51,885 nucleotides of DNA from the NCBI GenBank assembly GCA_947073765.1, contig CAMTMZ010000016.1, forward strand, positions 1 to 51,885. The letters are read 5' to 3'. Each line of letters opens with the position of its first letter. The stretch's first letter is position 1. Source of the stretch: an uncultured Bacillota bacterium (GTDB lineage Bacteria > Bacillota > Clostridia > Oscillospirales > Oscillospiraceae). The notes under the pieces were generated by a model. The model did not search any database. It was not told the origin of the DNA and was given only the letters and a program-made list of their open reading frames with translations. This document shows, piece by piece, positions 1 to 51,885 of this stretch. Both the position numbers and the translations under genes were made by a program.

Positions 1-525
1 TTCCCCGGATCCTACTCCACCGCCGGACCGGAGGCAAATTACAAATACCACGCCAAAAAGTTCAACGTGAACGTGGGGGACGTGGTGGTGGTCAGCGACC
101 AGGCGGCGGGCACCGTGGATCTTTATTTCCTTATGACAGACGGGACCACCCCGCCGGAGGAAATGATCACCGGAATGGAGAACTACCTGCGGGATAACAA
201 CATAAGGCCCATGACGGACCTGGTGCGGGTGGCCGCACCGGCGGAGGTGGAATACACCATAGACCTGGCCTATTACATCAACCGCAGCGACAGCAACCGC
301 GCCGTGGCAATCCAGGGGGCCGTGGCCGCCGCTGTAACCAAATACACAGCATGGCAGCGGACCATAGGGCGGGACATTAACCCGGATAAACTGCGGGAGT
401 TAGTCATGGCAGCGGGGGCCAAGCGGGTGGAAGTGACTGCCCCGGTCCGCCAGATCGTGGGGGCCAAGTCTGTGGCGGCCATGGCCTCCCAGGCGGTCCA
501 ATATGGAGGGCTGGAGGATGATTGA
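1..525 (+). CDS. Phage baseplate J-like protein (C-terminal part)
   Basis: The reading frame is open from base 1, so the 5' end lies outside the window. The visible 174 residues match the C-terminal half of the P2 gpJ / Mu gp47 baseplate family: an N-terminal PGSYSTAGPEANYKYHA segment typical of these wedge proteins, then a VNVGDVVVVS strand and a C-terminal domain with alternating strands and helices. In the family this protein forms the baseplate wedge of contractile tails and sits next to tail protein I, which is what follows here with an 8-base overlap. No internal start is needed; the ATG at 67 is only an internal methionine of the longer frame. Confidence 0.85.
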   Translation, partial: FPGSYSTAGPEANYKYHAKKFNVNVGDVVVVSDQAAGTVDLYFLMTDGTTPPEEMITGMENYLRDNNIRPMTDLVRVAAPAEVEYTIDLAYYINRSDSNRAVAIQGAVAAAVTKYTAWQRTIGRDINPDKLRELVMAAGAKRVEVTAPVRQIVGAKSVAAMASQAVQYGGLEDD

Positions 526-1594
526 CCTGTGCGGCAGCCGTTTCACGGACATTATGCCGGAGAACCTGGCCAGCCAACTGGAAACCCAGGCTTTTGCCTA
601 TGCGGTGGGCCGCCAGGTTGAAAAGCTGTGCATAAATGCGGACCGGGTGCGGATATACGCCGCCGTGGATGATATGCCGGAGCATATTCTGGACGTGCTG
701 GCGGTGGAACTGCGGACCCCGGCCTATAATCAGGATTTTTCCATTGAGGTCAAGCGGGAACTGGTAAAGGAAACCATACCATTTTACACAAAGCTGGGCA
801 CACCGGCGGCGGTAAACAAGATGATCCACGCTGTTTTCGGCGGCGGCAACATGGAGGAATGGTTTACCTATGGAGGGGATCCCCACCATTTCCGGGCCGT
901 GGTGAACATCACGGAAATGGAGATCAAGCCGGGGGCAATTCAAGAATTTATCAGGATCATTTCCTCTGTAAAGCGTCTTTCCAGCTGGCTGGATGAAATC
1001 CGCTTTTACCTGACCCCGGCAAAGTCCTGGGCCACGGCTGGGGGCGCGTTCACCGGGAGCATGGAAAAAGACAGCGCCACCGTGATCCCCCCGCCGCTGG
1101 AACCGCCTGGGGGCCGGTTTACCGCCATAGCCGGCGGCGGACTTACAGGCAGCTGGAGCAAAAACACGGCAACCATTCAGGCCCCGGAACTGATCAAGCC
1201 GGGCGGCAGGGTGGCCGTGATCGCCGGGGGTGCCTTTACCGGGAGCCGCCAGAAAGACACCGCAACGATCACGCCCCCGCCGCTGGAAAAGGCCGGGGGC
1301 AGGGCGGCGGGCTATATTTACGGCGTATTCATGGGGAGCCGCCGGAAAGACACCGCCACGGTCACACACCCGCCCCTGGCCAGACCGGAGGGCCGGGCCG
1401 CCGCCGCTGTCCGTGCGGGCTATATCGGAGCCTGTGAGCGGACCAGGGCGAACATAAACACAAGGGGCGCGGGAGAGGTCCCCACCGGCAAGGCCGCCAC
1501 CGGCGGCGCTGCTGGTGTGTTCCATACCTATCAACGAATTACAAGGGAGGTCAAAATCTATGGCACATTGGAAAGACGCCGCAGTTACCAATGA
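518..1594 (+). CDS. Phage tail protein I (P2 gpI-like) with C-terminal repeats
   Basis: The first ~170 residues (MIDLCGSRFTDIMPENL..., then a FYTKLGTPAAVNKMIHAVFGG motif region) resemble P2 gpI, a baseplate wedge protein. I chose ATG 518 rather than 503 because it has a GGAGGG about 8 bases upstream and gives the usual family start. From about residue 170 the protein changes character: four to five degenerate repeats of 31-32 residues, each with a GGAFTGS core, a KDTAT core and a PPPLE-GGR tail, rich in Gly, Pro and Ala. Family members usually end near 200 residues, so this extension is unusual and may be a fibre-attachment or surface-exposed stalk (inference). The 3' end overlaps the next gene by 35 bases. 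Confidence 0.8.
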   Translation: MIDLCGSRFTDIMPENLASQLETQAFAYAVGRQVEKLCINADRVRIYAAVDDMPEHILDVLAVELRTPAYNQDFSIEVKRELVKETIPFYTKLGTPAAVNKMIHAVFGGGNMEEWFTYGGDPHHFRAVVNITEMEIKPGAIQEFIRIISSVKRLSSWLDEIRFYLTPAKSWATAGGAFTGSMEKDSATVIPPPLEPPGGRFTAIAGGGLTGSWSKNTATIQAPELIKPGGRVAVIAGGAFTGSRQKDTATITPPPLEKAGGRAAGYIYGVFMGSRRKDTATVTHPPLARPEGRAAAAVRAGYIGACERTRANINTRGAGEVPTGKAATGGAAGVFHTYQRITREVKIYGTLERRRSYQ

Positions 1595-2294
1595 CGGCGT
1601 GGAAATGCTCAACGAGTGGATGGCCGGCAGGTTTATCAGAATCACCAGCGCATACGGCGGCACGGGAACCGTTGACGCGGCGTTCCTGACCGAGCAGACG
1701 GATCTTGTGGAGCGGCGGCAGCAACTTCACCTGCTGGGTGAGGAGGACAACGCGAAGGGCAAGACCGTCCAGATCCAGGTGAGCAACGCGGAGGTCATGG
1801 AGGAGTACGAACTGAACCAGGTGGGCGTATATGCCAAACTGGACCCGGAGCGGGACCCGGACGCCGAGGAGCGCCTGCTGTTCATTATGCAGGACCAAAA
1901 GGGCGTGACAATCCCGTCCGCTATGGACGCCAGTTTCATGTTGGAACTGTACGCCATGATCGGCATTACAAACAATGGCCGTTTTGACGTGAGCGTGTCC
2001 GCCGCCGGCGTGGTGACTATGGCATATCTGCGGGAGTTCATGGCCCGCACCCTCCAGGATCACAACGCGGACAGTGAGGCACACCCGGAGATCCGGGAGC
2101 AGCTGGCCAGCGTGTCCGCCAACAATGACAGCGTGGAAAACGCCGTGGCAGAGGTGGACGCCAGGCTGACCCTGCTGGAATTGATGTACCGCACCCAGGT
2201 GAGCGGCAACCCGTTCACCGTGACATTTGACAACATGGACAGCCTGCTGGTGACGGGCATATGGAACGCGGCCATGAAACGGGTGGAGTTTTAA
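1560..2294 (+). CDS. Phage tail-fibre / tail-collar protein
   Basis: The start at ATG 1560 follows AAGGGAGG and gives MAHWKDAAVTNDGVEMLNEW, the typical opening of tail-collar/tail-fibre N-terminal domains that attach fibres to the baseplate of P2-like phages. Residues 1-110 form this domain. Residues 170-215 carry a predicted helical stretch (EIREQLASVSANNDSVENAV) suited to trimerisation, and the C-terminus is short (244 residues in total), so there is no large receptor-binding tip. Receptor recognition may therefore rest on the DGR-diversified protein encoded downstream (inference). It lies between tail protein I and the Avd gene in the same direction with no terminator between. Confidence 0.7.
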   Translation: MAHWKDAAVTNDGVEMLNEWMAGRFIRITSAYGGTGTVDAAFLTEQTDLVERRQQLHLLGEEDNAKGKTVQIQVSNAEVMEEYELNQVGVYAKLDPERDPDAEERLLFIMQDQKGVTIPSAMDASFMLELYAMIGITNNGRFDVSVSAAGVVTMAYLREFMARTLQDHNADSEAHPEIREQLASVSANNDSVENAVAEVDARLTLLELMYRTQVSGNPFTVTFDNMDSLLVTGIWNAAMKRVEF

Positions 2295-2297
2295 CGC

Positions 2298-2900
2298 ATG
2301 GCAGAAAAGGAGTATGTGCTGGGGAATAAGGCGAAAGACCTATACCAATACACCCGGCAGGTAACGAAACCGGGCGCGGACGAAAAGGTGGACGTGCGGG
2401 ACGTGGCCACCGTCATGCGGAAAATGGCCACGGCGGGAACGCTGGAGGAAATGCGGGCCACCCTGACCGCCACGGCGGAGCGCCTGGAGAAAAAGCGCAA
2501 GCGCCCGTATTTCCCCAAAAGTGAGAGTTTCGGCATGATCAAGGACCTGCGTGACGCGGCCAGGGCAATCCTGCGCGGCGTATTCGCTGCTAATGAAACC
2601 CGGTTTAATGACCACCCGGAGGACCGCCTGCGGGAGATCAAGGCCGTTATTGATGAATGTGGCCTAATGCTCCAGCTGGTGGAACTGGCCCACGATTTAG
2701 GTTATACAGACGCCAAGCGGATGGGCACATGGACCAAGCGGATCCTGGACGTGAAATATATGTGCCTGGCCTGGCTGAAAAAGGACACTGAGCGGGCCAA
2801 GGCAATTCTGGCCAGCCGCCAGAGGACGGACTGCGACACCATGGTGAAACTGGTGCGTGAAATCCTGGCGGCGGAGGGCCGCCAGCAAATGAGGATATAA
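2298..2900 (+). CDS. avd: DGR accessory variability determinant (Avd-like)
   Basis: A 200-residue basic, helix-rich protein placed immediately before the template repeat and the reverse transcriptase. The pattern YVLGNKAKDLYQYTRQVTKP near the N-terminus, KxxRPYFPKSE(S)F near residues 68-78, and WTKRILDVKYMCLAW near 146-160 fits the four-helix-bundle Avd family known from Bordetella phage BPP-1 and clostridial DGRs. Avd binds the RT and the template RNA and is needed for mutagenic retrohoming. It is longer than BPP-1 Avd (128 residues) because of an insertion around residues 28-66. It starts 3 bases after the previous stop with a GGTGGAG upstream, so it is translated within the tail operon. 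Confidence 0.8.
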   Translation: MAEKEYVLGNKAKDLYQYTRQVTKPGADEKVDVRDVATVMRKMATAGTLEEMRATLTATAERLEKKRKRPYFPKSESFGMIKDLRDAARAILRGVFAANETRFNDHPEDRLREIKAVIDECGLMLQLVELAHDLGYTDAKRMGTWTKRILDVKYMCLAWLKKDTERAKAILASRQRTDCDTMVKLVREILAAEGRQQMRI

Positions 2901-2937
2901 CGCGGCGGCAGCTGCGTGATATTGGGGTATGACCTAC

Positions 2938-3061
2938 AACCGCCACCAACTGGTGGCTGCGCTCCCCGAACCTGAACAATTCCACCAACGCGTGGAACTG
3001 CAATTCCAATGGCAACGCCAACAACAACAACTGTACCAACACCTGGGGGGTCCGGCCCGCT
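2938..3061 (+). repeat. DGR template repeat (TR)
   Basis: This non-coding stretch aligns without gaps to 5011-5134 in the target gene (offset 2073). From 2940 to 3061 (122 bases) there are 16 mismatches and every one is an adenine in this copy; none of the 90 non-adenine positions differ. Read in the target frame it has 14 AAC/AAT codons, the signature of a DGR template. A further two A-to-G differences at 2938-2939 suggest the repeat begins there. Adenine-specific change with this copy as the A-rich partner identifies it as the template. Confidence 0.95.
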
Positions 3062-3229
3062 CTGATGGATAACGCCCGACCAAGTAGGCAAATGCCGAAC
3101 GCTGCGCCCCGTCAATCAAAGGAGGCCATTTCCCGTCCAAGCCCTGCGCGTGGGGTGCGGATAAACACATGGCGCTGACGCTGGCCGCCGTTTGTGCCGC
3201 CAGCTATCAGCGGCGCCCCGGCTGAACGG

Positions 3230-3257
3230 GGACCCGGCGGGGAAACGCGCCGGGTCC
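3230..3257 (+). other. Perfect stem-loop between TR and RT gene
   Basis: Arms GGACCCGGCG (3230-3239) and CGCCGGGTCC (3248-3257) pair perfectly over 10 bp around an 8-base loop. It ends 22 bases before the RT start codon and is not followed by a T run, so it is unlikely to be a terminator. It may be part of the folded template RNA or may hold down RT translation (inference). Confidence 0.6.
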
Positions 3258-3279
3258 TACATATCCCTGGGGGGATAAG

Positions 3280-4491
3280 ATGAACTATGAGGAACTGTGT
3301 TCTTTTGAGGTGCTATATAGTGCGTATAAGATCGCACGGGTGGGAAAACGGGAAAAACAGGGGACCGCCCAATATGAGGCCAACGCCCTGGCCTGTACGG
3401 AGAGACTTTCCCGGATCCTGCTAAACGGAAATTACATACCGAGCAAATTTGAAACCTTTTATGTGTATGAGCCGAAAAAACGGCTTGTGCAGGCCCCGGC
3501 ATTTGTGGACAAAGTGGTGCAACACGCGCTTGTGGATAATATCCTGTATGACGCTATCACCCGGAGTTTTATTCAGGACAGCCACGCCTCCCAGGTGTGG
3601 AAAGGTATGCACGTCGGACTGGACCGCCTGCGGGCGCAAATGCGGGAATATTTCCAGAAACGGAAAGGCCACGACGAAACGGCCCGCCGGGCCGCTGGCC
3701 TCCCATTCCGGCCCGGGGAACAATGGAACTATGCGGACGGGTGGATCCTAAAGGCGGACGTTCACCATTTTTTCGCCAGCATTGACCACGATATTTTGAA
3801 GCAGAAACTTCGGCGGCGGGTGGCGGATAACCGGGTATTTGAATTGATGTGTACTTACATTGACAGCACGGACGGCCTGCCGCTGGGCTACCAGACAAGC
3901 CAGCTTTTGGCCCTGATGTATCTGGACGAATTTGATCACTGGGTCAAGGAAACGCTACACGCCCGGTATTATGGCCGGTATATGGATGATTTTTATATTA
4001 TCCATGAGGACAAGGCCCATTTGCAAAAGTGCCTTGCACTGATCCGGGAACGGATGGACGCCCTAAAATTGGAACTGAATGGGAAAACGGCAATCTTTCC
4101 ACTGAAAAACGGGATCAATTTCCTGGGTTTCCACACCTATCTGGACAGCGGCGGCAAGGTGATCATGAAACTGCGTCGGGACAGCATAGACCGCATGAAA
4201 GCCAGGATCCGGGCGTGGCGGGCGGACTATCCGGCGGGCAAGGTGAGCCGGGACAAAATTCTGACATCGTGGAGGGCCTGGGACGCCCACGCCTCCCACG
4301 GGGACACCTACACGCTGCGCCAGAAAATCGCCGCCCAGGTTTCGGAGATCGTGGGCCTCCAACTGGAGGCCAGGAAACCGATCCGGCACCCGCAGAACGA
4401 ACAGGCCAAGAAACTGATCCAGAAAATGCGCCGGGAGGGCAAGATCAAGCCGCTGCCACCGGCGGAGCCGCCAGAGGGTTTCCCCTGGTGA
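3280..4491 (+). CDS. DGR reverse transcriptase
   Basis: A 403-residue RT with the palm motif YMDD at residues 234-237 (GRYMDDFYII) and the motif-4 sequence LGYQTSQ at 202-208. DGR enzymes carry this xGxxxSQ form where group II intron and retron RTs usually have QGxxxSP, and the change is linked to adenine-selective infidelity. An upstream aspartate motif is seen in KADVHHFFASIDHD. There is no maturase or endonuclease domain; the C-terminus is a basic thumb-like tail. ATG 3280 follows a GGGGGGATAAG ribosome site. It copies the template RNA into cDNA with errors at adenines, and the cDNA then replaces the variable repeat in the target gene that follows 28 bases downstream. Confidence 0.93.
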   Translation: MNYEELCSFEVLYSAYKIARVGKREKQGTAQYEANALACTERLSRILLNGNYIPSKFETFYVYEPKKRLVQAPAFVDKVVQHALVDNILYDAITRSFIQDSHASQVWKGMHVGLDRLRAQMREYFQKRKGHDETARRAAGLPFRPGEQWNYADGWILKADVHHFFASIDHDILKQKLRRRVADNRVFELMCTYIDSTDGLPLGYQTSQLLALMYLDEFDHWVKETLHARYYGRYMDDFYIIHEDKAHLQKCLALIRERMDALKLELNGKTAIFPLKNGINFLGFHTYLDSGGKVIMKLRRDSIDRMKARIRAWRADYPAGKVSRDKILTSWRAWDAHASHGDTYTLRQKIAAQVSEIVGLQLEARKPIRHPQNEQAKKLIQKMRREGKIKPLPPAEPPEGFPW

Positions 4492-4519
4492 CTGACTAAA
4501 CCATAAGGAGGACACGAAA

Positions 4520-6376
4520 ATGGCAAGTGTCGCATTGAGTACAAAAGCCATAGGCGCAACCGTAAAACTGAAAGAAAACGGCACCCTGGTGGACTATATC
4601 GTGGTACACAAGGGCAAGCCCTCCAGCATTTACGACGCGTCCTGCGACGGCGTGTGGCTGTTACGGAAAGAAATTTTTGAAACCCGCGCCTGGCACAGTT
4701 CCAACGTGAACGACTGGGCCAACAGTACGCTGAAAAGCTACCTGGACAGCACCTTTTTTGCCCGCTTTGACAAAGACATTCAGGCCCAGATCAAGCAGGT
4801 TAAAATCCCGTACCGTCCCGGCAGCGGAACAAGCACCACTATCAACAGCGGAGCCAGCGGCCTGTCCTGCAAAATTTTCCTGCTGTCCGCCACCGAGGTG
4901 GGCTACACCAAGGCCAACGTAAACAGCTATATCCCGAACGGTGAGGGCGCCAAGCTGGACTATTTCCAGAACGGCAACGGCACCAGTGAGAAGATCGCGT
5001 ATCTGAACGGGGCCGCCACCCGCTGGTGGCTGCGCTCCCCGTACCTGAGCGTTTCCACCAACGCGTGGTACTGCTATTCCAATGGCGGCGCCGGCAACTA
5101 CGACTGTACCGGCACCTGGGGGGTCCGGCCCGCTTTGATCCTACCCTCTAACCTCTTAGTCTCTGACGACGGCAGCGTAAACACGAACACGGCCCCGACT
5201 ACGCCGGGGAGCATTACAATCCCCGAAAATATCCAGGGCGGAAATACGATCACGGTAACGTGGGCGGCCAGCACCGACGCGGAGAATAATCTGGAGGGTT
5301 ATGTGGTGGAGCGCACCACCGACGGCGGCAGTACATGGAGCCAAATTTTCCAGGGGAACGCCACCAGCACCACCAACACCGTGCCCGTGGGGACGCAGAC
5401 GGTAATGTACCGCGTGAAAGCCTACGACAGCGACGGGCTTTATAGCAGCTACCGCATGAGCGCCCAGGTAAATGTGATCAACAACGCCGCACCCACCGCG
5501 CCGGGGAGCATTACGATCCCGGATCTGGTGCTGGGCGGATCCAGCCTGGCCGTCAGCTGGGAGGCCGCCACGGACCCGGACGGAAACCTGACCGGTTATA
5601 GCCTGGAGCGCCAGGTGGACGGCGGGGACTGGGCGGAGGTCTACAAGGGCACGGACTTGGCCTATACCGACACGATCACGCGGGGCTGGTTTAGCATCAA
5701 TTACAGGGTGCGGGCCTATGACAGCTATGGAATTTTCGGCCCCTATGCCACGGGAACCTCTAAGCCGGTGGACAACAACCGCGCCCCGGTGATCACCAGC
5801 GACACCGCCAGCGGCACGGACCTGGGCGTAAAGGACGCCGGTTTCTCTGTGGCCTACACCGCCGGGGATGAAGATGGGGACCCCGTAACTGTTACCGAGG
5901 CAATCGACGGTGCCCAAGTACGGAAATTTGTGGCGGGTGCGGGCGTTTCCAACAGTTTCGACGTGACCGAGGAAACCTTTATGAAACTGCTGAACGGCCC
6001 CCACTCCATGACCATCACCGCCACGGACGGCAAAGTGAACGCCGTCTATGTTCTGACATTCACCAAGGAAGTCACCGAGGCAACGATCACCCTGAAAGAT
6101 CCCAGGCCGGCGGACGCCAAGATCACCATTTGCGTGTTGTCTGTGGCCGGGTCCGTTCCCCAGGACGCTGTTTTCAAGGTGGAAGTGACCAACAACGCTA
6201 TGGACGACGCGCCGGTGTGGGAGGATTGCACCACCGAGGTGAAGAACGGCGGCAACCACATTTTTGAAAATGAGACAGCGGAAAAAGGTTTTGCCTTTAA
6301 TTTCCGCGTGTCGGTGAAGCGCGGAGCCAGCGGAAAGGGCGGTTATATCAATTCTGTGCAGGGAGGTTTCCAATAA
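4520..6376 (+). CDS. DGR target protein: DUF6273-like variable domain plus Fn3-like repeats
   Basis: A 618-residue protein starting at ATG 4520 behind AAGGAGG. Residues 1 to about 210 resemble the DUF6273 family, ending in WWLRSPY...GVRPALILPS, which recalls the C-type-lectin / formylglycine-generating-enzyme fold used by DGR targets. The variable repeat covers residues 168-198: positions 168, 175, 177, 178, 184, 186, 190, 192, 194, 195 and 198 are template-Asn codons that now read R, Y, S, V, Y, Y, G, G, Y, D and G; 181, 188 and 193 remain Asn. Residues about 225-315 and 325-415 look like two fibronectin type III domains (each with a TVTWAAS- or AVSWEAA-type strand), and 420-515 like a cadherin/Ig fold. 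The likely role is a phage surface adhesin for receptor binding. Confidence 0.85.
   Translation: MASVALSTKAIGATVKLKENGTLVDYIVVHKGKPSSIYDASCDGVWLLRKEIFETRAWHSSNVNDWANSTLKSYLDSTFFARFDKDIQAQIKQVKIPYRPGSGTSTTINSGASGLSCKIFLLSATEVGYTKANVNSYIPNGEGAKLDYFQNGNGTSEKIAYLNGAATRWWLRSPYLSVSTNAWYCYSNGGAGNYDCTGTWGVRPALILPSNLLVSDDGSVNTNTAPTTPGSITIPENIQGGNTITVTWAASTDAENNLEGYVVERTTDGGSTWSQIFQGNATSTTNTVPVGTQTVMYRVKAYDSDGLYSSYRMSAQVNVINNAAPTAPGSITIPDLVLGGSSLAVSWEAATDPDGNLTGYSLERQVDGGDWAEVYKGTDLAYTDTITRGWFSINYRVRAYDSYGIFGPYATGTSKPVDNNRAPVITSDTASGTDLGVKDAGFSVAYTAGDEDGDPVTVTEAIDGAQVRKFVAGAGVSNSFDVTEETFMKLLNGPHSMTITATDGKVNAVYVLTFTKEVTEATITLKDPRPADAKITICVLSVAGSVPQDAVFKVEVTNNAMDDAPVWEDCTTEVKNGGNHIFENETAEKGFAFNFRVSVKRGASGKGGYINSVQGGFQ
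5011..5134 (+). repeat. DGR variable repeat (VR)
   Basis: This is the target copy of the template repeat, within codons about 164-205 of the target gene. Substitutions relative to the template are A to G (most), T (six) or C (one). The last 43 bases are unchanged except at template positions 3026-3039, and the GGGTCCGGCCCGCT end probably acts as the initiation-of-mutagenic-homing site. Unlike many DGRs, no clear inverted repeat is visible just downstream. Confidence 0.95.
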
Positions 6377-6867
6377 TGGGACTGAATATTATTCGGCAGG
6401 ACAGTGTGCGGGGCCTGCGGCTGAAAAGCAAGGGGATCCAGCCCCCAAAGGACTGGAACAATGTGGAGCAGGTGCGGGAGGCCGTGCGCCAGGAAATCGG
6501 CCTGGACTGTACCGCCGCCATTTATGCGGGGATCGACGTGGGCGGATCCCATTACAGTCTGACCGAGCATGACCAGACCGAGATCATGGCCCAATACACC
6601 ACCGTGAAAGAGGGGGCCAAGGCGGTCCCCTACCACGCGGACGGGGAACTGTGCAGAATGTACCCGGCGGAGGAGTTCACCGCGCTGGCCCAGGCGGCCA
6701 CCGCCCACGTTTTCCGGCACCGGACATATTGCAACCACGTCAACGCATGGATCAAGCGGGCCGGGCTGGAGGAACTGCAGGGGATCGTCTACGGCGCGGA
6801 ACTTCCGGCGGACCTGGCGGAGAACATGGCGGCCATTATCCAGACCGCCGGAGGCGGCGCGGCATGA
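6376..6867 (+). CDS. Conserved phage protein of unknown function
   Basis: A 163-residue protein whose ATG overlaps the target gene stop by one base, so it is translationally coupled. I recognise the general pattern (VREAVRQEIG, then GIDVxGSHYSLTEHDQTEI, AVPYHADGELCRMY, HVFRHRTYCNHVNAWIKRA) as a recurrent gene just after tail-fibre genes of firmicute phages, sometimes labelled DUF4376-like. It has no signal peptide or membrane segment. Position suggests a fibre assembly or chaperone-like role, as with other genes that follow tail fibres, but this is inference only. Confidence 0.6.
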   Translation: MGLNIIRQDSVRGLRLKSKGIQPPKDWNNVEQVREAVRQEIGLDCTAAIYAGIDVGGSHYSLTEHDQTEIMAQYTTVKEGAKAVPYHADGELCRMYPAEEFTALAQAATAHVFRHRTYCNHVNAWIKRAGLEELQGIVYGAELPADLAENMAAIIQTAGGGAA

Positions 6868-7340
6868 AAAAGATCCTGACACTGTGGGCCGCGCTGGGCG
6901 TCATGTATGTGGCCATGGAAACAGTGTTCCGGGGATATTCCCACCCGTCCATGCTGATCGTCGGCGGGCTGTGTGGGGTGCTGGTGGGAGCAATCAACCA
7001 GCACCCCCGATTTTACAACGCGCCGGTGGTCCTCCAGTCAGCTGCGGGGGCGCTGATCGTCCTGGTGGTGGAGTTCCTGGCCGGGTGCGTCCTTAATTTG
7101 TGGATGGGGCTGGACGTGTGGGACTACACCGGACAGCCGGGGAACATTTTGGGCCAGGTTTGTCCGCTGTTCGGCCTGCTGTGGTTTCTGATCATGCCGC
7201 TGGCCATCTGGGCGGAGGACACGGCCCGGTGGTTTATCTGGCTTTATGTATCGGCCATATACAAGCGGGAACTGGACAAGCCCGCGCTGCCCATGTACTC
7301 CCTGGGCAGCGTGTACTCTGATTTTATCCGGGGGCGATAA
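6864..7340 (+). CDS. Phage membrane protein, PF06541-like
   Basis: ATG 6864 overlaps the previous stop (ATGA junction), giving 158 residues. Four to five hydrophobic segments are visible: about residues 4-22, 28-46, 55-78, 100-120. The motif DYTGQPGNILGQVCPLFGLLWF resembles the family called putative ABC-transporter type IV (PF06541), which is a poorly characterised multi-pass membrane family. In this position, ahead of the lysis genes, it may influence holin timing or superinfection, but no function can be read directly. Confidence 0.55.
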   Translation: MKKILTLWAALGVMYVAMETVFRGYSHPSMLIVGGLCGVLVGAINQHPRFYNAPVVLQSAAGALIVLVVEFLAGCVLNLWMGLDVWDYTGQPGNILGQVCPLFGLLWFLIMPLAIWAEDTARWFIWLYVSAIYKRELDKPALPMYSLGSVYSDFIRGR

Positions 7341-7344
7341 GGAT

Positions 7345-7527
7345 ATGGACAATTTACAGCTGATCGCGGATCTGTGTGCCATCATTGACCAGCAAAATAT
7401 GATTATCCAGACCCAGGCCATGGAACTGGCCCAGCATGACGCCCTGACCCATGCGGAGGAGATCAACACAATACGGCAAAAATACGCGGAGGCCATCGGC
7501 GGCCCCGTTGAAAAATTGGAGGTGTGA
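7345..7527 (+). CDS. Small acidic phage protein, predicted helical
   Basis: A 60-residue product beginning MDNLQLIADLCAIIDQQNMI at ATG 7345, 4 bases after the previous stop with a GGGGGCGATAAGGAT ribosome site. It is almost entirely amphipathic helix with many Gln, Glu and Leu, and looks like a short coiled coil. It is co-directional with the lysis genes and 3 bases before the next start. No recognised family. Confidence 0.5.
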   Translation: MDNLQLIADLCAIIDQQNMIIQTQAMELAQHDALTHAEEINTIRQKYAEAIGGPVEKLEV

Positions 7528-7530
7528 GGC

Positions 7531-7866
7531 ATGAATGAGCAGGAAATGGCGGTCAAGCTGGCGGAGGTGGACGCCCGGAGCAAATCCAACACCCACCGCC
7601 TGAACGACGTAGAGGAAAAGGTGGACACGCTCCAACGCCTGACCACCGCCGTGGAGGTCATGGCGACAGAACAGCGCCACCAGACCGAAACCATGGCGGA
7701 GATCAAGGAGGACGTGACCGCCCTGGGGACCAAGGTGGACGCCATCGAAAAGAAACCGGGCAAGAAATGGGAGGGCATGGTGGAAAAGCTGTTTTACGGC
7801 GTGCTGGGGGTGCTGGCCGCCGCCCTGGGCGCTGGGCTGATCCACCTGCTGACGGCAGCGGCATGA
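7531..7866 (+). CDS. XhlA-like holin accessory protein
   Basis: A 111-residue protein with a long charged coiled-coil region (residues 1-85, heptads such as RLNDVEEKVDTLQRLTTAVEVM) followed by one C-terminal membrane segment (VLGVLAAALGAGLIHLLTAA). This is the architecture of the XhlA (haemolysin XhlA) family, membrane-associated partners of holins in Bacillus and clostridial prophages. Its stop overlaps the start of the next membrane protein, supporting a lysis cassette. Assignment rests on architecture. Confidence 0.6.
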   Translation: MNEQEMAVKLAEVDARSKSNTHRLNDVEEKVDTLQRLTTAVEVMATEQRHQTETMAEIKEDVTALGTKVDAIEKKPGKKWEGMVEKLFYGVLGVLAAALGAGLIHLLTAAA

Positions 7867-8276
7867 CCAAAACTGTGGTGGTGGCCGCGCTGGCCATGGC
7901 CGCAGGCACCGCCCTGGGTTTTCTGCTGTGCCATGTCATAGCGCCGCGCCTGTACCGTGCCCGCCGCCTCCAGAGGGACGACGGCGGGCACAAGGAAAAG
8001 GTGGGCGTCATGGACAAGGTGCTGATCCTGGAGGCTGTGACCCTGGTGGCCTATACCGTGGCGGACCTGGCCGTGTTCTGGCACACCGGCGGGGAGCCGT
8101 CCACGCTGACCGCCTGCGTGTTCGGCGTCTGCGGCCTGGAAAACGGCGTCATGGGCTGGATAAAGACCAACAAGGACAAGGCGGCAGAGGCCGCCAAAAC
8201 GGGCCGGAGCGGGTGCCAGGGCGCCCCGGCGGAACCGCCCACCGAGCGGGAGGAACCCCCGGACGTGGGCCTGTAA
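7863..8276 (+). CDS. Holin-like membrane protein
   Basis: ATG 7863 overlaps the previous stop. The product is 137 residues. It has a hydrophobic N-terminal segment (VVVAALAMAAGTALGFLLCHV), a charged linker (residues 29-48), then two further hydrophobic segments (VLILEAVTLVAYTVADLAVFW and LTACVFGVCGLENGVMGWI) and a charged Pro/Glu-rich tail. Size, topology and position directly before the endolysin make it a holin candidate, but four membrane proteins lie in this block and which one makes the lethal hole cannot be told. Confidence 0.5.
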   Translation: MTKTVVVAALAMAAGTALGFLLCHVIAPRLYRARRLQRDDGGHKEKVGVMDKVLILEAVTLVAYTVADLAVFWHTGGEPSTLTACVFGVCGLENGVMGWIKTNKDKAAEAAKTGRSGCQGAPAEPPTEREEPPDVGL

Positions 8277-8292
8277 AGGGAGGCAAACACAA

Positions 8293-9294
8293 ATGACAGA
8301 AAACCAACTGCGCCAGAAAGTGGTGGACATTATCAACGCATGGATCGGAGCCACAAAAGGCAGCGCCAAACACCTGGATCTTTTGGAGGTCTACAACAAT
8401 TACAGGCCCCTGGCGCGGGGCTATAAGGTCCAGGTGAATGACGCTTACTGTGCCACTACGGTCAGCGCGGCATATATCCGGGCCGGGATCGCGGAGTACA
8501 CCGGGACCGAGTGCGGCGTGGAAAAATACACGCTGGTGGCCAAAAAGCTGGGCATATGGGTGGAGAACGACGCCCACACGCCCAAGATCGGGGACGCCTG
8601 CGTGTATGACTGGCAGGACAACGGCGTGGGCGATTGCACCGGGGCCGGGGACCACATCGGGATCGTGTCCAAGGTTTCCGCCGGGTCCTTTGTGGTGACA
8701 GAGGGCAACATGACCGGCGGCAAGGTGGGCACCCGGACCATGGCCATAAATGGCCGCTACATACGCGGGTTTATTTGCCCGGACTTTGCGGCGATTGCCA
8801 AAAAGCTGGGCGGAACCACCACCGAAACCACGCCGCCCACCACGACGGCCCCCGGCGCAGTCCAGGGCACCGCCCACACCGTTGCGGCGGGTGATACCCT
8901 GGGAAAGATCGCGGCCCGCTACGGCACCACTGTGGACACCCTGGCGGCCATCAACGGGATCCAAAACAAGAACCTGATCCGGGTGGGCCAGGTGATCTAT
9001 TTGACAGAGGCGGCGGCAGCTGTGGGCAAGCTGGCCCGGCTGGGCGTGATCAATTCCCCGGACTACTGGAACACCGCCGCCGCGTCCGGCAAGGTCAAAT
9101 ATCTGGACCGCCTGCTGATCCAGGCGGCAGGGAAGATCAAAAAGGCCGGGACCCGCACCGCCACCCCGGAGGCCGGCGTGGCCGCCCTGGTGGCCGCTGG
9201 CGTGATTAACACGCCGGACTATTGGCTGGCCAACTATCGCACATTCCCTAGCCTGGACGCGCTGCTGTGCGCCCTGGGCGGGGCTGTGAAATAA
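8293..9294 (+). CDS. Endolysin: CHAP/NlpC-type peptidase with LysM domain
   Basis: A 333-residue lysin. Residues about 1-165 form a cysteine-peptidase domain of CHAP/NlpC type with Cys53 in NDAYCATTVSAAY and His121 in GDHIGIVSKV as the likely catalytic pair; such enzymes cut peptidoglycan peptide or amide bonds. A Thr/Pro linker (residues 175-190) leads to a LysM peptidoglycan-binding domain (about 194-239, HTVAAGDTLGKIAARYGTT). The C-terminal 90 residues hold two copies of a LGVINSPDYW / AGVINTPDYW motif, a small repeat found at the end of other clostridial phage lysins. It follows an AAAGGGAGG ribosome site and has no signal peptide, so export needs a holin. Confidence 0.88.
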   Translation: MTENQLRQKVVDIINAWIGATKGSAKHLDLLEVYNNYRPLARGYKVQVNDAYCATTVSAAYIRAGIAEYTGTECGVEKYTLVAKKLGIWVENDAHTPKIGDACVYDWQDNGVGDCTGAGDHIGIVSKVSAGSFVVTEGNMTGGKVGTRTMAINGRYIRGFICPDFAAIAKKLGGTTTETTPPTTTAPGAVQGTAHTVAAGDTLGKIAARYGTTVDTLAAINGIQNKNLIRVGQVIYLTEAAAAVGKLARLGVINSPDYWNTAAASGKVKYLDRLLIQAAGKIKKAGTRTATPEAGVAALVAAGVINTPDYWLANYRTFPSLDALLCALGGAVK

Positions 9295-9315
9295 AATCTT
9301 TTGGAGGACATGAAC

Positions 9316-9651
9316 ATGGAAACTATTATGCAGACCATTCCCGGCGCCCTTTCGGCCATCCTGCTGGCGGTGCTGATCCTTATGGTGATCACAAATATCA
9401 TTGTGCAGGTGGTCAAGAAATTGACATGGGACAAGGTGCCCACCAACCTGCTGGCCTTTGTCGTGGCCATGGCCGTGACCCTGCTGGTATTTTTCGCCGT
9501 GTGCCAGATCCGGGGTGTGCCCATTGTCTGGTATATGGTGGCCGCCGCCGTGGCCCTGGGCTTTTTCGTGGCCTTTGCCGCTATGTTCGGGTTTGATAAG
9601 TTCCGGCAAATGTTGGAGCAGATCACCCGCCTGGAGAACCGGAAAGAGTAA
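9316..9651 (+). CDS. Small phage membrane protein, holin-like
   Basis: I place the start at ATG 9316, which lies 8 bases after GGAGG; the ATG at 9310 is too close and the TTG at 9301 lies before the site. The product is 111 residues with three hydrophobic segments (TIPGALSAILLAVLILMVITNIIV, LLAFVVAMAVTLLVFFAVC, VWYMVAAAVALGFFVAFAAMF) and a charged C-terminal tail that could be a short coiled coil. This is the last gene of the rightward late operon and is followed by a strong terminator. Topology fits a class I holin. Confidence 0.55.
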   Translation: METIMQTIPGALSAILLAVLILMVITNIIVQVVKKLTWDKVPTNLLAFVVAMAVTLLVFFAVCQIRGVPIVWYMVAAAVALGFFVAFAAMFGFDKFRQMLEQITRLENRKE

Positions 9652-9655
9652 AGCG

Positions 9656-9682
9656 AGGCCCCCGGCATGGTGCCGGGGGCCT
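9656..9682 (+). terminator. Terminator at the end of the late operon
   Basis: A perfect 12-bp stem, AGGCCCCCGGCA (9656-9667) with TGCCGGGGGCCT (9671-9682), and a 3-base loop, followed by a short T/C run. It lies between the convergent late operon and the reverse-strand gene ending at 9689, so it may serve both. Confidence 0.8.
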
Positions 9683-9688
9683 TTCCTG

Positions 9689-9913
9689 TTAGTTCAGAAC
9701 GAAACGGCGGAGGTCCTGATCTTCGGCGGCGTCCTGGTCCAGCCAGGCGTCGAACCCGTCCGGGTTTCGCCGCTCTATTTCGTCCATCAACCACCCGCGC
9801 ACCGTGGGAACCTGGGGGCCGTTCAGTGCGGTGGTGAGTTCCCACAAATCAAGCAGTTTTGCAAGGCTGGACTTTTTGAGCGTTTCCAGCGCCATCATTT
9901 CCGGCTTATTCAT
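9689..9913 (-). CDS. Small conserved phage/plasmid protein
   Basis: A 74-residue acidic protein starting MNKPEMMALETLKK at 9913, behind GGGAGGAGGGG on the reverse strand. The core VRGWLMDEIERRNPDGFDAWLD is a pattern I associate with small proteins found in firmicute phages and plasmids, without known function. It is the last gene of a leftward cluster that runs opposite to the late operon. It may be lysogenically expressed cargo, since this cluster has its own operator-controlled promoters. Confidence 0.6.
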   Translation of the reverse strand: MNKPEMMALETLKKSSLAKLLDLWELTTALNGPQVPTVRGWLMDEIERRNPDGFDAWLDQDAAEDQDLRRFVLN

Positions 9914-10017
9914 TTCTGGCCCCTCCTCCCTTTGAGATACCGACGGACCGCCTGGATCCCGCACTTGACCGGAACAAACACGGCCACGAAAATGGCCAGG
10001 GAAATTAAAAATTTCAT
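9910..10017 (-). CDS. Tiny membrane protein
   Basis: A 35-codon frame (MKFLISLAIFVAVFVPVKCG..., basic tail RRYLKGRRGQK) with a strong AGGAGGGCG ribosome site ahead of it. Its stop overlaps the next start by four bases (ATGA), which argues for real, coupled translation. It has one hydrophobic segment (residues 3-18) and a positively charged C-terminus, so it probably sits in the membrane with the tail inside. Function unknown. Confidence 0.5.
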   Translation of the reverse strand: MKFLISLAIFVAVFVPVKCGIQAVRRYLKGRRGQK

Positions 10018-10063
10018 TCTTGCGCCCTCCTATTGACAAATAACCGTGGTTTGCTTTATAGTG

Positions 10064-10092
10064 GGGGTGCGGGGGTTGAGGCCCCGCACCCC
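10064..10092 (-). terminator. Stem-loop after small membrane gene
   Basis: GGGGTGCGGGG (10064-10074) pairs with CCCCGCACCCC (10082-10092), an 11-bp stem with a 7-base loop. It lies between two leftward genes and lacks a clear T run, so it could attenuate read-through rather than fully terminate. Confidence 0.45.
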
Positions 10093-10098
10093 TGGCCT

Positions 10099-10239
10099 TT
10101 ACCAGTCAAACAATTTCTGGATTGCTAAGACTATCAGGCCGGAGATTATGCCCGCCAGAATGTTGTCCGCCAGACTTTCCATTCTTTTGGGCTGCGCCGT
10201 GGGCTTGCGCCTACGGCGCTTTTTCTTGCCCTTTGCCAT
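10099..10239 (-). CDS. Small membrane protein with basic N-terminus
   Basis: A 46-codon frame starting at 10239 with a GGGGGTGG ribosome site. The first 20 residues are very basic (MAKGKKKRRRRKPTAQPKRM), followed by one membrane segment (NILAGIISGLIVLAIQKLFDW). It is the first gene downstream of the left operator-controlled promoter (10273-10301), about 34 bases from the -10. A basic cytoplasmic head plus one anchor is seen in small phage membrane proteins; no function can be assigned. Confidence 0.55.
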   Translation of the reverse strand: MAKGKKKRRRRKPTAQPKRMESLADNILAGIISGLIVLAIQKLFDW

Positions 10240-10258
10240 CTGTCCACCCCCTTTCCCT

Positions 10259-10328
10259 TGAACTGTCTACATTATACATCTAACGTTAGATTAAAACAAG
10301 TGGCAAAGTAAACAAATCTAACGTTAGA
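10259..10328. repeat. 70-bp direct repeat, copy 1 (regulatory)
   Basis: About 70 bases starting TTGAACTGTCTA and containing the first two operators are repeated at 11268-11338 with only a handful of differences. It looks like a duplicated regulatory cassette that places two separate small-gene transcripts under one repressor. Confidence 0.75.
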
Positions 10329-10352
10329 ATTTTATATAATCTGACGTTAGAT
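10273..10352 (-). promoter_or_regulatory. Leftward promoter with triple operator array (copy 1)
   Basis: On the reverse strand a TTGTTT -35 and a perfect TATAAT -10 are separated by 17 bases. The spacer contains operator 1, the palindrome ATCTAACGTTAGAT (10278-10291). Two more copies lie upstream of the promoter: 10316-10328 and 10339-10352 (one base changed). Centre spacings are about 38 and 23 bases. A repressor bound at operator 1 would block RNA polymerase directly. Confidence 0.75.
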
Positions 10353-10357
10353 ATAAA

Positions 10358-10381
10358 CCCCGGCCAGAGGACTGGCCGGGG
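10358..10381 (-). terminator. Terminator for reverse-strand gene pair
   Basis: CCCCGGCCAG (10358-10367) pairs with CTGGCCGGGG (10372-10381), a perfect 10-bp stem with a 4-base loop; reading leftward it is followed by TTTATAT. It ends the transcript of the genes at 10387-11139 just before the next operator-promoter region. Confidence 0.75.
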
Positions 10382-10386
10382 CGCGT

Positions 10387-10548
10387 TTATTCGATCCAGG
10401 TTTTCAGAATGTTGTAACCGTGGGAGGCAAAGCTGTCAATTCCGGCCTGCGCCTCCTCCATGCTTTCATAGTGGGAATAGATTACAACGTCCCACGCCCG
10501 CGCCCCGTCGGTGACTGTGGCCACGGCCTTATAATAACGCTTTTTCAT
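10387..10548 (-). CDS. Small conserved phage protein, unknown function
   Basis: A 53-residue frame (MKKRYYKAVATVTDGARAWD...ESMEEAQAGIDSF...) at 10548 with AAAGGAG upstream. The alternating strand-helix pattern suggests a compact alpha/beta mini-protein; SMEEAQAGIDSF is a predicted helix. It follows the 181-residue gene after 48 bases and shares its terminator. No family recognised. Confidence 0.55.
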   Translation of the reverse strand: MKKRYYKAVATVTDGARAWDVVIYSHYESMEEAQAGIDSFASHGYNILKTWIE

Positions 10549-10596
10549 GCTGTACCGCTCCTTTCTGCCGGGAAGTAGCCGCCCGGCTATGTGATT

Positions 10597-11139
10597 TTAG
10601 CGGGCAAAGAACACGCCCAGGCCGCTGCCGTTCCGGCTGCGCCACCCCTGGGGGTGGATCTCGGAAAGTTCGTGGAGGTCCTGGCGCCCGTCCTCCCACC
10701 TGATCACCGCCATGGTGGCGGCGGAGGTCCAGCGGGTGGCCTCCCTGTCAACAAACCCGATAATGACGCCGCCCACCTGGGGGAACATGGCCCCGCAGAC
10801 ACAGAGGACGGGCTGGCCAACCATGATCATGGCGGGCTGGGGCGCGGGCTGGAGGGCCTGGGGGATATAAGCGGCTACGGGGTCCGGGGTGGTGGGGGCC
10901 TCCTCCACGGGGGCCTCCACATATTCCCGACTGGCCCGGAACACGGGGGCCATGCTGTACCGTTCCGGGATGATAAATTCACCGTCGCCGTCGGTGTGGA
11001 TTTTCGCCCGGCGCTCTTTCCCGTCCCGCAGGAAAGTCACGGTTTTGGCCGTGCGCTTTGTGATCTCGATAACGAAAACACAGTTATGATCGCAGGCGCT
11101 GGTATCAAAGTATTTCTTGCCAATTTCAAAAGTATTCAT
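10597..11139 (-). CDS. Conserved phage/plasmid protein of unknown function
   Basis: A 181-residue protein. I use the ATG at 11139 (MNTFEIGKKYFDTSAC) since GGAGG sits 8 bases upstream; the ATG at 11154 overlaps that site. The N-terminal 75 residues (HNCVFVIEITKRTAKTVTFL...FIIPERYSMAPVF) look like a small beta-rich domain recurrent in clostridial phages and plasmids. A Pro/Ala linker (80-110) leads to a second part with CVCGAMFPQVGGVIIGF. It is first after the right copy of the operator-promoter, with a leader of about 140 bases. Confidence 0.6.
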   Translation of the reverse strand: MNTFEIGKKYFDTSACDHNCVFVIEITKRTAKTVTFLRDGKERRAKIHTDGDGEFIIPERYSMAPVFRASREYVEAPVEEAPTTPDPVAAYIPQALQPAPQPAMIMVGQPVLCVCGAMFPQVGGVIIGFVDREATRWTSAATMAVIRWEDGRQDLHELSEIHPQGWRSRNGSGLGVFFAR

Positions 11140-11267
11140 ATTCAAAACCTCCATAATTTAACGGGTGGTGTGTGGTGTGGTCCGTGTCGGTGCCCTTTCC
11201 GTGTTGGCCCGGTAGGTTGACCGTTGCCGTACTCTACGCCCCGGCAACCAGGCGGCTGTGTCTCTCT

Positions 11268-11338
11268 TGAACTGTCTATATTATACATCTAACGTTAGAT
11301 GAAAACAAGCGGCAAACTAAACAAATCTAACGTTAGAT
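11268..11338. repeat. 70-bp direct repeat, copy 2 (regulatory)
   Basis: Second copy of the repeat at 10259-10328. Differences fall mostly outside the operators: TTAAAACAAGTGG in copy 1 is TGAAAACAAGCGG here. Confidence 0.75.
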
Positions 11339-11362
11339 TTTTATTGAAATCTAACAATAGAT
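11282..11362 (-). promoter_or_regulatory. Leftward promoter with triple operator array (copy 2)
   Basis: This region repeats the arrangement at 10273-10352: reverse-strand TTGTTT, 17 bases and TATAAT, with ATCTAACGTTAGAT (11287-11300) inside the spacer, a second copy at 11325-11338 and a degenerate third at 11349-11362 (ATCTAACAATAGAT). The third operator also lies just upstream of the rightward promoter for the Arc-like gene, suggesting shared control. Confidence 0.75.
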
Positions 11363-11404
11363 AAAAATAAAAATGTGTGGTACAATAGCAGCGAGGTGAT
11401 AAAA

Positions 11405-11626
11405 ATGGGCAGACCCAAAAAAGAAAACGGAATGAGTGCCACGGACTACAAGCGGGAATTTAACGAAAAGACCTATGATCGGCTGGCTGGATATGTCAAG
11501 CGCGGAAAAAAGGATCGCTATAAAGCGGCGGCGGCGGCCATGGGGTGCAGCGTCAACAAATTTATGGAGCAGGCCATGGACAAGCTGGCGGCGGAGGTCC
11601 TGGGGGAAGAACTGCCGGAGGAGTAA
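11405..11626 (+). CDS. Arc-like (ribbon-helix-helix) putative repressor
   Basis: Start at ATG 11405 with GAGGTG upstream, product 73 residues: MGRPKKENGMSATDYK, then a predicted strand-helix-helix (YDRLAGYVKRGKKDRYKAAAAAMG, SVNKFMEQAMDKLAAEVL). The pattern of a basic N-terminal arm followed by a helix, GCSV turn and second helix matches Arc/MetJ-type ribbon-helix-helix repressors, which bind short palindromes in tandem. It sits directly beside the ATCTAACGTTAGAT array and is the best candidate to bind it and to control its own promoter (extended -10 TGGTACAAT at 11377-11385). This regulatory link is inference. Confidence 0.65.
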   Translation: MGRPKKENGMSATDYKREFNEKTYDRLAGYVKRGKKDRYKAAAAAMGCSVNKFMEQAMDKLAAEVLGEELPEE

Positions 11627-11630
11627 AAAG

Positions 11631-11660
11631 AGAGGGCCGGGACGCTTTCGGCCCTCCTCC
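11631..11660 (+). terminator. Stem-loop after Arc-like gene
   Basis: AGGGCCG and CGGCCCT pair around GGACGCTTT, shortly after the stop of the Arc-like gene. The downstream T-rich tract lies about 20 bases further on, so termination strength is uncertain. Confidence 0.5.
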
Positions 11661-11770
11661 ATAAGCTGAAACAACTATTTTTTTCAATGCTGAATATTTC
11701 AACGGGTTTGTGAAAATGCCCGTGGTAATATTAAGAAAAATATTGGTTATTTCGGCGGCTGGAGGAAACC

Positions 11771-12013
11771 ATGAGGGCATACACATTTCACGGAAAAAGA
11801 AATATTTGTGGTGATCGCATAAGGCTGGCCCGCCTGGCGAAACGCTTTTCACAGTCTGATTTATGCAGACAGTTACAACTAACGGGGATCCCCATGGAGC
11901 GGGACAGCATAAGCAGGATCGAGAGCGGCAGCAGGTATGTGGCAGATTATGAAGTTACCACAATAGCGGACATTTTGGACGTTTCCGTGTTGTGGCTGCT
12001 GGGGAGAGAGTGA
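11771..12013 (+). CDS. XRE-family phage repressor-like protein
   Basis: An 80-residue protein consisting almost only of a helix-turn-helix domain: RIRLARLAKRFSQSDLCRQLQLTGIPMERDSISRIESGSRYVADYEVTTIADILDVSVLWLLG. The SQSDLCRQL helix and DSISRIESG recognition helix are typical of the XRE/Cro family. A GGAGGAAACC site precedes the ATG at 11771. It has no C-terminal dimerisation or RecA-cleavage domain, so it is more Cro-like than CI-like. It is followed by a terminator stem (12014-12042) before the transposase. Confidence 0.75.
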   Translation: MRAYTFHGKRNICGDRIRLARLAKRFSQSDLCRQLQLTGIPMERDSISRIESGSRYVADYEVTTIADILDVSVLWLLGRE

Positions 12014-12044
12014 AACCGGCGTGGTATTGCACCGCGCCGGTTTT
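12014..12044 (+). terminator. Terminator between XRE gene and transposase
   Basis: AACCGGCG (12014-12021) pairs with CGCCGGTT (12035-12042) and runs into TTTT. It directly follows the XRE stop codon. Confidence 0.6.
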
Positions 12045-12066
12045 GTCATGTTATAAGGAGGCCGCT

Positions 12067-13113
12067 ATGAATTACAAGGGTTATCATCATATCCAATGGG
12101 AACAGCGTTTGAAAATTGAGGGGGCGCTGCGGACCGGAGCGAAACCGGCGGCGATTGCGCAAGAATTAGGAGTATGCAAGAAAACAATATACAATGAAAT
12201 TGCGCGGGGAATGTGCGTTCAACAAACCAGCGAATACGAATTTGTGGAAAGATACTGTGCGGACGTGGCAGAGCGGAAATACCAGGAGAATTTGAGGGCC
12301 AAAGGGCCGGACATTAAGCTGGGGAAAGATTTTGCTTTTGTGGAGTACATAGAGGACCAGATCATAAACAAAAAGAGATCCCCCGGTGCCGCCCTGGCGC
12401 AAATCAAAATAGACGGGAAAAAGTTTGATACAGAAATCTGCGAAACCACCCTTTACAACTGGATTTATCGCGGTGACATCTTTATGAACGTGACAGAGGA
12501 GGATCTGCTATATAAAGGGGATCACCGGAAACCGGAGGACCGGGACCGCCAGAAACGGGCCAGACCGGCAAAGGGGGACACCATCGAACAGCGCCCAGAG
12601 GAGATCAACAGCCGGGACACGTTTGGCAACTGGGAAATGGACAGCGTTATGGGGTGCAGGGGCAGCAAGGCGGCCCTGGTGGTCCTGACCGAGCGGCTGA
12701 CCCGCTACCCCCTTATTATCCGGGTGCCTGATCACACCATGGAAAGCGTGGTCCGGGCGCTGGACCGCATAGAGCGGCGCATGGGCGCAAAGTTCCGGGA
12801 AGTGTTCCAGTCAATCACGGTAGACAACGGCTGCGAGTTTCAGGACTGCCAGGGGATGGAACGATCCAAGAGGGCCAGGAAACCGCGCACGAAAATATAT
12901 TATTGCCATCCGTATTCCGCCTATGAACGAGGATCCAATGAGAACATGAACCGGATCATAAGGCGGTTTTTTCCAAAGGGGACCAACTTCGACGACATAA
13001 CGGCGGCGGAGGTGGCGCAGGTGGAGGAGTGGCTGGCCAACTACCCACGCCGGATCCTGGACTGGAAAACGCCGCAAATGCTTTTTGACGAATACATGAC
13101 CCTGGCGGCCTGA
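12067..13113 (+). CDS. IS30-family DDE transposase
   Basis: A 348-residue transposase starting at ATG 12067 behind AAGGAGG. The N-terminal helix-turn-helix is visible (GAKPAAIAQELGVCKKTIYNEIARG, residues 24-48). The catalytic triad is intact: Asp192 in WEMDSVMG, Asp253 in TVDNGCEF and Glu287 in YERGSNEN, with the DD(33)E spacing of IS30. It is not flanked by obvious inverted repeats within 150 bases; upstream the gene is joined to the phage regulator block and it is the last complete gene before the prophage edge. It could be an IS insertion or the phage's own transposase/integrase. Confidence 0.88.
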   Translation: MNYKGYHHIQWEQRLKIEGALRTGAKPAAIAQELGVCKKTIYNEIARGMCVQQTSEYEFVERYCADVAERKYQENLRAKGPDIKLGKDFAFVEYIEDQIINKKRSPGAALAQIKIDGKKFDTEICETTLYNWIYRGDIFMNVTEEDLLYKGDHRKPEDRDRQKRARPAKGDTIEQRPEEINSRDTFGNWEMDSVMGCRGSKAALVVLTERLTRYPLIIRVPDHTMESVVRALDRIERRMGAKFREVFQSITVDNGCEFQDCQGMERSKRARKPRTKIYYCHPYSAYERGSNENMNRIIRRFFPKGTNFDDITAAEVAQVEEWLANYPRRILDWKTPQMLFDEYMTLAA

Positions 13114-13216
13114 CCAGCTGAACACGGGGAAATGACCAGGCCGGACGCCTCCAGGGCCGCCGGTCTATTTGTTGCGCCATCCTTGCACCGTCTGGAGCAG
13201 CTGGAGGCGAAAAAGC

Positions 13217-13249
13217 GGGGGCACCGACAGCGCGGCGCCCCCTGTTTTT
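13217..13249 (+). terminator. Terminator after the IS30-type gene
   Basis: GGGGGCACC (13217-13225) pairs with GGCGCCCCC (13234-13242) with one mismatch, followed by TGTTTTT. The 103 bases between the transposase stop and this stem contain no convincing gene. Confidence 0.65.
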
Positions 13250-13283
13250 CGGGCTATTAAAAATTTTTTAGGACTTTTTGTAA

Positions 13284-13418
13284 TTTAGCCTTGACATTTG
13301 GCGTATTGAGAATGTGGCCACCCCTGCCGCCGACACCATAGCGTCGATCGTTATGAACAGGCAGAGTGCCATTTCCCTGCGAAACCTGCTCATCCAGACC
13401 CTGGGAGACGAACCGTAA
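13284..13418 (+). pseudogene. 3' end of a broken gene at the prophage boundary
   Basis: A frame opens just after a TAA near 13281 and runs without a start codon of its own to a TAA at 13416-13418: LDIWRIENVATPAADTIASI then VMNRQSAISLRNLLIQTLGD and EP. It has good codon bias and is followed immediately by a strong, natural terminator, as expected for the tail of a host gene whose 5' part was displaced. The AT-rich 13255-13285 segment just before it is the likeliest junction with the prophage. I do not recognise the protein. The in-frame ATG at 13353 would give only 21 residues, so an independent gene is unlikely. Confidence 0.5.
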
Positions 13419-13456
13419 AAGAATCTCGCAGCCTGTACAGGCTGCGAGATTCTTTT
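13417..13456. terminator. Bidirectional terminator
   Basis: A perfect 40-base palindrome (AAAAGAATCTCGCAGCCTG and its complement) with A and T runs at both ends. It separates the truncated gene from the convergent LCP gene, whose stop overlaps its right edge. Confidence 0.9.
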
Positions 13457-14600
13457 ATGTGTGGTAGCTCTCCGCTTTGGCGATATTCATATCCAGGAGG
13501 GTCAAATCCTGGTTGTAGGGGTTGATCAGCCTGTTTACGGTTTCCACGGTCTTTTCCTGATCCAGTTCATAGCAGTATTTATACCCCCGATACTTACCGA
13601 AACCGTTTCCCTCCAGCGTGGCGGTCTCCACGGCGGTGGAGGGGTCCAGTCCCATAGCCTGGGAGGCAAAATAAAGCATCTCGTCCATGGACAGGTCAGT
13701 GCTCACATTTTTGTTGAAAATCTCCACAAAGCCGTTGATTTTGGCAATGTTGTTCCACGCCAGCACCTTCTTAGCCAGGGCGATAAGGAGTTTCTGCTGA
13801 GTTTGGGTGCGGCCGGTGTCGGTATAGCCGCTGCCGTCGTTGTTCTTCCGGAAGCGGGCTACCTCCATGGCCTGCTGGCCGCCCAGCACCTGCCGGCCCT
13901 CCTTGTAGTGGATGTGGAGATCCTGACCGGGGGTGGGATCGTCGTAGTCCATGTCACAGGGAACATAGAAGTCTACGCCGCCCAGGTAGTCCACCAGGGT
14001 AATAAAGCCCTTGATATTTACCTTAACATAGAAGTCGATGGGGATGCCCAGCATGTGGGACACGTCCTCTACCCGCTGTTCTACCCCTCCTTTGCCGTAT
14101 ACCAGGTGGGGATTGCCGCTCTCCCGGGCTACCAAAGTGTCCCGGGGGATGGAGACTACCCCTATGGTTTGCTTCACCGTGTCGTAGCACATGACCATCA
14201 TGGTGTCGGTGCGATAGCCCTCAACATCAGTGGCGGCGAGGAAGATTGTGTACACGCCTTCCCGGCGGCTTAAGACGCGATCCGCCGGCTCAGAGGGAAT
14301 GCTGGACGCAGTCCCGCTGGAACTGGTGTTAAAATTGGGTCCAAGTGTCTGGGCCGGTCCGTTTTGGCTGGGCGGGATTTTCTGCTTTTGCTCCGGAGCC
14401 CTGATGGTCAGGGTAAAAGCAATATACACTGCCACAATGAGGGCGGAAAGAATGACCAGCGCCTTATAAAAGCCGGAGGCGACTGAGGCCGCGGTGCTCC
14501 GCCTGCGTTTTTGGGGACGGTGGCGCGGGGGATGCCGGGGCTCCATTCTGTGGGGCGGCGGATCATTCCGGTAGTCGGACCGCCGCCGGCGCATATTCAT
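13455..14600 (-). CDS. LytR-CpsA-Psr (LCP) family cell-wall glycopolymer transferase
   Basis: About 381 residues from ATG 14600, which follows GGAAGAGAG; the frame is open further upstream but without a ribosome site. Residues 1-50 are basic and cytoplasmic, followed by one membrane segment (ALVILSALIVAVYIAFTLTI) and a Pro/Ser-rich linker. The extracellular LCP domain follows: RTDTMMVMCYD, VSIPRDTLV, a YGKGGVE segment, FITLVDYLGGVDF, HYKEGRQVLGGQQAMEVARFRKNN. The conserved Arg and Asp residues that hold the polyprenyl phosphate are present. Such enzymes attach wall teichoic acid-like or capsular polymers to peptidoglycan. It is a single-gene unit between terminators. Confidence 0.88.
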   Translation of the reverse strand: MNMRRRRSDYRNDPPPHRMEPRHPPRHRPQKRRRSTAASVASGFYKALVILSALIVAVYIAFTLTIRAPEQKQKIPPSQNGPAQTLGPNFNTSSSGTASSIPSEPADRVLSRREGVYTIFLAATDVEGYRTDTMMVMCYDTVKQTIGVVSIPRDTLVARESGNPHLVYGKGGVEQRVEDVSHMLGIPIDFYVKVNIKGFITLVDYLGGVDFYVPCDMDYDDPTPGQDLHIHYKEGRQVLGGQQAMEVARFRKNNDGSGYTDTGRTQTQQKLLIALAKKVLAWNNIAKINGFVEIFNKNVSTDLSMDEMLYFASQAMGLDPSTAVETATLEGNGFGKYRGYKYCYELDQEKTVETVNRLINPYNQDLTLLDMNIAKAESYHT

Positions 14601-14757
14601 ATATCTCTCTTCCAAAGGGGTCCCTCCCCAAATATAATACCCTCCAAGTATACTCGGTTCGACCCGCTTCGGCAAGAGTTAGTTGTGTCAATTCATAAAA
14701 AATTAAGAATTATGTCACCCTGAAGGGATCCCTCTTTCCGGGCGGGCTGCCCCATCC

Positions 14758-16236
14758 CTACAGCGTTTCTGCCACCAGAGCCCACACCTGTTGGGCGGTC
14801 ATGCCGTCGCAGCGGTAGGAGACCACCGTCCCGTCAGGATGGAGGACGTCGAAGGAGTAGGTCATGCCGCCGGTGTCATGCTCCCGGCCCCGGGCCTCCA
14901 CAACGGCAAGGGACATGTCCGCAGCCAGAAAGGCGGGATCGTCCACCGTCTCCCGGTATCTCTCGGGGACGGAGTCGCACCAGGGGATGGGGTAGAGGCT
15001 CAGGTCGTAGGTTTCCGGCTCATCGGGGGACACCAGATTATAGGAGTAGGTTCCGTCCCGGTAGACGGCCACCTCCACATTGTCATATTCCCGGCTCCAG
15101 CGGACAAAGAGCATGTTTCGGGTGCCCTCCTGGCAGCTGAGGCGGCCGTAAAATTCCTTGTTGCCGGTGTAGGAACCGTAGCCCTCCGGCTCTGCAGTGG
15201 GCAGGTAAGGGGCAAAGTCCTCCTCTTGACGGGCCTGGACCAGGGTGGAAAACTCCTCCTCCCGCCAGGCGGGGACGTACCCCGCTTCCTTCAAGTGGTC
15301 CAAGTACAGCCCGCCGGTCAGGGCCTGGCGGACAAACAGGGCGTTAAAGGTCTTGGAGCCGCCCAGGTCCAGGTGCTCGCCCTCGCCGTACTCCGCCTGC
15401 GTCAGACTGTTCTGATTCACAAAGCGAACCCCTATGCCGTCTTTGGTCATAAATTCACTGCCGCAGATATAGTCGGTTTCGCCGTCGCCGTCCCGGTCGT
15501 AGACCTCGCTCCAGCCGGTAATTTCCACGCCGTTGAACTCGCTGATTTCATCCTCGCGGTTCAGGTTCACAAAGCAGGTGAAGGGCAGGGCACCCTGACG
15601 CAGCTCCAGTTCGAAGCTGGCCCGGCCTTTTTCGCCGTAGATGGTCAGCTCAGTGAGCTGGCCCTGACCGTCGTACCAGGCGCGGCCGTGGACAAAATAT
15701 CCGTCCCAGAAGAGCATCCAGGGCAGATCGCCCTGCTCCGCCTTGGGGTGGTCCGCAGGCGGCTTGCCGCCGGGGCCCCAGAGGATGGTCTGAATGTCTT
15801 CCTTGGTCAGGTCCACGGTGAAGGACCCAGGGGCGTAGGCCCGGGAGAGGGCCATGTCAGGGCTGTCGGTGCGGTCTGGATAGAGGATGCCGGGGAGCAT
15901 GGGGAGGGCCAGCTTCCCTTTGGTTCCGGAATCGGGGACCACAAAGCCGGTCTCCCAGTCGCCCAGCACGCTGGGTTCTGGGGGGAGCGGGGGGGCCGCC
16001 GGGAGGGAGGTGTTGTCCAGGACAGTTTGACTCCCGGACTGGACCGGGGCGGGGACGAAGGACGGAGACATCCTCCACACAGCCACGCCTGCGATCAGCA
16101 CGGCGCAGGCCGCTAGGGCGCCATATTTGGTCCAGGCTCCAGAGGGCGGCCGCTTTGGGGCCTCCAGCTCCAGCAGCTTATAATGAGTTTCCTGGGAAAT
16201 ATTTTGCTGGGTCATATACGAATGGTAATATTTCAT
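14758..16236 (-). CDS. Membrane-anchored protein, likely anti-sigma / sensor partner
   Basis: A 492-residue protein downstream of the ECF sigma gene, separated by 24 bases with AAAAAGGAG before ATG 16236. Residues 1-35 are cytoplasmic, 36-55 form a membrane segment (KYGALAACAVLIAGVAVW), and the remaining ~430 residues are outside, rich in Asp, Tyr and Trp, with a VYDRDGDGETDY calcium-loop-like segment. Short cytoplasmic head, one membrane pass and sigma-factor neighbour fit an anti-sigma factor. However, the head lacks a recognisable zinc-type or RsgI anti-sigma domain, and the outer part matches no family I know. Confidence 0.55.
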   Translation of the reverse strand: MKYYHSYMTQQNISQETHYKLLELEAPKRPPSGAWTKYGALAACAVLIAGVAVWRMSPSFVPAPVQSGSQTVLDNTSLPAAPPLPPEPSVLGDWETGFVVPDSGTKGKLALPMLPGILYPDRTDSPDMALSRAYAPGSFTVDLTKEDIQTILWGPGGKPPADHPKAEQGDLPWMLFWDGYFVHGRAWYDGQGQLTELTIYGEKGRASFELELRQGALPFTCFVNLNREDEISEFNGVEITGWSEVYDRDGDGETDYICGSEFMTKDGIGVRFVNQNSLTQAEYGEGEHLDLGGSKTFNALFVRQALTGGLYLDHLKEAGYVPAWREEEFSTLVQARQEEDFAPYLPTAEPEGYGSYTGNKEFYGRLSCQEGTRNMLFVRWSREYDNVEVAVYRDGTYSYNLVSPDEPETYDLSLYPIPWCDSVPERYRETVDDPAFLAADMSLAVVEARGREHDTGGMTYSFDVLHPDGTVVSYRCDGMTAQQVWALVAETL

Positions 16237-16259
16237 AAATATACTCCTTTTTGTTGAGG

Positions 16260-16727
16260 CTAAGCGTCCTCTAACAGCTTACGGAGTTTCTCTCTGGCCC
16301 GGGAGAGGCGGGAGCGGATTGTCCCCGGGCGCTGGCCCAGTATTTGGGCGATCTCATCCGTGCTGTAGCCCTCGTAATAGTGCAGGTGGATGACCGCCCG
16401 GTCCTTCGGCGGTAGGGAGAACAGCTCCTCCAGCTCCTGCCGCTCCTCGGGGCCGGGGGCGGGGAGGGTCTCAGGCAGGGGGGCCACCCGCCGCCAGGCC
16501 AGGCGCAGGCGGCTCCTGCAGCCGTTTACCAGCACCCGGGTCAACCAGGCGGAGGGGCGCTCCAGATCCTGGGGGGCGTGCTCCAGAAAGCGGACAAAAG
16601 AGTCCTGAACGGCGTCCTCCGCCTCGTGGGGGTCCCCCAGGATGGCCAGGGCGGTCCGGTACAGGCGGGTTTCATTTTGGGTGACAAGCTCTTCCCAATC
16701 CACCGGCCGGTTGGATGTGTGGGACAT
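16260..16727 (-). CDS. ECF-type RNA polymerase sigma factor
   Basis: A 155-residue sigma factor. I use ATG 16727 (MSHTSNRPVDWEELVTQNE), which lies after AAAGGAGGTG; the longer frame has no such site. Region 2 is visible as RLYRTALAILGDPHEAEDAVQDSFVRFLEHA and region 4 as ELFSLPPKDRAVIHLHYYEGYSTDEIAQILGQRPGTIRSRLSRAREKL. It would direct RNA polymerase to a small regulon and is probably held by the adjacent membrane protein. Extracytoplasmic signals would release it (family knowledge). Confidence 0.88.
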   Translation of the reverse strand: MSHTSNRPVDWEELVTQNETRLYRTALAILGDPHEAEDAVQDSFVRFLEHAPQDLERPSAWLTRVLVNGCRSRLRLAWRRVAPLPETLPAPGPEERQELEELFSLPPKDRAVIHLHYYEGYSTDEIAQILGQRPGTIRSRLSRAREKLRKLLEDA

Positions 16728-16790
16728 GGGGACACCTCCTTTCACTGATATAGACGCCTGGGGATAGAGTTTTGTTGCGGGCAAAAAGAA

Positions 16791-16813
16791 AAAGCCCCTT
16801 GGTAAGGGGCTTT
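16791..16813 (-). terminator. Terminator of the hydroxyacid dehydrogenase gene
   Basis: AAAGCCCCTT and AAGGGGCTTT form a perfect 10-bp stem with a 3-base loop. Reading leftward it is followed by TTTTCTTTTT, so it ends the leftward gene cluster. Confidence 0.85.
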
Positions 16814-16820
16814 TCTGCGC

Positions 16821-17834
16821 TTAAAAAATCATGTCCCGGGAAATTTCACCCAGAGAGTGGACGCCGCACATGGCCATGGTGTCGGCCAGCTCGGCTTTCA
16901 GCTTTTCCGTGAGAACCTTTACGCCCTCCGCTCCGCCTCCGTAGACAGCGGTAACATAGGGCCGGGCCAGAATGCAGGCGTCGGCCCCCAGGGCCAGAGC
17001 CTTGCATACGTCCACGCCGGTACGGATGCCGCCGTCCACCAGCACCACCAGCTGGCCCTTGACGGCCTCGGCGATGGCGGGGAGCACTTCAGCGGTGGCG
17101 GGGACGCCGTCCTGCACGCGCCCGCCGTGGTTGGACACCACAATGCCCGCCGCCCCCGCTTCCAGGGCCTTCTTGGCCCCTCGGACAGTCATAATCCCCT
17201 TGAGGATGAAGGGGACCCCTGCGTACGCAATGACTTCCCGTAGCTCCGCCACGGTTTTTGACCCGGCGGGGGGATTCAGACCCTTGAGGAAGGGAAGACC
17301 GGCGGCGTCAATGTCCATAGCGAACATCTGGGCCCCCGCCGCCTTGCCCTGGTCCAGTTTGGCAAAGAGGGTATCCCGGTCCCAGGGCTTTACGGTAGGA
17401 ACGCCCTTGCCGCCGCTTTTGCCGATGGCCTTGGCGGCGGCGGTAAAGACGCCGGGGTCGGTGCCATCGCCGGTGAAAGCGGCAATGCCCGCCTGAGCGC
17501 AGGCGGGGACCAGTATTTCATTGTACTCCTGATCGGTAAATTGATCGCCATAGTGCAGTTTTACTGCCCCCACGGGGCCGGCGAAGACAGGCAGGTCGTA
17601 GGTCTGGCCGAAGAGGGTGAAGCGGGTGTCTACCGGACCGTTTTCGCAGATGGTGTCCATATTCAGGCACACCTCCTGCCAGGCGTCGTAGTTCCGGGCG
17701 GCCACGGTGCCGGAGCCCTTGGAGCCAGGGCCGGGCATGGTGTTTTTACAGGCCCGGCCGTTACACACCGGGCAGACCTTACAGTATGGCCCGCTGCAGG
17801 TGCGGGCGGTGGTTAAAATTTCTTGATAGGTCAT
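16821..17834 (-). CDS. FMN-dependent alpha-hydroxyacid dehydrogenase
   Basis: A 337-residue TIM-barrel enzyme of the lactate/glycolate oxidase family. The start at ATG 17834 lies about 10 bases after AAGGAG; the GTG at 17843 is too close to it. Signature segments: FAGPVGA, LKGIMTVRGAKKALEAGAAGIVVSNHGGR (the SNHGGR FMN/active-site motif with the catalytic His) and LVVLVDGGIRTGVDVCKALALGADACILARP. The N-terminus carries CSGPYCKVCPVCNGRACKNT, five cysteines that could bind a metal or iron-sulfur cluster, as in other clostridial members. It may oxidise lactate or glycolate with an unidentified acceptor. Confidence 0.82.
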   Translation of the reverse strand: MTYQEILTTARTCSGPYCKVCPVCNGRACKNTMPGPGSKGSGTVAARNYDAWQEVCLNMDTICENGPVDTRFTLFGQTYDLPVFAGPVGAVKLHYGDQFTDQEYNEILVPACAQAGIAAFTGDGTDPGVFTAAAKAIGKSGGKGVPTVKPWDRDTLFAKLDQGKAAGAQMFAMDIDAAGLPFLKGLNPPAGSKTVAELREVIAYAGVPFILKGIMTVRGAKKALEAGAAGIVVSNHGGRVQDGVPATAEVLPAIAEAVKGQLVVLVDGGIRTGVDVCKALALGADACILARPYVTAVYGGGAEGVKVLTEKLKAELADTMAMCGVHSLGEISRDMIF

Positions 17835-17851
17835 ATGGAACACGCTCCTTT

Positions 17852-19210
17852 TCAGTTTTTCAGACTCTGCATTGGGGCAGGAATGCGTCCGCCCCGGCTC
17901 ACGAACTCCTTGGCGGAGTAAGGATGGACCGGCTGCACCGGTGCGGAGCCCAGCAGTCCGCCAAACTCTACGGTGTCTCCCACAGTACAGCCGGGGGCGG
18001 GAATGATGCGAACGGCGGTGGTCTTGGCGTTGACCATGCCAATGGCCGCCTCGTCGGCGATGATGGCGGAGATAGTCTCCGCAGGGGTGTCACCGGGGAC
18101 AGCGATCATGTCCAGGCCTACGGAACATACGCAGGTCATAGCCTCCAGCTTGTCCAGGGTGAGCGCCCCGGAGGAGGCCGCGGCGATCATGCCCTCGTCC
18201 TCGCTGACGGGGATAAATGCGCCGGAAAGGCCGCCCACATGGGAGGAGGCCATGACGCCCCCCTTTTTTACCGCGTCATTGAGCAGAGCCAGTGCGGCAG
18301 TGGTGCCATGGGTGCCGCAGACCTCCAGGCCCATTTCTTCCAAAATTCTGGCTACGCTGTCCCCAACGGCGGGGGTGGGAGCCAGGGAGAGATCTACAAT
18401 GCCGAAGGGGGTGTCCAGCCGGCGGCTGGCCTCCTGGGCTACAAGCTGGCCCATACGGGTGATGCGGAAGGCGGTTTTCTTTACCGTCTCGGCCACCACG
18501 TCGAAGGGCTGGCCCTTTACATCCTGAAGCGCGTGGTATACCACCCCGGGGCCGGACACCCCCACGTTGATGACCCGCTCCGGTTCACCCACTCCGTGGA
18601 AAGCGCCGGCCATAAAAGGATTGTCCTCTACGGCATTGCAGAATATCACCAGCTTGGCGCAGCCGAAGCCTCCCTGATCGGCGGTTTTCCCGGCCAGGTC
18701 CTTGATGGTCCGGCCCATGAGGGCCACCGCGTCCATATCGATACCTGCCTTGGTGGAGCCTACATTGACGCTGCCGCAGACAATATCGGTGGTGGACAGG
18801 GCCTCGGGAATGGAGCGGATGAGAATACGGTCTGCCTCTGTCATGCCTTTTTGGACCAGAGCGGAGAAACCGCCGATGAAGTTGACCCCGGTGGCTTTGG
18901 CGGCCCGGTCCATGGCCTGGGCAAAGGGGACATAGCTGTCGGTTTCTGCCGCCGCCGCGACCAGGGCGATGGGGGTGACGGAGATGCGCTTGTTGACAAT
19001 GGGAATGCCAAACTCTTTTTCAATGGCCTCACCGGTGGAGACCAGATTTTCGGCATACTTGGCGATCTTGTCATATATCTTGGCGCAGGCGGTGGATAGA
19101 TCGCTATGGGCGCAGGATAACAGGGAAATACCCATAGTAATGGTGCGCACATCCAGGTGCTGCTGGTCGATCATCTGGATGGTCTGCATAATTTCATGTT
19201 GATTCAGCAT
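17852..19210 (-). CDS. DUF711 / UPF0210 family protein
   Basis: A 452-residue protein starting [20 protein letters not shown] at 19210 behind AGAGGTGA. The whole length fits the UPF0210 (DUF711) family, which resembles the pyruvate-formate-lyase-like PFL fold but has unknown activity. In Firmicutes it is almost always paired with a 90-residue ACT protein (UPF0237), as here 12 bases upstream. The pair is thought to have a shared regulatory or metabolic function, possibly amino-acid sensing. It is followed by the FMN dehydrogenase after only 17 bases, so they may be co-transcribed. Confidence 0.85.
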
Positions 19211-19222
19211 AGCGGTCACCTC

Positions 19223-19492
19223 TTAAATGCGGTGCATGGCGTTAAATATATCTTCTCTCTGAATCCGGATGGACAGCTTTTGTTCCGCGCCGGCCTGCTC
19301 CAAGATGTCTACCATGTCCCCGATGGATTTTTCACAAGTGGAGGTGTCCACCAGCATGACCATAGTGAAAAACTCCTGGAGGACGGTCTGGGTGATGTCC
19401 AGAATATTGATGTTGTACTGAGCCAGCAGGGAACACACAGCGGCAGTAATGCCAACCCGGTCCTTGCCAATGACGGTGACAATCGCTTTCAT
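19223..19492 (-). CDS. ACT domain protein, UPF0237 family
   Basis: An 89-residue ACT-domain protein, MKAIVTVIGKDRVGITAAVC (start 19492, with AAAGGAAA upstream). The fold pattern beta-alpha-beta-beta-alpha-beta is visible and the DRVGITAAVCSLLAQYNINILD motif matches the GcvR-like group of ACT proteins that bind amino acids. It is translated just ahead of its usual partner DUF711. No catalytic residues are expected; its role is probably ligand sensing. Confidence 0.88.
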   Translation of the reverse strand: MKAIVTVIGKDRVGITAAVCSLLAQYNINILDITQTVLQEFFTMVMLVDTSTCEKSIGDMVDILEQAGAEQKLSIRIQREDIFNAMHRI

Positions 19493-19507
19493 ATACAAAT
19501 TTCCTTT

Positions 19508-20083
19508 CTAATTCAATTCGTCCAGGGTCAGTTCAAAGCCGCTTAGAAAGTGCTCCATAAAATATTTCAGCGCTGGACTCTGATTTTTGCAGAGGGCGGT
19601 GTAGGTCTGCTCTTTGGCTTTTTTAAATTCGGTGTTGCCAGCCTTCAACTCTTCCACACACTTGAGATAGGCAGAAAGCTTGTCCGCCGCCTTGACAACG
19701 GCATGTACCTCCGGGTCGGGGATGGTGACGGCGTCCTCAAAATCGCCCCGCAGGTCGGGGGGCAGCATGGAAAGCAGCTTGCGTTCTGCCACTGTCTCCA
19801 CATCCTTATAGGCTGTCTGAATATCCGGGTTATCGTACTTGATGGGGGTGGGCATGTCACCAGTAAGAATCTCGCTGGCGTCATGGTACAGCGCAGCCAC
19901 CGCCACCGCGCCGGGGTCGATCTGCCCGCCGAAATAACGGTTTTCAATCACAGCCAAGGCGTGGGCCAGCACAGCCACCTGATGGGAGTGCTCCTGAATG
20001 TTCTCAAGCCGGGTGTTGCGCATCAGCCCCCAGCGGTTGATGTACCGCATCCGGGCTATCATGGGGAAAAAGTTGTATGCCAA
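19508..20083 (-). CDS. HD-domain 5'-deoxynucleotidase, YfbR-like
   Basis: A 191-residue HD phosphohydrolase. The metal ligands are visible: His in ENIQEHSHQVAVLAH, the HD pair in ALYHDASEILTGDMPTPIKY and Asp in AADKLSAYLKC. This pattern and length match YfbR, which removes phosphate from deoxynucleoside monophosphates. The gene sits 15 bases upstream of the ACT-DUF711 pair, so it is likely the first gene of that leftward transcript. AAAAAAGGAGCG precedes its ATG. Confidence 0.82.
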   Translation of the reverse strand: MAYNFFPMIARMRYINRWGLMRNTRLENIQEHSHQVAVLAHALAVIENRYFGGQIDPGAVAVAALYHDASEILTGDMPTPIKYDNPDIQTAYKDVETVAERKLLSMLPPDLRGDFEDAVTIPDPEVHAVVKAADKLSAYLKCVEELKAGNTEFKKAKEQTYTALCKNQSPALKYFMEHFLSGFELTLDELN

Positions 20084-20158
20084 GATAAAACGCTCCTTTT
20101 TTAAAGTCGCTCCATTTTAACACAGGATAGAACGGTTGTAAACTAAAAGGGTGACTTT

Positions 20159-20839
20159 TCAGCGGCCCTTTTTCCATCTTTTCCATCGTTCTGCCCAAGT
20201 CTTGCCACAGGTATAGCCGGTGAAAAGGAGCAGAGGCAAAAGCATCAGCCCCCGTATGATCCCGGCGATGCCGGCAAAAAGATAGATGGGATATTTTGGG
20301 CTTTGCAGGTAGTAGCGCAGATAGATCAGGCCGTCCGGTATCCACCATGCCGTTTTAATGGTGTAGGGGTTAAATAGTATAAAGCTCAATGCCATCAAAA
20401 CCCAGATCAAAGTCAGCCGGGGATGTTTTTTTGTCAGCAGTAAGGGAAAACCAAGGATGACTGGAGGTAAAGCATCAAGGATCAATATCCGTTCCTCCCC
20501 AATAAGCCCCATAAGGGCCAGTGCCACACCGGTAATCTCGAAGATAATGCCGAGTATTTGGATGGACGTCAATTCCTGTTTCTCCCGCTTCCGTTCCGCA
20601 TAGATCACCTGGGGCTGGGGCGACTCTGGGAACTGGGGGCACTCCCCTTCCCGCACCAGCTGGTCCACTGTTACGCCGAACAGGTCGGCCAGGCGTATAA
20701 TTTTATCCAGATCAGGGGTGGACTGGCCGGTCTCCCACTTGCTCACCGACTGCCGGGAGACCCCCAATTTTTCTGCTAAATCCTCCTGAGACAGCCCCTT
20801 TTCTGTGCGCAATGCCAAAAGTTTTTCAGACAGCGTCAT
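20159..20839 (-). CDS. XRE-family regulator with C-terminal membrane domain
   Basis: A 226-residue protein. Residues 3-60 form a classic HTH (LLALRTEKGLSQEDLAEKLGVSRQSVSKWETGQSTPDL), followed by a linker and then four hydrophobic segments (about 93-115, 118-135, 143-160, 185-210). Membrane-bound XRE regulators of this kind are common in gut Clostridia and are thought to respond to envelope signals. It is transcribed leftward, divergent from the TetR gene, with AAAGGAGG before its ATG. Confidence 0.82.
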   Translation of the reverse strand: MTLSEKLLALRTEKGLSQEDLAEKLGVSRQSVSKWETGQSTPDLDKIIRLADLFGVTVDQLVREGECPQFPESPQPQVIYAERKREKQELTSIQILGIIFEITGVALALMGLIGEERILILDALPPVILGFPLLLTKKHPRLTLIWVLMALSFILFNPYTIKTAWWIPDGLIYLRYYLQSPKYPIYLFAGIAGIIRGLMLLPLLLFTGYTCGKTWAERWKRWKKGR

Positions 20840-20915
20840 ATGCTTGACCTCCTTTGCACTTTCCTATATTATAATAAACCAGTGCGATAAAGCAATCAAG
20901 CAGACTTGGAAATTC

Positions 20916-20934
20916 CCGCAACTGACAGTTGCGG
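20916..20934. promoter_or_regulatory. Palindrome, possible operator for the TetR gene
   Basis: CCGCAACT and AGTTGCGG flank a 3-base centre (GAC) 20 bases upstream of the TetR start codon. A 19-base palindrome here fits an autoregulatory TetR operator; it is also close enough to the ribosome site to act as a small hairpin. Confidence 0.5.
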
Positions 20935-20953
20935 AGGGATCTGGAGGAGCCAA

Positions 20954-21544
20954 ATGGCAAAAAAGAACACTCGAAATACCCGGGGAAAGATCATCGACGC
21001 GGCCTGGATGCTGTTTTACCGGCAGGGATACGACGACACCACCGTGGAGGAGATCATCGAGGAGTCAGGCACCTCACGGGGATCCTTCTACCACTATTTT
21101 CAGGGAAAGGACAACTTGCTGTCCACGTTGGCCGACGTCTTCGACCGGAAATATGAGGAGCTGGCTGAAACTATGGATCCGGAGATGGACCGCTTTGACC
21201 AGCTGATGTATCTCAACCGGGAGCTGTTCGCTATGCTGGAAAACTCCATTTCCCTGGATCTGGTGGCCCGGCTGTACTCCTCTCAGCTGGTGACCCGGGG
21301 AGACAAGTCCTTGCTGGACCACGGCCGCACCTACTATAAGTTGCTGCGACAGATTGTCCTGCAGGGTCAGGAGCGGGGGGAGCTGAGAAAGGACGTTACC
21401 GTCAGCGAGCTGGTACGGGTGTACGCCTTGTGCGAGCGGGCCCTCATCTACGACTGGTGCCTGTCCGGCGGGGATTACTCGCTCACCCAGTACAGCCGGA
21501 CCATGATGCCCATGTTTCTCCGGGAGTTTCGGGCGGGAGCATGA
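20954..21544 (+). CDS. TetR-family transcriptional regulator
   Basis: A 196-residue regulator. The N-terminal HTH is clear (KIIDAAWMLFYRQGYDDTTVEEIIEESGTSRGSFYHYFQGKDNLL, residues 12-57), with the SFYHYFQGKDNLL helix typical of TetR proteins. The C-terminal ligand domain does not name a ligand. ATG 20954 follows GGAGGAGC. It precedes the sodium:solute symporter in the same direction, separated by 200 bases with a separate promoter, and may regulate it: a palindrome overlaps that promoter's -10. Confidence 0.85.
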   Translation: MAKKNTRNTRGKIIDAAWMLFYRQGYDDTTVEEIIEESGTSRGSFYHYFQGKDNLLSTLADVFDRKYEELAETMDPEMDRFDQLMYLNRELFAMLENSISLDLVARLYSSQLVTRGDKSLLDHGRTYYKLLRQIVLQGQERGELRKDVTVSELVRVYALCERALIYDWCLSGGDYSLTQYSRTMMPMFLREFRAGA

Positions 21545-21656
21545 AATTTTGTCAGAATGTACAAACAACTATTTGAAGAAATGTACAGTATATTTTTACT
21601 GAAATTTTAGGAGAAATTGATTTTTTATCAGTATAGAGTACGGACTTTATTCTGGA

Positions 21657-21690
21657 TTGCGTTTCAGCTGTTTTTCTGGTATGATACCAG
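21657..21690 (+). promoter_or_regulatory. Symporter promoter with overlapping palindrome
   Basis: TTGCGT (21657-21662), a 17-base spacer and TATGAT (21680-21685) with an extended TGG form a promoter about 60 bases before the symporter start. CTGGTA-TGA-TACCAG (21676-21690) is a perfect palindrome over the -10, so a bound regulator would block the promoter. Confidence 0.65.
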
Positions 21691-21744
21691 CAATCTGCTT
21701 TTTGGAGGCTGTGTGTGCCGCCAGGAGCCTTTGGGAGGAATTCT

Positions 21745-23274
21745 ATGACTACCGCGCAAGCCTGTATTATGGGTACCATCATTCTCTACCTCTGCTTCGT
21801 CATTTTTACTGGCGTGATGATCGGCCGCCGGTCCAAAAAGAGCGCCGAGGGCTTCTACCTGGGCGGCCGGGGCATGGGGCCGCTGGTTACCGCTATGAGC
21901 GCCGAGGCCTCTGATATGAGCAGCTATCTGCTTATGGGCATCCCCGGACTCGCCTACCTCTCCGGCGTAGCTGACGCCAGCTGGACCGCGATTGGCCTGG
22001 CCGCGGGCACCTACCTCAACTTCCTGCTGGTGGCCCGGCGGCTGCGCCGCTACAGCGTCAAGCTGGATGCCATCACCATCCCCAGCTTTATCTCCAAACG
22101 ATATGGGGAGAAAAAACCCGTTATTATGTGCATCTCAGCCCTGATTATCCTCATCTTTTTTGTGCCCTATGTGGCCTCCGGCCTGGCGGCTATCGGCAAG
22201 CTGTTCAACAGCCTCTTCGGCTGGGACTACATGACAGCTGTGGTGATCGGTGTGGTCGTGATCATCAGTTATACCTCAGTAGGCGGCTTTTCCGCCGTGG
22301 CCACGATGGACCTGATCCAGTCCATCATCATGACCATCGCTCTGGCCATTATTGTGGTCTTTGGGATTGTGCAGGCTGGGGGGATGGACGCAGTGCTGGA
22401 TCATGCCCGCACCCTGCCCGGGTTCCTCAGCTTTGGGGAGACCTATAACGCGGCCGCCAATTCTGCCGAGCCCTACGGTCTGATCCGCGTTGTCTCTATG
22501 ATGGCCTGGGGCCTGGGTTACTTTGGCATGCCCCATATCCTGGTGCGCTTTATGGCCATCCGAGATGAGAACGAGCTGAAGCTGTCCCGGCGTATTGCCT
22601 CCGTCTGGGTGGTGATCTCCATGGGTGTGGCGGTGTTCATCGGCATCGTGGGCCGTGCCGTCTCCGCGGCTGGCCGCATCCCCTTCCTGGAGGGCAGCGC
22701 CACCGAGACAGTGATTGTCAAGCTGTCTGATCTGCTGTCCAGCTACGGCATTGTGCCCGCTATCGTGGCCGGGTGTATTCTGGCCGGTATCCTGGCCGCC
22801 ACCATGTCCACCGCTGACAGCCAGCTGCTGGCTGCCTCCTCGGCCTTTTCGGAGAACCTGGTCCAGAATGTTTTCGGCGTGAAGCTGACTCAGAAGCAGA
22901 CCATGCTGGCCGCCCGGCTGACCGTGATTGTCATTGCCATGATTGCGCTGTTTCTGGCCCGGGACCCAAACAGCAATGTGTTCCAGATCGTCTCCTTTGC
23001 CTGGGCCGGTTTTGGCGCCACTTTTGGACCGGCCATGCTGTGCGCCCTGTTTTGGAAGCGGAGCAACCAGCAGGGTATTATGGCCGGCCTGGTGGCCGGC
23101 GGAGCCATGATCTTCATCTGGAAGTTCCTGGTTCGTCCTATGGGCGGCGCCTTGGACATCTACGAGCTGCTCCCCGCTTTTCTGGTGGCGCTGGCCGCCA
23201 TTGTGGTGGTTTCCCTGGCAACCCCTGAGCCAGAGGCCGGTGTGATCAAGGCTTTTGAGGAGTATGACAAATAA
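21745..23274 (+). CDS. Sodium:solute symporter (PutP-like)
   Basis: A 509-residue membrane protein of the SSS family with about 13 predicted membrane segments. Family features seen: GRRSKKSAEGFYLGGRGMGPLVTAMSAEASDMSSYLLMGIPG near the N-terminus (Na+ site region, as in PutP), YTSVGGFSAVATMDLIQS in segment 5, and GCILAGILAATMSTADSQLLAASSAF in segment 8 with the conserved Ser/Thr sodium ligands. ATG 21745 follows GGGAGGAATTCT. PutP-type carriers import proline with sodium; substrate here is uncertain because related carriers take pantothenate or other solutes. It ends at a very strong terminator. Confidence 0.85.
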   Translation: MTTAQACIMGTIILYLCFVIFTGVMIGRRSKKSAEGFYLGGRGMGPLVTAMSAEASDMSSYLLMGIPGLAYLSGVADASWTAIGLAAGTYLNFLLVARRLRRYSVKLDAITIPSFISKRYGEKKPVIMCISALIILIFFVPYVASGLAAIGKLFNSLFGWDYMTAVVIGVVVIISYTSVGGFSAVATMDLIQSIIMTIALAIIVVFGIVQAGGMDAVLDHARTLPGFLSFGETYNAAANSAEPYGLIRVVSMMAWGLGYFGMPHILVRFMAIRDENELKLSRRIASVWVVISMGVAVFIGIVGRAVSAAGRIPFLEGSATETVIVKLSDLLSSYGIVPAIVAGCILAGILAATMSTADSQLLAASSAFSENLVQNVFGVKLTQKQTMLAARLTVIVIAMIALFLARDPNSNVFQIVSFAWAGFGATFGPAMLCALFWKRSNQQGIMAGLVAGGAMIFIWKFLVRPMGGALDIYELLPAFLVALAAIVVVSLATPEPEAGVIKAFEEYDK

Positions 23275-23276
23275 AG

Positions 23277-23326
23277 AAACGACAGCAGGGAGCCCCCGCC
23301 TGAGCGGGGGCTCCCTGCTGTCGTTT
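23277..23326. terminator. Bidirectional terminator, 23-bp stem
   Basis: A perfect 23-bp stem (23277-23299 with 23304-23326, loop CTGA) with A and T at the base. It separates the convergent symporter and galT genes, touching the galT stop. Confidence 0.92.
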
Positions 23327-24815
23327 ATAGGCTGTTCAGAAAGCGAAGGAAGGCCTCCTTGCCCTCGGCAGTCCGCTTGTATACCCCGGCGTGCTCCAGA
23401 ACCTTGGCAAAAACCAGACCGGTTTCCTTCTGGACAATATCCAAGGCATTTTCCGAGGTAATGGTGTAGTTTTTTGCGAAGCTCTCGGCCCAATCAGCGT
23501 GCTTTTCGGTGAGCTCGCTGGATCGCAGGCCGCCGCCGGAGGACAGGCAGTCAGCCACTGCGGCCAGCTCCTCTTTGAGCCGGGCGGGGAGGACGGCCAG
23601 GCCCATCACCTCAATGAGGCCAATGTTCTCTTTCTTGATGTGGTGAAGCTCGGCGTGGGGGTGGTAGACACCCAGAGGATGTTCCTCTGTTGTGATGTTG
23701 TTGCGCAGCACCAAGTCCAGCTCGTACTTTTTCCCCCGCCGGCGGGCGATGGGGGTGATGGTGTTGTGGGGTTCGCCGCCGGTCTCGGCAAAGACAAAGG
23801 CAGCCTCGTCGGTGTAGCTCCGCCAGGCGGTGAGGATCTTGTCAGCCAGGTCGATGAGCCGTTCTGGGTTGTTGGAGGTGAGGCGTACCACGGACATGGG
23901 CCACTTTACGATGCCGGCCTCCACGTCCTCATAACCATGGAAGGTGAAGGCGGTCTCCACTGGGGCCTTCTCCATGGCGAAGGTGTAGCGGCCGCCCTGG
24001 AAGTGGTCGTGGGCCAGGATAGAGCCGCCTACAATGGGCAGATCGGCGTTGGAGCCCACAAAGTAGTGGGGGAACTGACGGACAAAGTCCAGCAGCTTGG
24101 CGAAGCAGGCCCGGTCGATTTTCATGGGGGTGTGGACGCTGTTCAGGCAGATGCAGTGCTCGTTGTAATACACATAGGGGGAGTACTGCAAAAACCAGGG
24201 GGAACCGTTGATGGTAATGGGGATAATGCGGTGGTTCTGCCGCGCGGGGTGGTTCACCCGGCCGGCATAGCCCTCATTCTCGGCGCACAGCTGGCACCGG
24301 GGGTAGGCGGAGGCGGGGAGATTTTTGGCCGCGGCGATGGCCTTGGGATCCTTTTCCGGTTTGGACAGGTTGATGGTGATATCCAGATCACCGTATTCTG
24401 TCGGCGCTTTCCACTGCATGTCCTTGGCGATACGGTCCCGGCGGATGTAGTTGGTATCCTGACTGAATTTATAGTACCAGTCGGTGGCCTGCTGAGGGTC
24501 CTTCTCATACAGCTTTTGGAACAGGCTGATCACCAGGGCGGGACGGGGGGTGAGACGGCCCATGAGTTCCGTGTCAAACAGATCCCGGTAGACCACCGAG
24601 TTTTCCGTAAGCACACCCCGGGAGTGGGCGTCGTCCAGAAGCTGTTCCAGAATGGGGGCCAGCTCCAGATCTCCCCACTCCTGGTTGGGATCGGTATAAT
24701 TATCCAACTTTAATACATCCAGTGTTGTATTGATTGCCCAAGTGCGGTCACACGCCTCAATCAGACCGGCCCGCAGGGCGTAAGCTATCAGCTTGGAAAC
24801 AGCGTTGTCAATCAT
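23325..24815 (-). CDS. galT: UTP--hexose-1-phosphate (galactose-1-phosphate) uridylyltransferase, type 2
   Basis: A 496-residue protein matching the firmicute type 2 GalT family, longer than the E. coli enzyme (348). Recognisable are SVVYRDLFDTELMGRLTPRP, YPRCQLCAENEGYAG and GGSILAHDHFQGG, the latter with the histidines of the nucleotidyl-transfer site. It exchanges galactose-1-phosphate and UDP-glucose in the Leloir pathway. It lies 12 bases after galK in the same leftward transcript. No galE is visible in the window. Confidence 0.92.
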   Translation of the reverse strand: MIDNAVSKLIAYALRAGLIEACDRTWAINTTLDVLKLDNYTDPNQEWGDLELAPILEQLLDDAHSRGVLTENSVVYRDLFDTELMGRLTPRPALVISLFQKLYEKDPQQATDWYYKFSQDTNYIRRDRIAKDMQWKAPTEYGDLDITINLSKPEKDPKAIAAAKNLPASAYPRCQLCAENEGYAGRVNHPARQNHRIIPITINGSPWFLQYSPYVYYNEHCICLNSVHTPMKIDRACFAKLLDFVRQFPHYFVGSNADLPIVGGSILAHDHFQGGRYTFAMEKAPVETAFTFHGYEDVEAGIVKWPMSVVRLTSNNPERLIDLADKILTAWRSYTDEAAFVFAETGGEPHNTITPIARRRGKKYELDLVLRNNITTEEHPLGVYHPHAELHHIKKENIGLIEVMGLAVLPARLKEELAAVADCLSSGGGLRSSELTEKHADWAESFAKNYTITSENALDIVQKETGLVFAKVLEHAGVYKRTAEGKEAFLRFLNSL

Positions 24816-24827
24816 ATGCGTCCCTCC

Positions 24828-26129
24828 TTATTCCGCCACAACGCATCCGCCCTGGGGACGAATGTGGAGGACGTGACACTTGCCCGGGCCCAGCAGTGTC
24901 TCCATACCGGCTTTAAAGGCCTTCAGCTTTTCGTCGGGAACAAAGGCCTGGACGGTGCCCGCAAACCCGCCTCCGTGGACCCGGATGGCCCCCGTGCCCT
25001 CCAGCAGCTCCGCGCCCTGTGCCAAAACCAGGGGAATGGCCTGCTGCTTGGGGCTGGCGGTGGACCAGGTGTTTTGCAGGTGGAGGGCGGAGGACAGCCC
25101 GGAGGCGTTGACCAGAGAGAGGAAATAGGGGAAATCCCCGGCCTTTAAGGCCTGGGCCTCCTGCACCGCCCGGCGGTCGTCGTCATAGAAGTGGAGGGCC
25201 CGGAGCACCGCCCGATCGCCGCAGCCCACCCGCAGGGAGGGAAGCGCCGCGCGGAAATCTTGCTCCGGCACCTCCCGCAGAACTGTTTTCCCAAAGTAGG
25301 CCGCTACCGACCCCATCTCAAAGGTGATGTCGGCATAGTCGTTTGTCAGGTCGCCGTGGCTGGAGCAGGTGTCCACGATACACAGGGAGTGGCCGGACTG
25401 AGAGAAGTCATACCCCGCTTTCTCCACAACAGGGGAGGCCGGGTCGGCAAAGTCAATGGCCACCGCTCCGCCCACCGAGGAGCCCATCTGGTCCATCAGG
25501 CCGCAGGGCTTGCCAAAATAGATGTTCTCCGCATACTGACCGATCTTGGCGATTTGAACGGCGTCCAGATGATCCCCGCAGCAGAAATGGTTGAGAATAT
25601 TGCCAATGAGCACCTCATAGGCGGCGGAGGAGCTCAGCCCTGAGCCGGAAAGGACGGTGGAGGTGATATAGGCGTCAAAGCCGGTCAGGGGATATCCCAG
25701 CTCCTTCACTTTGGCGGCTACCCCGCGCACAAGGGCGGTGGAGGTATTGGCCTCCTCCGGCTTTACCTCCAGCTCATCCAGAGACACTGTTAAAGGGGGG
25801 TAACCCTCGGACTGCACCCGGATCACGCCGGCCCCGTTGGGGACAGCGCAGGCCAGCATATCCATATCTACGCTGCCGCACAGCACATGGCCCCGCTGGT
25901 GGTCGGTATGGTTGCCGCCGATTTCTGTGCGGCCGGGACCGCTGAACAGGGTTGCCGGAGCGTTTTCCGAGGGAGAAAAGGAATCGATAAAGGCCTGAAC
26001 CACGTGACAGGCCCGGGCCCGGGCTCGGGTCAGGCTGTCCTGGGTTCCGTCCAGGGCGTACAAAGAGGCAAGAGACTGGTCATGGACGCCGGCGTGCAGC
26101 GCGTCAAGTAATTGTTTGCAGGAACTCAA
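24828..26129 (-). CDS. galK: Galactokinase
   Basis: A 433-residue GHMP kinase. The GalK signature GRTEIGGNHTDHQRGHVL (galactose-binding, residues about 66-83) is followed by the ATP-binding motif VLSGSGLSSSAAYEVLIG and the C-terminal VHGGGFAGTVQAF. It phosphorylates galactose at C1 with ATP. The start appears to be TTG at 26129: AGAGGTGA lies about 6 bases upstream and no other usable start is near. A clear promoter sits at 26200-26228, and the galK-galT operon diverges from mglB. Confidence 0.92.
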   Translation of the reverse strand: MSSCKQLLDALHAGVHDQSLASLYALDGTQDSLTRARARACHVVQAFIDSFSPSENAPATLFSGPGRTEIGGNHTDHQRGHVLCGSVDMDMLACAVPNGAGVIRVQSEGYPPLTVSLDELEVKPEEANTSTALVRGVAAKVKELGYPLTGFDAYITSTVLSGSGLSSSAAYEVLIGNILNHFCCGDHLDAVQIAKIGQYAENIYFGKPCGLMDQMGSSVGGAVAIDFADPASPVVEKAGYDFSQSGHSLCIVDTCSSHGDLTNDYADITFEMGSVAAYFGKTVLREVPEQDFRAALPSLRVGCGDRAVLRALHFYDDDRRAVQEAQALKAGDFPYFLSLVNASGLSSALHLQNTWSTASPKQQAIPLVLAQGAELLEGTGAIRVHGGGFAGTVQAFVPDEKLKAFKAGMETLLGPGKCHVLHIRPQGGCVVAE

Positions 26130-26199
26130 GAGAGGTCACCTCTTTCTCATTTTTACATAAAAGGCAGGGCCGGCGGATGCGGGCCGCCTCAATGGCGCT

Positions 26200-26228
26200 A
26201 TTATACCACGTCTTTCTTTCATGGACAA
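26200..26228 (-). promoter_or_regulatory. galKT promoter
   Basis: On the reverse strand TTGTCC, 17 bases and a perfect TATAAT with extended TGG. The -10 is 70 bases from the galK start. Confidence 0.75.
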
Positions 26229-26314
26229 GGCGTTTCCAGGAAAGCGGAATGAAAAACAAAGTTTTTTCAAGGTTCATCCAAGAATTTTCTATCGTTTTTT
26301 TTGAGACCATGCAC

Positions 26315-26348
26315 TAGAATATAAGGCAAGTTTTGTGCCAATGGCACA
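26315..26348 (+). promoter_or_regulatory. mgl promoter region with inverted repeat
   Basis: Upstream of mglB a TAGAAT / TATAAG -10 candidate (26315-26325) has no good -35, as expected for an activated promoter. Just after it TGTGCCA-A-TGGCACA (26334-26348) is a perfect palindrome, placed where a repressor could act or a hairpin could sit near the mRNA 5' end. The neighbouring YesN-type regulator is a candidate activator (inference). Confidence 0.45.
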
Positions 26349-26387
26349 GGACCCGAACAACCTATAATCTTTTAGGAGGAACTAAGA

Positions 26388-27443
26388 ATGAAAAAGACAC
26401 TTGCGCTTGCTCTTGCTGTCGTGATGAGCCTGGGCCTGCTGGCCAGCTGCGGCGGCAAGAATCCCCCCGCGGCCTCTCAGCCTGCCGCCTCTCAGCCCGC
26501 CGCTTCTCAGCCTGCCGCTTCGATTCCCGAGGCGCCCGCCGGCGGCGGTACCATCGGTATCTGCATCTATAAGTTTGACGACGCCTTTATGACCACCTAC
26601 CGTAACTCTCTGGAGGCCATCCTGAAGGAGAAGGGCTATGAGCCCATCGTGGTGGACGGCAACAACGACCAGGCCAAGCAGAACGAGCAGATCAACACCT
26701 TTATTACCCAGGGTGTGGACGCTCTGATCATCAACCCTGTCATGACCTCCGCCGCCGATCAGATCATCGCCACCGTTAAGGGCGCTGATATCCCCACCGT
26801 GCTCATCAACCGTGAGCCCACCGCTGAGCAGATGGCCGCTTATGAGAAGCTGGTCTATGTCGGCTGTGACGCGGCTCAGTCCGGCACCTTCCAGGGCGAG
26901 CTGATCCTGGACACCCCCAACAAGGGCGACATCAACGGTGACGGCAAGGTCTCCTACATCATGATCCAGGGCGACCCCGAGAACATCGACGCTCAGCTGC
27001 GCACCGAGTATTCCGTCCAGGCCCTGAAGGACGCTGGCATTGAGGTTGAGCAGCTTAACCTGACCCGCGGCGACTGGGACCGTGAGAAGGGACAGACTAT
27101 CTGCGCCAACGACCTGGCTCAGTTCGGCGACAAGATCGAGGTCGTCTTCTGCAACAACGACGATATGGCCATCGGCGCTCTCCAGGCCATTCAGTCCGCT
27201 GGCCGCAAGGTCAATGAGGACATCTATCTGGTCGGCGTGGACGCCCTGGACGCTGCTCTGAACGAGGTTCAGGCCGGCAACATGACCGGTACCGTGCTGA
27301 ACGACGCCAACGGCCAGGCTGCCAGCGCTGTAGCCGAGATGGAAAAGCTGCTGGGCGGCGCCACCTATACCTCCGGCAACCAGAGTGTGTATGTTGACTA
27401 CGTCAAGGTTACTCCCGAGAACGTGGGCGACTTCATGAAGTAA
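26388..27443 (+). CDS. mglB: Galactose/glucose-binding lipoprotein of ABC transporter
   Basis: A 351-residue lipoprotein: signal peptide MKKTLALALAVVMSLGLLAS with lipobox LLASC (Cys21), then a short repetitive AASQPAASQP linker. The periplasmic-binding-protein fold follows with family features of MglB: ICIYKFDDAFMTTYRNSLEA, VVDGNNDQAKQNEQINTF, the EF-hand-like calcium loop DINGDGKVSY, and EVVFCNNDDMAIGAL. It captures D-galactose or glucose outside the membrane for MglA and MglC. AGGAGG lies before the ATG. It is separated from mglA by a terminator, which would let it be made in excess. Confidence 0.9.
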   Translation: MKKTLALALAVVMSLGLLASCGGKNPPAASQPAASQPAASQPAASIPEAPAGGGTIGICIYKFDDAFMTTYRNSLEAILKEKGYEPIVVDGNNDQAKQNEQINTFITQGVDALIINPVMTSAADQIIATVKGADIPTVLINREPTAEQMAAYEKLVYVGCDAAQSGTFQGELILDTPNKGDINGDGKVSYIMIQGDPENIDAQLRTEYSVQALKDAGIEVEQLNLTRGDWDREKGQTICANDLAQFGDKIEVVFCNNDDMAIGALQAIQSAGRKVNEDIYLVGVDALDAALNEVQAGNMTGTVLNDANGQAASAVAEMEKLLGGATYTSGNQSVYVDYVKVTPENVGDFMK

Positions 27444-27464
27444 TTCCGGAATCTATGTGCGGCC

Positions 27465-27501
27465 AGGGGTGCGTGTGCGTATGCGCACGCACCCCTTTTT
27501 A
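27465..27501 (+). terminator. Terminator/attenuator between mglB and mglA
   Basis: AGGGGTGCGTG (27465-27475) pairs with CACGCACCCCT (27486-27496), followed by TTTTTAAAA. Partial read-through would give much more binding protein than transporter. Confidence 0.8.
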
Positions 27502-27519
27502 AAAGGAGAAGCGGGGGCG

Positions 27520-27567
27520 GCTGAATAAATCCGGGCGTGCACACGTGCGCGCGGGGATTTATTCAGC
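27520..27567 (+). other. Second large stem-loop between mglB and mglA
   Basis: GCTGAATAAATCC (27520-27532) and GGATTTATTCAGC (27555-27567) form a 13-bp perfect stem around a 22-base GC-rich loop. It has no T run and lies 36 bases before the mglA start, so it may stabilise the mRNA end or modulate mglA translation. Confidence 0.6.
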
Positions 27568-27602
27568 GGTTCCGGCATCAATTTCAAAGGGGGGACCGAG
27601 AA

Positions 27603-29111
27603 TTGTCAGAATATCGTTTGGAAATGTGTGACGTGGTAAAGAGCTTCCCTGGTGTTAAGGCCCTGAACCATGCTCAGCTCAAGCTCCGTCCCGGAACCGT
27701 TCATGCCCTGATGGGAGAGAACGGAGCCGGTAAGTCCACACTGATGAAGTGCATGTTCGGCATCTATCATATGGACGAGGGCGAGGTGATTTATGAGGGA
27801 CAGAAGGTCCAGATCAAGGGGCCGCTGGACGCCCTCCACCGGGGGATTGCCATGGTGCACCAGGAGCTGCAGCCCATCCCGGAGCGCAGCATCGGAGAAA
27901 ACATCTATGTGGGCCGGTACCCTACCCGCCGGATAGGGCCTATTGTCACAATTGACCACGACAAGATGTATGAGGACGCTGCCAAGGTGCTGAAGGAGGT
28001 TCATCTGGATTTTGACCCCAAGGCCAAGCTGGGGAGCCTCAGTGTGTCCCAAATGCAGCTGGTGGAGATTGCCAAGGCGGTGTCTGCCGAATGTAAGGTG
28101 CTGATTCTGGACGAGCCCACCTCCTCGCTCACCGCCGCCGAGGTGGAGGCCTTGTTCACCATTGTCAACGAGCTTCGGGACAAAGGGGTATCCATTGTTT
28201 ACATCTCCCACAAGATGGACGAGATTCTCCGCATCAGCGACGAGGTCACAATTATGCGGGATGGTCAATATATCGGCACCTGGGAGGCCAAGGGACTTAC
28301 CACCGACTTCATTATCACCAAGATGGTAGGCCGGGAGCTGTCGAACCTGTACCCACACCGGGAGAACGTCCCTGGCGAGGTGGTCTTTGAGGTGGAGGAT
28401 TTTACCTCTATCAATCCAAAGAGCTTCCGACATGCCAGCTTTAACGTCCGTAAGGGTGAAATTTTGGGTGTGGCCGGTCTGGTAGGGGCCCAGCGGACTG
28501 AGCTGATGGAGGGCCTGTTTGGCCTGCGATGCCACAGCGCTGGCAAAATTACTTACAACGGCAGGGAATTGAAAATCAACCAGCCTAAGGATGCCATTAA
28601 CAATGGTATCGCTATGCTTACGGAAGACCGCCGGGCCACCGGAATTCTGGGGGTGCTGTCCATTGCCGACAATGTGTCCATCGCATCCCTGAATCAGTAC
28701 CTCATCGGCGGCATTGTGCTGGACGACAAAAAAATTGAGCAGCTGGTTCAAGACAATGTGGCCAAGCTGTCCATTAAAACGCCCTCCTCTAAAACGCTGA
28801 TTCAGTCTCTGTCTGGCGGCAACCAGCAGAAGGTGCTTATCAGCCGATGGCTGGCAAATGATCCGGATATTTTTATCCTGGATGAGCCCACCCGCGGCAT
28901 TGATGTGGGCGCAAAATATGAAATTTACTGCATTATTGCCGCACTGGCGAAGCAGGGAAAAAGCGTGATTATGATCTCCTCAGAGATGAGTGAGCTCATC
29001 GGTATGTCTGACCGCATTATGGTCATGTGTGACGGCCGGGTCACCGGCTTTATTGATGGGGCGGAGGCCAATCAGGAAAATATTATGGCCCTGGCCACTC
29101 AGTTTGAATAA
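27603..29111 (+). CDS. mglA: Galactose/methyl galactoside ABC transporter ATP-binding protein
   Basis: A 502-residue sugar ABC ATPase with two nucleotide-binding halves. The first has Walker A GENGAGKST (about 38-46), signature LSVSQMQLVEIAKAV and Walker B VLILDEPTSS; the second has a degenerate A-loop (GVAGLVGAQRTE), LSGGNQQKVLISRWL and IFILDEPTRGIDVG. Both are as expected for MglA/RbsA-type proteins. I take TTG 27603 as start (SEYRLEMCDVVKSFPGVKAL), since AAGGGGGG lies 7 bases upstream; the ATG at 27624 would remove conserved residues. Confidence 0.92.
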   Translation: MSEYRLEMCDVVKSFPGVKALNHAQLKLRPGTVHALMGENGAGKSTLMKCMFGIYHMDEGEVIYEGQKVQIKGPLDALHRGIAMVHQELQPIPERSIGENIYVGRYPTRRIGPIVTIDHDKMYEDAAKVLKEVHLDFDPKAKLGSLSVSQMQLVEIAKAVSAECKVLILDEPTSSLTAAEVEALFTIVNELRDKGVSIVYISHKMDEILRISDEVTIMRDGQYIGTWEAKGLTTDFIITKMVGRELSNLYPHRENVPGEVVFEVEDFTSINPKSFRHASFNVRKGEILGVAGLVGAQRTELMEGLFGLRCHSAGKITYNGRELKINQPKDAINNGIAMLTEDRRATGILGVLSIADNVSIASLNQYLIGGIVLDDKKIEQLVQDNVAKLSIKTPSSKTLIQSLSGGNQQKVLISRWLANDPDIFILDEPTRGIDVGAKYEIYCIIAALAKQGKSVIMISSEMSELIGMSDRIMVMCDGRVTGFIDGAEANQENIMALATQFE

Positions 29112-29124
29112 GGAGGAGAGAGCT

Positions 29125-30168
29125 ATGGAGAATAGATTAAACGCAAAAAGTGTTACTAATTTTTTGTCCAACAACGCGATTATCCTTTTGATCGCCCTGC
29201 TGGCGGTTGTGGTGGGTATTGTTACCGACAACTTCTTTACGCCCGGCAACCTGAAAAACCTGGTTGTTAACGTGTCTCCCCGGTTTATCATCGCCTGCGG
29301 CGTGTCCGGCTGTCTGATTACAAAGGGAACCGACTTGTCCGCTGGCCGCCAGGTGGGCCTGGCTGCCTGTCTGGCCGCTATGCTGCTGCAAAAAATCGAC
29401 TATACCGCCCGAGTGCTGGTAGGCTGGCCCGACATGCCTTGGTTTGTTGCACTGGCTATCGTTATGGTAGTGATGGCGGTCTTTGGTGCGGTGAACGGCT
29501 GCGTCATCGCCTTCCTGAAGGTTCCCCCCTTTATCGCTACTCTGGGCATGCAGACCATTGTATACGGCCTGTGCTCTGTGGTCACCGGCAACGACCCTCT
29601 GGGCGGATTCAAAATGGATTATTCCAACATTGCCCTTGGCTCCCTGGGAGACTGGAAGATTTTCGGTGTGCAGCCCTTTGCGGCCATTCCCTTCTTCCGG
29701 GCCATCCCCTATCTGGCTATCTTTGCGCTGCTGGTGGGGCTGTTTATGTGGTTCCTGTATAACAAGACCCGTCACGGCAAGTATATGTACGCCATCGGCG
29801 GCAATGAGAGCGCCGCGCAGGTGGCCGGCGTCAATGTGTCCGCCACGTTGATCCGCATCTACATGCTGGCCGCGGCGCTCTATGCCTTGGGCGGCTTCCT
29901 GATCGGCGCCAAGGCCGGCGGCGCGTCCACCGCGACTGGTTTCGGTTATGAGCTGGAGGCCATTGCCGCTTGTACCATCGGCGGTGTTTCCACCAACGGC
30001 GGCGTGGGTAAAGTGGGAGGCATCCTCATCGGCGTTATGGTCTTCGAAGTGCTGAAGATCTGTCTGCAGTTCCTGCGTGTGGATCCTGCGTATACCTTTA
30101 TTGCTCAGGGCCTTGTAATTATTGTGGCCGTGGCTCTGGATCTGCGCAAGTATTTGGCTAAGAAGTAA
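29125..30168 (+). CDS. mglC: Galactose/methyl galactoside ABC transporter permease
   Basis: A 347-residue permease with about 9-10 membrane segments. Typical MglC features: NFFTPGNLKNLVVNVSPRFIIACG, LITKGTDLSAGRQVGLAA, the coupling region GGNESAAQVAGVNV and the IGGVSTNGGVGKVGGILIG stretch near the end. ATG 29125 follows AAGGAGGAGAG, 13 bases after mglA. It forms the membrane channel with MglA at the cytoplasmic side and MglB outside. Confidence 0.92.
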   Translation: MENRLNAKSVTNFLSNNAIILLIALLAVVVGIVTDNFFTPGNLKNLVVNVSPRFIIACGVSGCLITKGTDLSAGRQVGLAACLAAMLLQKIDYTARVLVGWPDMPWFVALAIVMVVMAVFGAVNGCVIAFLKVPPFIATLGMQTIVYGLCSVVTGNDPLGGFKMDYSNIALGSLGDWKIFGVQPFAAIPFFRAIPYLAIFALLVGLFMWFLYNKTRHGKYMYAIGGNESAAQVAGVNVSATLIRIYMLAAALYALGGFLIGAKAGGASTATGFGYELEAIAACTIGGVSTNGGVGKVGGILIGVMVFEVLKICLQFLRVDPAYTFIAQGLVIIVAVALDLRKYLAKK

Positions 30169-30369
30169 ATGAAGGAGAAAAAAAGCCCGGCAGAGCTGCA
30201 GTTACCGGAGGAGAATCAGCATCCCGGACCCCGAAATGCTGTTGAAAACTTCTATGAGAATTTTCGCCATGTTCCTCTGAAGTATCTGGACCGGTTTATC
30301 GCGGGGTGTGCAGCGGCCCTAGTGCTGGTGATACTATTGGGTATTCTGAAGGGCAGAGGAATCTTTTAA
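30169..30369 (+). CDS. Small membrane protein at the end of the mgl operon
   Basis: A 66-residue protein whose ATG directly follows the mglC stop without a gap. Residues 1-44 are hydrophilic (ENFYENFRHVPLKYLDRFI) and residues 44-62 form one membrane segment (AGCAAALVLVILLGILKG). It ends just before a terminator. Nothing similar is part of the classic mgl system; its coupling to mglC suggests a transporter-associated role, but function is unknown. Confidence 0.7.
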   Translation: MKEKKSPAELQLPEENQHPGPRNAVENFYENFRHVPLKYLDRFIAGCAAALVLVILLGILKGRGIF

Positions 30370-30373
30370 TTTG

Positions 30374-30408
30374 CGGGGGCTGGCGCGTTGGCGCCGGCTC
30401 CCGTTTTC
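30374..30408 (+). terminator. Terminator of the mgl operon
   Basis: CGGGGGCTGGCGC (30374-30386) pairs with GCGCCGGCTCCCG (30391-30403) using two wobble pairs, followed by TTTTC. Confidence 0.8.
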
Positions 30409-30425
30409 AAGTTGGGAAAAATGTT

Positions 30426-30447
30426 GTATAATGGGTTGCCCATTATA
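30426..30447 (+). promoter_or_regulatory. Sensor-operon promoter with palindrome over the -10
   Basis: A perfect TATAAT (30427-30432) is part of TATAATGGG-TTG-CCCATTATA (30427-30447), a perfect 9-bp inverted repeat. It lies 55 bases before the regulator's start codon; the -35 is poor. The palindrome would suit a repressor or autoregulator. Confidence 0.65.
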
Positions 30448-30502
30448 TCCAGAGCGGAGGACAATCTCCGCTCTGAAAGAGGATTCAAGGAGGGAGAGCG
30501 GC

Positions 30503-32110
30503 ATGGAGGAATACCGGGTTCTGCTGGTGGACGATGAGGAGGAGATTCGCACTGGCATCAGCCGTAAGATTCACTGGGCGGCTTTGGGACTGTCTCTGGT
30601 AGGAGAGGCGGGCAACGGGGAAGAGGCCCTGGAGCTGGCAGAGCAGCTGCGCCCTGACATGGTGCTCACTGATATAAAAATGCCCTTTATGGATGGACTG
30701 GAGCTGTGCCGGCGGCTGAGGCAGTCTCTGCCGGCGGCCAAGTTGGTGGTTTTTTCCGGTTTTGATGATTTTGAGTACGCCAGACAGGCGGTGGGGATGG
30801 GGGTATCAGAATATATCCTGAAGCCCATCAACGCGTCGGAGCTGTCTGAGGTGCTGAACAGGTTGAAAAATCAACTGGACAGCCAGCGCCTGGAACGCCG
30901 GAATATGGAGTCTCTGCGCCGTCGGTATGAGGAGAGTCTGCCCGTGCTGCGGGAGCTGTTTTACACACGTCTGCTCAGCGGTCAACTGTGCCCAGATCAG
31001 GTCCAGGAGCGGGCCGCCCGCTATGAGATTGAGATGCCGCCGGGAATGTGGACCGCTGCTCTGGTTCATGCGGACTTATCCGGCGGCGGGGAGGGGGCCG
31101 ACCGGGATGAGCTGGTACTGTTGTCGGTACAATCTTTTTTGGAAGAGCACTTTAAATTGGATGGATGCGCTGCTCGGGTGGTCCTTTTTGGAGACACGGC
31201 CGCCCTGCTGGTTCGACTGTCTGGAGAAGATAAGCTCTATCCTATGCTGGAGGAGCTGGAGAGGCTCAGCCTGCTGTCCCAGAGTTACCTGGGCATCCCT
31301 TTAGCTGCTGGGGTGGGCGCACCCTGTCAGGGAGCGGAGGAGCTGCACCGCAGCGTAGTGGGTGCCCGCTCCGCGCTGGATTACCGGGCCCTGATGGGAG
31401 GCGGCCCGATTATTTACATTGGTGATCTGGAGCCCCAGAACGCCGCCGCGATTTCCTTTGAGGAGGAGGATCAGCGGCAGCTGTCCGCCGCCATTAAGCT
31501 GGGTTCGCCGGAACAGGTGGAGCAGGTGATTCAGGAACTGATGGAGCGCCTGCGGCAGACAGGGCTCTCACTGTCCAAGTGCCACCTGTTTTTATTAGAG
31601 GTGGTTACCTGCTTGGTTCGGCTCACCCGATCCGGCGGAGTAGCGGTGGAGGAAGTGTTTGGAAAAGATTTTACCGGAGCGGTGTCCATTTCTGACTTTT
31701 CCAGTTTGGATGGGCTGGGCCGATGGCTGGAGGAACGGTGTCTGAAACTCCATGCGCTGCTGGGCAAGCAGCGCACTGACTCAGCCTGGCGCATGGTGGA
31801 GCAGGCCAAGGATTATATCGCCGGTCACTACGCAGATGAGAAACTGAGTGTGGAGAGGCTGTGTTCCCACATCCATCTTTCTCCCACCTATTTTTCCACC
31901 CTGTTCAAACGGGAGGTTGGGATGAGTTTTACCGCTTACGTCACCCAAGTGCGCATGGATGAGGCGGTGCGGCTGCTGCGGGACACTGATGAAAAGACTT
32001 ATCGCGTTGCGCAGCAGACGGGGTACTCCGACCCAAACTATTTCAGCTATGTATTTAAACGGCAGTTCGGCCTCTCGCCCTCTAAATTCCGGGCAAGGCT
32101 AAACCAATAA
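30503..32110 (+). CDS. YesN-type response regulator with AraC DNA-binding domain
   Basis: A 535-residue regulator. Receiver domain at residues 4-120: VLLVDDEEEIRTGI, phospho-acceptor Asp in MVLTDIKMPFMDGLEL, VVFSGFDDFEYARQAV and the Lys of YILKPI. A ~290-residue middle region is typical of YesN proteins. The C-terminal AraC domain has two HTH motifs (LSVERLCSHIHLSPTYFSTLFKREVGMSF and YRVAQQTGYSDPNYFSYVFKRQFGLSPSKF). AAGGAGGGAGAG precedes the ATG. It is the first gene of an operon with kinase and two sugar-binding proteins, and probably controls mglBAC upstream. Confidence 0.9.
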   Translation: MEEYRVLLVDDEEEIRTGISRKIHWAALGLSLVGEAGNGEEALELAEQLRPDMVLTDIKMPFMDGLELCRRLRQSLPAAKLVVFSGFDDFEYARQAVGMGVSEYILKPINASELSEVLNRLKNQLDSQRLERRNMESLRRRYEESLPVLRELFYTRLLSGQLCPDQVQERAARYEIEMPPGMWTAALVHADLSGGGEGADRDELVLLSVQSFLEEHFKLDGCAARVVLFGDTAALLVRLSGEDKLYPMLEELERLSLLSQSYLGIPLAAGVGAPCQGAEELHRSVVGARSALDYRALMGGGPIIYIGDLEPQNAAAISFEEEDQRQLSAAIKLGSPEQVEQVIQELMERLRQTGLSLSKCHLFLLEVVTCLVRLTRSGGVAVEEVFGKDFTGAVSISDFSSLDGLGRWLEERCLKLHALLGKQRTDSAWRMVEQAKDYIAGHYADEKLSVERLCSHIHLSPTYFSTLFKREVGMSFTAYVTQVRMDEAVRLLRDTDEKTYRVAQQTGYSDPNYFSYVFKRQFGLSPSKFRARLNQ

Positions 32111-32224
32111 GAAAATATTGCAAAAAAGCGCAGACTTTTTCTGCCACAGGCCTGGCCGCTGAGACTGCTGTGTGAAAAAGCGTGCTGACCTGGAGAGCAA
32201 ACAACGGAAAGGGGGGAAGGGACC

Positions 32225-34036
32225 ATGAATTTTTTCCGCAGCTTGGCCGCCCAGTGGGGAGAACGGTATCGGAAAATGAGCATCCAGATGGTGCTGTCGC
32301 TTTCGTTCACCACAGTAGCGGCGGCGGGTATCCTGCTGATGGGAATAAGTTTGATCTGGCGCTTTTCAGCGGCGAACGAACAGCTGGTGGCAGAGAACAG
32401 CCAGCGGATGCTGGCTCAGGCCAACCGGAATCTGGACAGCTACCTGCGGCGGATGATGCGGATTGCTGATACGGTGTACTACCGAGTGATTAAAAACACC
32501 GACCTGGCGGAGGGGAGCTACACTGATGCCATGGGACTGCTCTATGAGGAGAACCGGGATGATCTGGTGTCCTTGGCAGTTTTTGACAGCGAAGGAAACT
32601 TGGTGTCTGCTGTCCCCCTGGCCTCCCTGAAGGCGAAGGCTGACCCTGCGGGAAGCGAGTGGTTTCTGGCTGCCCGGAAGAATATGGAAAATCTCCACTT
32701 TTCCTCGCCCCATGTTCAGAATATTTTTGATGATCCGGACTCTCCTTATCGCTGGGTTGTATCGCTGAGCCACCACGTGGAGCTCACCCGGGAGGGAGTG
32801 ACGGAGGGCGGTGTGCTGCTGGTCGATATGAGTTTCAGCGGTATTGAGCAGGTGTGCCGGGATGTGACCCTGGCAAAGGGAGGCTACCTCTATCTCATTG
32901 ACGGAAGCGGGGAGCTGATTTACCATCCCCGGCAACAGTTAATTTATGCGGGGCTGCTGGAGGAAAACAATAAGGTGGCCGCTGGCTACCGTGACGGCAG
33001 CCACGCTGAAAAGTTTCAGGGACAGTCCCGGCAGGTCACGGTGAAAACGGTGGGCTACACCGGATGGAAGCTGGTGGGGGTGGCTCCGGCGGACAGCTGG
33101 CTGGCCTCGTCCTCTCAGTTGTTTCTGTTTGGCCTGGCCCTGCTGCTTTTTTCCATCTTCCTGATGGCGTTTTTAAACTTTCTGATCTCCGCCCGCATTT
33201 CTGATCCCATTCGCCGCCTGGAGCGGTCTGTCAAGGAACTGGAGCGGGGCCTGGAGATCGAGGTAGCGGAGGGGGGATGCTACGAAGTGCAGCAGTTGGG
33301 CCACGCGATCCGGTCTATGGTGTCTACCATGCACCACCTGATGGACGATATTATCCAGCAGGAGGGACAAAAGCGCCGCAGTGAGCTGGAAGTGCTGCAA
33401 TCTCAGATCAATCCCCACTTTTTGTATAACACCCTGGATTCAGTCATATGGATGACCGAGTCAGGACAGCAGAGGGAGGCGGTGCGGATGGTTACCTCCC
33501 TAGCCAGATTCTTCCGGATCTCCTTGAGCAAGGGAAAGAACATGATTCCTCTGGTCGATGAACTGGAGCACGCCCGCCATTATATGAATATCCAGCAAAT
33601 ACGATATAAGAACAAATTTACCACCAGAATTGAAACCCAGGAGGGGGTGGAGGATCTGTATACACTAAAGCTCGTTGTTCAGCCTATTTTGGAGAATGCT
33701 ATTTACCATGGCATGGCCGGGGCGGAGGACGATGGAGAGATTTCTGTCATCGCCTTCCGAGAGGAGGATGACCTGGTGATCGATGTGGCTGATAATGGTA
33801 TGGGGATGCCGCCCGAGGTGGCGGACTCCTTGCTGGATGAGGACAGACCGGAGGTGCACACCGCCGGTTCCGGCACCGGAGTGCGCAATGTTCACCAGCG
33901 CATCCGGCTCACCTTTGGTGAGCGGTACGGGCTTACCATTCGCAGCGAGCCGGATGAGGGCACCTTGGTGCGCATCCGCCTGCCTGCCTTAACCCGGGAG
34001 GGGGCGGCCCGCTGTCATCAGGGGGAGGTCCTATGA
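32225..34036 (+). CDS. YesM/LytS-type sensor histidine kinase
   Basis: A 603-residue kinase. Membrane segments at about 22-46 and 298-322 bracket an extracellular sensor region of Cache type (DLVSLAVFDSEGNLVSAVPL, GGYLYLIDGSGELIYHP). A HAMP linker (about 323-375) follows, then the His_kinase motif QSQINPHFLYNTLDS with phospho-acceptor His398, and the ATPase domain with ENAIYHG, DNGMGM and GTGVRNVHQR. It would phosphorylate the YesN regulator. The next gene starts 4 bases before its stop, so translation is coupled to a sugar-binding homologue that probably feeds the signal. Confidence 0.9.
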   Translation: MNFFRSLAAQWGERYRKMSIQMVLSLSFTTVAAAGILLMGISLIWRFSAANEQLVAENSQRMLAQANRNLDSYLRRMMRIADTVYYRVIKNTDLAEGSYTDAMGLLYEENRDDLVSLAVFDSEGNLVSAVPLASLKAKADPAGSEWFLAARKNMENLHFSSPHVQNIFDDPDSPYRWVVSLSHHVELTREGVTEGGVLLVDMSFSGIEQVCRDVTLAKGGYLYLIDGSGELIYHPRQQLIYAGLLEENNKVAAGYRDGSHAEKFQGQSRQVTVKTVGYTGWKLVGVAPADSWLASSSQLFLFGLALLLFSIFLMAFLNFLISARISDPIRRLERSVKELERGLEIEVAEGGCYEVQQLGHAIRSMVSTMHHLMDDIIQQEGQKRRSELEVLQSQINPHFLYNTLDSVIWMTESGQQREAVRMVTSLARFFRISLSKGKNMIPLVDELEHARHYMNIQQIRYKNKFTTRIETQEGVEDLYTLKLVVQPILENAIYHGMAGAEDDGEISVIAFREEDDLVIDVADNGMGMPPEVADSLLDEDRPEVHTAGSGTGVRNVHQRIRLTFGERYGLTIRSEPDEGTLVRIRLPALTREGAARCHQGEVL

Positions 34037-34947
34037 AGAAGAACAATATTGTAGAAATTGTCATCTTAGGGGTGCTGGGGGCGCTGGTAGTTATCACCCT
34101 GCTCATTCCCCAGCTGCTTCGGGACCGGGAAAACGGCAGCCTGCTGTCGGTGTCAGTGCTGTTTCGGGATACGGACAGCTCCAACTGGATCATCACCAGG
34201 CAGGGTATGGAGCAGGCGGCAGATGAGCTGGGGGCGGAGCTGCGCTTTCTCAACCTGACCGTTCAGAACGACAGCCGGGAACAGGAGGAGCTTCTCCGGC
34301 GGGAGTCAGAGGGGGGAGCAGATGCCCTGGTAGCTGTTCCGGTTGATCCGGAGTCGCTGTATATGGCGTTAACACGTCTGTCCACATCTTGCCCGATGGT
34401 TACCTTGGAGTGTGCCATGGAAGGCGGCGCAGGGGCAGTGGCGCCAGACAACAGGGCGGTAGGACAGGAGCTGGCGCGCGCCCTGTTGGAGGACTGGAGT
34501 GGAGGACAAGTGGTGCTGCTGGACAACAGCGCGGCCTGTCCTGAGGTAGAAAGCAGGCTGGAGGCCGCACAAGAGGTATTGAGTCAGGCTGGAATATCCT
34601 GCGTTCGTCTTGCTGCCCTGCCAGAGGCATGGGCGGATAAAAAGTGGGTTATGACCTTTGAACCAGGGGCTACCCGCCAAGCCGCCGACCAGAAGGAAGA
34701 TGGGTATAGTTTTGCGCTGTACGGCGTAGGCTCATCCACCGCCATTACCACCAGCTTGGAGCAGGGGAGCATTGCCGCGGTGGCCGCCTGGAGCGACTAC
34801 GCCGCCGGCTATCTGGCGGTGGAACAGGCTGTGCGGGCTGTGCGGCAGCGCCCTCAAGATTTGGAGCCGCTCACCTTTTCCATTGTGCGAGGGGAGGATA
34901 TTTATGCGCCCGAAAACCAAAAGCTGCTTTTCCCAGTTACATCTTAA
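34033..34947 (+). CDS. Membrane-anchored sugar-binding-protein homologue
   Basis: A 304-residue protein with an N-terminal uncleaved membrane anchor (IVEIVILGVLGALVVITLLIPQL, residues 6-28) and an outer domain of the periplasmic binding protein type 1 fold (SVSVLFRDTDSSNWIITRQGMEQAADELGAEL, then DALVAVPVDPESLYMAL). Its start overlaps the kinase stop. It lacks a lipobox. As there is no transporter gene in this operon, it is more likely an extracellular sensor subunit for the kinase, like XylFII with LytS in solventogenic Clostridium (family knowledge; here inferred). Confidence 0.75.
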   Translation: MKKNNIVEIVILGVLGALVVITLLIPQLLRDRENGSLLSVSVLFRDTDSSNWIITRQGMEQAADELGAELRFLNLTVQNDSREQEELLRRESEGGADALVAVPVDPESLYMALTRLSTSCPMVTLECAMEGGAGAVAPDNRAVGQELARALLEDWSGGQVVLLDNSAACPEVESRLEAAQEVLSQAGISCVRLAALPEAWADKKWVMTFEPGATRQAADQKEDGYSFALYGVGSSTAITTSLEQGSIAAVAAWSDYAAGYLAVEQAVRAVRQRPQDLEPLTFSIVRGEDIYAPENQKLLFPVTS

Positions 34948-35962
34948 TGTGCTGGCAGCCATACTGGCAATGCTGCTTCTGTCCGCCTGTGGGGGGAGTG
35001 GCAGCCAGAGCGACAGCCTGCGTATCGGCGTTGTCCTCTATGCCCAGGATGATACCTTTATTTCTTCCATGTCCCAGAATCTGGAACAGCTGGTTCAGGA
35101 GGAAGAGAGCCGGATTGGCCAAAAAATCACCCTGTTTATCTCGGATAGCCGGCACAACCAGACCACCCAAATGGACCAGGTGGACCGCTTTCTGGCTCGG
35201 GGATGTGATATATTGTGCGTCAATATTGTGGACCGGACAGCGGCGGCAGTGATTGTGGACAAAGCGGAGGCGGAGGGGGTACCCCTGATCTTCTTCAACC
35301 GACAGCCGGTGGATGAGGATATCAGACGCTGGAATCAGACTTATTATGTGGGAGCCAGCGCCCAGGAAAGCGGTGCGCTGGAAGGCCAGCTGGTGGTGGA
35401 CGCCTGGACCTCCGACCAGGAGCACTGGGACCGCAGCGGCGACGGAGTGCTGCAATATGTCATGCTGGAGGGAGAGCCAGGCCACCAAGACTCTCTGCTG
35501 CGCACCGAATACACCATTCAGACCATTACCGACGGGGGGATTGAGGTGGAGCGGCTGGCCCGGGACACCGCCAACTGGAACCGGGCGCAGGCGGCGGCCC
35601 GGATCAGTCACTGGCTGGAGGAGTTTGGAGCACAGATCGAGGTGGTTTTGTGCAATAACGACGATATGGCGCTGGGGGCTATCGACGCGTTGAGCGAGAC
35701 GGACCGCCCGCAAGAGGATTGGCCGCTGATTGTAGGCATTGACGCCACCGCTCCCGCTTTGGAGGCGGTAGCTGCCGGACAGCTGTATGGCACAGTATTC
35801 AATGACAGCCGGGGTCAGGCCCAAGCCATGCTGGACCTGGCGCTGGCACTGTATAATGGGGAGGACCCCGCCGAAACAGTGGCGCTGGAGGACGGGCACT
35901 ATATCTGGCTGCCCTACCGATCCATTACCCGGGAGGACCTGACCCGGCTGCCAGAGCAATAG
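34904..35962 (+). CDS. MglB-like lipoprotein, likely sensor for the kinase
   Basis: A 352-residue lipoprotein with a signal peptide and lipobox LLLSAC. The binding-protein fold is close to MglB: IGVVLYAQDDTFISSMSQNLEQ, INTV-type sugar loop DILCVNIVDRTAAAVIVDKA, FFNRQP, DRSGDGVLQYVML (a calcium-loop-like piece), and EVVLCNNDDMALGAIDAL, which is nearly identical in pattern to MglB in this window. It overlaps the previous gene by 44 bases. It probably binds galactose or a related sugar and reports to the YesM-type kinase rather than to the ABC permease. Confidence 0.8.
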   Translation: MRPKTKSCFSQLHLNVLAAILAMLLLSACGGSGSQSDSLRIGVVLYAQDDTFISSMSQNLEQLVQEEESRIGQKITLFISDSRHNQTTQMDQVDRFLARGCDILCVNIVDRTAAAVIVDKAEAEGVPLIFFNRQPVDEDIRRWNQTYYVGASAQESGALEGQLVVDAWTSDQEHWDRSGDGVLQYVMLEGEPGHQDSLLRTEYTIQTITDGGIEVERLARDTANWNRAQAAARISHWLEEFGAQIEVVLCNNDDMALGAIDALSETDRPQEDWPLIVGIDATAPALEAVAAGQLYGTVFNDSRGQAQAMLDLALALYNGEDPAETVALEDGHYIWLPYRSITREDLTRLPEQ

Positions 35963-35971
35963 CGGCAGAAG

Positions 35972-36000
35972 TACGGCTCCGCAGCTGCGGAGTCGTAAAT
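35972..36000 (+). terminator. Terminator of the sensor operon
   Basis: TACGGCTCCGCA (35972-35983) pairs with TGCGGAGTCGTA (35986-35997), one wobble, then AATTTT. Confidence 0.75.
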
Positions 36001-36040
36001 TTTACACAAATTTTACACGGCAGGTCTTTTCAATTTGACA
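36001..36040 (+). promoter_or_regulatory. Pho-box-like direct repeat and promoter
   Basis: TTTACA occurs at 36001 and again at 36012, an 11-base period like the TT(A/C/T)ACA repeats bound by PhoP in Bacillus. A TTGACA -35 follows at 36035-36040, with only a weak -10 near 36056. This suggests self-activation by the regulator encoded just downstream. Confidence 0.5.
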
Positions 36041-36080
36041 TAAACTAAGTATCCTTATGGTAACAGACACAGAAATTGGG

Positions 36081-36767
36081 GTGAGTTGTATAATCTGGTG
36101 CGTGGAAGACGATGCCGGCATTCGAGAGATCGAGATGTATACACTGCGGTCTACCGGCTTTCAAGCCAAAGGCTTTGAGGACGGCGCTGCGTTTCAGGCG
36201 GCGCTGAAAGAGCAGCAGCCGGAGTTGGTGATTTTAGATGTGATGCTGCCGGGGAAAGACGGGGTAACGCTGCTCCGGGAGCTGAAATCTGATCCGGCTA
36301 CCCGGGATCTGCCTGTCATTATGGCTACAGCCAGGGGAGCGGAATATGATAAGATTCAAAGCCTGGATTTGGGGGCGGATGATTACCTGGTTAAGCCCTT
36401 TGGGATGATGGAGCTGGTTTCCCGGGTAAGAGCGGTGCTGCGCCGCTGCCAGTCCAGGGCGAAAAGCGGGGTTTTTCTGGAGTGGCGCGGGCTGGTTCTC
36501 CGGACAGATGCCCGGACCGTAACAGTAGATGGAGAATTGGTGCCCCTTACCTACAAAGAATATGAGCTGCTGCACCGTTTTCTTTCCAGGCCAGGGGTGG
36601 TGTTTACGCGGGATCAGCTGCTCTCCGATGTGTGGGGTATCGACTATACTGGAGAGACCCGGACAGTGGATGTCCATATCCGCACTCTGCGGCAGAAATT
36701 GGGGCCGTATGGCGCGTGTGTCGAGACAGTGCGCCAAGTGGGCTATCGCTGGGAGGAAAAACTGTGA
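36081..36767 (+). CDS. OmpR/PhoB-family response regulator (start uncertain)
   Basis: Receiver plus winged-helix regulator, about 228 residues. Visible: VEDDAGIREIEMYTL, phospho-acceptor Asp in LVILDVMLPGKDGVTL, the Lys in YLVKPFGMMELVSRVRAVL, and the C-terminal domain with LTYKEYELLHRFLSRPGVVFTRDQLLSDVWG and TRTVDVHIRTLRQKL. Close homologues usually start M-I-x-C-V-E-D-D, which here would put the start at ATA 36090, 4-5 bases after GGGGTGAG. The GTG at 36081 and ATG at 36057 are in frame but lack a ribosome site, and the ATG probably lies within the promoter. It is followed by its kinase with a 4-base overlap. Confidence 0.85.
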   Translation: MSCIIWCVEDDAGIREIEMYTLRSTGFQAKGFEDGAAFQAALKEQQPELVILDVMLPGKDGVTLLRELKSDPATRDLPVIMATARGAEYDKIQSLDLGADDYLVKPFGMMELVSRVRAVLRRCQSRAKSGVFLEWRGLVLRTDARTVTVDGELVPLTYKEYELLHRFLSRPGVVFTRDQLLSDVWGIDYTGETRTVDVHIRTLRQKLGPYGACVETVRQVGYRWEEKL

Positions 36768-37984
36768 CAAAACGAATTTTTCGGGGAAGCTTACTCACGT
36801 CATTGGTTATCCTGGCGATAAGTTTTTTCGTTGTTCTGACCGGCCTATATGGGTATTTCAGCATGTTGCAGGAGAAGCAGCTGCGCCTGGAGCTGGAGTT
36901 GGCCGCCCGGGGAGTGGAGGCGGCAGGGGCCGCGTATCTGAAAGGGCTGTCATCCTCAGACTTCCGTCTCACCTGGGTAGGGGAGGACGGAGCTGTGCTG
37001 TGGGATACCAGGACCCCGGCGGAGTCACTGGCGAATCATAAGGACCGAGAGGAGATACTCCAGGCCATGGAGCAGGGGCATGGAAACAGCGCCCGCTTTT
37101 CGGATACGCTGACCGTTAAAACACTGAATTGGGCGGCCCGCTTGTCTGACGGCACGGTGCTGCGTATCTCCGCTCAGCGGCTCACAGTTCTGGCCCTGGC
37201 CATTGAGATGCTCCAGCCTGTCTGCGTCCTGGTTTTAACGGCGATTATCCTGTCCGCCGTGCTGGCCTCCAGGGCGGCCGTGCTGGCGGTAGATGTTACC
37301 GATCAGGCGACGGAGCGAAGCCGGCGGGAATTTACCGCCAATGTCTCCCATGAGCTGAAAACCCCTCTGCAGTCTATTTTGGGCAGTGCTGAGCTGATGG
37401 AAAATGGAATGGTGCCGGAAGGGGATGTGCCCGGTTTCGCCGGGCGGATCCGCACTGAGGCCGCCCGCCTCATGGCGCTGATTGAGGATATCATCCGCCT
37501 GTCTCAGCTGGACGAGGCGGTTCCCATTTCCAGGGAGCCGGTGGAACTGCTGGAAGTAGCGGAGGATGTCGCGGCCTCCCTTCAGGACGCGGCTGGGGCC
37601 AAAAATGTCTCTCTCAGTGTAACCGGGGAGGGAGCTGAGGTGGAGGGGGTGCCGGGCCTGATAAGGGAGATGGTGTTCAATCTGTGTGACAATGCCATTA
37701 AGTACAACGTGCCAGGAGGGACTGTAGAAGTCAGCGTTTCCCGCCGGGAACGGGGGGGTATCCTCACAGTGAGGGACACAGGAATTGGAATTCCGCCTCA
37801 ATATCAGTCTAGGGTGTTTGAGCGATTCTTCCGAGTGGACAAGAGCCGCTCCAAGGCTTCCGGAGGTACTGGGCTGGGGCTGTCTATTGTCAAGCATGGG
37901 GCCCAGTACCATGGGGCAAAAATTTCCCTGCGAAGCCAGCCGAAGAAAGGAACAGAAATTAGTATTCTGTTTCCGGCAAAGTAA
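36764..37984 (+). CDS. PhoR-like sensor histidine kinase
   Basis: A 406-residue kinase starting at GTG 36764 (GGAGG 8 bases upstream), overlapping the regulator stop. Two membrane segments (about 8-30 and 142-168) flank a ~115-residue outer region (ELELAARGVEAAGAAYL..., LTWVGEDGAVLWDTRTP). HisKA motif FTANVSHELKTPLQSILG carries the phospho-acceptor His; the ATPase domain has LCDNAIKYN, VRDTGIGIP, FERFFRVDKSRS and GGTGLGLSIVKH. The kinase lacks the PAS domain of classic PhoR proteins, at least by eye. Together with the Pho-like box it could be a phosphate-limitation system, though no pst or pho genes are in the window. Confidence 0.88.
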   Translation: MTKRIFRGSLLTSLVILAISFFVVLTGLYGYFSMLQEKQLRLELELAARGVEAAGAAYLKGLSSSDFRLTWVGEDGAVLWDTRTPAESLANHKDREEILQAMEQGHGNSARFSDTLTVKTLNWAARLSDGTVLRISAQRLTVLALAIEMLQPVCVLVLTAIILSAVLASRAAVLAVDVTDQATERSRREFTANVSHELKTPLQSILGSAELMENGMVPEGDVPGFAGRIRTEAARLMALIEDIIRLSQLDEAVPISREPVELLEVAEDVAASLQDAAGAKNVSLSVTGEGAEVEGVPGLIREMVFNLCDNAIKYNVPGGTVEVSVSRRERGGILTVRDTGIGIPPQYQSRVFERFFRVDKSRSKASGGTGLGLSIVKHGAQYHGAKISLRSQPKKGTEISILFPAK

Positions 37985-37987
37985 AGT

Positions 37988-38022
37988 GCCAGCCGGTTTT
38001 TGAAGGAACCGGCTGGCGTTTC
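37988..38022 (+). terminator. Terminator after the PhoR-like gene
   Basis: GCCAGCCGGTT (37988-37998) pairs with AACCGGCTGGC (38007-38017), followed by GTTTCTC. Confidence 0.75.
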
Positions 38023-38160
38023 TCTATTGTGAGCGCTTTGCCGCTGGACCAACATGAGCATTGATGAAACATGAGCAAAGGCCACAGGAGGCCCGCTGTA
38101 TTGCCAGAGAGGGCATGAGATGATATAATAGCTCTATTATTGAGACAGGAGGGCGTATTG

Positions 38161-39342
38161 ATGTTCAGCTTTGTCTACCATACTCCCACTCAGATGGTGT
38201 TCGGCAGGGGGAGTGAAGAACAGACCGGCGCGCTGGTCAAAGCCCAGGGCTGCAAAAAAGTGCTGCTTCACTACGGTGGAGGCAGCGCGGTTCGATCTGG
38301 GCTGCTGGGACGAATTAAGGCCGCCCTGGATCAGGAGGAGGTTGCCTGGATCGAGCTGGGTGGCGTGGCCCCAAATCCCAGGCTGTCTCTGGTCTATCAG
38401 GGCATTGAACTGGCCCGGCGGGAGGGTGTGGACTTTATCCTGGCCGTGGGGGGCGGAAGCGTGATTGACTCAGCCAAGGCCATTGCCTACGGTCTGGCTG
38501 AGGAGGCCGATGTGTGGGAGCTCTACGACCATGTGCGCCGGGCTGGAGCCTGCCTGCCGGTTGGGGTGGTGCTCACCATCGCCGCCGCAGGCAGTGAGAT
38601 GAGCAACAGCTCCGTTATCACCAAGGACGAGGGGGGCGTGAAGCGGGGGTATAACGACGACATCTGCCGGCCGAAGTTCGCCGTGATGAACCCAGAGCTG
38701 ACCATGACCCTGCCCCCCTATCAAACGGCCAGCGGCTGCGTGGACATCCTGATGCACACCATGGAGCGCTACTTTACCCCCAACGGCACCATGGAGCTGA
38801 CGGACAGCATCGCCGAGGGGTTGATGCGCACCGTAATGAAAAACGCCGTTATCCTCCGGGACGAGCCCCAAAATTACAACGCCCGGGCGGAGATGATGTG
38901 GGCAGGGAGCCTGTCCCACAACGGGCTCACCGGGTGCGGCAGTGACGGCGGGGACTGGGCCTGCCACGGCCTGGAACATGAGATAGGCGGGATGTTCGAT
39001 GTGACCCACGGCGCTGGGCTGGCAGCCGTGTGGGGCAGCTGGGCCCGATATGTTTACAGGGACTGCATGCCCCGGTTCGTCCGGTTCGCCGTGAACGTGA
39101 TGGGTGCAGACGGCAGCGGCTCGGATGAGGAGGTGGCGCTGGAAGGGATCCAGGCCATGGAAGATTTTTACCGCACTATCCACATGCCTACCTGCTTTTC
39201 TGAGCTGGGCATCTCCCCCACACAGGAGCAGCTGGAGACCATGGCCCACATGCTTCACATCGCCTGCGGAGGTAAAAAGGGGGCCGCCAAAGTGCTGACA
39301 GAGGCGGATTTTCTGAAGATTTATGAGGATGCCAACCATTAA
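38161..39342 (+). CDS. Iron-containing alcohol dehydrogenase (YqhD/BdhA-like)
   Basis: A 393-residue dehydrogenase starting at ATG 38161 behind AGGAGG. The N-terminal nucleotide fold has MVFGRGSEEQTGALV, KVLLHYGGGSAVRSG and ILAVGGGSVIDSAKAIAYG. Metal-ligand residues are in the C-terminal half: DILMHTMERYF and HGLEHEIGGMFDVTHGAGLAAVWG, with the expected His residues. The enzyme family reduces short aldehydes to alcohols with NADPH, using Fe2+ or Zn2+. It lies 25 bases before the cyclase-family gene; no other enzymes of a defined pathway are adjacent. Confidence 0.9.
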   Translation: MFSFVYHTPTQMVFGRGSEEQTGALVKAQGCKKVLLHYGGGSAVRSGLLGRIKAALDQEEVAWIELGGVAPNPRLSLVYQGIELARREGVDFILAVGGGSVIDSAKAIAYGLAEEADVWELYDHVRRAGACLPVGVVLTIAAAGSEMSNSSVITKDEGGVKRGYNDDICRPKFAVMNPELTMTLPPYQTASGCVDILMHTMERYFTPNGTMELTDSIAEGLMRTVMKNAVILRDEPQNYNARAEMMWAGSLSHNGLTGCGSDGGDWACHGLEHEIGGMFDVTHGAGLAAVWGSWARYVYRDCMPRFVRFAVNVMGADGSGSDEEVALEGIQAMEDFYRTIHMPTCFSELGISPTQEQLETMAHMLHIACGGKKGAAKVLTEADFLKIYEDANH

Positions 39343-39367
39343 AACCGGCGGGAAGGAGGAGTGCGCC

Positions 39368-40012
39368 ATGAAAGTGATTGACTTAACCCATGTCATGACA
39401 GCGGACATGCCCGTGTACCCTGGAACGGAGCCCCCTCAATTCCGTCCGGCCAACAGCTACGAAAAGGACGGCTTTCGAGAAACCCTGTTGTCTATGTATA
39501 CCCACACTGGCACCCACATGGATCCGCCTGCCCACCTCTTCGCCGGCAGGACAACCCTGGATCAATTTCCGCCGGATCAGTTTATCGGAAAGGCGCTGGT
39601 GATTGACTGTGGAGACATTCCGGAGGGCGGAGCCATCACCATGGACCGGATTAGAAAATATGGGGAAACGGCCCAAAAGGCGGACTTTCTGCTGTTCCGG
39701 CTGGGCTGGGACAGGCGCTGGGGAACTGATGCCTATTTTGGCGACTACCCCTGTGTGGATATGGAGGTTCTGGAGTACATCAAGGTGGGGGGATACAAAG
39801 GGATCGGCTTTGACGTGATCGGCCTGGACCCCATTAAGGATGCCAGCCTCACCCGGCACAGAGAGCTGTTTCGGGACACCGATATTGTCAATATTGAAAA
39901 CCTGAAGAATCTGGAGCTGTGCGGGGAGGGGCTGTTCTGGTTCAGCTGCTTCCCTCTGAAGCTGGAAAACTGCGACGGTTCCCCCATCCGGGCCGTGGCC
40001 TGGTTTGAATAA
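39368..40012 (+). CDS. Cyclase-family metal-dependent hydrolase (KynB-like)
   Basis: A 214-residue protein starting MKVIDLTHVMTADMPVYPGT at 39368 after AAGGAGGAG. It holds HTGTHMDPPAHL, the metal-binding motif of the cyclase/arylformamidase family (PF04199), followed by IDCGDIPEGGAIT and RLGWDRRWG. KynB-type members hydrolyse N-formylkynurenine and others open small amides; without kyn genes nearby the substrate is open. Transcription continues from the alcohol dehydrogenase and stops at a strong terminator. Confidence 0.85.
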   Translation: MKVIDLTHVMTADMPVYPGTEPPQFRPANSYEKDGFRETLLSMYTHTGTHMDPPAHLFAGRTTLDQFPPDQFIGKALVIDCGDIPEGGAITMDRIRKYGETAQKADFLLFRLGWDRRWGTDAYFGDYPCVDMEVLEYIKVGGYKGIGFDVIGLDPIKDASLTRHRELFRDTDIVNIENLKNLELCGEGLFWFSCFPLKLENCDGSPIRAVAWFE

Positions 40013-40013
40013 C

Positions 40014-40045
40014 AAAAAGCCTCCCCTGTAAAAGGGAGGCTTTTT
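40014..40045. terminator. Bidirectional terminator
   Basis: AAAAAGCCTCCC (40014-40025) pairs with GGGAGGCTTTTT (40034-40045), loop of 8. It lies between convergent genes. Confidence 0.9.
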
Positions 40046-40055
40046 CCTGTTCCGG

Positions 40056-41339
40056 TCAGGCTTGGAGCATAATCTGCAAAATTTCCTTGTCGGTGGAACG
40101 CATTCCGATCTTGCCCAGGCGGCCCACATTGTCCAGGGTTTTTTCCACCCCATGGGAGAGAATTCCGTCTCCCCCGTAGAATTGCTGGCCCTGCTGGTAC
40201 ATTCGGTAGCCCAGCACCCCCGCGTCGATGGCCGCGGCGATTTTCCCCGCACAGGAGGCCTTGGCTCCGTCGCAGATCATCCCGGAGACAATGGCCAGGG
40301 CGTTGACCACGGTGTGGATGACCTCCTCATAGCCGCCGCCGTCTAAGTAGGCGATGCCCGCTCCCGCCGCCGCCCCGGCGCTCACCGCCCCGCAGTAGGC
40401 GGACAGTCGGCCAATGCGGGTCTTCTGGTGGATGGTGATCAGGTTAGACAGCACCAAGGCCCGGTAGAGCTTCTCCTCGCTCACCCCCAGCTCCCGGCCG
40501 TAGACAATCACCGGGATGGAGGCGGTCATGCCCTGATTGCCGCTGCCCGAGTTGATGATGACAGGAAGCTCACAGCCGCCCATCCGGGCGTCGGAACCTG
40601 CCGCTGCCGCCGCTTTGGCCTTGGAGATGGGGTCGTTTGCCGGGGAGGTGTTCTGAATCACCTGGCCGATGTTGGCCCCATAGCTGTGGGAAAGTCCCTC
40701 CTGAGAGATGGCCATGTTGCACGCTATCTGTCGGCTGATGACCTCCCGCACATCGTTCAGATCTACTGTCTGGGCAAAGTCGAAGATATCTGCCATGGAC
40801 AGCAGGGTGCGGTCAGTCAGTCCGCTTTCGTCGTCAGCCTCCACCGGCAGATCCAGCAGTACCTGGCCGTTTTTCTCCAGGTGCACGATGTTGGTGTGAT
40901 AGTTGGCGATGCGGACCTTGGCCTCGTCATGGCCTTTGCGCAGGGTGAGGCAGATGTCAAAAACCAGCTCGCCGTCTAAAAATTCCACCCGGATGGGGTG
41001 ATCCTTCAAATAGGCGCGCATCTCCTCCTGCTGCTCCGGGGTGACTTGGGAGATGACCTCCAGCATGAGCTCCGCCCGCCCGGCCACTACTCCGGCGGCA
41101 GCGGCGGCCTCGATGCCGTGGAGCCCGCCGGTGTTAGGCACCACAACGCTCTTGACATTTTTAATGATGTTGCCGCTGGCCTCCACCACCACCTGATCGG
41201 GCAGCCCGCCCAGCACCTCACGGCCTTTAGCTGCGCCATAAGCAATGGCGATGGGCTCGGTGCAGCCCATGGCGGGCACCAACTCTTCCTCCAGAATCTG
41301 GATATAGGAGCGGTATTTGGGATTTGTCTTTTCCATCAT
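40056..41339 (-). CDS. UPF0597 protein, L-cysteine desulfidase-like (CyuA)
   Basis: A 427-residue protein of the serine-dehydratase-alpha-like UPF0597 family (YhaM/CyuA). Seen: EELVPAMGCTEPIAIAYGAA near the start, PNTGGLHGIEAAAAAGV, NSGSGNQGMTASIPVIVY, RIGRLSAYCGAVSAGAAAGAG and GMICDGAKASCAGKIA. The spaced cysteines are those that hold the iron-sulfur cluster in this family. It breaks cysteine into pyruvate, ammonia and sulfide. Two adjacent ATG codons (41339, 41336) follow AAGGAGGAAT; the second has better spacing. Confidence 0.87.
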   Translation of the reverse strand: MMEKTNPKYRSYIQILEEELVPAMGCTEPIAIAYGAAKGREVLGGLPDQVVVEASGNIIKNVKSVVVPNTGGLHGIEAAAAAGVVAGRAELMLEVISQVTPEQQEEMRAYLKDHPIRVEFLDGELVFDICLTLRKGHDEAKVRIANYHTNIVHLEKNGQVLLDLPVEADDESGLTDRTLLSMADIFDFAQTVDLNDVREVISRQIACNMAISQEGLSHSYGANIGQVIQNTSPANDPISKAKAAAAAGSDARMGGCELPVIINSGSGNQGMTASIPVIVYGRELGVSEEKLYRALVLSNLITIHQKTRIGRLSAYCGAVSAGAAAGAGIAYLDGGGYEEVIHTVVNALAIVSGMICDGAKASCAGKIAAAIDAGVLGYRMYQQGQQFYGGDGILSHGVEKTLDNVGRLGKIGMRSTDKEILQIMLQA

Positions 41340-41503
41340 ATTCCTCCTTGAATTTCTGCGGGGCGTTTGTGCCTATTATACAGGAAAAACTGTCTGAGGT
41401 CAAACAGTTGCGGCAAATACTTTCCTGTGATAATATAAAAAAGTCGGCTGTGCGGAAATGGGCGGGGATGCTGTGCGCGATTTTCCCGCCAAAAGGAGGA
41501 AGT

Positions 41504-42154
41504 ATGATGTTCAAAGCGGTATGCTTCGATTTTGACTATACTCTGGGAGACTCCACCGACTCTATCGTGGCGGGGTTTGTCCACGGCCTTACCAGCCTGG
41601 GCTGGCCCGCTCCGGAACGGACGGCGGTGCGCGCCACGATCGGTTATATGCTGGAGGACGCCTACACCATGCTTACCGGAGACAGCGACCCGGCCCGTCG
41701 GGCCAGATTTCGACTGCTTTTCTCAGAGGTGGCGGTAGAGCGCCAGCGGGAAGAGACCACACTCTTTCCCGGAGCGCCGGAGCTGCTTCGTGGACTGAAG
41801 GAGCAGGGGGCCAAGTCTGCCATCGTCAGCTCCAAACGGAGAGACACCATTGAAATTATCATGGACCGTTTTGGCCTGGGGGACACCCTGGAACTGGTGG
41901 TGGGCAGCGGCGATGTCAAGCGCCCCAAGCCAGACCCGGAGGGGCTGCTTTTTGTACTGGACAAAATGGGAGTGCGGCCTGGAGAGGCCCTGTTCTGCGG
42001 CGACACTGTGCTGGATGCCGGAGCGGCTCAAAACGCCGGAACCCACTTTGCCGCCGTTCTCAACGGCACCACCCCGGCGAGGGATTTTGACCGCTTCCCC
42101 TGTGATCACATCTCCCCAGACCTGTGGGATCTGGCGCAGTGGCTGGAATTATAG
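41504..42154 (+). CDS. HAD-family phosphatase, PGP-like
   Basis: A 216-residue HAD-family hydrolase. Motif I is FDFDYTLGDSTDSI (nucleophile Asp), motif II SAIVSSKRRDTI, motif III Lys in VKRPKPDPEGLL and motif IV FCGDTVLDAGAA. The helical cap between residues 15 and 80 places it in subfamily I with phosphoglycolate phosphatases and PpaX. Start at ATG 41504 (a second ATG at 41507) after AAGGAGGAAG. It is divergent from the UPF0597 gene. Confidence 0.87.
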   Translation: MMFKAVCFDFDYTLGDSTDSIVAGFVHGLTSLGWPAPERTAVRATIGYMLEDAYTMLTGDSDPARRARFRLLFSEVAVERQREETTLFPGAPELLRGLKEQGAKSAIVSSKRRDTIEIIMDRFGLGDTLELVVGSGDVKRPKPDPEGLLFVLDKMGVRPGEALFCGDTVLDAGAAQNAGTHFAAVLNGTTPARDFDRFPCDHISPDLWDLAQWLEL

Positions 42155-42165
42155 TAAATCTTAAC

Positions 42166-42193
42166 TTGACTTGTCCCCGTCTCATGCTACAAT
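42166..42193 (+). promoter_or_regulatory. Promoter of the TraB/GumN gene
   Basis: TTGACT (42166-42171), 16-base spacer and TACAAT (42188-42193), 41 bases before the start codon. Confidence 0.7.
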
Positions 42194-42233
42194 GGGACTA
42201 TGCCGGGTCTGCCCGGAGAAAGGATGATTCGCA

Positions 42234-43616
42234 ATGAAAAAATTACTTACTCTGTTGCTGGCTTTGGGAATATTGGGCAGTACAGTCCCAGTCTTTGCTG
42301 CGGAGGAAACCCAGGCTGAGCCTCTCCCCGCTTGGGCCTACGGCGAGATCGCCGACGCCTACGCCATGGGCCTGGTAGGGGACGAAATTTATACCGATCA
42401 CAGCAAGCCCGTTACCCAGGAGCAGCTGGACAAAATGATCAAGGTAGTCGCGGACAAGCTGGCGCTTCTGGGCGTGGAGCAGCGCTCCAGCGCCGGTTCC
42501 CTCGTGCTTGACACAACCCGCGGCGGTGTGATTAACGCCCTGTATATGGAGGCCGCCCCCTATGCCTTTGAAGGAATAGATGCGGAGCCGGAGGAATTTC
42601 TGTCCTCCCTGGGTGTGCTCCACGGCGACGGTGACAGCGCCGGTCTGGCCCTGGACCGCCCATGCACCTTGCTGGAAGCCATGTCTTTTGCCAACCGTAT
42701 GACCCTGGCCCTGTATGACCAGCACAACGCCGGCTCCCTGGGCCTGCTGTGGAAAGCCGAGGGCAACGGCAACACCCTGTATCTGCTGGGCTCCATTCAC
42801 ACGGACCGCAACAATCTCTACCCCTTCCACAAGCAGCTGCGGAACATCATCACCAGCGTCGAGCTGGCCGCTTTCGAGCTGGACTTCAACAGCCAGGAGG
42901 GGATTGACGAGTTCACCGCCATGCAGGTCTGGTCCGACGGCACCACCCTGAAAGACCACATCAGCGCCGAGCTGTATCAGGAGGTAGTGGAGGCACTGGC
43001 CCTCCTGGGGCCTGAGGAGCAGATTGCCCAGTTCAAGCCCTGGGCGCTGGCCAACACCTTTACTGGTCTGTCCATGCTGGACGAGACCAGCAGCGACAAC
43101 GCCATGGCCCTGGACCTGTATGTCAACGCCAAGGCCTCCAATCTGGGTACCCCGGTGGAGGGCATCGAGACCTACGCCTTCCAGGGCAAGATTTTTGACG
43201 ACCTGTCTGAGGAGTACCAGGAGAGCTACCTGGCTATGACCCTGGCCATGTACCAGGGGATGGACGCCGCCGGGGACCTGAGCGAAGAGGAAAAAGCGGA
43301 GTATGAGGCCGCTCTGCAGGAGCAGGACGAGGCGATAGACCGCTGGATGGAGCAGTGGAAGACCAGAGACGTGGAGGCCTTCGCCAACGATTACCCCAAG
43401 GACGATATCCAGGCCAACACCGGCGACGAGCTCAACGCCAAGCTCTTCGAGGGCCGGGACCCCAACATGATCGCCTGGGCGGACCGCTATCTGAAGCAGG
43501 ATGGCGCTCACACCGGCCTGATGACGGTGGGCGCCGGCCACATGATCGGCAAGACCGGCGTGGTCCAGGGCTTGAAGGACCTGGGCTATACCGTGGAGGT
43601 CGTACCCAATCCTTAA
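42234..43616 (+). CDS. Exported TraB/GumN-family protein
   Basis: A 460-residue protein with a signal peptide (MKKLLTLLLALGILGSTVPVFA, cleavage after AAE region) and an N-terminal ~140-residue part that resembles a degenerate S-layer-homology-like region (AYAMGLVGDEIYTDHSKPVTQEQL). Then the TraB/GumN domain: NTLYLLGSIHTDRNNLYP with the GSIH motif, ELDF, and VGAGHMIGKTGVVQGLKDLGY near the C-terminus. This family is related to Tiki-type proteases with paired His/Glu metal sites; bacterial functions are largely unknown. Single gene between a promoter and a terminator. Confidence 0.85.
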   Translation: MKKLLTLLLALGILGSTVPVFAAEETQAEPLPAWAYGEIADAYAMGLVGDEIYTDHSKPVTQEQLDKMIKVVADKLALLGVEQRSSAGSLVLDTTRGGVINALYMEAAPYAFEGIDAEPEEFLSSLGVLHGDGDSAGLALDRPCTLLEAMSFANRMTLALYDQHNAGSLGLLWKAEGNGNTLYLLGSIHTDRNNLYPFHKQLRNIITSVELAAFELDFNSQEGIDEFTAMQVWSDGTTLKDHISAELYQEVVEALALLGPEEQIAQFKPWALANTFTGLSMLDETSSDNAMALDLYVNAKASNLGTPVEGIETYAFQGKIFDDLSEEYQESYLAMTLAMYQGMDAAGDLSEEEKAEYEAALQEQDEAIDRWMEQWKTRDVEAFANDYPKDDIQANTGDELNAKLFEGRDPNMIAWADRYLKQDGAHTGLMTVGAGHMIGKTGVVQGLKDLGYTVEVVPNP

Positions 43617-43621
43617 ATGAT

Positions 43622-43657
43622 AAAAGAATCCCGGTCCTTTTGGACCGGGATTCTTTT
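43622..43657. terminator. Bidirectional terminator
   Basis: AAAAGAATCCCGGTCC and its complement form a perfect 16-bp stem with a TTTT loop. It separates the convergent TraB gene and the DAK-domain gene. Confidence 0.92.
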
Positions 43658-43661
43658 GCGC

Positions 43662-45350
43662 CTATTCGGCAGAAATCATATAATAGTAGACCGGCTGACC
43701 ACCGGACAAGAGGGTGATCTCAGCGTTAGGGCATGCGGCGGCAAAAATTTTCTCCGCATCCTGGGCCTGCTCCTCTGTTACATCCTCTCCGTAGAAGATG
43801 GAGATAAACTCGGCGCTCTGGTGGCCCTCGGAATGGGCCAGACGGTCCAGCATGGCGGACAGGTCCTGATCGGTGCCGAAAAGCTGGTGCTCCACCAGGG
43901 CTAGGTAGTCCCCCTGATGGATGGCGAAGCCGTCAAAATCGGAATCCCGGGCGGCGTAGGTAATCTCACTGGTGCGTACGTTGGAGAAGCCCTCCATCAT
44001 GGCGGCGGTATTCTCCGCCTCCTCAGCGTCAGGATCAGCGGCCAGCATGGCGGAGATACCCTGAGGCACCGTCTTGGTGGGCAGGACAACAACCCGTTTG
44101 TCCTCACACAGAGGGATAGTCTGCTGAGCGGCCATAATGATATTCTTATTGTTGGGCAGAACATAGACAATCTCGGCCGGGGTGGCGTCAATGGCCTTTA
44201 GAATATCCTGGGTGGAGGGGTTCATAGTTTGGCCGCCTCCCACCAGGCTGTCCACGCCCAAATCACGGAACACATCCTCCAGCCCGGCTCCGGCGCACAC
44301 AGCCACATAGCCAAATTTTTTCTCAGGTGCGGCGTGAGCGGGAGCGGAGGCCGCGCTGTTCTCCAATTCGGACTCAACGGCCTCTAAGTCATCGGTGCTC
44401 TGAACATGCTTGCCGGCGGCCAGATCCTCGGCCTGGGTGCGCATGTTCTCGATCTTGGCCAGCTCCAGTATGCCGTATTTCTGGGCCTCGTTCAGAGCGC
44501 TGCCAGGAGTATTGGTGTGGACGTGTACCTTGAAGGCCTCATCGTCCTCACCAATGACCAGGCTGTCACCAATAGAGTTGAGATATTTACGGAATGGCTC
44601 CAGGTCAGTTTCCTCCTGGAACTTGCGCACGATGAACACTGTGTCGAAAGCGAAGGTGATGTCATCAACGCTGACGGCCTCAAAATCAGCCTTATCAGCG
44701 GGGACGCCTGTGTTTTCCCCTGTCTCGGGCATGGGCAGGCCCCGTACCTCGTCCAGCATGCCCTGGAGGATGACAAGAAAGCCCTTGCCGCCGGCGTCCA
44801 CCACGCCCGCCTTTTTCAGCACCGGGTTCTGGTCAATGGTGCGGGCCAGGGCCTCCTGACCCTCCTGAATGGCGGCCTCCAGCACACCCTCAAAGCTGTC
44901 GTCCTCTCGGGCGTGTCCGGCGGCCCGGGCGGCGGCCAGCCGGGAGACGGTAAGGATTGTGCCCTCAGCGGGCTTCATCACAGCCTTATAAGCGGCAGCT
45001 ACGCCAAAATCCAGAGCAATGGCCAGATCCCGGCCATCCATGGTCTCCTTATCCTTGATGGCCTTGGAGAAGCCCCGAAACAGAAGAGAGAGAATAACCC
45101 CCGAGTTTCCTCGGGCCCCCCGGAGCAGAGCGGAGGCGGTTCCGCCGGCGGCCTGGCCTACGGTGTCATAGTGCTTTTTGCGCATTTCCGCCGCGGCGGC
45201 GCCGATGGTGAGGGTCATGTTGGTGCCCGTATCTCCGTCGGGAACCGGGAACACGTTCAGGTCGTTGATGAGCTGCTTTTGTACATTGATGGCGGCATGC
45301 GCATGGATCATCATCCGCTGAAAGACCGCCGCGTCAATAGTTTGTATCAT
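43662..45350 (-). CDS. DAK2-domain protein, YloV/FakA-like fatty acid kinase
   Basis: A 562-residue protein beginning MIQTIDAAVFQRMMIHAH at 45350. The N-terminal DAK2 kinase domain shows NVFPVPDGDTGTNM (metal and ATP-binding Asp residues), ARGNSGVILSLLFRGF and AGVVDAGGKGF. A central region (HVHTNTPG motif, DegV-like) and a C-terminal part (VYVLPNNKNIIMAAQQ) complete the YloV family. In Staphylococcus FakA it phosphorylates fatty acids bound to FakB. It lies 26 bases after the Asp23-like gene, an arrangement conserved in Firmicutes. Confidence 0.88.
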   Translation of the reverse strand: MIQTIDAAVFQRMMIHAHAAINVQKQLINDLNVFPVPDGDTGTNMTLTIGAAAAEMRKKHYDTVGQAAGGTASALLRGARGNSGVILSLLFRGFSKAIKDKETMDGRDLAIALDFGVAAAYKAVMKPAEGTILTVSRLAAARAAGHAREDDSFEGVLEAAIQEGQEALARTIDQNPVLKKAGVVDAGGKGFLVILQGMLDEVRGLPMPETGENTGVPADKADFEAVSVDDITFAFDTVFIVRKFQEETDLEPFRKYLNSIGDSLVIGEDDEAFKVHVHTNTPGSALNEAQKYGILELAKIENMRTQAEDLAAGKHVQSTDDLEAVESELENSAASAPAHAAPEKKFGYVAVCAGAGLEDVFRDLGVDSLVGGGQTMNPSTQDILKAIDATPAEIVYVLPNNKNIIMAAQQTIPLCEDKRVVVLPTKTVPQGISAMLAADPDAEEAENTAAMMEGFSNVRTSEITYAARDSDFDGFAIHQGDYLALVEHQLFGTDQDLSAMLDRLAHSEGHQSAEFISIFYGEDVTEEQAQDAEKIFAAACPNAEITLLSGGQPVYYYMISAE

Positions 45351-45376
45351 AATCGGCAATTCCTTTCTGCGAAGAA

Positions 45377-45724
45377 TCAAAAGCGCATGGAGTCCACGCA
45401 CACGTCCACTGAAGCAACCTCAACCCCGGTGGTCTTGCTGACTACATAGCGCACCTCGCTCATGATAGAGCGGCACACGGCCATAAGGTTGACTCCATTC
45501 TCTACGATGATATGCAGCTCAATGGAGACTGTGCCGTCAGCGTTGTAGTACACCTTTACGCCCTTGGACATGGATTCCCGCTTCAGCAGGTGAACCAGCC
45601 CATCAGTGGTGGACCGCACCGCCATGCCCTTCACACCGTAACAGTTGGTGGCAGCGCTGCCGGTAACAGTGGTGAATACGTCGCTGCTGATGCGAATCTC
45701 GCCCAGCTCATTTTCCAGTTTCAT
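45377..45724 (-). CDS. Asp23/Gls24-family protein (YloU-like)
   Basis: A 115-residue protein of the Asp23 family: GEIRISSDVFTTVTGSAATNCYGVKGMA..., VSIELHIIVENGVNLMAVCRSIMSEVRYVVSKTTG. The usual partner of YloV, found as its upstream neighbour across Firmicutes. Family members associate with the membrane or envelope stress response. It is preceded by AAAGGAAGG and a clear promoter. Confidence 0.88.
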   Translation of the reverse strand: MKLENELGEIRISSDVFTTVTGSAATNCYGVKGMAVRSTTDGLVHLLKRESMSKGVKVYYNADGTVSIELHIIVENGVNLMAVCRSIMSEVRYVVSKTTGVEVASVDVCVDSMRF

Positions 45725-45779
45725 AGGAAAGTACCTTCCTTTCAGTCAGGATAGAAGAACTCACATTAACTCATTTTCT

Positions 45780-45808
45780 ATTGTATTCGATTTTCCTGGA
45801 AAATACAA
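45780..45808 (-). promoter_or_regulatory. Promoter of the YloU-YloV operon
   Basis: Reverse-strand TTGTAT (45803-45808), 17 bases and TACAAT (45780-45785), 56 bases from the Asp23-like start. It marks the last host feature before the mobile region. Confidence 0.75.
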
Positions 45809-46007
45809 GTCTAAAGTTGAGCAGGTCCTCTTATGGCGAGTTGTAATATGTAATTGGACAGTCGGATTTTGTCCGGCTGTTATTTTTTTCCAGTGCTGGT
45901 TTAGGTCACATCAAAAAGCCACGGGGCGCCGACCCGTAGACCGCCGGGTGGTTACAAGGCTTTCCAGCGTAAACGGACAGGGGCAAGACCCCAGAAAGGA
46001 GCTCAAA
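45809..46007. other. Non-coding leader of the inovirus-like element
   Basis: No gene is visible. ACAGTCGGA and TCCGGCTGT (about 45858-45880) form a stem followed by TTATTTTTTT, a rightward terminator shape. Further right GGGGC and GACCCC pair just before the AAAGGAG of the first gene. This is where the left end of the element should lie; no attachment repeat can be recognised. Confidence 0.45.
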
Positions 46008-46298
46008 ATGAGCAAAGGGTTTACCGTAGATACCGAGTATCAAGGATATGTATTCCTTGGCTGCGCACAGGGACAGTTTGAGACAAGGGACCGAGGTGAA
46101 AAGCGTCCCTATTTCAACATGTACGTATTCTCTCCCGTCAGTACATACAGTTCCGAGGATTATCAGGGTTTTGGCTTTAAAGCTGATAAAAAGAAATGCC
46201 TGAGCGCCGATGTGTGGGCCGGCCTGAACCCCGGCGACCGGGTGAAGCTCTTCTTTGATGACAAGGGCCGGGTACAGGCTGCGGCCCTGGATGGCTAA
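46008..46298 (+). CDS. Small ssDNA-binding-like protein
   Basis: A 96-residue protein starting at ATG 46008 after AAAGGAG. The pattern VDTEYQGYVFLGCAQGQFETRDRGEKRPYFNMYVFSPVS...LNPGDRVKLFFDDKGRVQAAAL is an all-beta arrangement like the small OB-fold gene V proteins that coat single-stranded DNA in filamentous phages. It sits directly upstream of the replication initiator, as expected in inoviruses. The assignment is by pattern and context, not strong similarity; it could also be an unrelated small replication protein. Confidence 0.5.
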   Translation: MSKGFTVDTEYQGYVFLGCAQGQFETRDRGEKRPYFNMYVFSPVSTYSSEDYQGFGFKADKKKCLSADVWAGLNPGDRVKLFFDDKGRVQAAALDG

Positions 46299-46439
46299 CC
46301 GCCTGCCCTCTTTTCCTGGAACGTCGTGAGACGTGCCGAACTAACCGAATAGTTCTACGTTCCGGGAGGCCGCACCGGTCTCCCGGAACCCCCGGAAGTA
46401 GTCACGGGGGTACTCATGACAGAAAGGTGAGATAGACAC
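46299..46439 (+). other. Stem-loop-rich region, candidate rolling-circle origin
   Basis: Between the SSB-like and Rep genes, GGAACGT (46318-46324) pairs with ACGTTCC (46357-46363) and contains an inner GAACT-AGTTC stem. GTTCCGGGAG (46359-46368) pairs with CTCCCGGAAC (46380-46389), overlapping the first. CCCCCG and CGGGGG (46389-46410) form another. Alternative, mutually exclusive hairpins next to a Rep_trans gene are typical of double-strand origins. Confidence 0.5.
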
Positions 46440-47441
46440 ATGAAATGCCAAGTGTTGATAGACTGGCTGACATTCTCAGTCAAGGAGAAGGACCCCGCTG
46501 TGGTGATCAAGACCTACCTGGGGCTGGACCCGGCCCTGTTCCAGGATACCGGTTTCACTCAGTTCATGGGTTACGGCAAAGTCATGCGCTTCTCGGACAT
46601 CCTGGTATGCAGCGATGGCCGGGAGGATGACAACTTCCATGACATGGGCGTGTGCGTCTCCATGTCCGGCAACGGCTGCCGCACCTTTGAAACCATGTCC
46701 AAGCTGGACTTGGGCCTGAAGGACAAGCAGGGCACCCAGAGCGTGGCCTTTCCCGCCCTCTTTCAGCTTCTGGCCTCCGATGCTGACGCCAATGTCTCCC
46801 GCATTGACATCGCCTGTGATGATCGGGCGGGCCACCTGGACATGGACGCCGTTCTGACCAAGACCCAGACCAACGAGGTCAACAGCCGTATGACTGCCCG
46901 GTCCACTGTGATCTCCTTCGACGGAAAAGAGCGCAGCGGCGCAACCGCCTATCTTGGCGCTGCATCCTCCGCTTTCCGTGTCCGCATCTATGACAAAGCC
47001 CTGGAACAGGGTGAGCCTGGCCACTGGATACGGGTGGAGCTTGTCATGCGCGGCAAGAACTCCAACGCCTTTGTAGAGCAGATGACTCATTCCGAGAACG
47101 TGGGCAAGCTGGCCGCACAGGTGATTAACGACAAATTCAGTTTCATCGACCGGGACGACAGTAACATCACCCGCTGTACGGTCTGCCCTTGGTGGCAGAG
47201 CTTCGTGGACGAGCTGGAGGCCGTCCGCCTGGTAGCCCGTGAGGTCATCCAGCACAGCGTGGAGCAGATCGGGAACTGGGTGGAGGCTCAGGTGGGCCCT
47301 TCCCTGGCCATCCTGTTCCAAACAATGGGATGGCCGTACATCTTTGAGATTGCCAAGGATTCTGCTGCCCGATTATCGGACAAGCAGATATCCCTTGTCA
47401 CAGACTACAACTCCCTACAGCTTGCCAGAGGAGTGGTGTAG
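46440..47441 (+). CDS. Rolling-circle replication initiator (Rep_trans family)
   Basis: A 333-residue protein. It starts MKCQVLIDWLTFSVKEKDP, the typical entry (IDWLTFS) of the Rep_trans/phage replication initiation family. Further matches: VCVSMSGNGCRTFE, VSRIDIACDDRAG (metal-site region) and AFRVRIYDKALEQGEPGHWIRVELVMRGKNS, with the catalytic-type tyrosine region IYDKALE. Such proteins nick the origin and start rolling-circle replication in pT181-like plasmids and inoviruses. GAAAGGTGAGA lies 8 bases before ATG 46440. Confidence 0.8.
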   Translation: MKCQVLIDWLTFSVKEKDPAVVIKTYLGLDPALFQDTGFTQFMGYGKVMRFSDILVCSDGREDDNFHDMGVCVSMSGNGCRTFETMSKLDLGLKDKQGTQSVAFPALFQLLASDADANVSRIDIACDDRAGHLDMDAVLTKTQTNEVNSRMTARSTVISFDGKERSGATAYLGAASSAFRVRIYDKALEQGEPGHWIRVELVMRGKNSNAFVEQMTHSENVGKLAAQVINDKFSFIDRDDSNITRCTVCPWWQSFVDELEAVRLVAREVIQHSVEQIGNWVEAQVGPSLAILFQTMGWPYIFEIAKDSAARLSDKQISLVTDYNSLQLARGVV

Positions 47442-47648
47442 GTGAAACAATACCTGGAACTGAATGACCTTTCCTATGACGTCCTGGGCGGCTTCATTGA
47501 AGAAGCGGCGCACCAGGATGGGACAGCTGTACCCTTTTTCCTGGGCAAAGCTGCCGCTTACATCGACATGGCTTTTGTCCTGGAGCTCATCACCCGTGCC
47601 GAGGCTGAGGAACTGCAACTCTGCATCCAGCTCTATCAGGGTATGTAA
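47442..47648 (+). CDS. Small acidic protein after Rep
   Basis: A 68-residue protein starting at GTG 47442, directly after the Rep stop, with GAGGAG upstream. It is helical and acidic (LNDLSYDVLGGFIEEAAHQDG, ELITRAEAEELQLCIQLYQ). No membrane segment. Position in inovirus-like elements suggests a replication accessory, but no family is recognised. Confidence 0.55.
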   Translation: MKQYLELNDLSYDVLGGFIEEAAHQDGTAVPFFLGKAAAYIDMAFVLELITRAEAEELQLCIQLYQGM

Positions 47649-47656
47649 TATCTATC

Positions 47657-47685
47657 TCTCTGAAAATGCGCTTTCAAGGTCCCGG
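47657..47685 (+). repeat. 29-bp inverted repeat, left copy
   Basis: The segment beginning TCTCTGAAAATGC and ending CCCGG is repeated in inverted orientation at 47924-47952 with 26 of 29 bases identical. The two copies enclose about 240 bases holding one small leftward gene and its promoter. Confidence 0.8.
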
Positions 47686-47690
47686 AGGGC

Positions 47691-47825
47691 TTACCAGCGT
47701 TTCATTGCTCTGATGATCGGGGGAACGACGATAGGGGCTAAAATCGCAATGCCAAGAATCGGAATGGCACCTAGTCCCCTAAAGGTAAAGTCGATGAACG
47801 CTATAAAATTAGTAATGAATTCCAT
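47691..47825 (-). CDS. Small hydrophobic protein between inverted repeats
   Basis: A 44-residue frame on the reverse strand starting MEFITNFIAFIDFTFRGLGA at 47825 with AAAGGAGG nine bases upstream. Nearly the whole peptide is hydrophobic with a basic end (RAMKRW). A reverse-strand promoter with extended -10 (TGGTAAAAT, about 47870-47880) precedes it. It is antisense to the direction of the phage genes and lies within a pair of 29-bp inverted repeats. It could be a toxin-like peptide or a cargo gene; function unknown. Confidence 0.5.
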   Translation of the reverse strand: MEFITNFIAFIDFTFRGLGAIPILGIAILAPIVVPPIIRAMKRW

Positions 47826-47923
47826 AAAGCGATAATCCTCCTTTGGTATGTATTGGTGTGGCAACTGATATTTTACCAAAAAAGACATATCACTTAATGA
47901 ACAATTCATGAATCTTCAATTTT

Positions 47924-47952
47924 CCGGGGCCTTGAACGTGCATTTTCAGAGA
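47924..47952 (-). repeat. 29-bp inverted repeat, right copy
   Basis: Inverted partner of 47657-47685 (26/29 matches when reversed). No target-site duplication is obvious outside the two copies. Confidence 0.8.
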
Positions 47953-47964
47953 AAAGCAGCAGAA

Positions 47965-48018
47965 TGTAACACACTTTGGCGCTGCTGCCACCAACCTGGC
48001 ACGGCTCAACGTGTTACA
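47965..48018 (+). other. Stem-loop with TGTAACAC arms (copy 1)
   Basis: TGTAACAC (47965-47972) and GTGTTACA (48011-48018) are perfect inverted repeats around 38 bases, just upstream of the coat-like gene. The same arm sequence recurs at 48918-48955. Confidence 0.6.
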
Positions 48019-48047
48019 GATAATCACGCAGGAAAGGAGGATACACC

Positions 48048-48251
48048 ATGGGCGATACTTCCGGAGCTGGCACCGTCGCCAGCGGCGGCATGAGCGCCGT
48101 CATGTCCGCAGTGGACACCATCGTGCAGCTGATGGGCAAGACCTGGGACCTGATGACCAGCAACCCTCTGCTGACCCTGTTCGTTGCCGCCAGCCTGCTG
48201 CCCGTGGGCATTGCGCTGTTTACCAGTCTGCGCAACGCCGCAAGAGGCTAG
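48048..48251 (+). CDS. Inovirus major-coat-like protein
   Basis: A 67-residue protein, MGDTSGAGTVASGGMSAVMS..., with a Gly/Ser-rich N-terminus, an amphipathic stretch (VDTIVQLMGKTWDLMTSN), one membrane segment (PLLTLFVAASLLPVGIALF) and a short basic tail (LRNAARG). Size, acidic/neutral N-terminus, membrane helix and positive C-terminus match the major coat proteins of filamentous phages. A strong AAAGGAGG precedes the ATG, suiting high expression. There is no cleavable signal peptide, as in many firmicute inoviruses. Confidence 0.65.
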   Translation: MGDTSGAGTVASGGMSAVMSAVDTIVQLMGKTWDLMTSNPLLTLFVAASLLPVGIALFTSLRNAARG

Positions 48252-48306
48252 ACCCAAGAGGGGCACGGCCCCAGGCCGTGCCCCTGCCTGAAAAGGAAGT
48301 GTTATT

Positions 48307-48468
48307 ATGTCCGAATGGCTCTCCCAGGTCTTTGACCTGTTTAACCATACCCTCGCCGCCGTCCTGGCCTTCCCGCCCCTCCGGCTGTTCCTGGGCGTGC
48401 TGCTGTTCCTCACCGTCACCGCCCTTCTGATGTACGCCTTTCATCAGGGCCGCAAAGGGAGGCTGTAA
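48307..48468 (+). CDS. Small membrane protein 1 of inovirus-like element
   Basis: A 53-codon gene, MSEWLSQVFDLFNHTLAAVL..., with AAAAGGAAG upstream. The mid part (FPPLRLFLGVLLFLTVTALLMYAF) is one membrane segment and the end is basic (HQGRKGRL). It follows the coat-like gene and is one base from the next start. Minor coat or assembly proteins of inoviruses look like this. Confidence 0.6.
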   Translation: MSEWLSQVFDLFNHTLAAVLAFPPLRLFLGVLLFLTVTALLMYAFHQGRKGRL

Positions 48469-48469
48469 T

Positions 48470-48598
48470 ATGCTGTGGGAACTTATCCTGTTCACCGCCT
48501 GGCTGTGCGGCTCCGTCCTGCTCACCGCTGGCGGCTTCTATATCGGCAGATTCTTCGCCAAGAAGATTGAGGACTTTTTCGATAAACGCCGCAAATAA
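48470..48598 (+). CDS. Small membrane protein 2 of inovirus-like element
   Basis: A 42-codon gene starting at ATG 48470, one base after the previous stop with GGGAGG upstream. One membrane segment (LILFTAWLCGSVLLTAGGFYIG) and a charged tail (KKIEDFFDKRRK). It ends at a terminator. Resembles tiny minor coat-type proteins. Confidence 0.6.
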   Translation: MLWELILFTAWLCGSVLLTAGGFYIGRFFAKKIEDFFDKRRK

Positions 48599-48633
48599 AA
48601 GAATAGCGCCCTCTGCAAAGAGCGCCATTCTTT
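48598..48633. terminator. Terminator after coat gene cluster
   Basis: AAAGAATAGCGC (48598-48609) pairs with GCGCCATTCTTT (48622-48633), one mismatch, with A and T runs so that it can work in both directions. Confidence 0.75.
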
Positions 48634-48641
48634 CAGGTACG

Positions 48642-48740
48642 TTACCTCTGCTTGCTCAGCTTTGCGGTAACAAAGCTGAGTATGGCAAGTGTCAGCAACA
48701 ATGGATTTTGCACAATCATTTGTTTTAAAAAATCTATCAT
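48642..48740 (-). CDS. Tiny hydrophobic peptide, reverse strand
   Basis: A 32-codon frame, MIDFLKQMIVQNPLLLTLAI..., with AAAGGAG six bases upstream of ATG 48740. One membrane segment with a basic tail (KLSKQR). It shares a QNPLLLTLA / SNPLLTLFVA pattern with the coat-like protein, which may be chance. Its ribosome site overlaps that of the divergent gene at 48755. It could be a type I-toxin-like peptide; expression is unproven. Confidence 0.4.
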   Translation of the reverse strand: MIDFLKQMIVQNPLLLTLAILSFVTAKLSKQR

Positions 48741-48754
48741 TGGAGGCTCCTTTC

Positions 48755-48922
48755 ATGGATGTATTCTATCCAGCAGACGAAATAGAAGTGATTCGCCAAA
48801 TGTTGGCTTTCTTATGTTGGTCTTGGGCGGCTTGTCTTGGCTGGCATTTTGCTAATTGGCAGCTACGGTCTTTTAGGGACTTTTTCTATTTTCTCCGCAG
48901 TCTGTTCCACCGCCGTCTGTAA
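48755..48922 (+). CDS. Small membrane-associated protein, unknown
   Basis: A 55-residue frame from ATG 48755 (MDVFYPADEIEVIRQMLAFL) with GGAGG upstream. It has one membrane segment (MLAFLCWSWAACLGWHFA) and a basic, aromatic tail (FRDFFYFLRSLFHRRL). An in-frame GTG at 48689 lacks a ribosome site. The stop lies in a hairpin arm. It may be a minor coat or pilot-type protein of the inovirus-like element. Confidence 0.5.
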   Translation: MDVFYPADEIEVIRQMLAFLCWSWAACLGWHFANWQLRSFRDFFYFLRSLFHRRL

Positions 48923-48955
48923 CACAACTTCCCCCAGCTGCGCCGCTGTGTTACA
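48918..48955 (+). other. Stem-loop with TGTAACACA arms (copy 2)
   Basis: TGTAACACA (48918-48926) and TGTGTTACA (48947-48955) are perfect 9-bp inverted repeats with a 20-base loop. The same arms occur at 47965-48018, so the two hairpins bracket the coat gene block. Confidence 0.65.
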
Positions 48956-48958
48956 AAA

Positions 48959-48978
48959 GGGGCCGCACGTGCGGCCCC
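48959..48978. other. 20-base perfect palindrome
   Basis: GGGGCCGCACGTGCGGCCCC, directly following hairpin copy 2. It could be a strong hairpin at the end of the transcript or a packaging/recombination feature. No T run follows. Confidence 0.6.
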
Positions 48979-49043
48979 CTAGGATTATCGGAGTTTTCTA
49001 GTTAAATAAAGTACAGTTTACAAGGGACTACACAAGGTAACGG

Positions 49044-49075
49044 TCTGACGGGCGCTGATATGCCCGTCAGATTTT
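49044..49075 (+). terminator. Terminator at the left end of the mobilizable element
   Basis: TCTGACGGGC (49044-49053) pairs with GCCCGTCAGA (49062-49071), followed by TTTT. It overlaps the recombinase stop codon and would stop rightward read-through into the recombinase antisense strand. Confidence 0.65.
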
Positions 49076-50578
49076 CCATGTGATGTTTAAGCTGTCGCTT
49101 GTGGCGGCAATGGTGGTAATCATCAAATCCACCACCCGCCGCTTGTCGTCAAAGGATACGTTCTTCCAAGTGTCGAGGTAGCCGGAAATCTGGCTGACCT
49201 GTTCCGGGCTGATGGCTTCCACGGTCAACTCCGCCATCTTCGCCAGAAGTTCCTGCTTGCGTCCGTCCAGTTCGGCTATCTTCACATTCACATAGGAGAG
49301 CAGCACATTATTTGCGCCTGTCAGACTGTCCAGCAACTTTTCAATCTCGCTATCCACATGGGCAAGTTCCACTTGCAGGGCGGTGATTTTGGGATTGGCC
49401 TTTGCCGCTTTCTTCCTGCCCGTCAGTGTCTTGTAGCTGTCCAGCTTTTTCACCATCTGCCGATACACCACCGCTTCCAGTTCCGCCGTGATGATTTTCC
49501 CACAGCCGGGACAGCTTTTGTTGTCCAGCCGTTTCGTACAGCGGAGGTACTGTCTGCCGGAGGGATTGAAGATACTCATAAGGGCGTACCCGCAGTTCCC
49601 GCACTTGATTTTCCCTGCCAGCCATGTATGGGTGGCTTTCCGGGCGGACTGGATTTTCATGTTGTTCATCAGCTTCTTGCGGCAGGTCAGCCATATATCC
49701 GAGGGGACAATCCCCTCATGGGGCGCAAGCACCAGCATTTGGTCTTTCAGGCTTTGGGCCTTGCCCGGCTTCACATCCCGGCCTTGATAGAGATAACACC
49801 CGTTCATGCCCGTGAAGTCGGCGACGTCATTGACAAGCACCGTCCCCTGGCTCTTGAAAAACTCGTACACATCCAAGTCCGCCTGCACATAGACGGGGTT
49901 GCGTAACATCTGCGCCAGCGTGGGGCGTATCAGTTCCCGGCCATTAAATAAAATGCCCTGTTCCGCAAAGTACCGGGTGATGTCCCCATAGGAGGTTGTC
50001 GGCTGGGCGTACATTTCAAACATCAGCCGGATATTTGCCGCTTCCTCCGGGTTCACCACCAGCCGCTTTGTGTTGATACCGTCCATCTTGATTGGCTCCG
50101 TATGGAAGCCGTAGGGGGCTTTCCCGCCCATCTTGAAGCCCCGCTGACTGCGGGAGTAGTAAGCGTCTGTCACCCGCTTCTGTATCGTTTCCCGTTCAAG
50201 CTGGGCGAACACGATACAGATATTCAGCATGGCCCGTCCCATCGGCGTGGAGGTATCAAACTTTTCCGTAGAGGACACAAACTCCACATTGTACTGCTGG
50301 AACAGCTCCATCATGTTGGCAAAGTCCAGAATGGAACGGCTGATACGGTCGAGCTTGTAAACCACGACCTTTGCAATCAAGCCCCGCTTGATGTCCCGCA
50401 CCAGTTCTTGAAACTTCGGACGGTCTGTGTTCTTGCCGCTGTACCCTTTGTCTGTGTATTCCTTGCAGTTACCGCCTTTCAACTCGTATTTGCAAAATTC
50501 AATCTGGCTTTCAATGGAAATGCTGTCCTTTTTGTCTACCGATTGTCTTGCATAGATTGCGTCTATCCGATTGTTCAT
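49067..50578 (-). CDS. Large serine recombinase (TnpX-like)
   Basis: A 503-residue recombinase. The N-terminal resolvase domain contains IDAIYARQSVDKKDSISIES with the catalytic Ser14 (ARQS), KVVVYKLDRISRSILDF and the helix ERETIQKRVTDA. The recombinase domain follows (about 170-280), then a zinc ribbon (IKCGNCGYAL ... CPGCGK) and a coiled coil (about 385-440). It inserts and excises the element, as TnpX does for Tn4451/Tn4453 in clostridia. It starts at ATG 50578 after AAAGGAGCG. Confidence 0.9.
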   Translation of the reverse strand: MNNRIDAIYARQSVDKKDSISIESQIEFCKYELKGGNCKEYTDKGYSGKNTDRPKFQELVRDIKRGLIAKVVVYKLDRISRSILDFANMMELFQQYNVEFVSSTEKFDTSTPMGRAMLNICIVFAQLERETIQKRVTDAYYSRSQRGFKMGGKAPYGFHTEPIKMDGINTKRLVVNPEEAANIRLMFEMYAQPTTSYGDITRYFAEQGILFNGRELIRPTLAQMLRNPVYVQADLDVYEFFKSQGTVLVNDVADFTGMNGCYLYQGRDVKPGKAQSLKDQMLVLAPHEGIVPSDIWLTCRKKLMNNMKIQSARKATHTWLAGKIKCGNCGYALMSIFNPSGRQYLRCTKRLDNKSCPGCGKIITAELEAVVYRQMVKKLDSYKTLTGRKKAAKANPKITALQVELAHVDSEIEKLLDSLTGANNVLLSYVNVKIAELDGRKQELLAKMAELTVEAISPEQVSQISGYLDTWKNVSFDDKRRVVDLMITTIAATSDSLNITWKI

Positions 50579-50672
50579 ATTGTCGCTCCTTTTCTTAAAA
50601 AAGAAACGGAGCTGCTGACAGTTCTATTATACCGCCAGCAGCCCCGCAAATCAATGATGGGTTTGGAAAACC

Positions 50673-50885
50673 TTATGTCCCGGCTTCCTCACTCTCCCGC
50701 TTGTCGGCGTACTTGCGGAACACCTCATAAAGCTGCTGTTCCAGTTCCCGGCGTTTGGCTGCTTCCTGTTCCGGCGTGAACACCGGGGAGAGATTTTCCA
50801 GTGTGATTTCCTTTCCCTGAAAAGTCACGATTTCGATTTCCTTTTTGTATCTGATATTACTTATAAGATCACCTTTCCTTTCCAT
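50673..50885 (-). CDS. Small protein between relaxase and recombinase
   Basis: A 70-residue protein starting MERKGDLISNIRYKKEIEIV at 50885, overlapping the relaxase 3' end by 17 bases. It has a beta-like start and a charged helical end (EQEAAKRRELEQQLYEVFRKYADKRE). Similar small genes sit in this place in clostridial mobilizable elements; function unknown. Confidence 0.65.
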   Translation of the reverse strand: MERKGDLISNIRYKKEIEIVTFQGKEITLENLSPVFTPEQEAAKRRELEQQLYEVFRKYADKRESEEAGT

Positions 50886-51813
50886 GCTGCCGCTGTTGCC
50901 GTTTCAGTTCCGCTAAAATCTCCGGCGGGATACGGTCAACCAGCCGCCGCATATCGTCCAGTTCGCTTTTTAACTTCGCCCGTTCCATCGTGTCATTCAT
51001 CTTGCCTTTTTCGCTGGCCTTTGCCCTGACTTCCAGCTTTTCATTTTCCGCTAACAAGTCATTGATTGTGACCTTGTATTTTTTCAGTTGCCCGGAGAAG
51101 TTCTCCATCTGCGGAAACCACTTTTTCAGCATGGAGAGGGCTTCCTCTTTCTTCTTTCCGGCGTTCAGCGGGGTAATGCCGGAGAGAACCGCTTCAATGG
51201 CCCTCGCCTGTTTGGAGAGGTTGACCGCCTGTTTGAACAGCCGGGTGGGGATATGCTTCCGGCCCGTCTTGCTGGCGCTTTCCCCACGCTCCAGGTCGGG
51301 GTACTGCTCCACCATACAGGCGTGAAAATCGTCCTGCCACTTCGTCAGATTGGCCCGGTTGCCGATAATTTCTTTGGCGCACAGGCGGTTGTCCTTTGTC
51401 AGCGGCACAAAGACCAAGTGCAGATGGGGCGTTTTTTCATCCATGTGTACCATAGCCGAAACGATGTTCTCCCGGCCCACCCGGTCAATGAGGAAGTCCG
51501 CCGCCCTCTGGAAGTAGGCCGCTATCTCCTTTGGGGACTTGCCCTTGAAAAACTCCGGGCTGGCGGTAATCAGCGTGTCCACAAACCGAGTGCTGTCCTT
51601 GCGGGTGCGGCATCTGGCCTGCTCGATGCGGCTCTGAATGAAATGGTAGTAGCGGCCATCCGGCTTGACGATGTGGAAATTGTACTTGCTCCGGCTGGTG
51701 TCAATGTCCGGGTTGCTGGCGTACTGCTCCTTTTTCCGTTCATGGTGGGCTTCCAGCGGCCCCGCCGGGTGGCCCTTGTGCTTCTCAAATCGCAAAATTG
51801 CGTGTTGTGCCAT
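50869..51813 (-). CDS. MobV-family relaxase (Pre/Mob)
   Basis: A 314-residue relaxase. The start MAQHAILRFEKHKGHPAGPL... at 51813 follows AAAGGAG. The MobV signature is seen: YNFHIVKPDGRYYHFI, and the metal-binding motif HMDEKTPHLHLVFVPL with the HxHxVFVP pattern. The C-terminal third is coiled coil. It would nick an oriT so that conjugative elements can mobilise this element, as TnpZ does in Tn4451. Family members reach 400-500 residues, so this is a short version. Confidence 0.88.
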   Translation of the reverse strand: MAQHAILRFEKHKGHPAGPLEAHHERKKEQYASNPDIDTSRSKYNFHIVKPDGRYYHFIQSRIEQARCRTRKDSTRFVDTLITASPEFFKGKSPKEIAAYFQRAADFLIDRVGRENIVSAMVHMDEKTPHLHLVFVPLTKDNRLCAKEIIGNRANLTKWQDDFHACMVEQYPDLERGESASKTGRKHIPTRLFKQAVNLSKQARAIEAVLSGITPLNAGKKKEEALSMLKKWFPQMENFSGQLKKYKVTINDLLAENEKLEVRAKASEKGKMNDTMERAKLKSELDDMRRLVDRIPPEILAELKRQQRQHGKER

Positions 51814-51842
51814 TGAACTCCTTTCCCCATTCCATTCCTTTC

Positions 51843-51860
51843 CGGCGGGTTTTCCCGCCG
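51843..51860. other. Inverted repeat upstream of the relaxase, oriT candidate
   Basis: CGGCGGG (51843-51849) and CCCGCCG (51854-51860) pair around TTTT, 30-47 bases upstream of the relaxase start. MobV origins lie just upstream of mob genes and include such repeats. The nick site is not identifiable. Confidence 0.35.
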
Positions 51861-51885
51861 AAAATATCTCTGATAGGATTGGAAT

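Follow-up and report, generated by a model that had tools for sequence, protein, structure and literature searches.

A complete, apparently recently active diversity-generating retroelement in a gut-bacterium prophage, directed at one patch of a tentacle-like binding protein

Organization of the cassette in the prophage tail operon

The window (the whole stretch of 51,885 nucleotides analysed here, from an uncultured Bacillota bacterium) begins in a baseplate/fibre operon of a prophage. All parts of a diversity-generating retroelement (DGR) were present in it: Avd, a template repeat (TR), a structured spacer RNA, a DGR-type reverse transcriptase (RT) and a target gene with a variable repeat (VR). 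The order was baseplate J, tail protein I, a fibre-like gene, Avd, TR, spacer, RT, target and a DUF4376 gene. The contig end falls inside the baseplate J gene at the window start, so the prophage is visible in part only. A CHAP-LysM gene lies farther downstream (8293-9294), and an IS30-like transposase gene is found at the right side of the prophage. The features were as follows.

503..1594, + strand: tail protein I, P2 gpI-like (Pfam Tail_P2_I, 2e-18)
1560..2291, + strand: tail-fibre-like protein, the peptide carrier (PHROG tail fibre families 27381, 5e-24, and 7037, 2e-19)
2154..2291, + strand: last 46 residues of the fibre-like gene product, a conserved C-terminal peptide and putative docking site for the tentaclin (alignments, profile hits, co-occurrence)
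2298..2900, + strand: Avd, 200 aa (phrog_3206 "Avd protein of DGR", 1e-24)
2938..3061, + strand: TR, 34 adenines in 124 bases (TR/VR alignment)
3054..3212, + strand: structured, covarying DGR spacer RNA, starting at the TR 3' end (RNAalifold, pair counts, model R1)
3231..3256, + strand: 9-bp hairpin immediately 5' of the RT (sequence; consensus fold columns 336-366, 8 pairs)
3280..4491, + strand: reverse transcriptase, 403 aa, with YMDD and LGYQTSQ (RVT_1, 1.2e-15; phrog_1423, 2e-125; tree)
4520..6376, + strand: target gene, tentaclin, 618 aa (DUF6273, 3e-37, at 43-210; FN3 fold within 223-516)
5011..5134, + strand: VR, target residues ~164-205 (TR/VR alignment)
5975..6373, + strand: tentaclin C-terminal Ig-like domain, proposed virion anchor (alignment A6)
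6376..6867, + strand: DUF4376 protein, downstream tail gene (Pfam, 8e-11; phrog_1348 tail fibre, 1.5e-5)

A preliminary description of this DNA had claimed that the tail operon of a prophage contains a complete DGR. The open reading frames of Avd (2298-2900), RT (3280-4491) and target (4520-6376) were present, and both RT motifs that it named, YMDD and LGYQTSQ, were found.

The target is a tentaclin

The target has the architecture of a "tentaclin", in which an N-terminal DUF6273 domain (3e-37, residues 43-210) is followed by a chain of Ig/FN3 domains. The AlphaFold2 model of the target had a mean pLDDT of 89.7, and a fold search with the whole protein returned FN3/Ig chains, mainly at residues 223-516; these chains filled the hits, so the search says nothing on the C-lectin fold with a VR hairpin that is expected at the N-terminal end of a tentaclin. 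When the DUF6273 part was compared with the PDB by phmmer, two matches with E values of 0.16 and 0.28 were obtained. The Ig/FN3 chain was present, and the C-terminal Ig domain with its conserved residues was recognized by identity, the last 204 residues being 57%, 41%, and 36% identical to those of FP_Brigit, nd12, and nd4; the published seven-residue consensus was not matched letter by letter. In the excerpted text of PMC10743442, a virion anchor role of this C-terminal domain is assumed. The target product is best explained as a binding protein in which an FN3/Ig stalk bears the diversified head at its N-terminal end, and the head would bind a host or gut surface.

A conserved C-terminal peptide upstream of tentaclin genes

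Alignments of the fibre-like gene preceding avd showed a variable N-terminal part and a conserved 46-residue end, and phrog_22716 (unknown function) matched the final 60 residues of the fibre-like protein (1560..2291). The 88 peptide profile hits all ended at the final residue of their ORF except that of FP_Mushu, in which a diverged peptide (by eye and 13.9 bits) lies on a 103-residue ORF. Among 50,697 phage records, the peptide was found in 12 at E up to 1. The C-terminal domain of tentaclins was found in 18 records, which include all 12 of these; some of the records are duplicates of one phage. The domain occurred without the peptide in the other 6 of the 18, namely three Mushu records, scaffold MT836657, Dulem virus 33, and Brevibacillus phage Emery (partial match).

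Viral contigs were then searched with the C-terminal domain alone, and 80 of 200 loci were kept. In all 46 contigs whose upstream flank exceeded 4.5 kb, the peptide preceded the tentaclin; 8 of these contigs had supplied profile rows (38 of 38 without them, some close kin). An RT hit lay within the stretch in 36 of those 46, and 10 had none. With flanks of more than 2.5 kb, the peptide was found in 54 of 55; the exception, L040, carried an RT and had an upstream flank of 3.9 kb. A sample of 250 genomes, drawn from a larger number in the family, contained 12 copies of the domain, spread over 8 genomes, and gave 10 peptide hits, spread over 6. Nine of these peptide hits were strong, and eight of the nine lay at most 3.7 kb upstream of a same-strand domain copy (one in G000, four in G070, two in G209, and one in G247). 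The ninth (G234) was on a different contig from the domain copy of the same genome, and the tenth hit was weak and came from a genome without a domain copy (G001). Domain copies without the peptide were those of G188 (a draft of ~370 contigs) and of G068 and G014 (both diverged, ~86 bits).

The peptide carriers belonged to 4 to 6 unrelated N-terminal families, depending on the rule. Clustering of full-length carriers gave 4 groups; with the comparison limited to the first 120 residues there were 5, and with the first 80 there were 8, which include a contig-end truncation (L006) and a shortened member of the main group (L024). The rank correlation of pairwise distances was 0.84 between peptide and anchor domain (46 loci, 981 pairs), 0.75 between anchor domain and RT, 0.64 between peptide and RT, and 0.42 when the N-terminal part of the carrier was compared with the anchor domain. 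After controlling for RT, peptide and anchor had a partial correlation of 0.71, a value reached by 0 of 500 permutations (permutations that ignore phylogeny); after controlling for the anchor, that of peptide and RT was 0.03.

The co-variation of peptide and anchor domain is read as protein–protein docking. From the sequences, we lean towards a model in which the last stalk domain of the tentaclin docks on the C-terminal peptide of the upstream fibre gene, which would be its docking site on the virion. To the same degree we favor the wider form of the model, in which tentaclins are mounted via a portable 46-residue docking peptide on structurally unrelated phage proteins, mostly fibre-like and in FP_Brigit also portal-side. 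In the AlphaFold2 model of the fibre gene, block-mean pLDDT was 50-68 over the last 46 residues. The excerpted text of PMC10743442 names no virion partner of tentaclins, and a specific partner peptide is now proposed for this described family. The surroundings of the cassette suggest how tentaclins may hang on the virus particle. If this is true, any protein ending in the peptide is a tentaclin mounting point, whether or not the tentaclin is diversified by a DGR; the model would answer how tentaclins attach, and the tail-or-capsid question would become testable.

The target matched phrog_10993 "Hoc-like head decoration" at 7e-196, and in the excerpted text of PMC5883640 the FP_Brigit and FP_Mushu targets are called Hoc-like, as would be expected if the tentaclin were a capsid decoration and not a tail-fibre appendage. 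One section heading of that paper states that Lagaffe and Mushu produce virions. FP_Brigit has a second peptide carrier beside the portal gene, in the head module, which counts against docking on the tail only, so tentaclins might sit in two places. However, the cassette sits in the baseplate/fibre operon and its nearest peptide carrier has fibre-like PHROG matches, and we regard a capsid decoration as unlikely.

Divergence of the repeats is limited to template adenines

Alignment of 2940-3061 with 5013-5134 gave 16 differences over 122 bases, all of them at adenines of the template (16 of 32, against 0 of 90 at other bases; hypergeometric p ~1.5e-11). This recount agreed exactly with the preliminary description, as did the codon count: the template has 14 Asn codons when read in the frame of the target, and 11 of them now encode another residue. 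The repeat reached two adenines farther left (2938/5011), which gave 18 of 34 adenines and 0 of 90 other bases (hypergeometric p ~1e-12), with 12 A to G, 5 A to T, and 1 A to C substitutions from TR to VR; at the 3' end, C3062 against T5135 was the first non-adenine mismatch. When 2925-3085 was used as a DNA query against the whole assembly (2.33 Mb, 61 contigs; E up to 0.001), only the TR and one VR were found. Because the N-terminal DUF6273 domain of a tentaclin is followed by Ig/FN3 domains, the VR lies inside the target gene (residues ~164-205 of 618), a point absent from the preliminary description.

RT searches gave 26 relatives (15 viral and 11 genome loci), and a mechanical finder detected a TR/VR pair in 18 of them, or 19 pairs with the window. 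Over these pairs, 326 of 646 adenines differed and 2 of 1742 other bases did, a count biased to clean pairs because the finder tolerates few non-adenine mismatches. In 6 of the 8 loci without a pair (L005, L008, L011, L017, L024, L025), the contig stops in the RT or before the target end; the finder gave no pair in L016, which had no DUF6273 match, or in L023. A second scan of 59 RT loci, some of which were contigs already taken under another locus number, found pairs in 47, with differences at 783 of 1589 adenines and 93 of 3970 other bases under a rule that allows about one mismatch per end, each pair having one or two.

Eleven pairs of loci had RTs less than 8% apart. In five of them (L006/L007, L006/L009, L007/L009, L020/L027, L015/L026), the VRs had no non-adenine difference. 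The VRs of L020/L027 differed at 20 of 33 adenines and 0 of 91 other bases (flanks 1/800), those of L007/L009 at 12 of 35 and 0 of 100 (flanks 1/800), and those of L015/L026 at 22 of 34 and 0 of 92 (flanks 2/400 upstream and 32/400 downstream). The remaining six pairs had 2 to 9 non-adenine VR differences, nearly all at sites where the templates differ too; the window and L022 differed at 18 of 32 adenines and 2 of 90 other bases, with flanks of 2/800. As the preliminary description required, VR variation in relatives fell almost entirely on template adenines (326/646 against 2/1742). Near-identical phages have VRs that differ at adenines (20/33 against 0/91 in one case), and the claim that the system has been active since the template diverged is supported.

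Judged by these comparisons, the DGR is recently active. It is improbable that it was once active and is now dead, with the divergence as a relic: the contig end truncates the prophage, and on the right there is the IS30-like transposase gene, but the ORFs of Avd, RT, and target are all open, and 18 of the 32 adenine sites shared with L022 differ in the VR against 2 of 800 flanking positions.

Class of the reverse transcriptase and of Avd

In a tree rooted on five group II intron RTs taken from relatives, a branch with 100/100 support separated this outgroup from the window RT together with 12 RTs that we grouped as DGR-type, among them brt of the Bordetella phage BPP-1; the DGR-type label of the Aeromonas and Vibrio members rests on neighbouring genes. 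The NCBIfam group II model scored the window RT at 103.6 bits, far under its cut-off of 300, and a group II intron RT was rejected on this score and the 100/100 branch. In a larger tree, five retron-like rows, none exceeding its family cut-off, were long-branched and 4 of 5 fell on the DGR side, so that DGR RTs were not separated from them. Exclusion of retrons therefore rests on similarity: by BLASTP, the best retron-like match of the window RT had 37 bits and BPP-1 brt 114 bits. The best PDB sequence match was 8ub7 "Reverse transcriptase" (4e-29), which we take to be the BPP-1 DGR enzyme; a group II RT matched at 4e-9. The RT class given in the preliminary description thus stood against group II RTs and was left unseparated from the retron-like rows by the tree.

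A group II intron, retron, or defence-type RT beside an incidental TR/VR pair has a very low probability in our view. Generic group II, Drt3a, and retron-type RT profiles do match, and the four retron-like rows that fell in with DGR RTs in the larger tree agree with this reading, but the tree with the group II outgroup, NCBIfam scores far under the cut-offs, and the linkage of the RT to an Avd gene, a TR, and a structured spacer argue against it and for a DGR-type RT.

The preliminary description's Avd was confirmed by the PHROG family (phrog_3206, 1e-24) and fell below the cut-offs of the Pfam bAvd and NCBIfam DivGenRetAVD models. About 70 residues precede its bAvd-like core, and this N-terminal part was common to 17 aligned members. 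The Avds of FP_Brigit and Lelie belong to the same PHROG family 3206 (6e-35 and 5e-36); in the excerpted text of PMC5883640, Mushu and Lagaffe are the only phages of that study credited with Avd homologues.

A conserved, covarying spacer RNA

Nineteen spacers were aligned, and 16 were retained in alignment A7 (L004, which has an insertion, L006, and L024 were left out). The common fold of 34 pairs, derived from the same alignment on which it was scored, had 93.6% of cells paired, and 17 of the 34 pairs were changed on both sides. None of 500 shuffles reached the pairing or the both-side changes, and 1 of 500 reached the further pair types; covariation was 0.333 against 0.175 in shuffles, and slid controls had 30-46% of cells paired. 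The model R1 matched just upstream of, or overlapping, the RT match start in 50 of 55 sources (50 of the 51 that have an RT and none of the 4 that lack one), several being near kin of training rows and the window itself a training row. R1 had no match in FP_Mushu or BPP-1, and one stray match of 18.8 bits occurred elsewhere in FP_Brigit.

The Rfam family RF03077 RT-2 scored 18.5 bits at window positions 3070-3238 (E 0.22), below its gathering cut-off of 40. It occupies the same place, the TR-to-RT spacer, in L028 (44.5 bits, above the cut-off of 40; 1 of 15 sources) and in L013 (31.1 bits, E 0.0018, below the cut-off; 1 of 6 sources). No Rfam family exceeded its cut-off in nd4, nd12, Brigit, Lelie, or Toutatis, or in 14 of 15 other relatives. 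The conserved covarying spacer RNA thus ties the Rfam RT-2 family to the DGR spacer through one relative above the cut-off. Nothing on point was found among the literature matches listed for the spacer RNA. The excerpted text of PMC12875486 states that the BPP-1 spacer folds and recruits the RT-Avd complex, and by analogy the window spacer RNA would have the same role.

Template tracking and proposed mechanism

At non-adenine sites where the TRs of two loci differ, the VR matched its own TR at 534 of 542 sites (51 pairs, with members shared between pairs), which points to transfer of information from TR to VR. An ordinary duplicate that diverged by drift or Asn-codon selection, without retrohoming, is given almost no weight: the template is rich in AAC/AAT codons, so codon selection could mimic the adenine bias, but 0 of 90 non-adenine changes in the window, 2 of 1742 over the 19 pairs (from a finder that favors clean pairs), and this template tracking, a strongly concerted evolution of TR and VR, oppose it and led us to reject drift of a duplicate.

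We are highly confident that the locus is a complete DGR in a prophage tail operon with a tentaclin target, a judgement that leaves the docking model aside. In the proposed mechanism, the avd-TR-spacer-RT transcript would provide the RNA, whose spacer would fold and recruit the RT-Avd complex; the RT would copy the TR into cDNA with errors opposite adenines, and the cDNA would replace the matching VR in the tentaclin gene, so that up to 14 Asn-encoded positions could be altered in the DUF6273 (C-lectin-like) domain. The anatomy, the adenine-only divergence, the tracking of each VR with its own TR, the conserved RNA fold, and the RT class were established in this analysis; the cDNA and homing steps are carried over by analogy from the BPP-1 work in the excerpted text of PMC12875486. 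By its sequence, then, this gut-bacterium prophage carries a complete, recently active DGR cassette whose mutations are directed at a single patch of a tentacle-like binding protein.

Comparison with known systems

The BPP-1 DGR likewise combines Avd, TR, and RT with a VR that lies in a tail gene, but its order differs (fibre, mtd with the VR at its 3' end, avd, TR, brt), and its RT is 28% identical to the window RT. BPP-1 has an inverted repeat after the VR (excerpted text of PMC12875486), whereas no hairpin (exact arms of at least 6, loop 3-9) was found within 60 bases 3' of the VR in any of 17 loci here; according to the same excerpts, the BPP-1 stem-loop is not strictly required, so it is not a defining DGR feature.

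The nd4 and nd12 DGRs described in the excerpted text of PMC10743442 share with the window the order Avd, TR, RT, target and the placing of the VR in the 5' portion of the target, and their tentaclins share the DUF6273-like N-terminal part, the Ig/FN3 stalk, and a related C-terminal domain. Their RTs are ~46% identical to the window RT. Both have a second target gene according to the same excerpts, whereas the window assembly has one VR only. The FP_Brigit DGR (PMC5883640) has the same gene order of J, I, fibre, Avd, RT, and target, with 54% identity in the RT and 58% in the DUF6273 part; unlike the window, it bears the C-terminal peptide on a second carrier near its portal gene as well. Cassettes of this kind have precedents in nd4, nd12, and FP_Brigit; the DGR described here adds one well-supported case to that known class, and the proposed docking peptide is the part worth following.

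Repeated copies of the proposed docking peptide

The conserved C-terminal peptide of the fibre-like gene, the proposed docking peptide of tentaclin, was found more than once in several relatives. In one genome of the family (G070) the tentaclin C-terminal domain occurred four times, with a separate copy of the peptide upstream of every one, and six viral loci (L081, L086, L087, L094, L098 and L106) had two peptide-ending ORFs per locus. Inspection of four of these six two-carrier loci showed one ORF of fibre-like length and one of fewer than 100 residues. The phage FP_Brigit also had a second carrier, which was remote from the tail module:

FP_Brigit 21952-22770 (L151 2953-3771): second peptide carrier, directly before the portal gene

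Separately, the fibre gene on a Flintibacter muris contig (L024, 4297-4641) was reduced to residues 130-244 after an unrelated start, and this contig extended further upstream of the shortened gene.

Variable repeat, its 3' flank and the spacer

In the related locus L010, a rare non-adenine change had created an in-frame stop within the VR (6694-6825), so the target ORF was only 168 residues long. A stem-loop was sought 3' of the VR in the window (5135-5180; exact arms of at least 6, loop of 3-9), and none was found. The same segment contained a pyrimidine-rich tract, CCCTCTxxCCTCTT, which recurred among relatives; conservation of the peptide LPSxLL may account for it. The TR-to-RT spacer of another relative (L004, 3375-3656) had an insertion of about 120 bases compared with relatives, and the insertion fell midway through the RNA structure.

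Right side of the prophage

The following feature was assigned from HTH_38 and rve matches, each slightly below the Pfam cut-off:

12067-13113: IS30-like transposase

This transposase marked the prophage's right side and had a host LytR_cpsA_psr gene (13455-14675) as its neighbour. The known phage nd12 likewise has an IS30 family transposase beyond its DGR.
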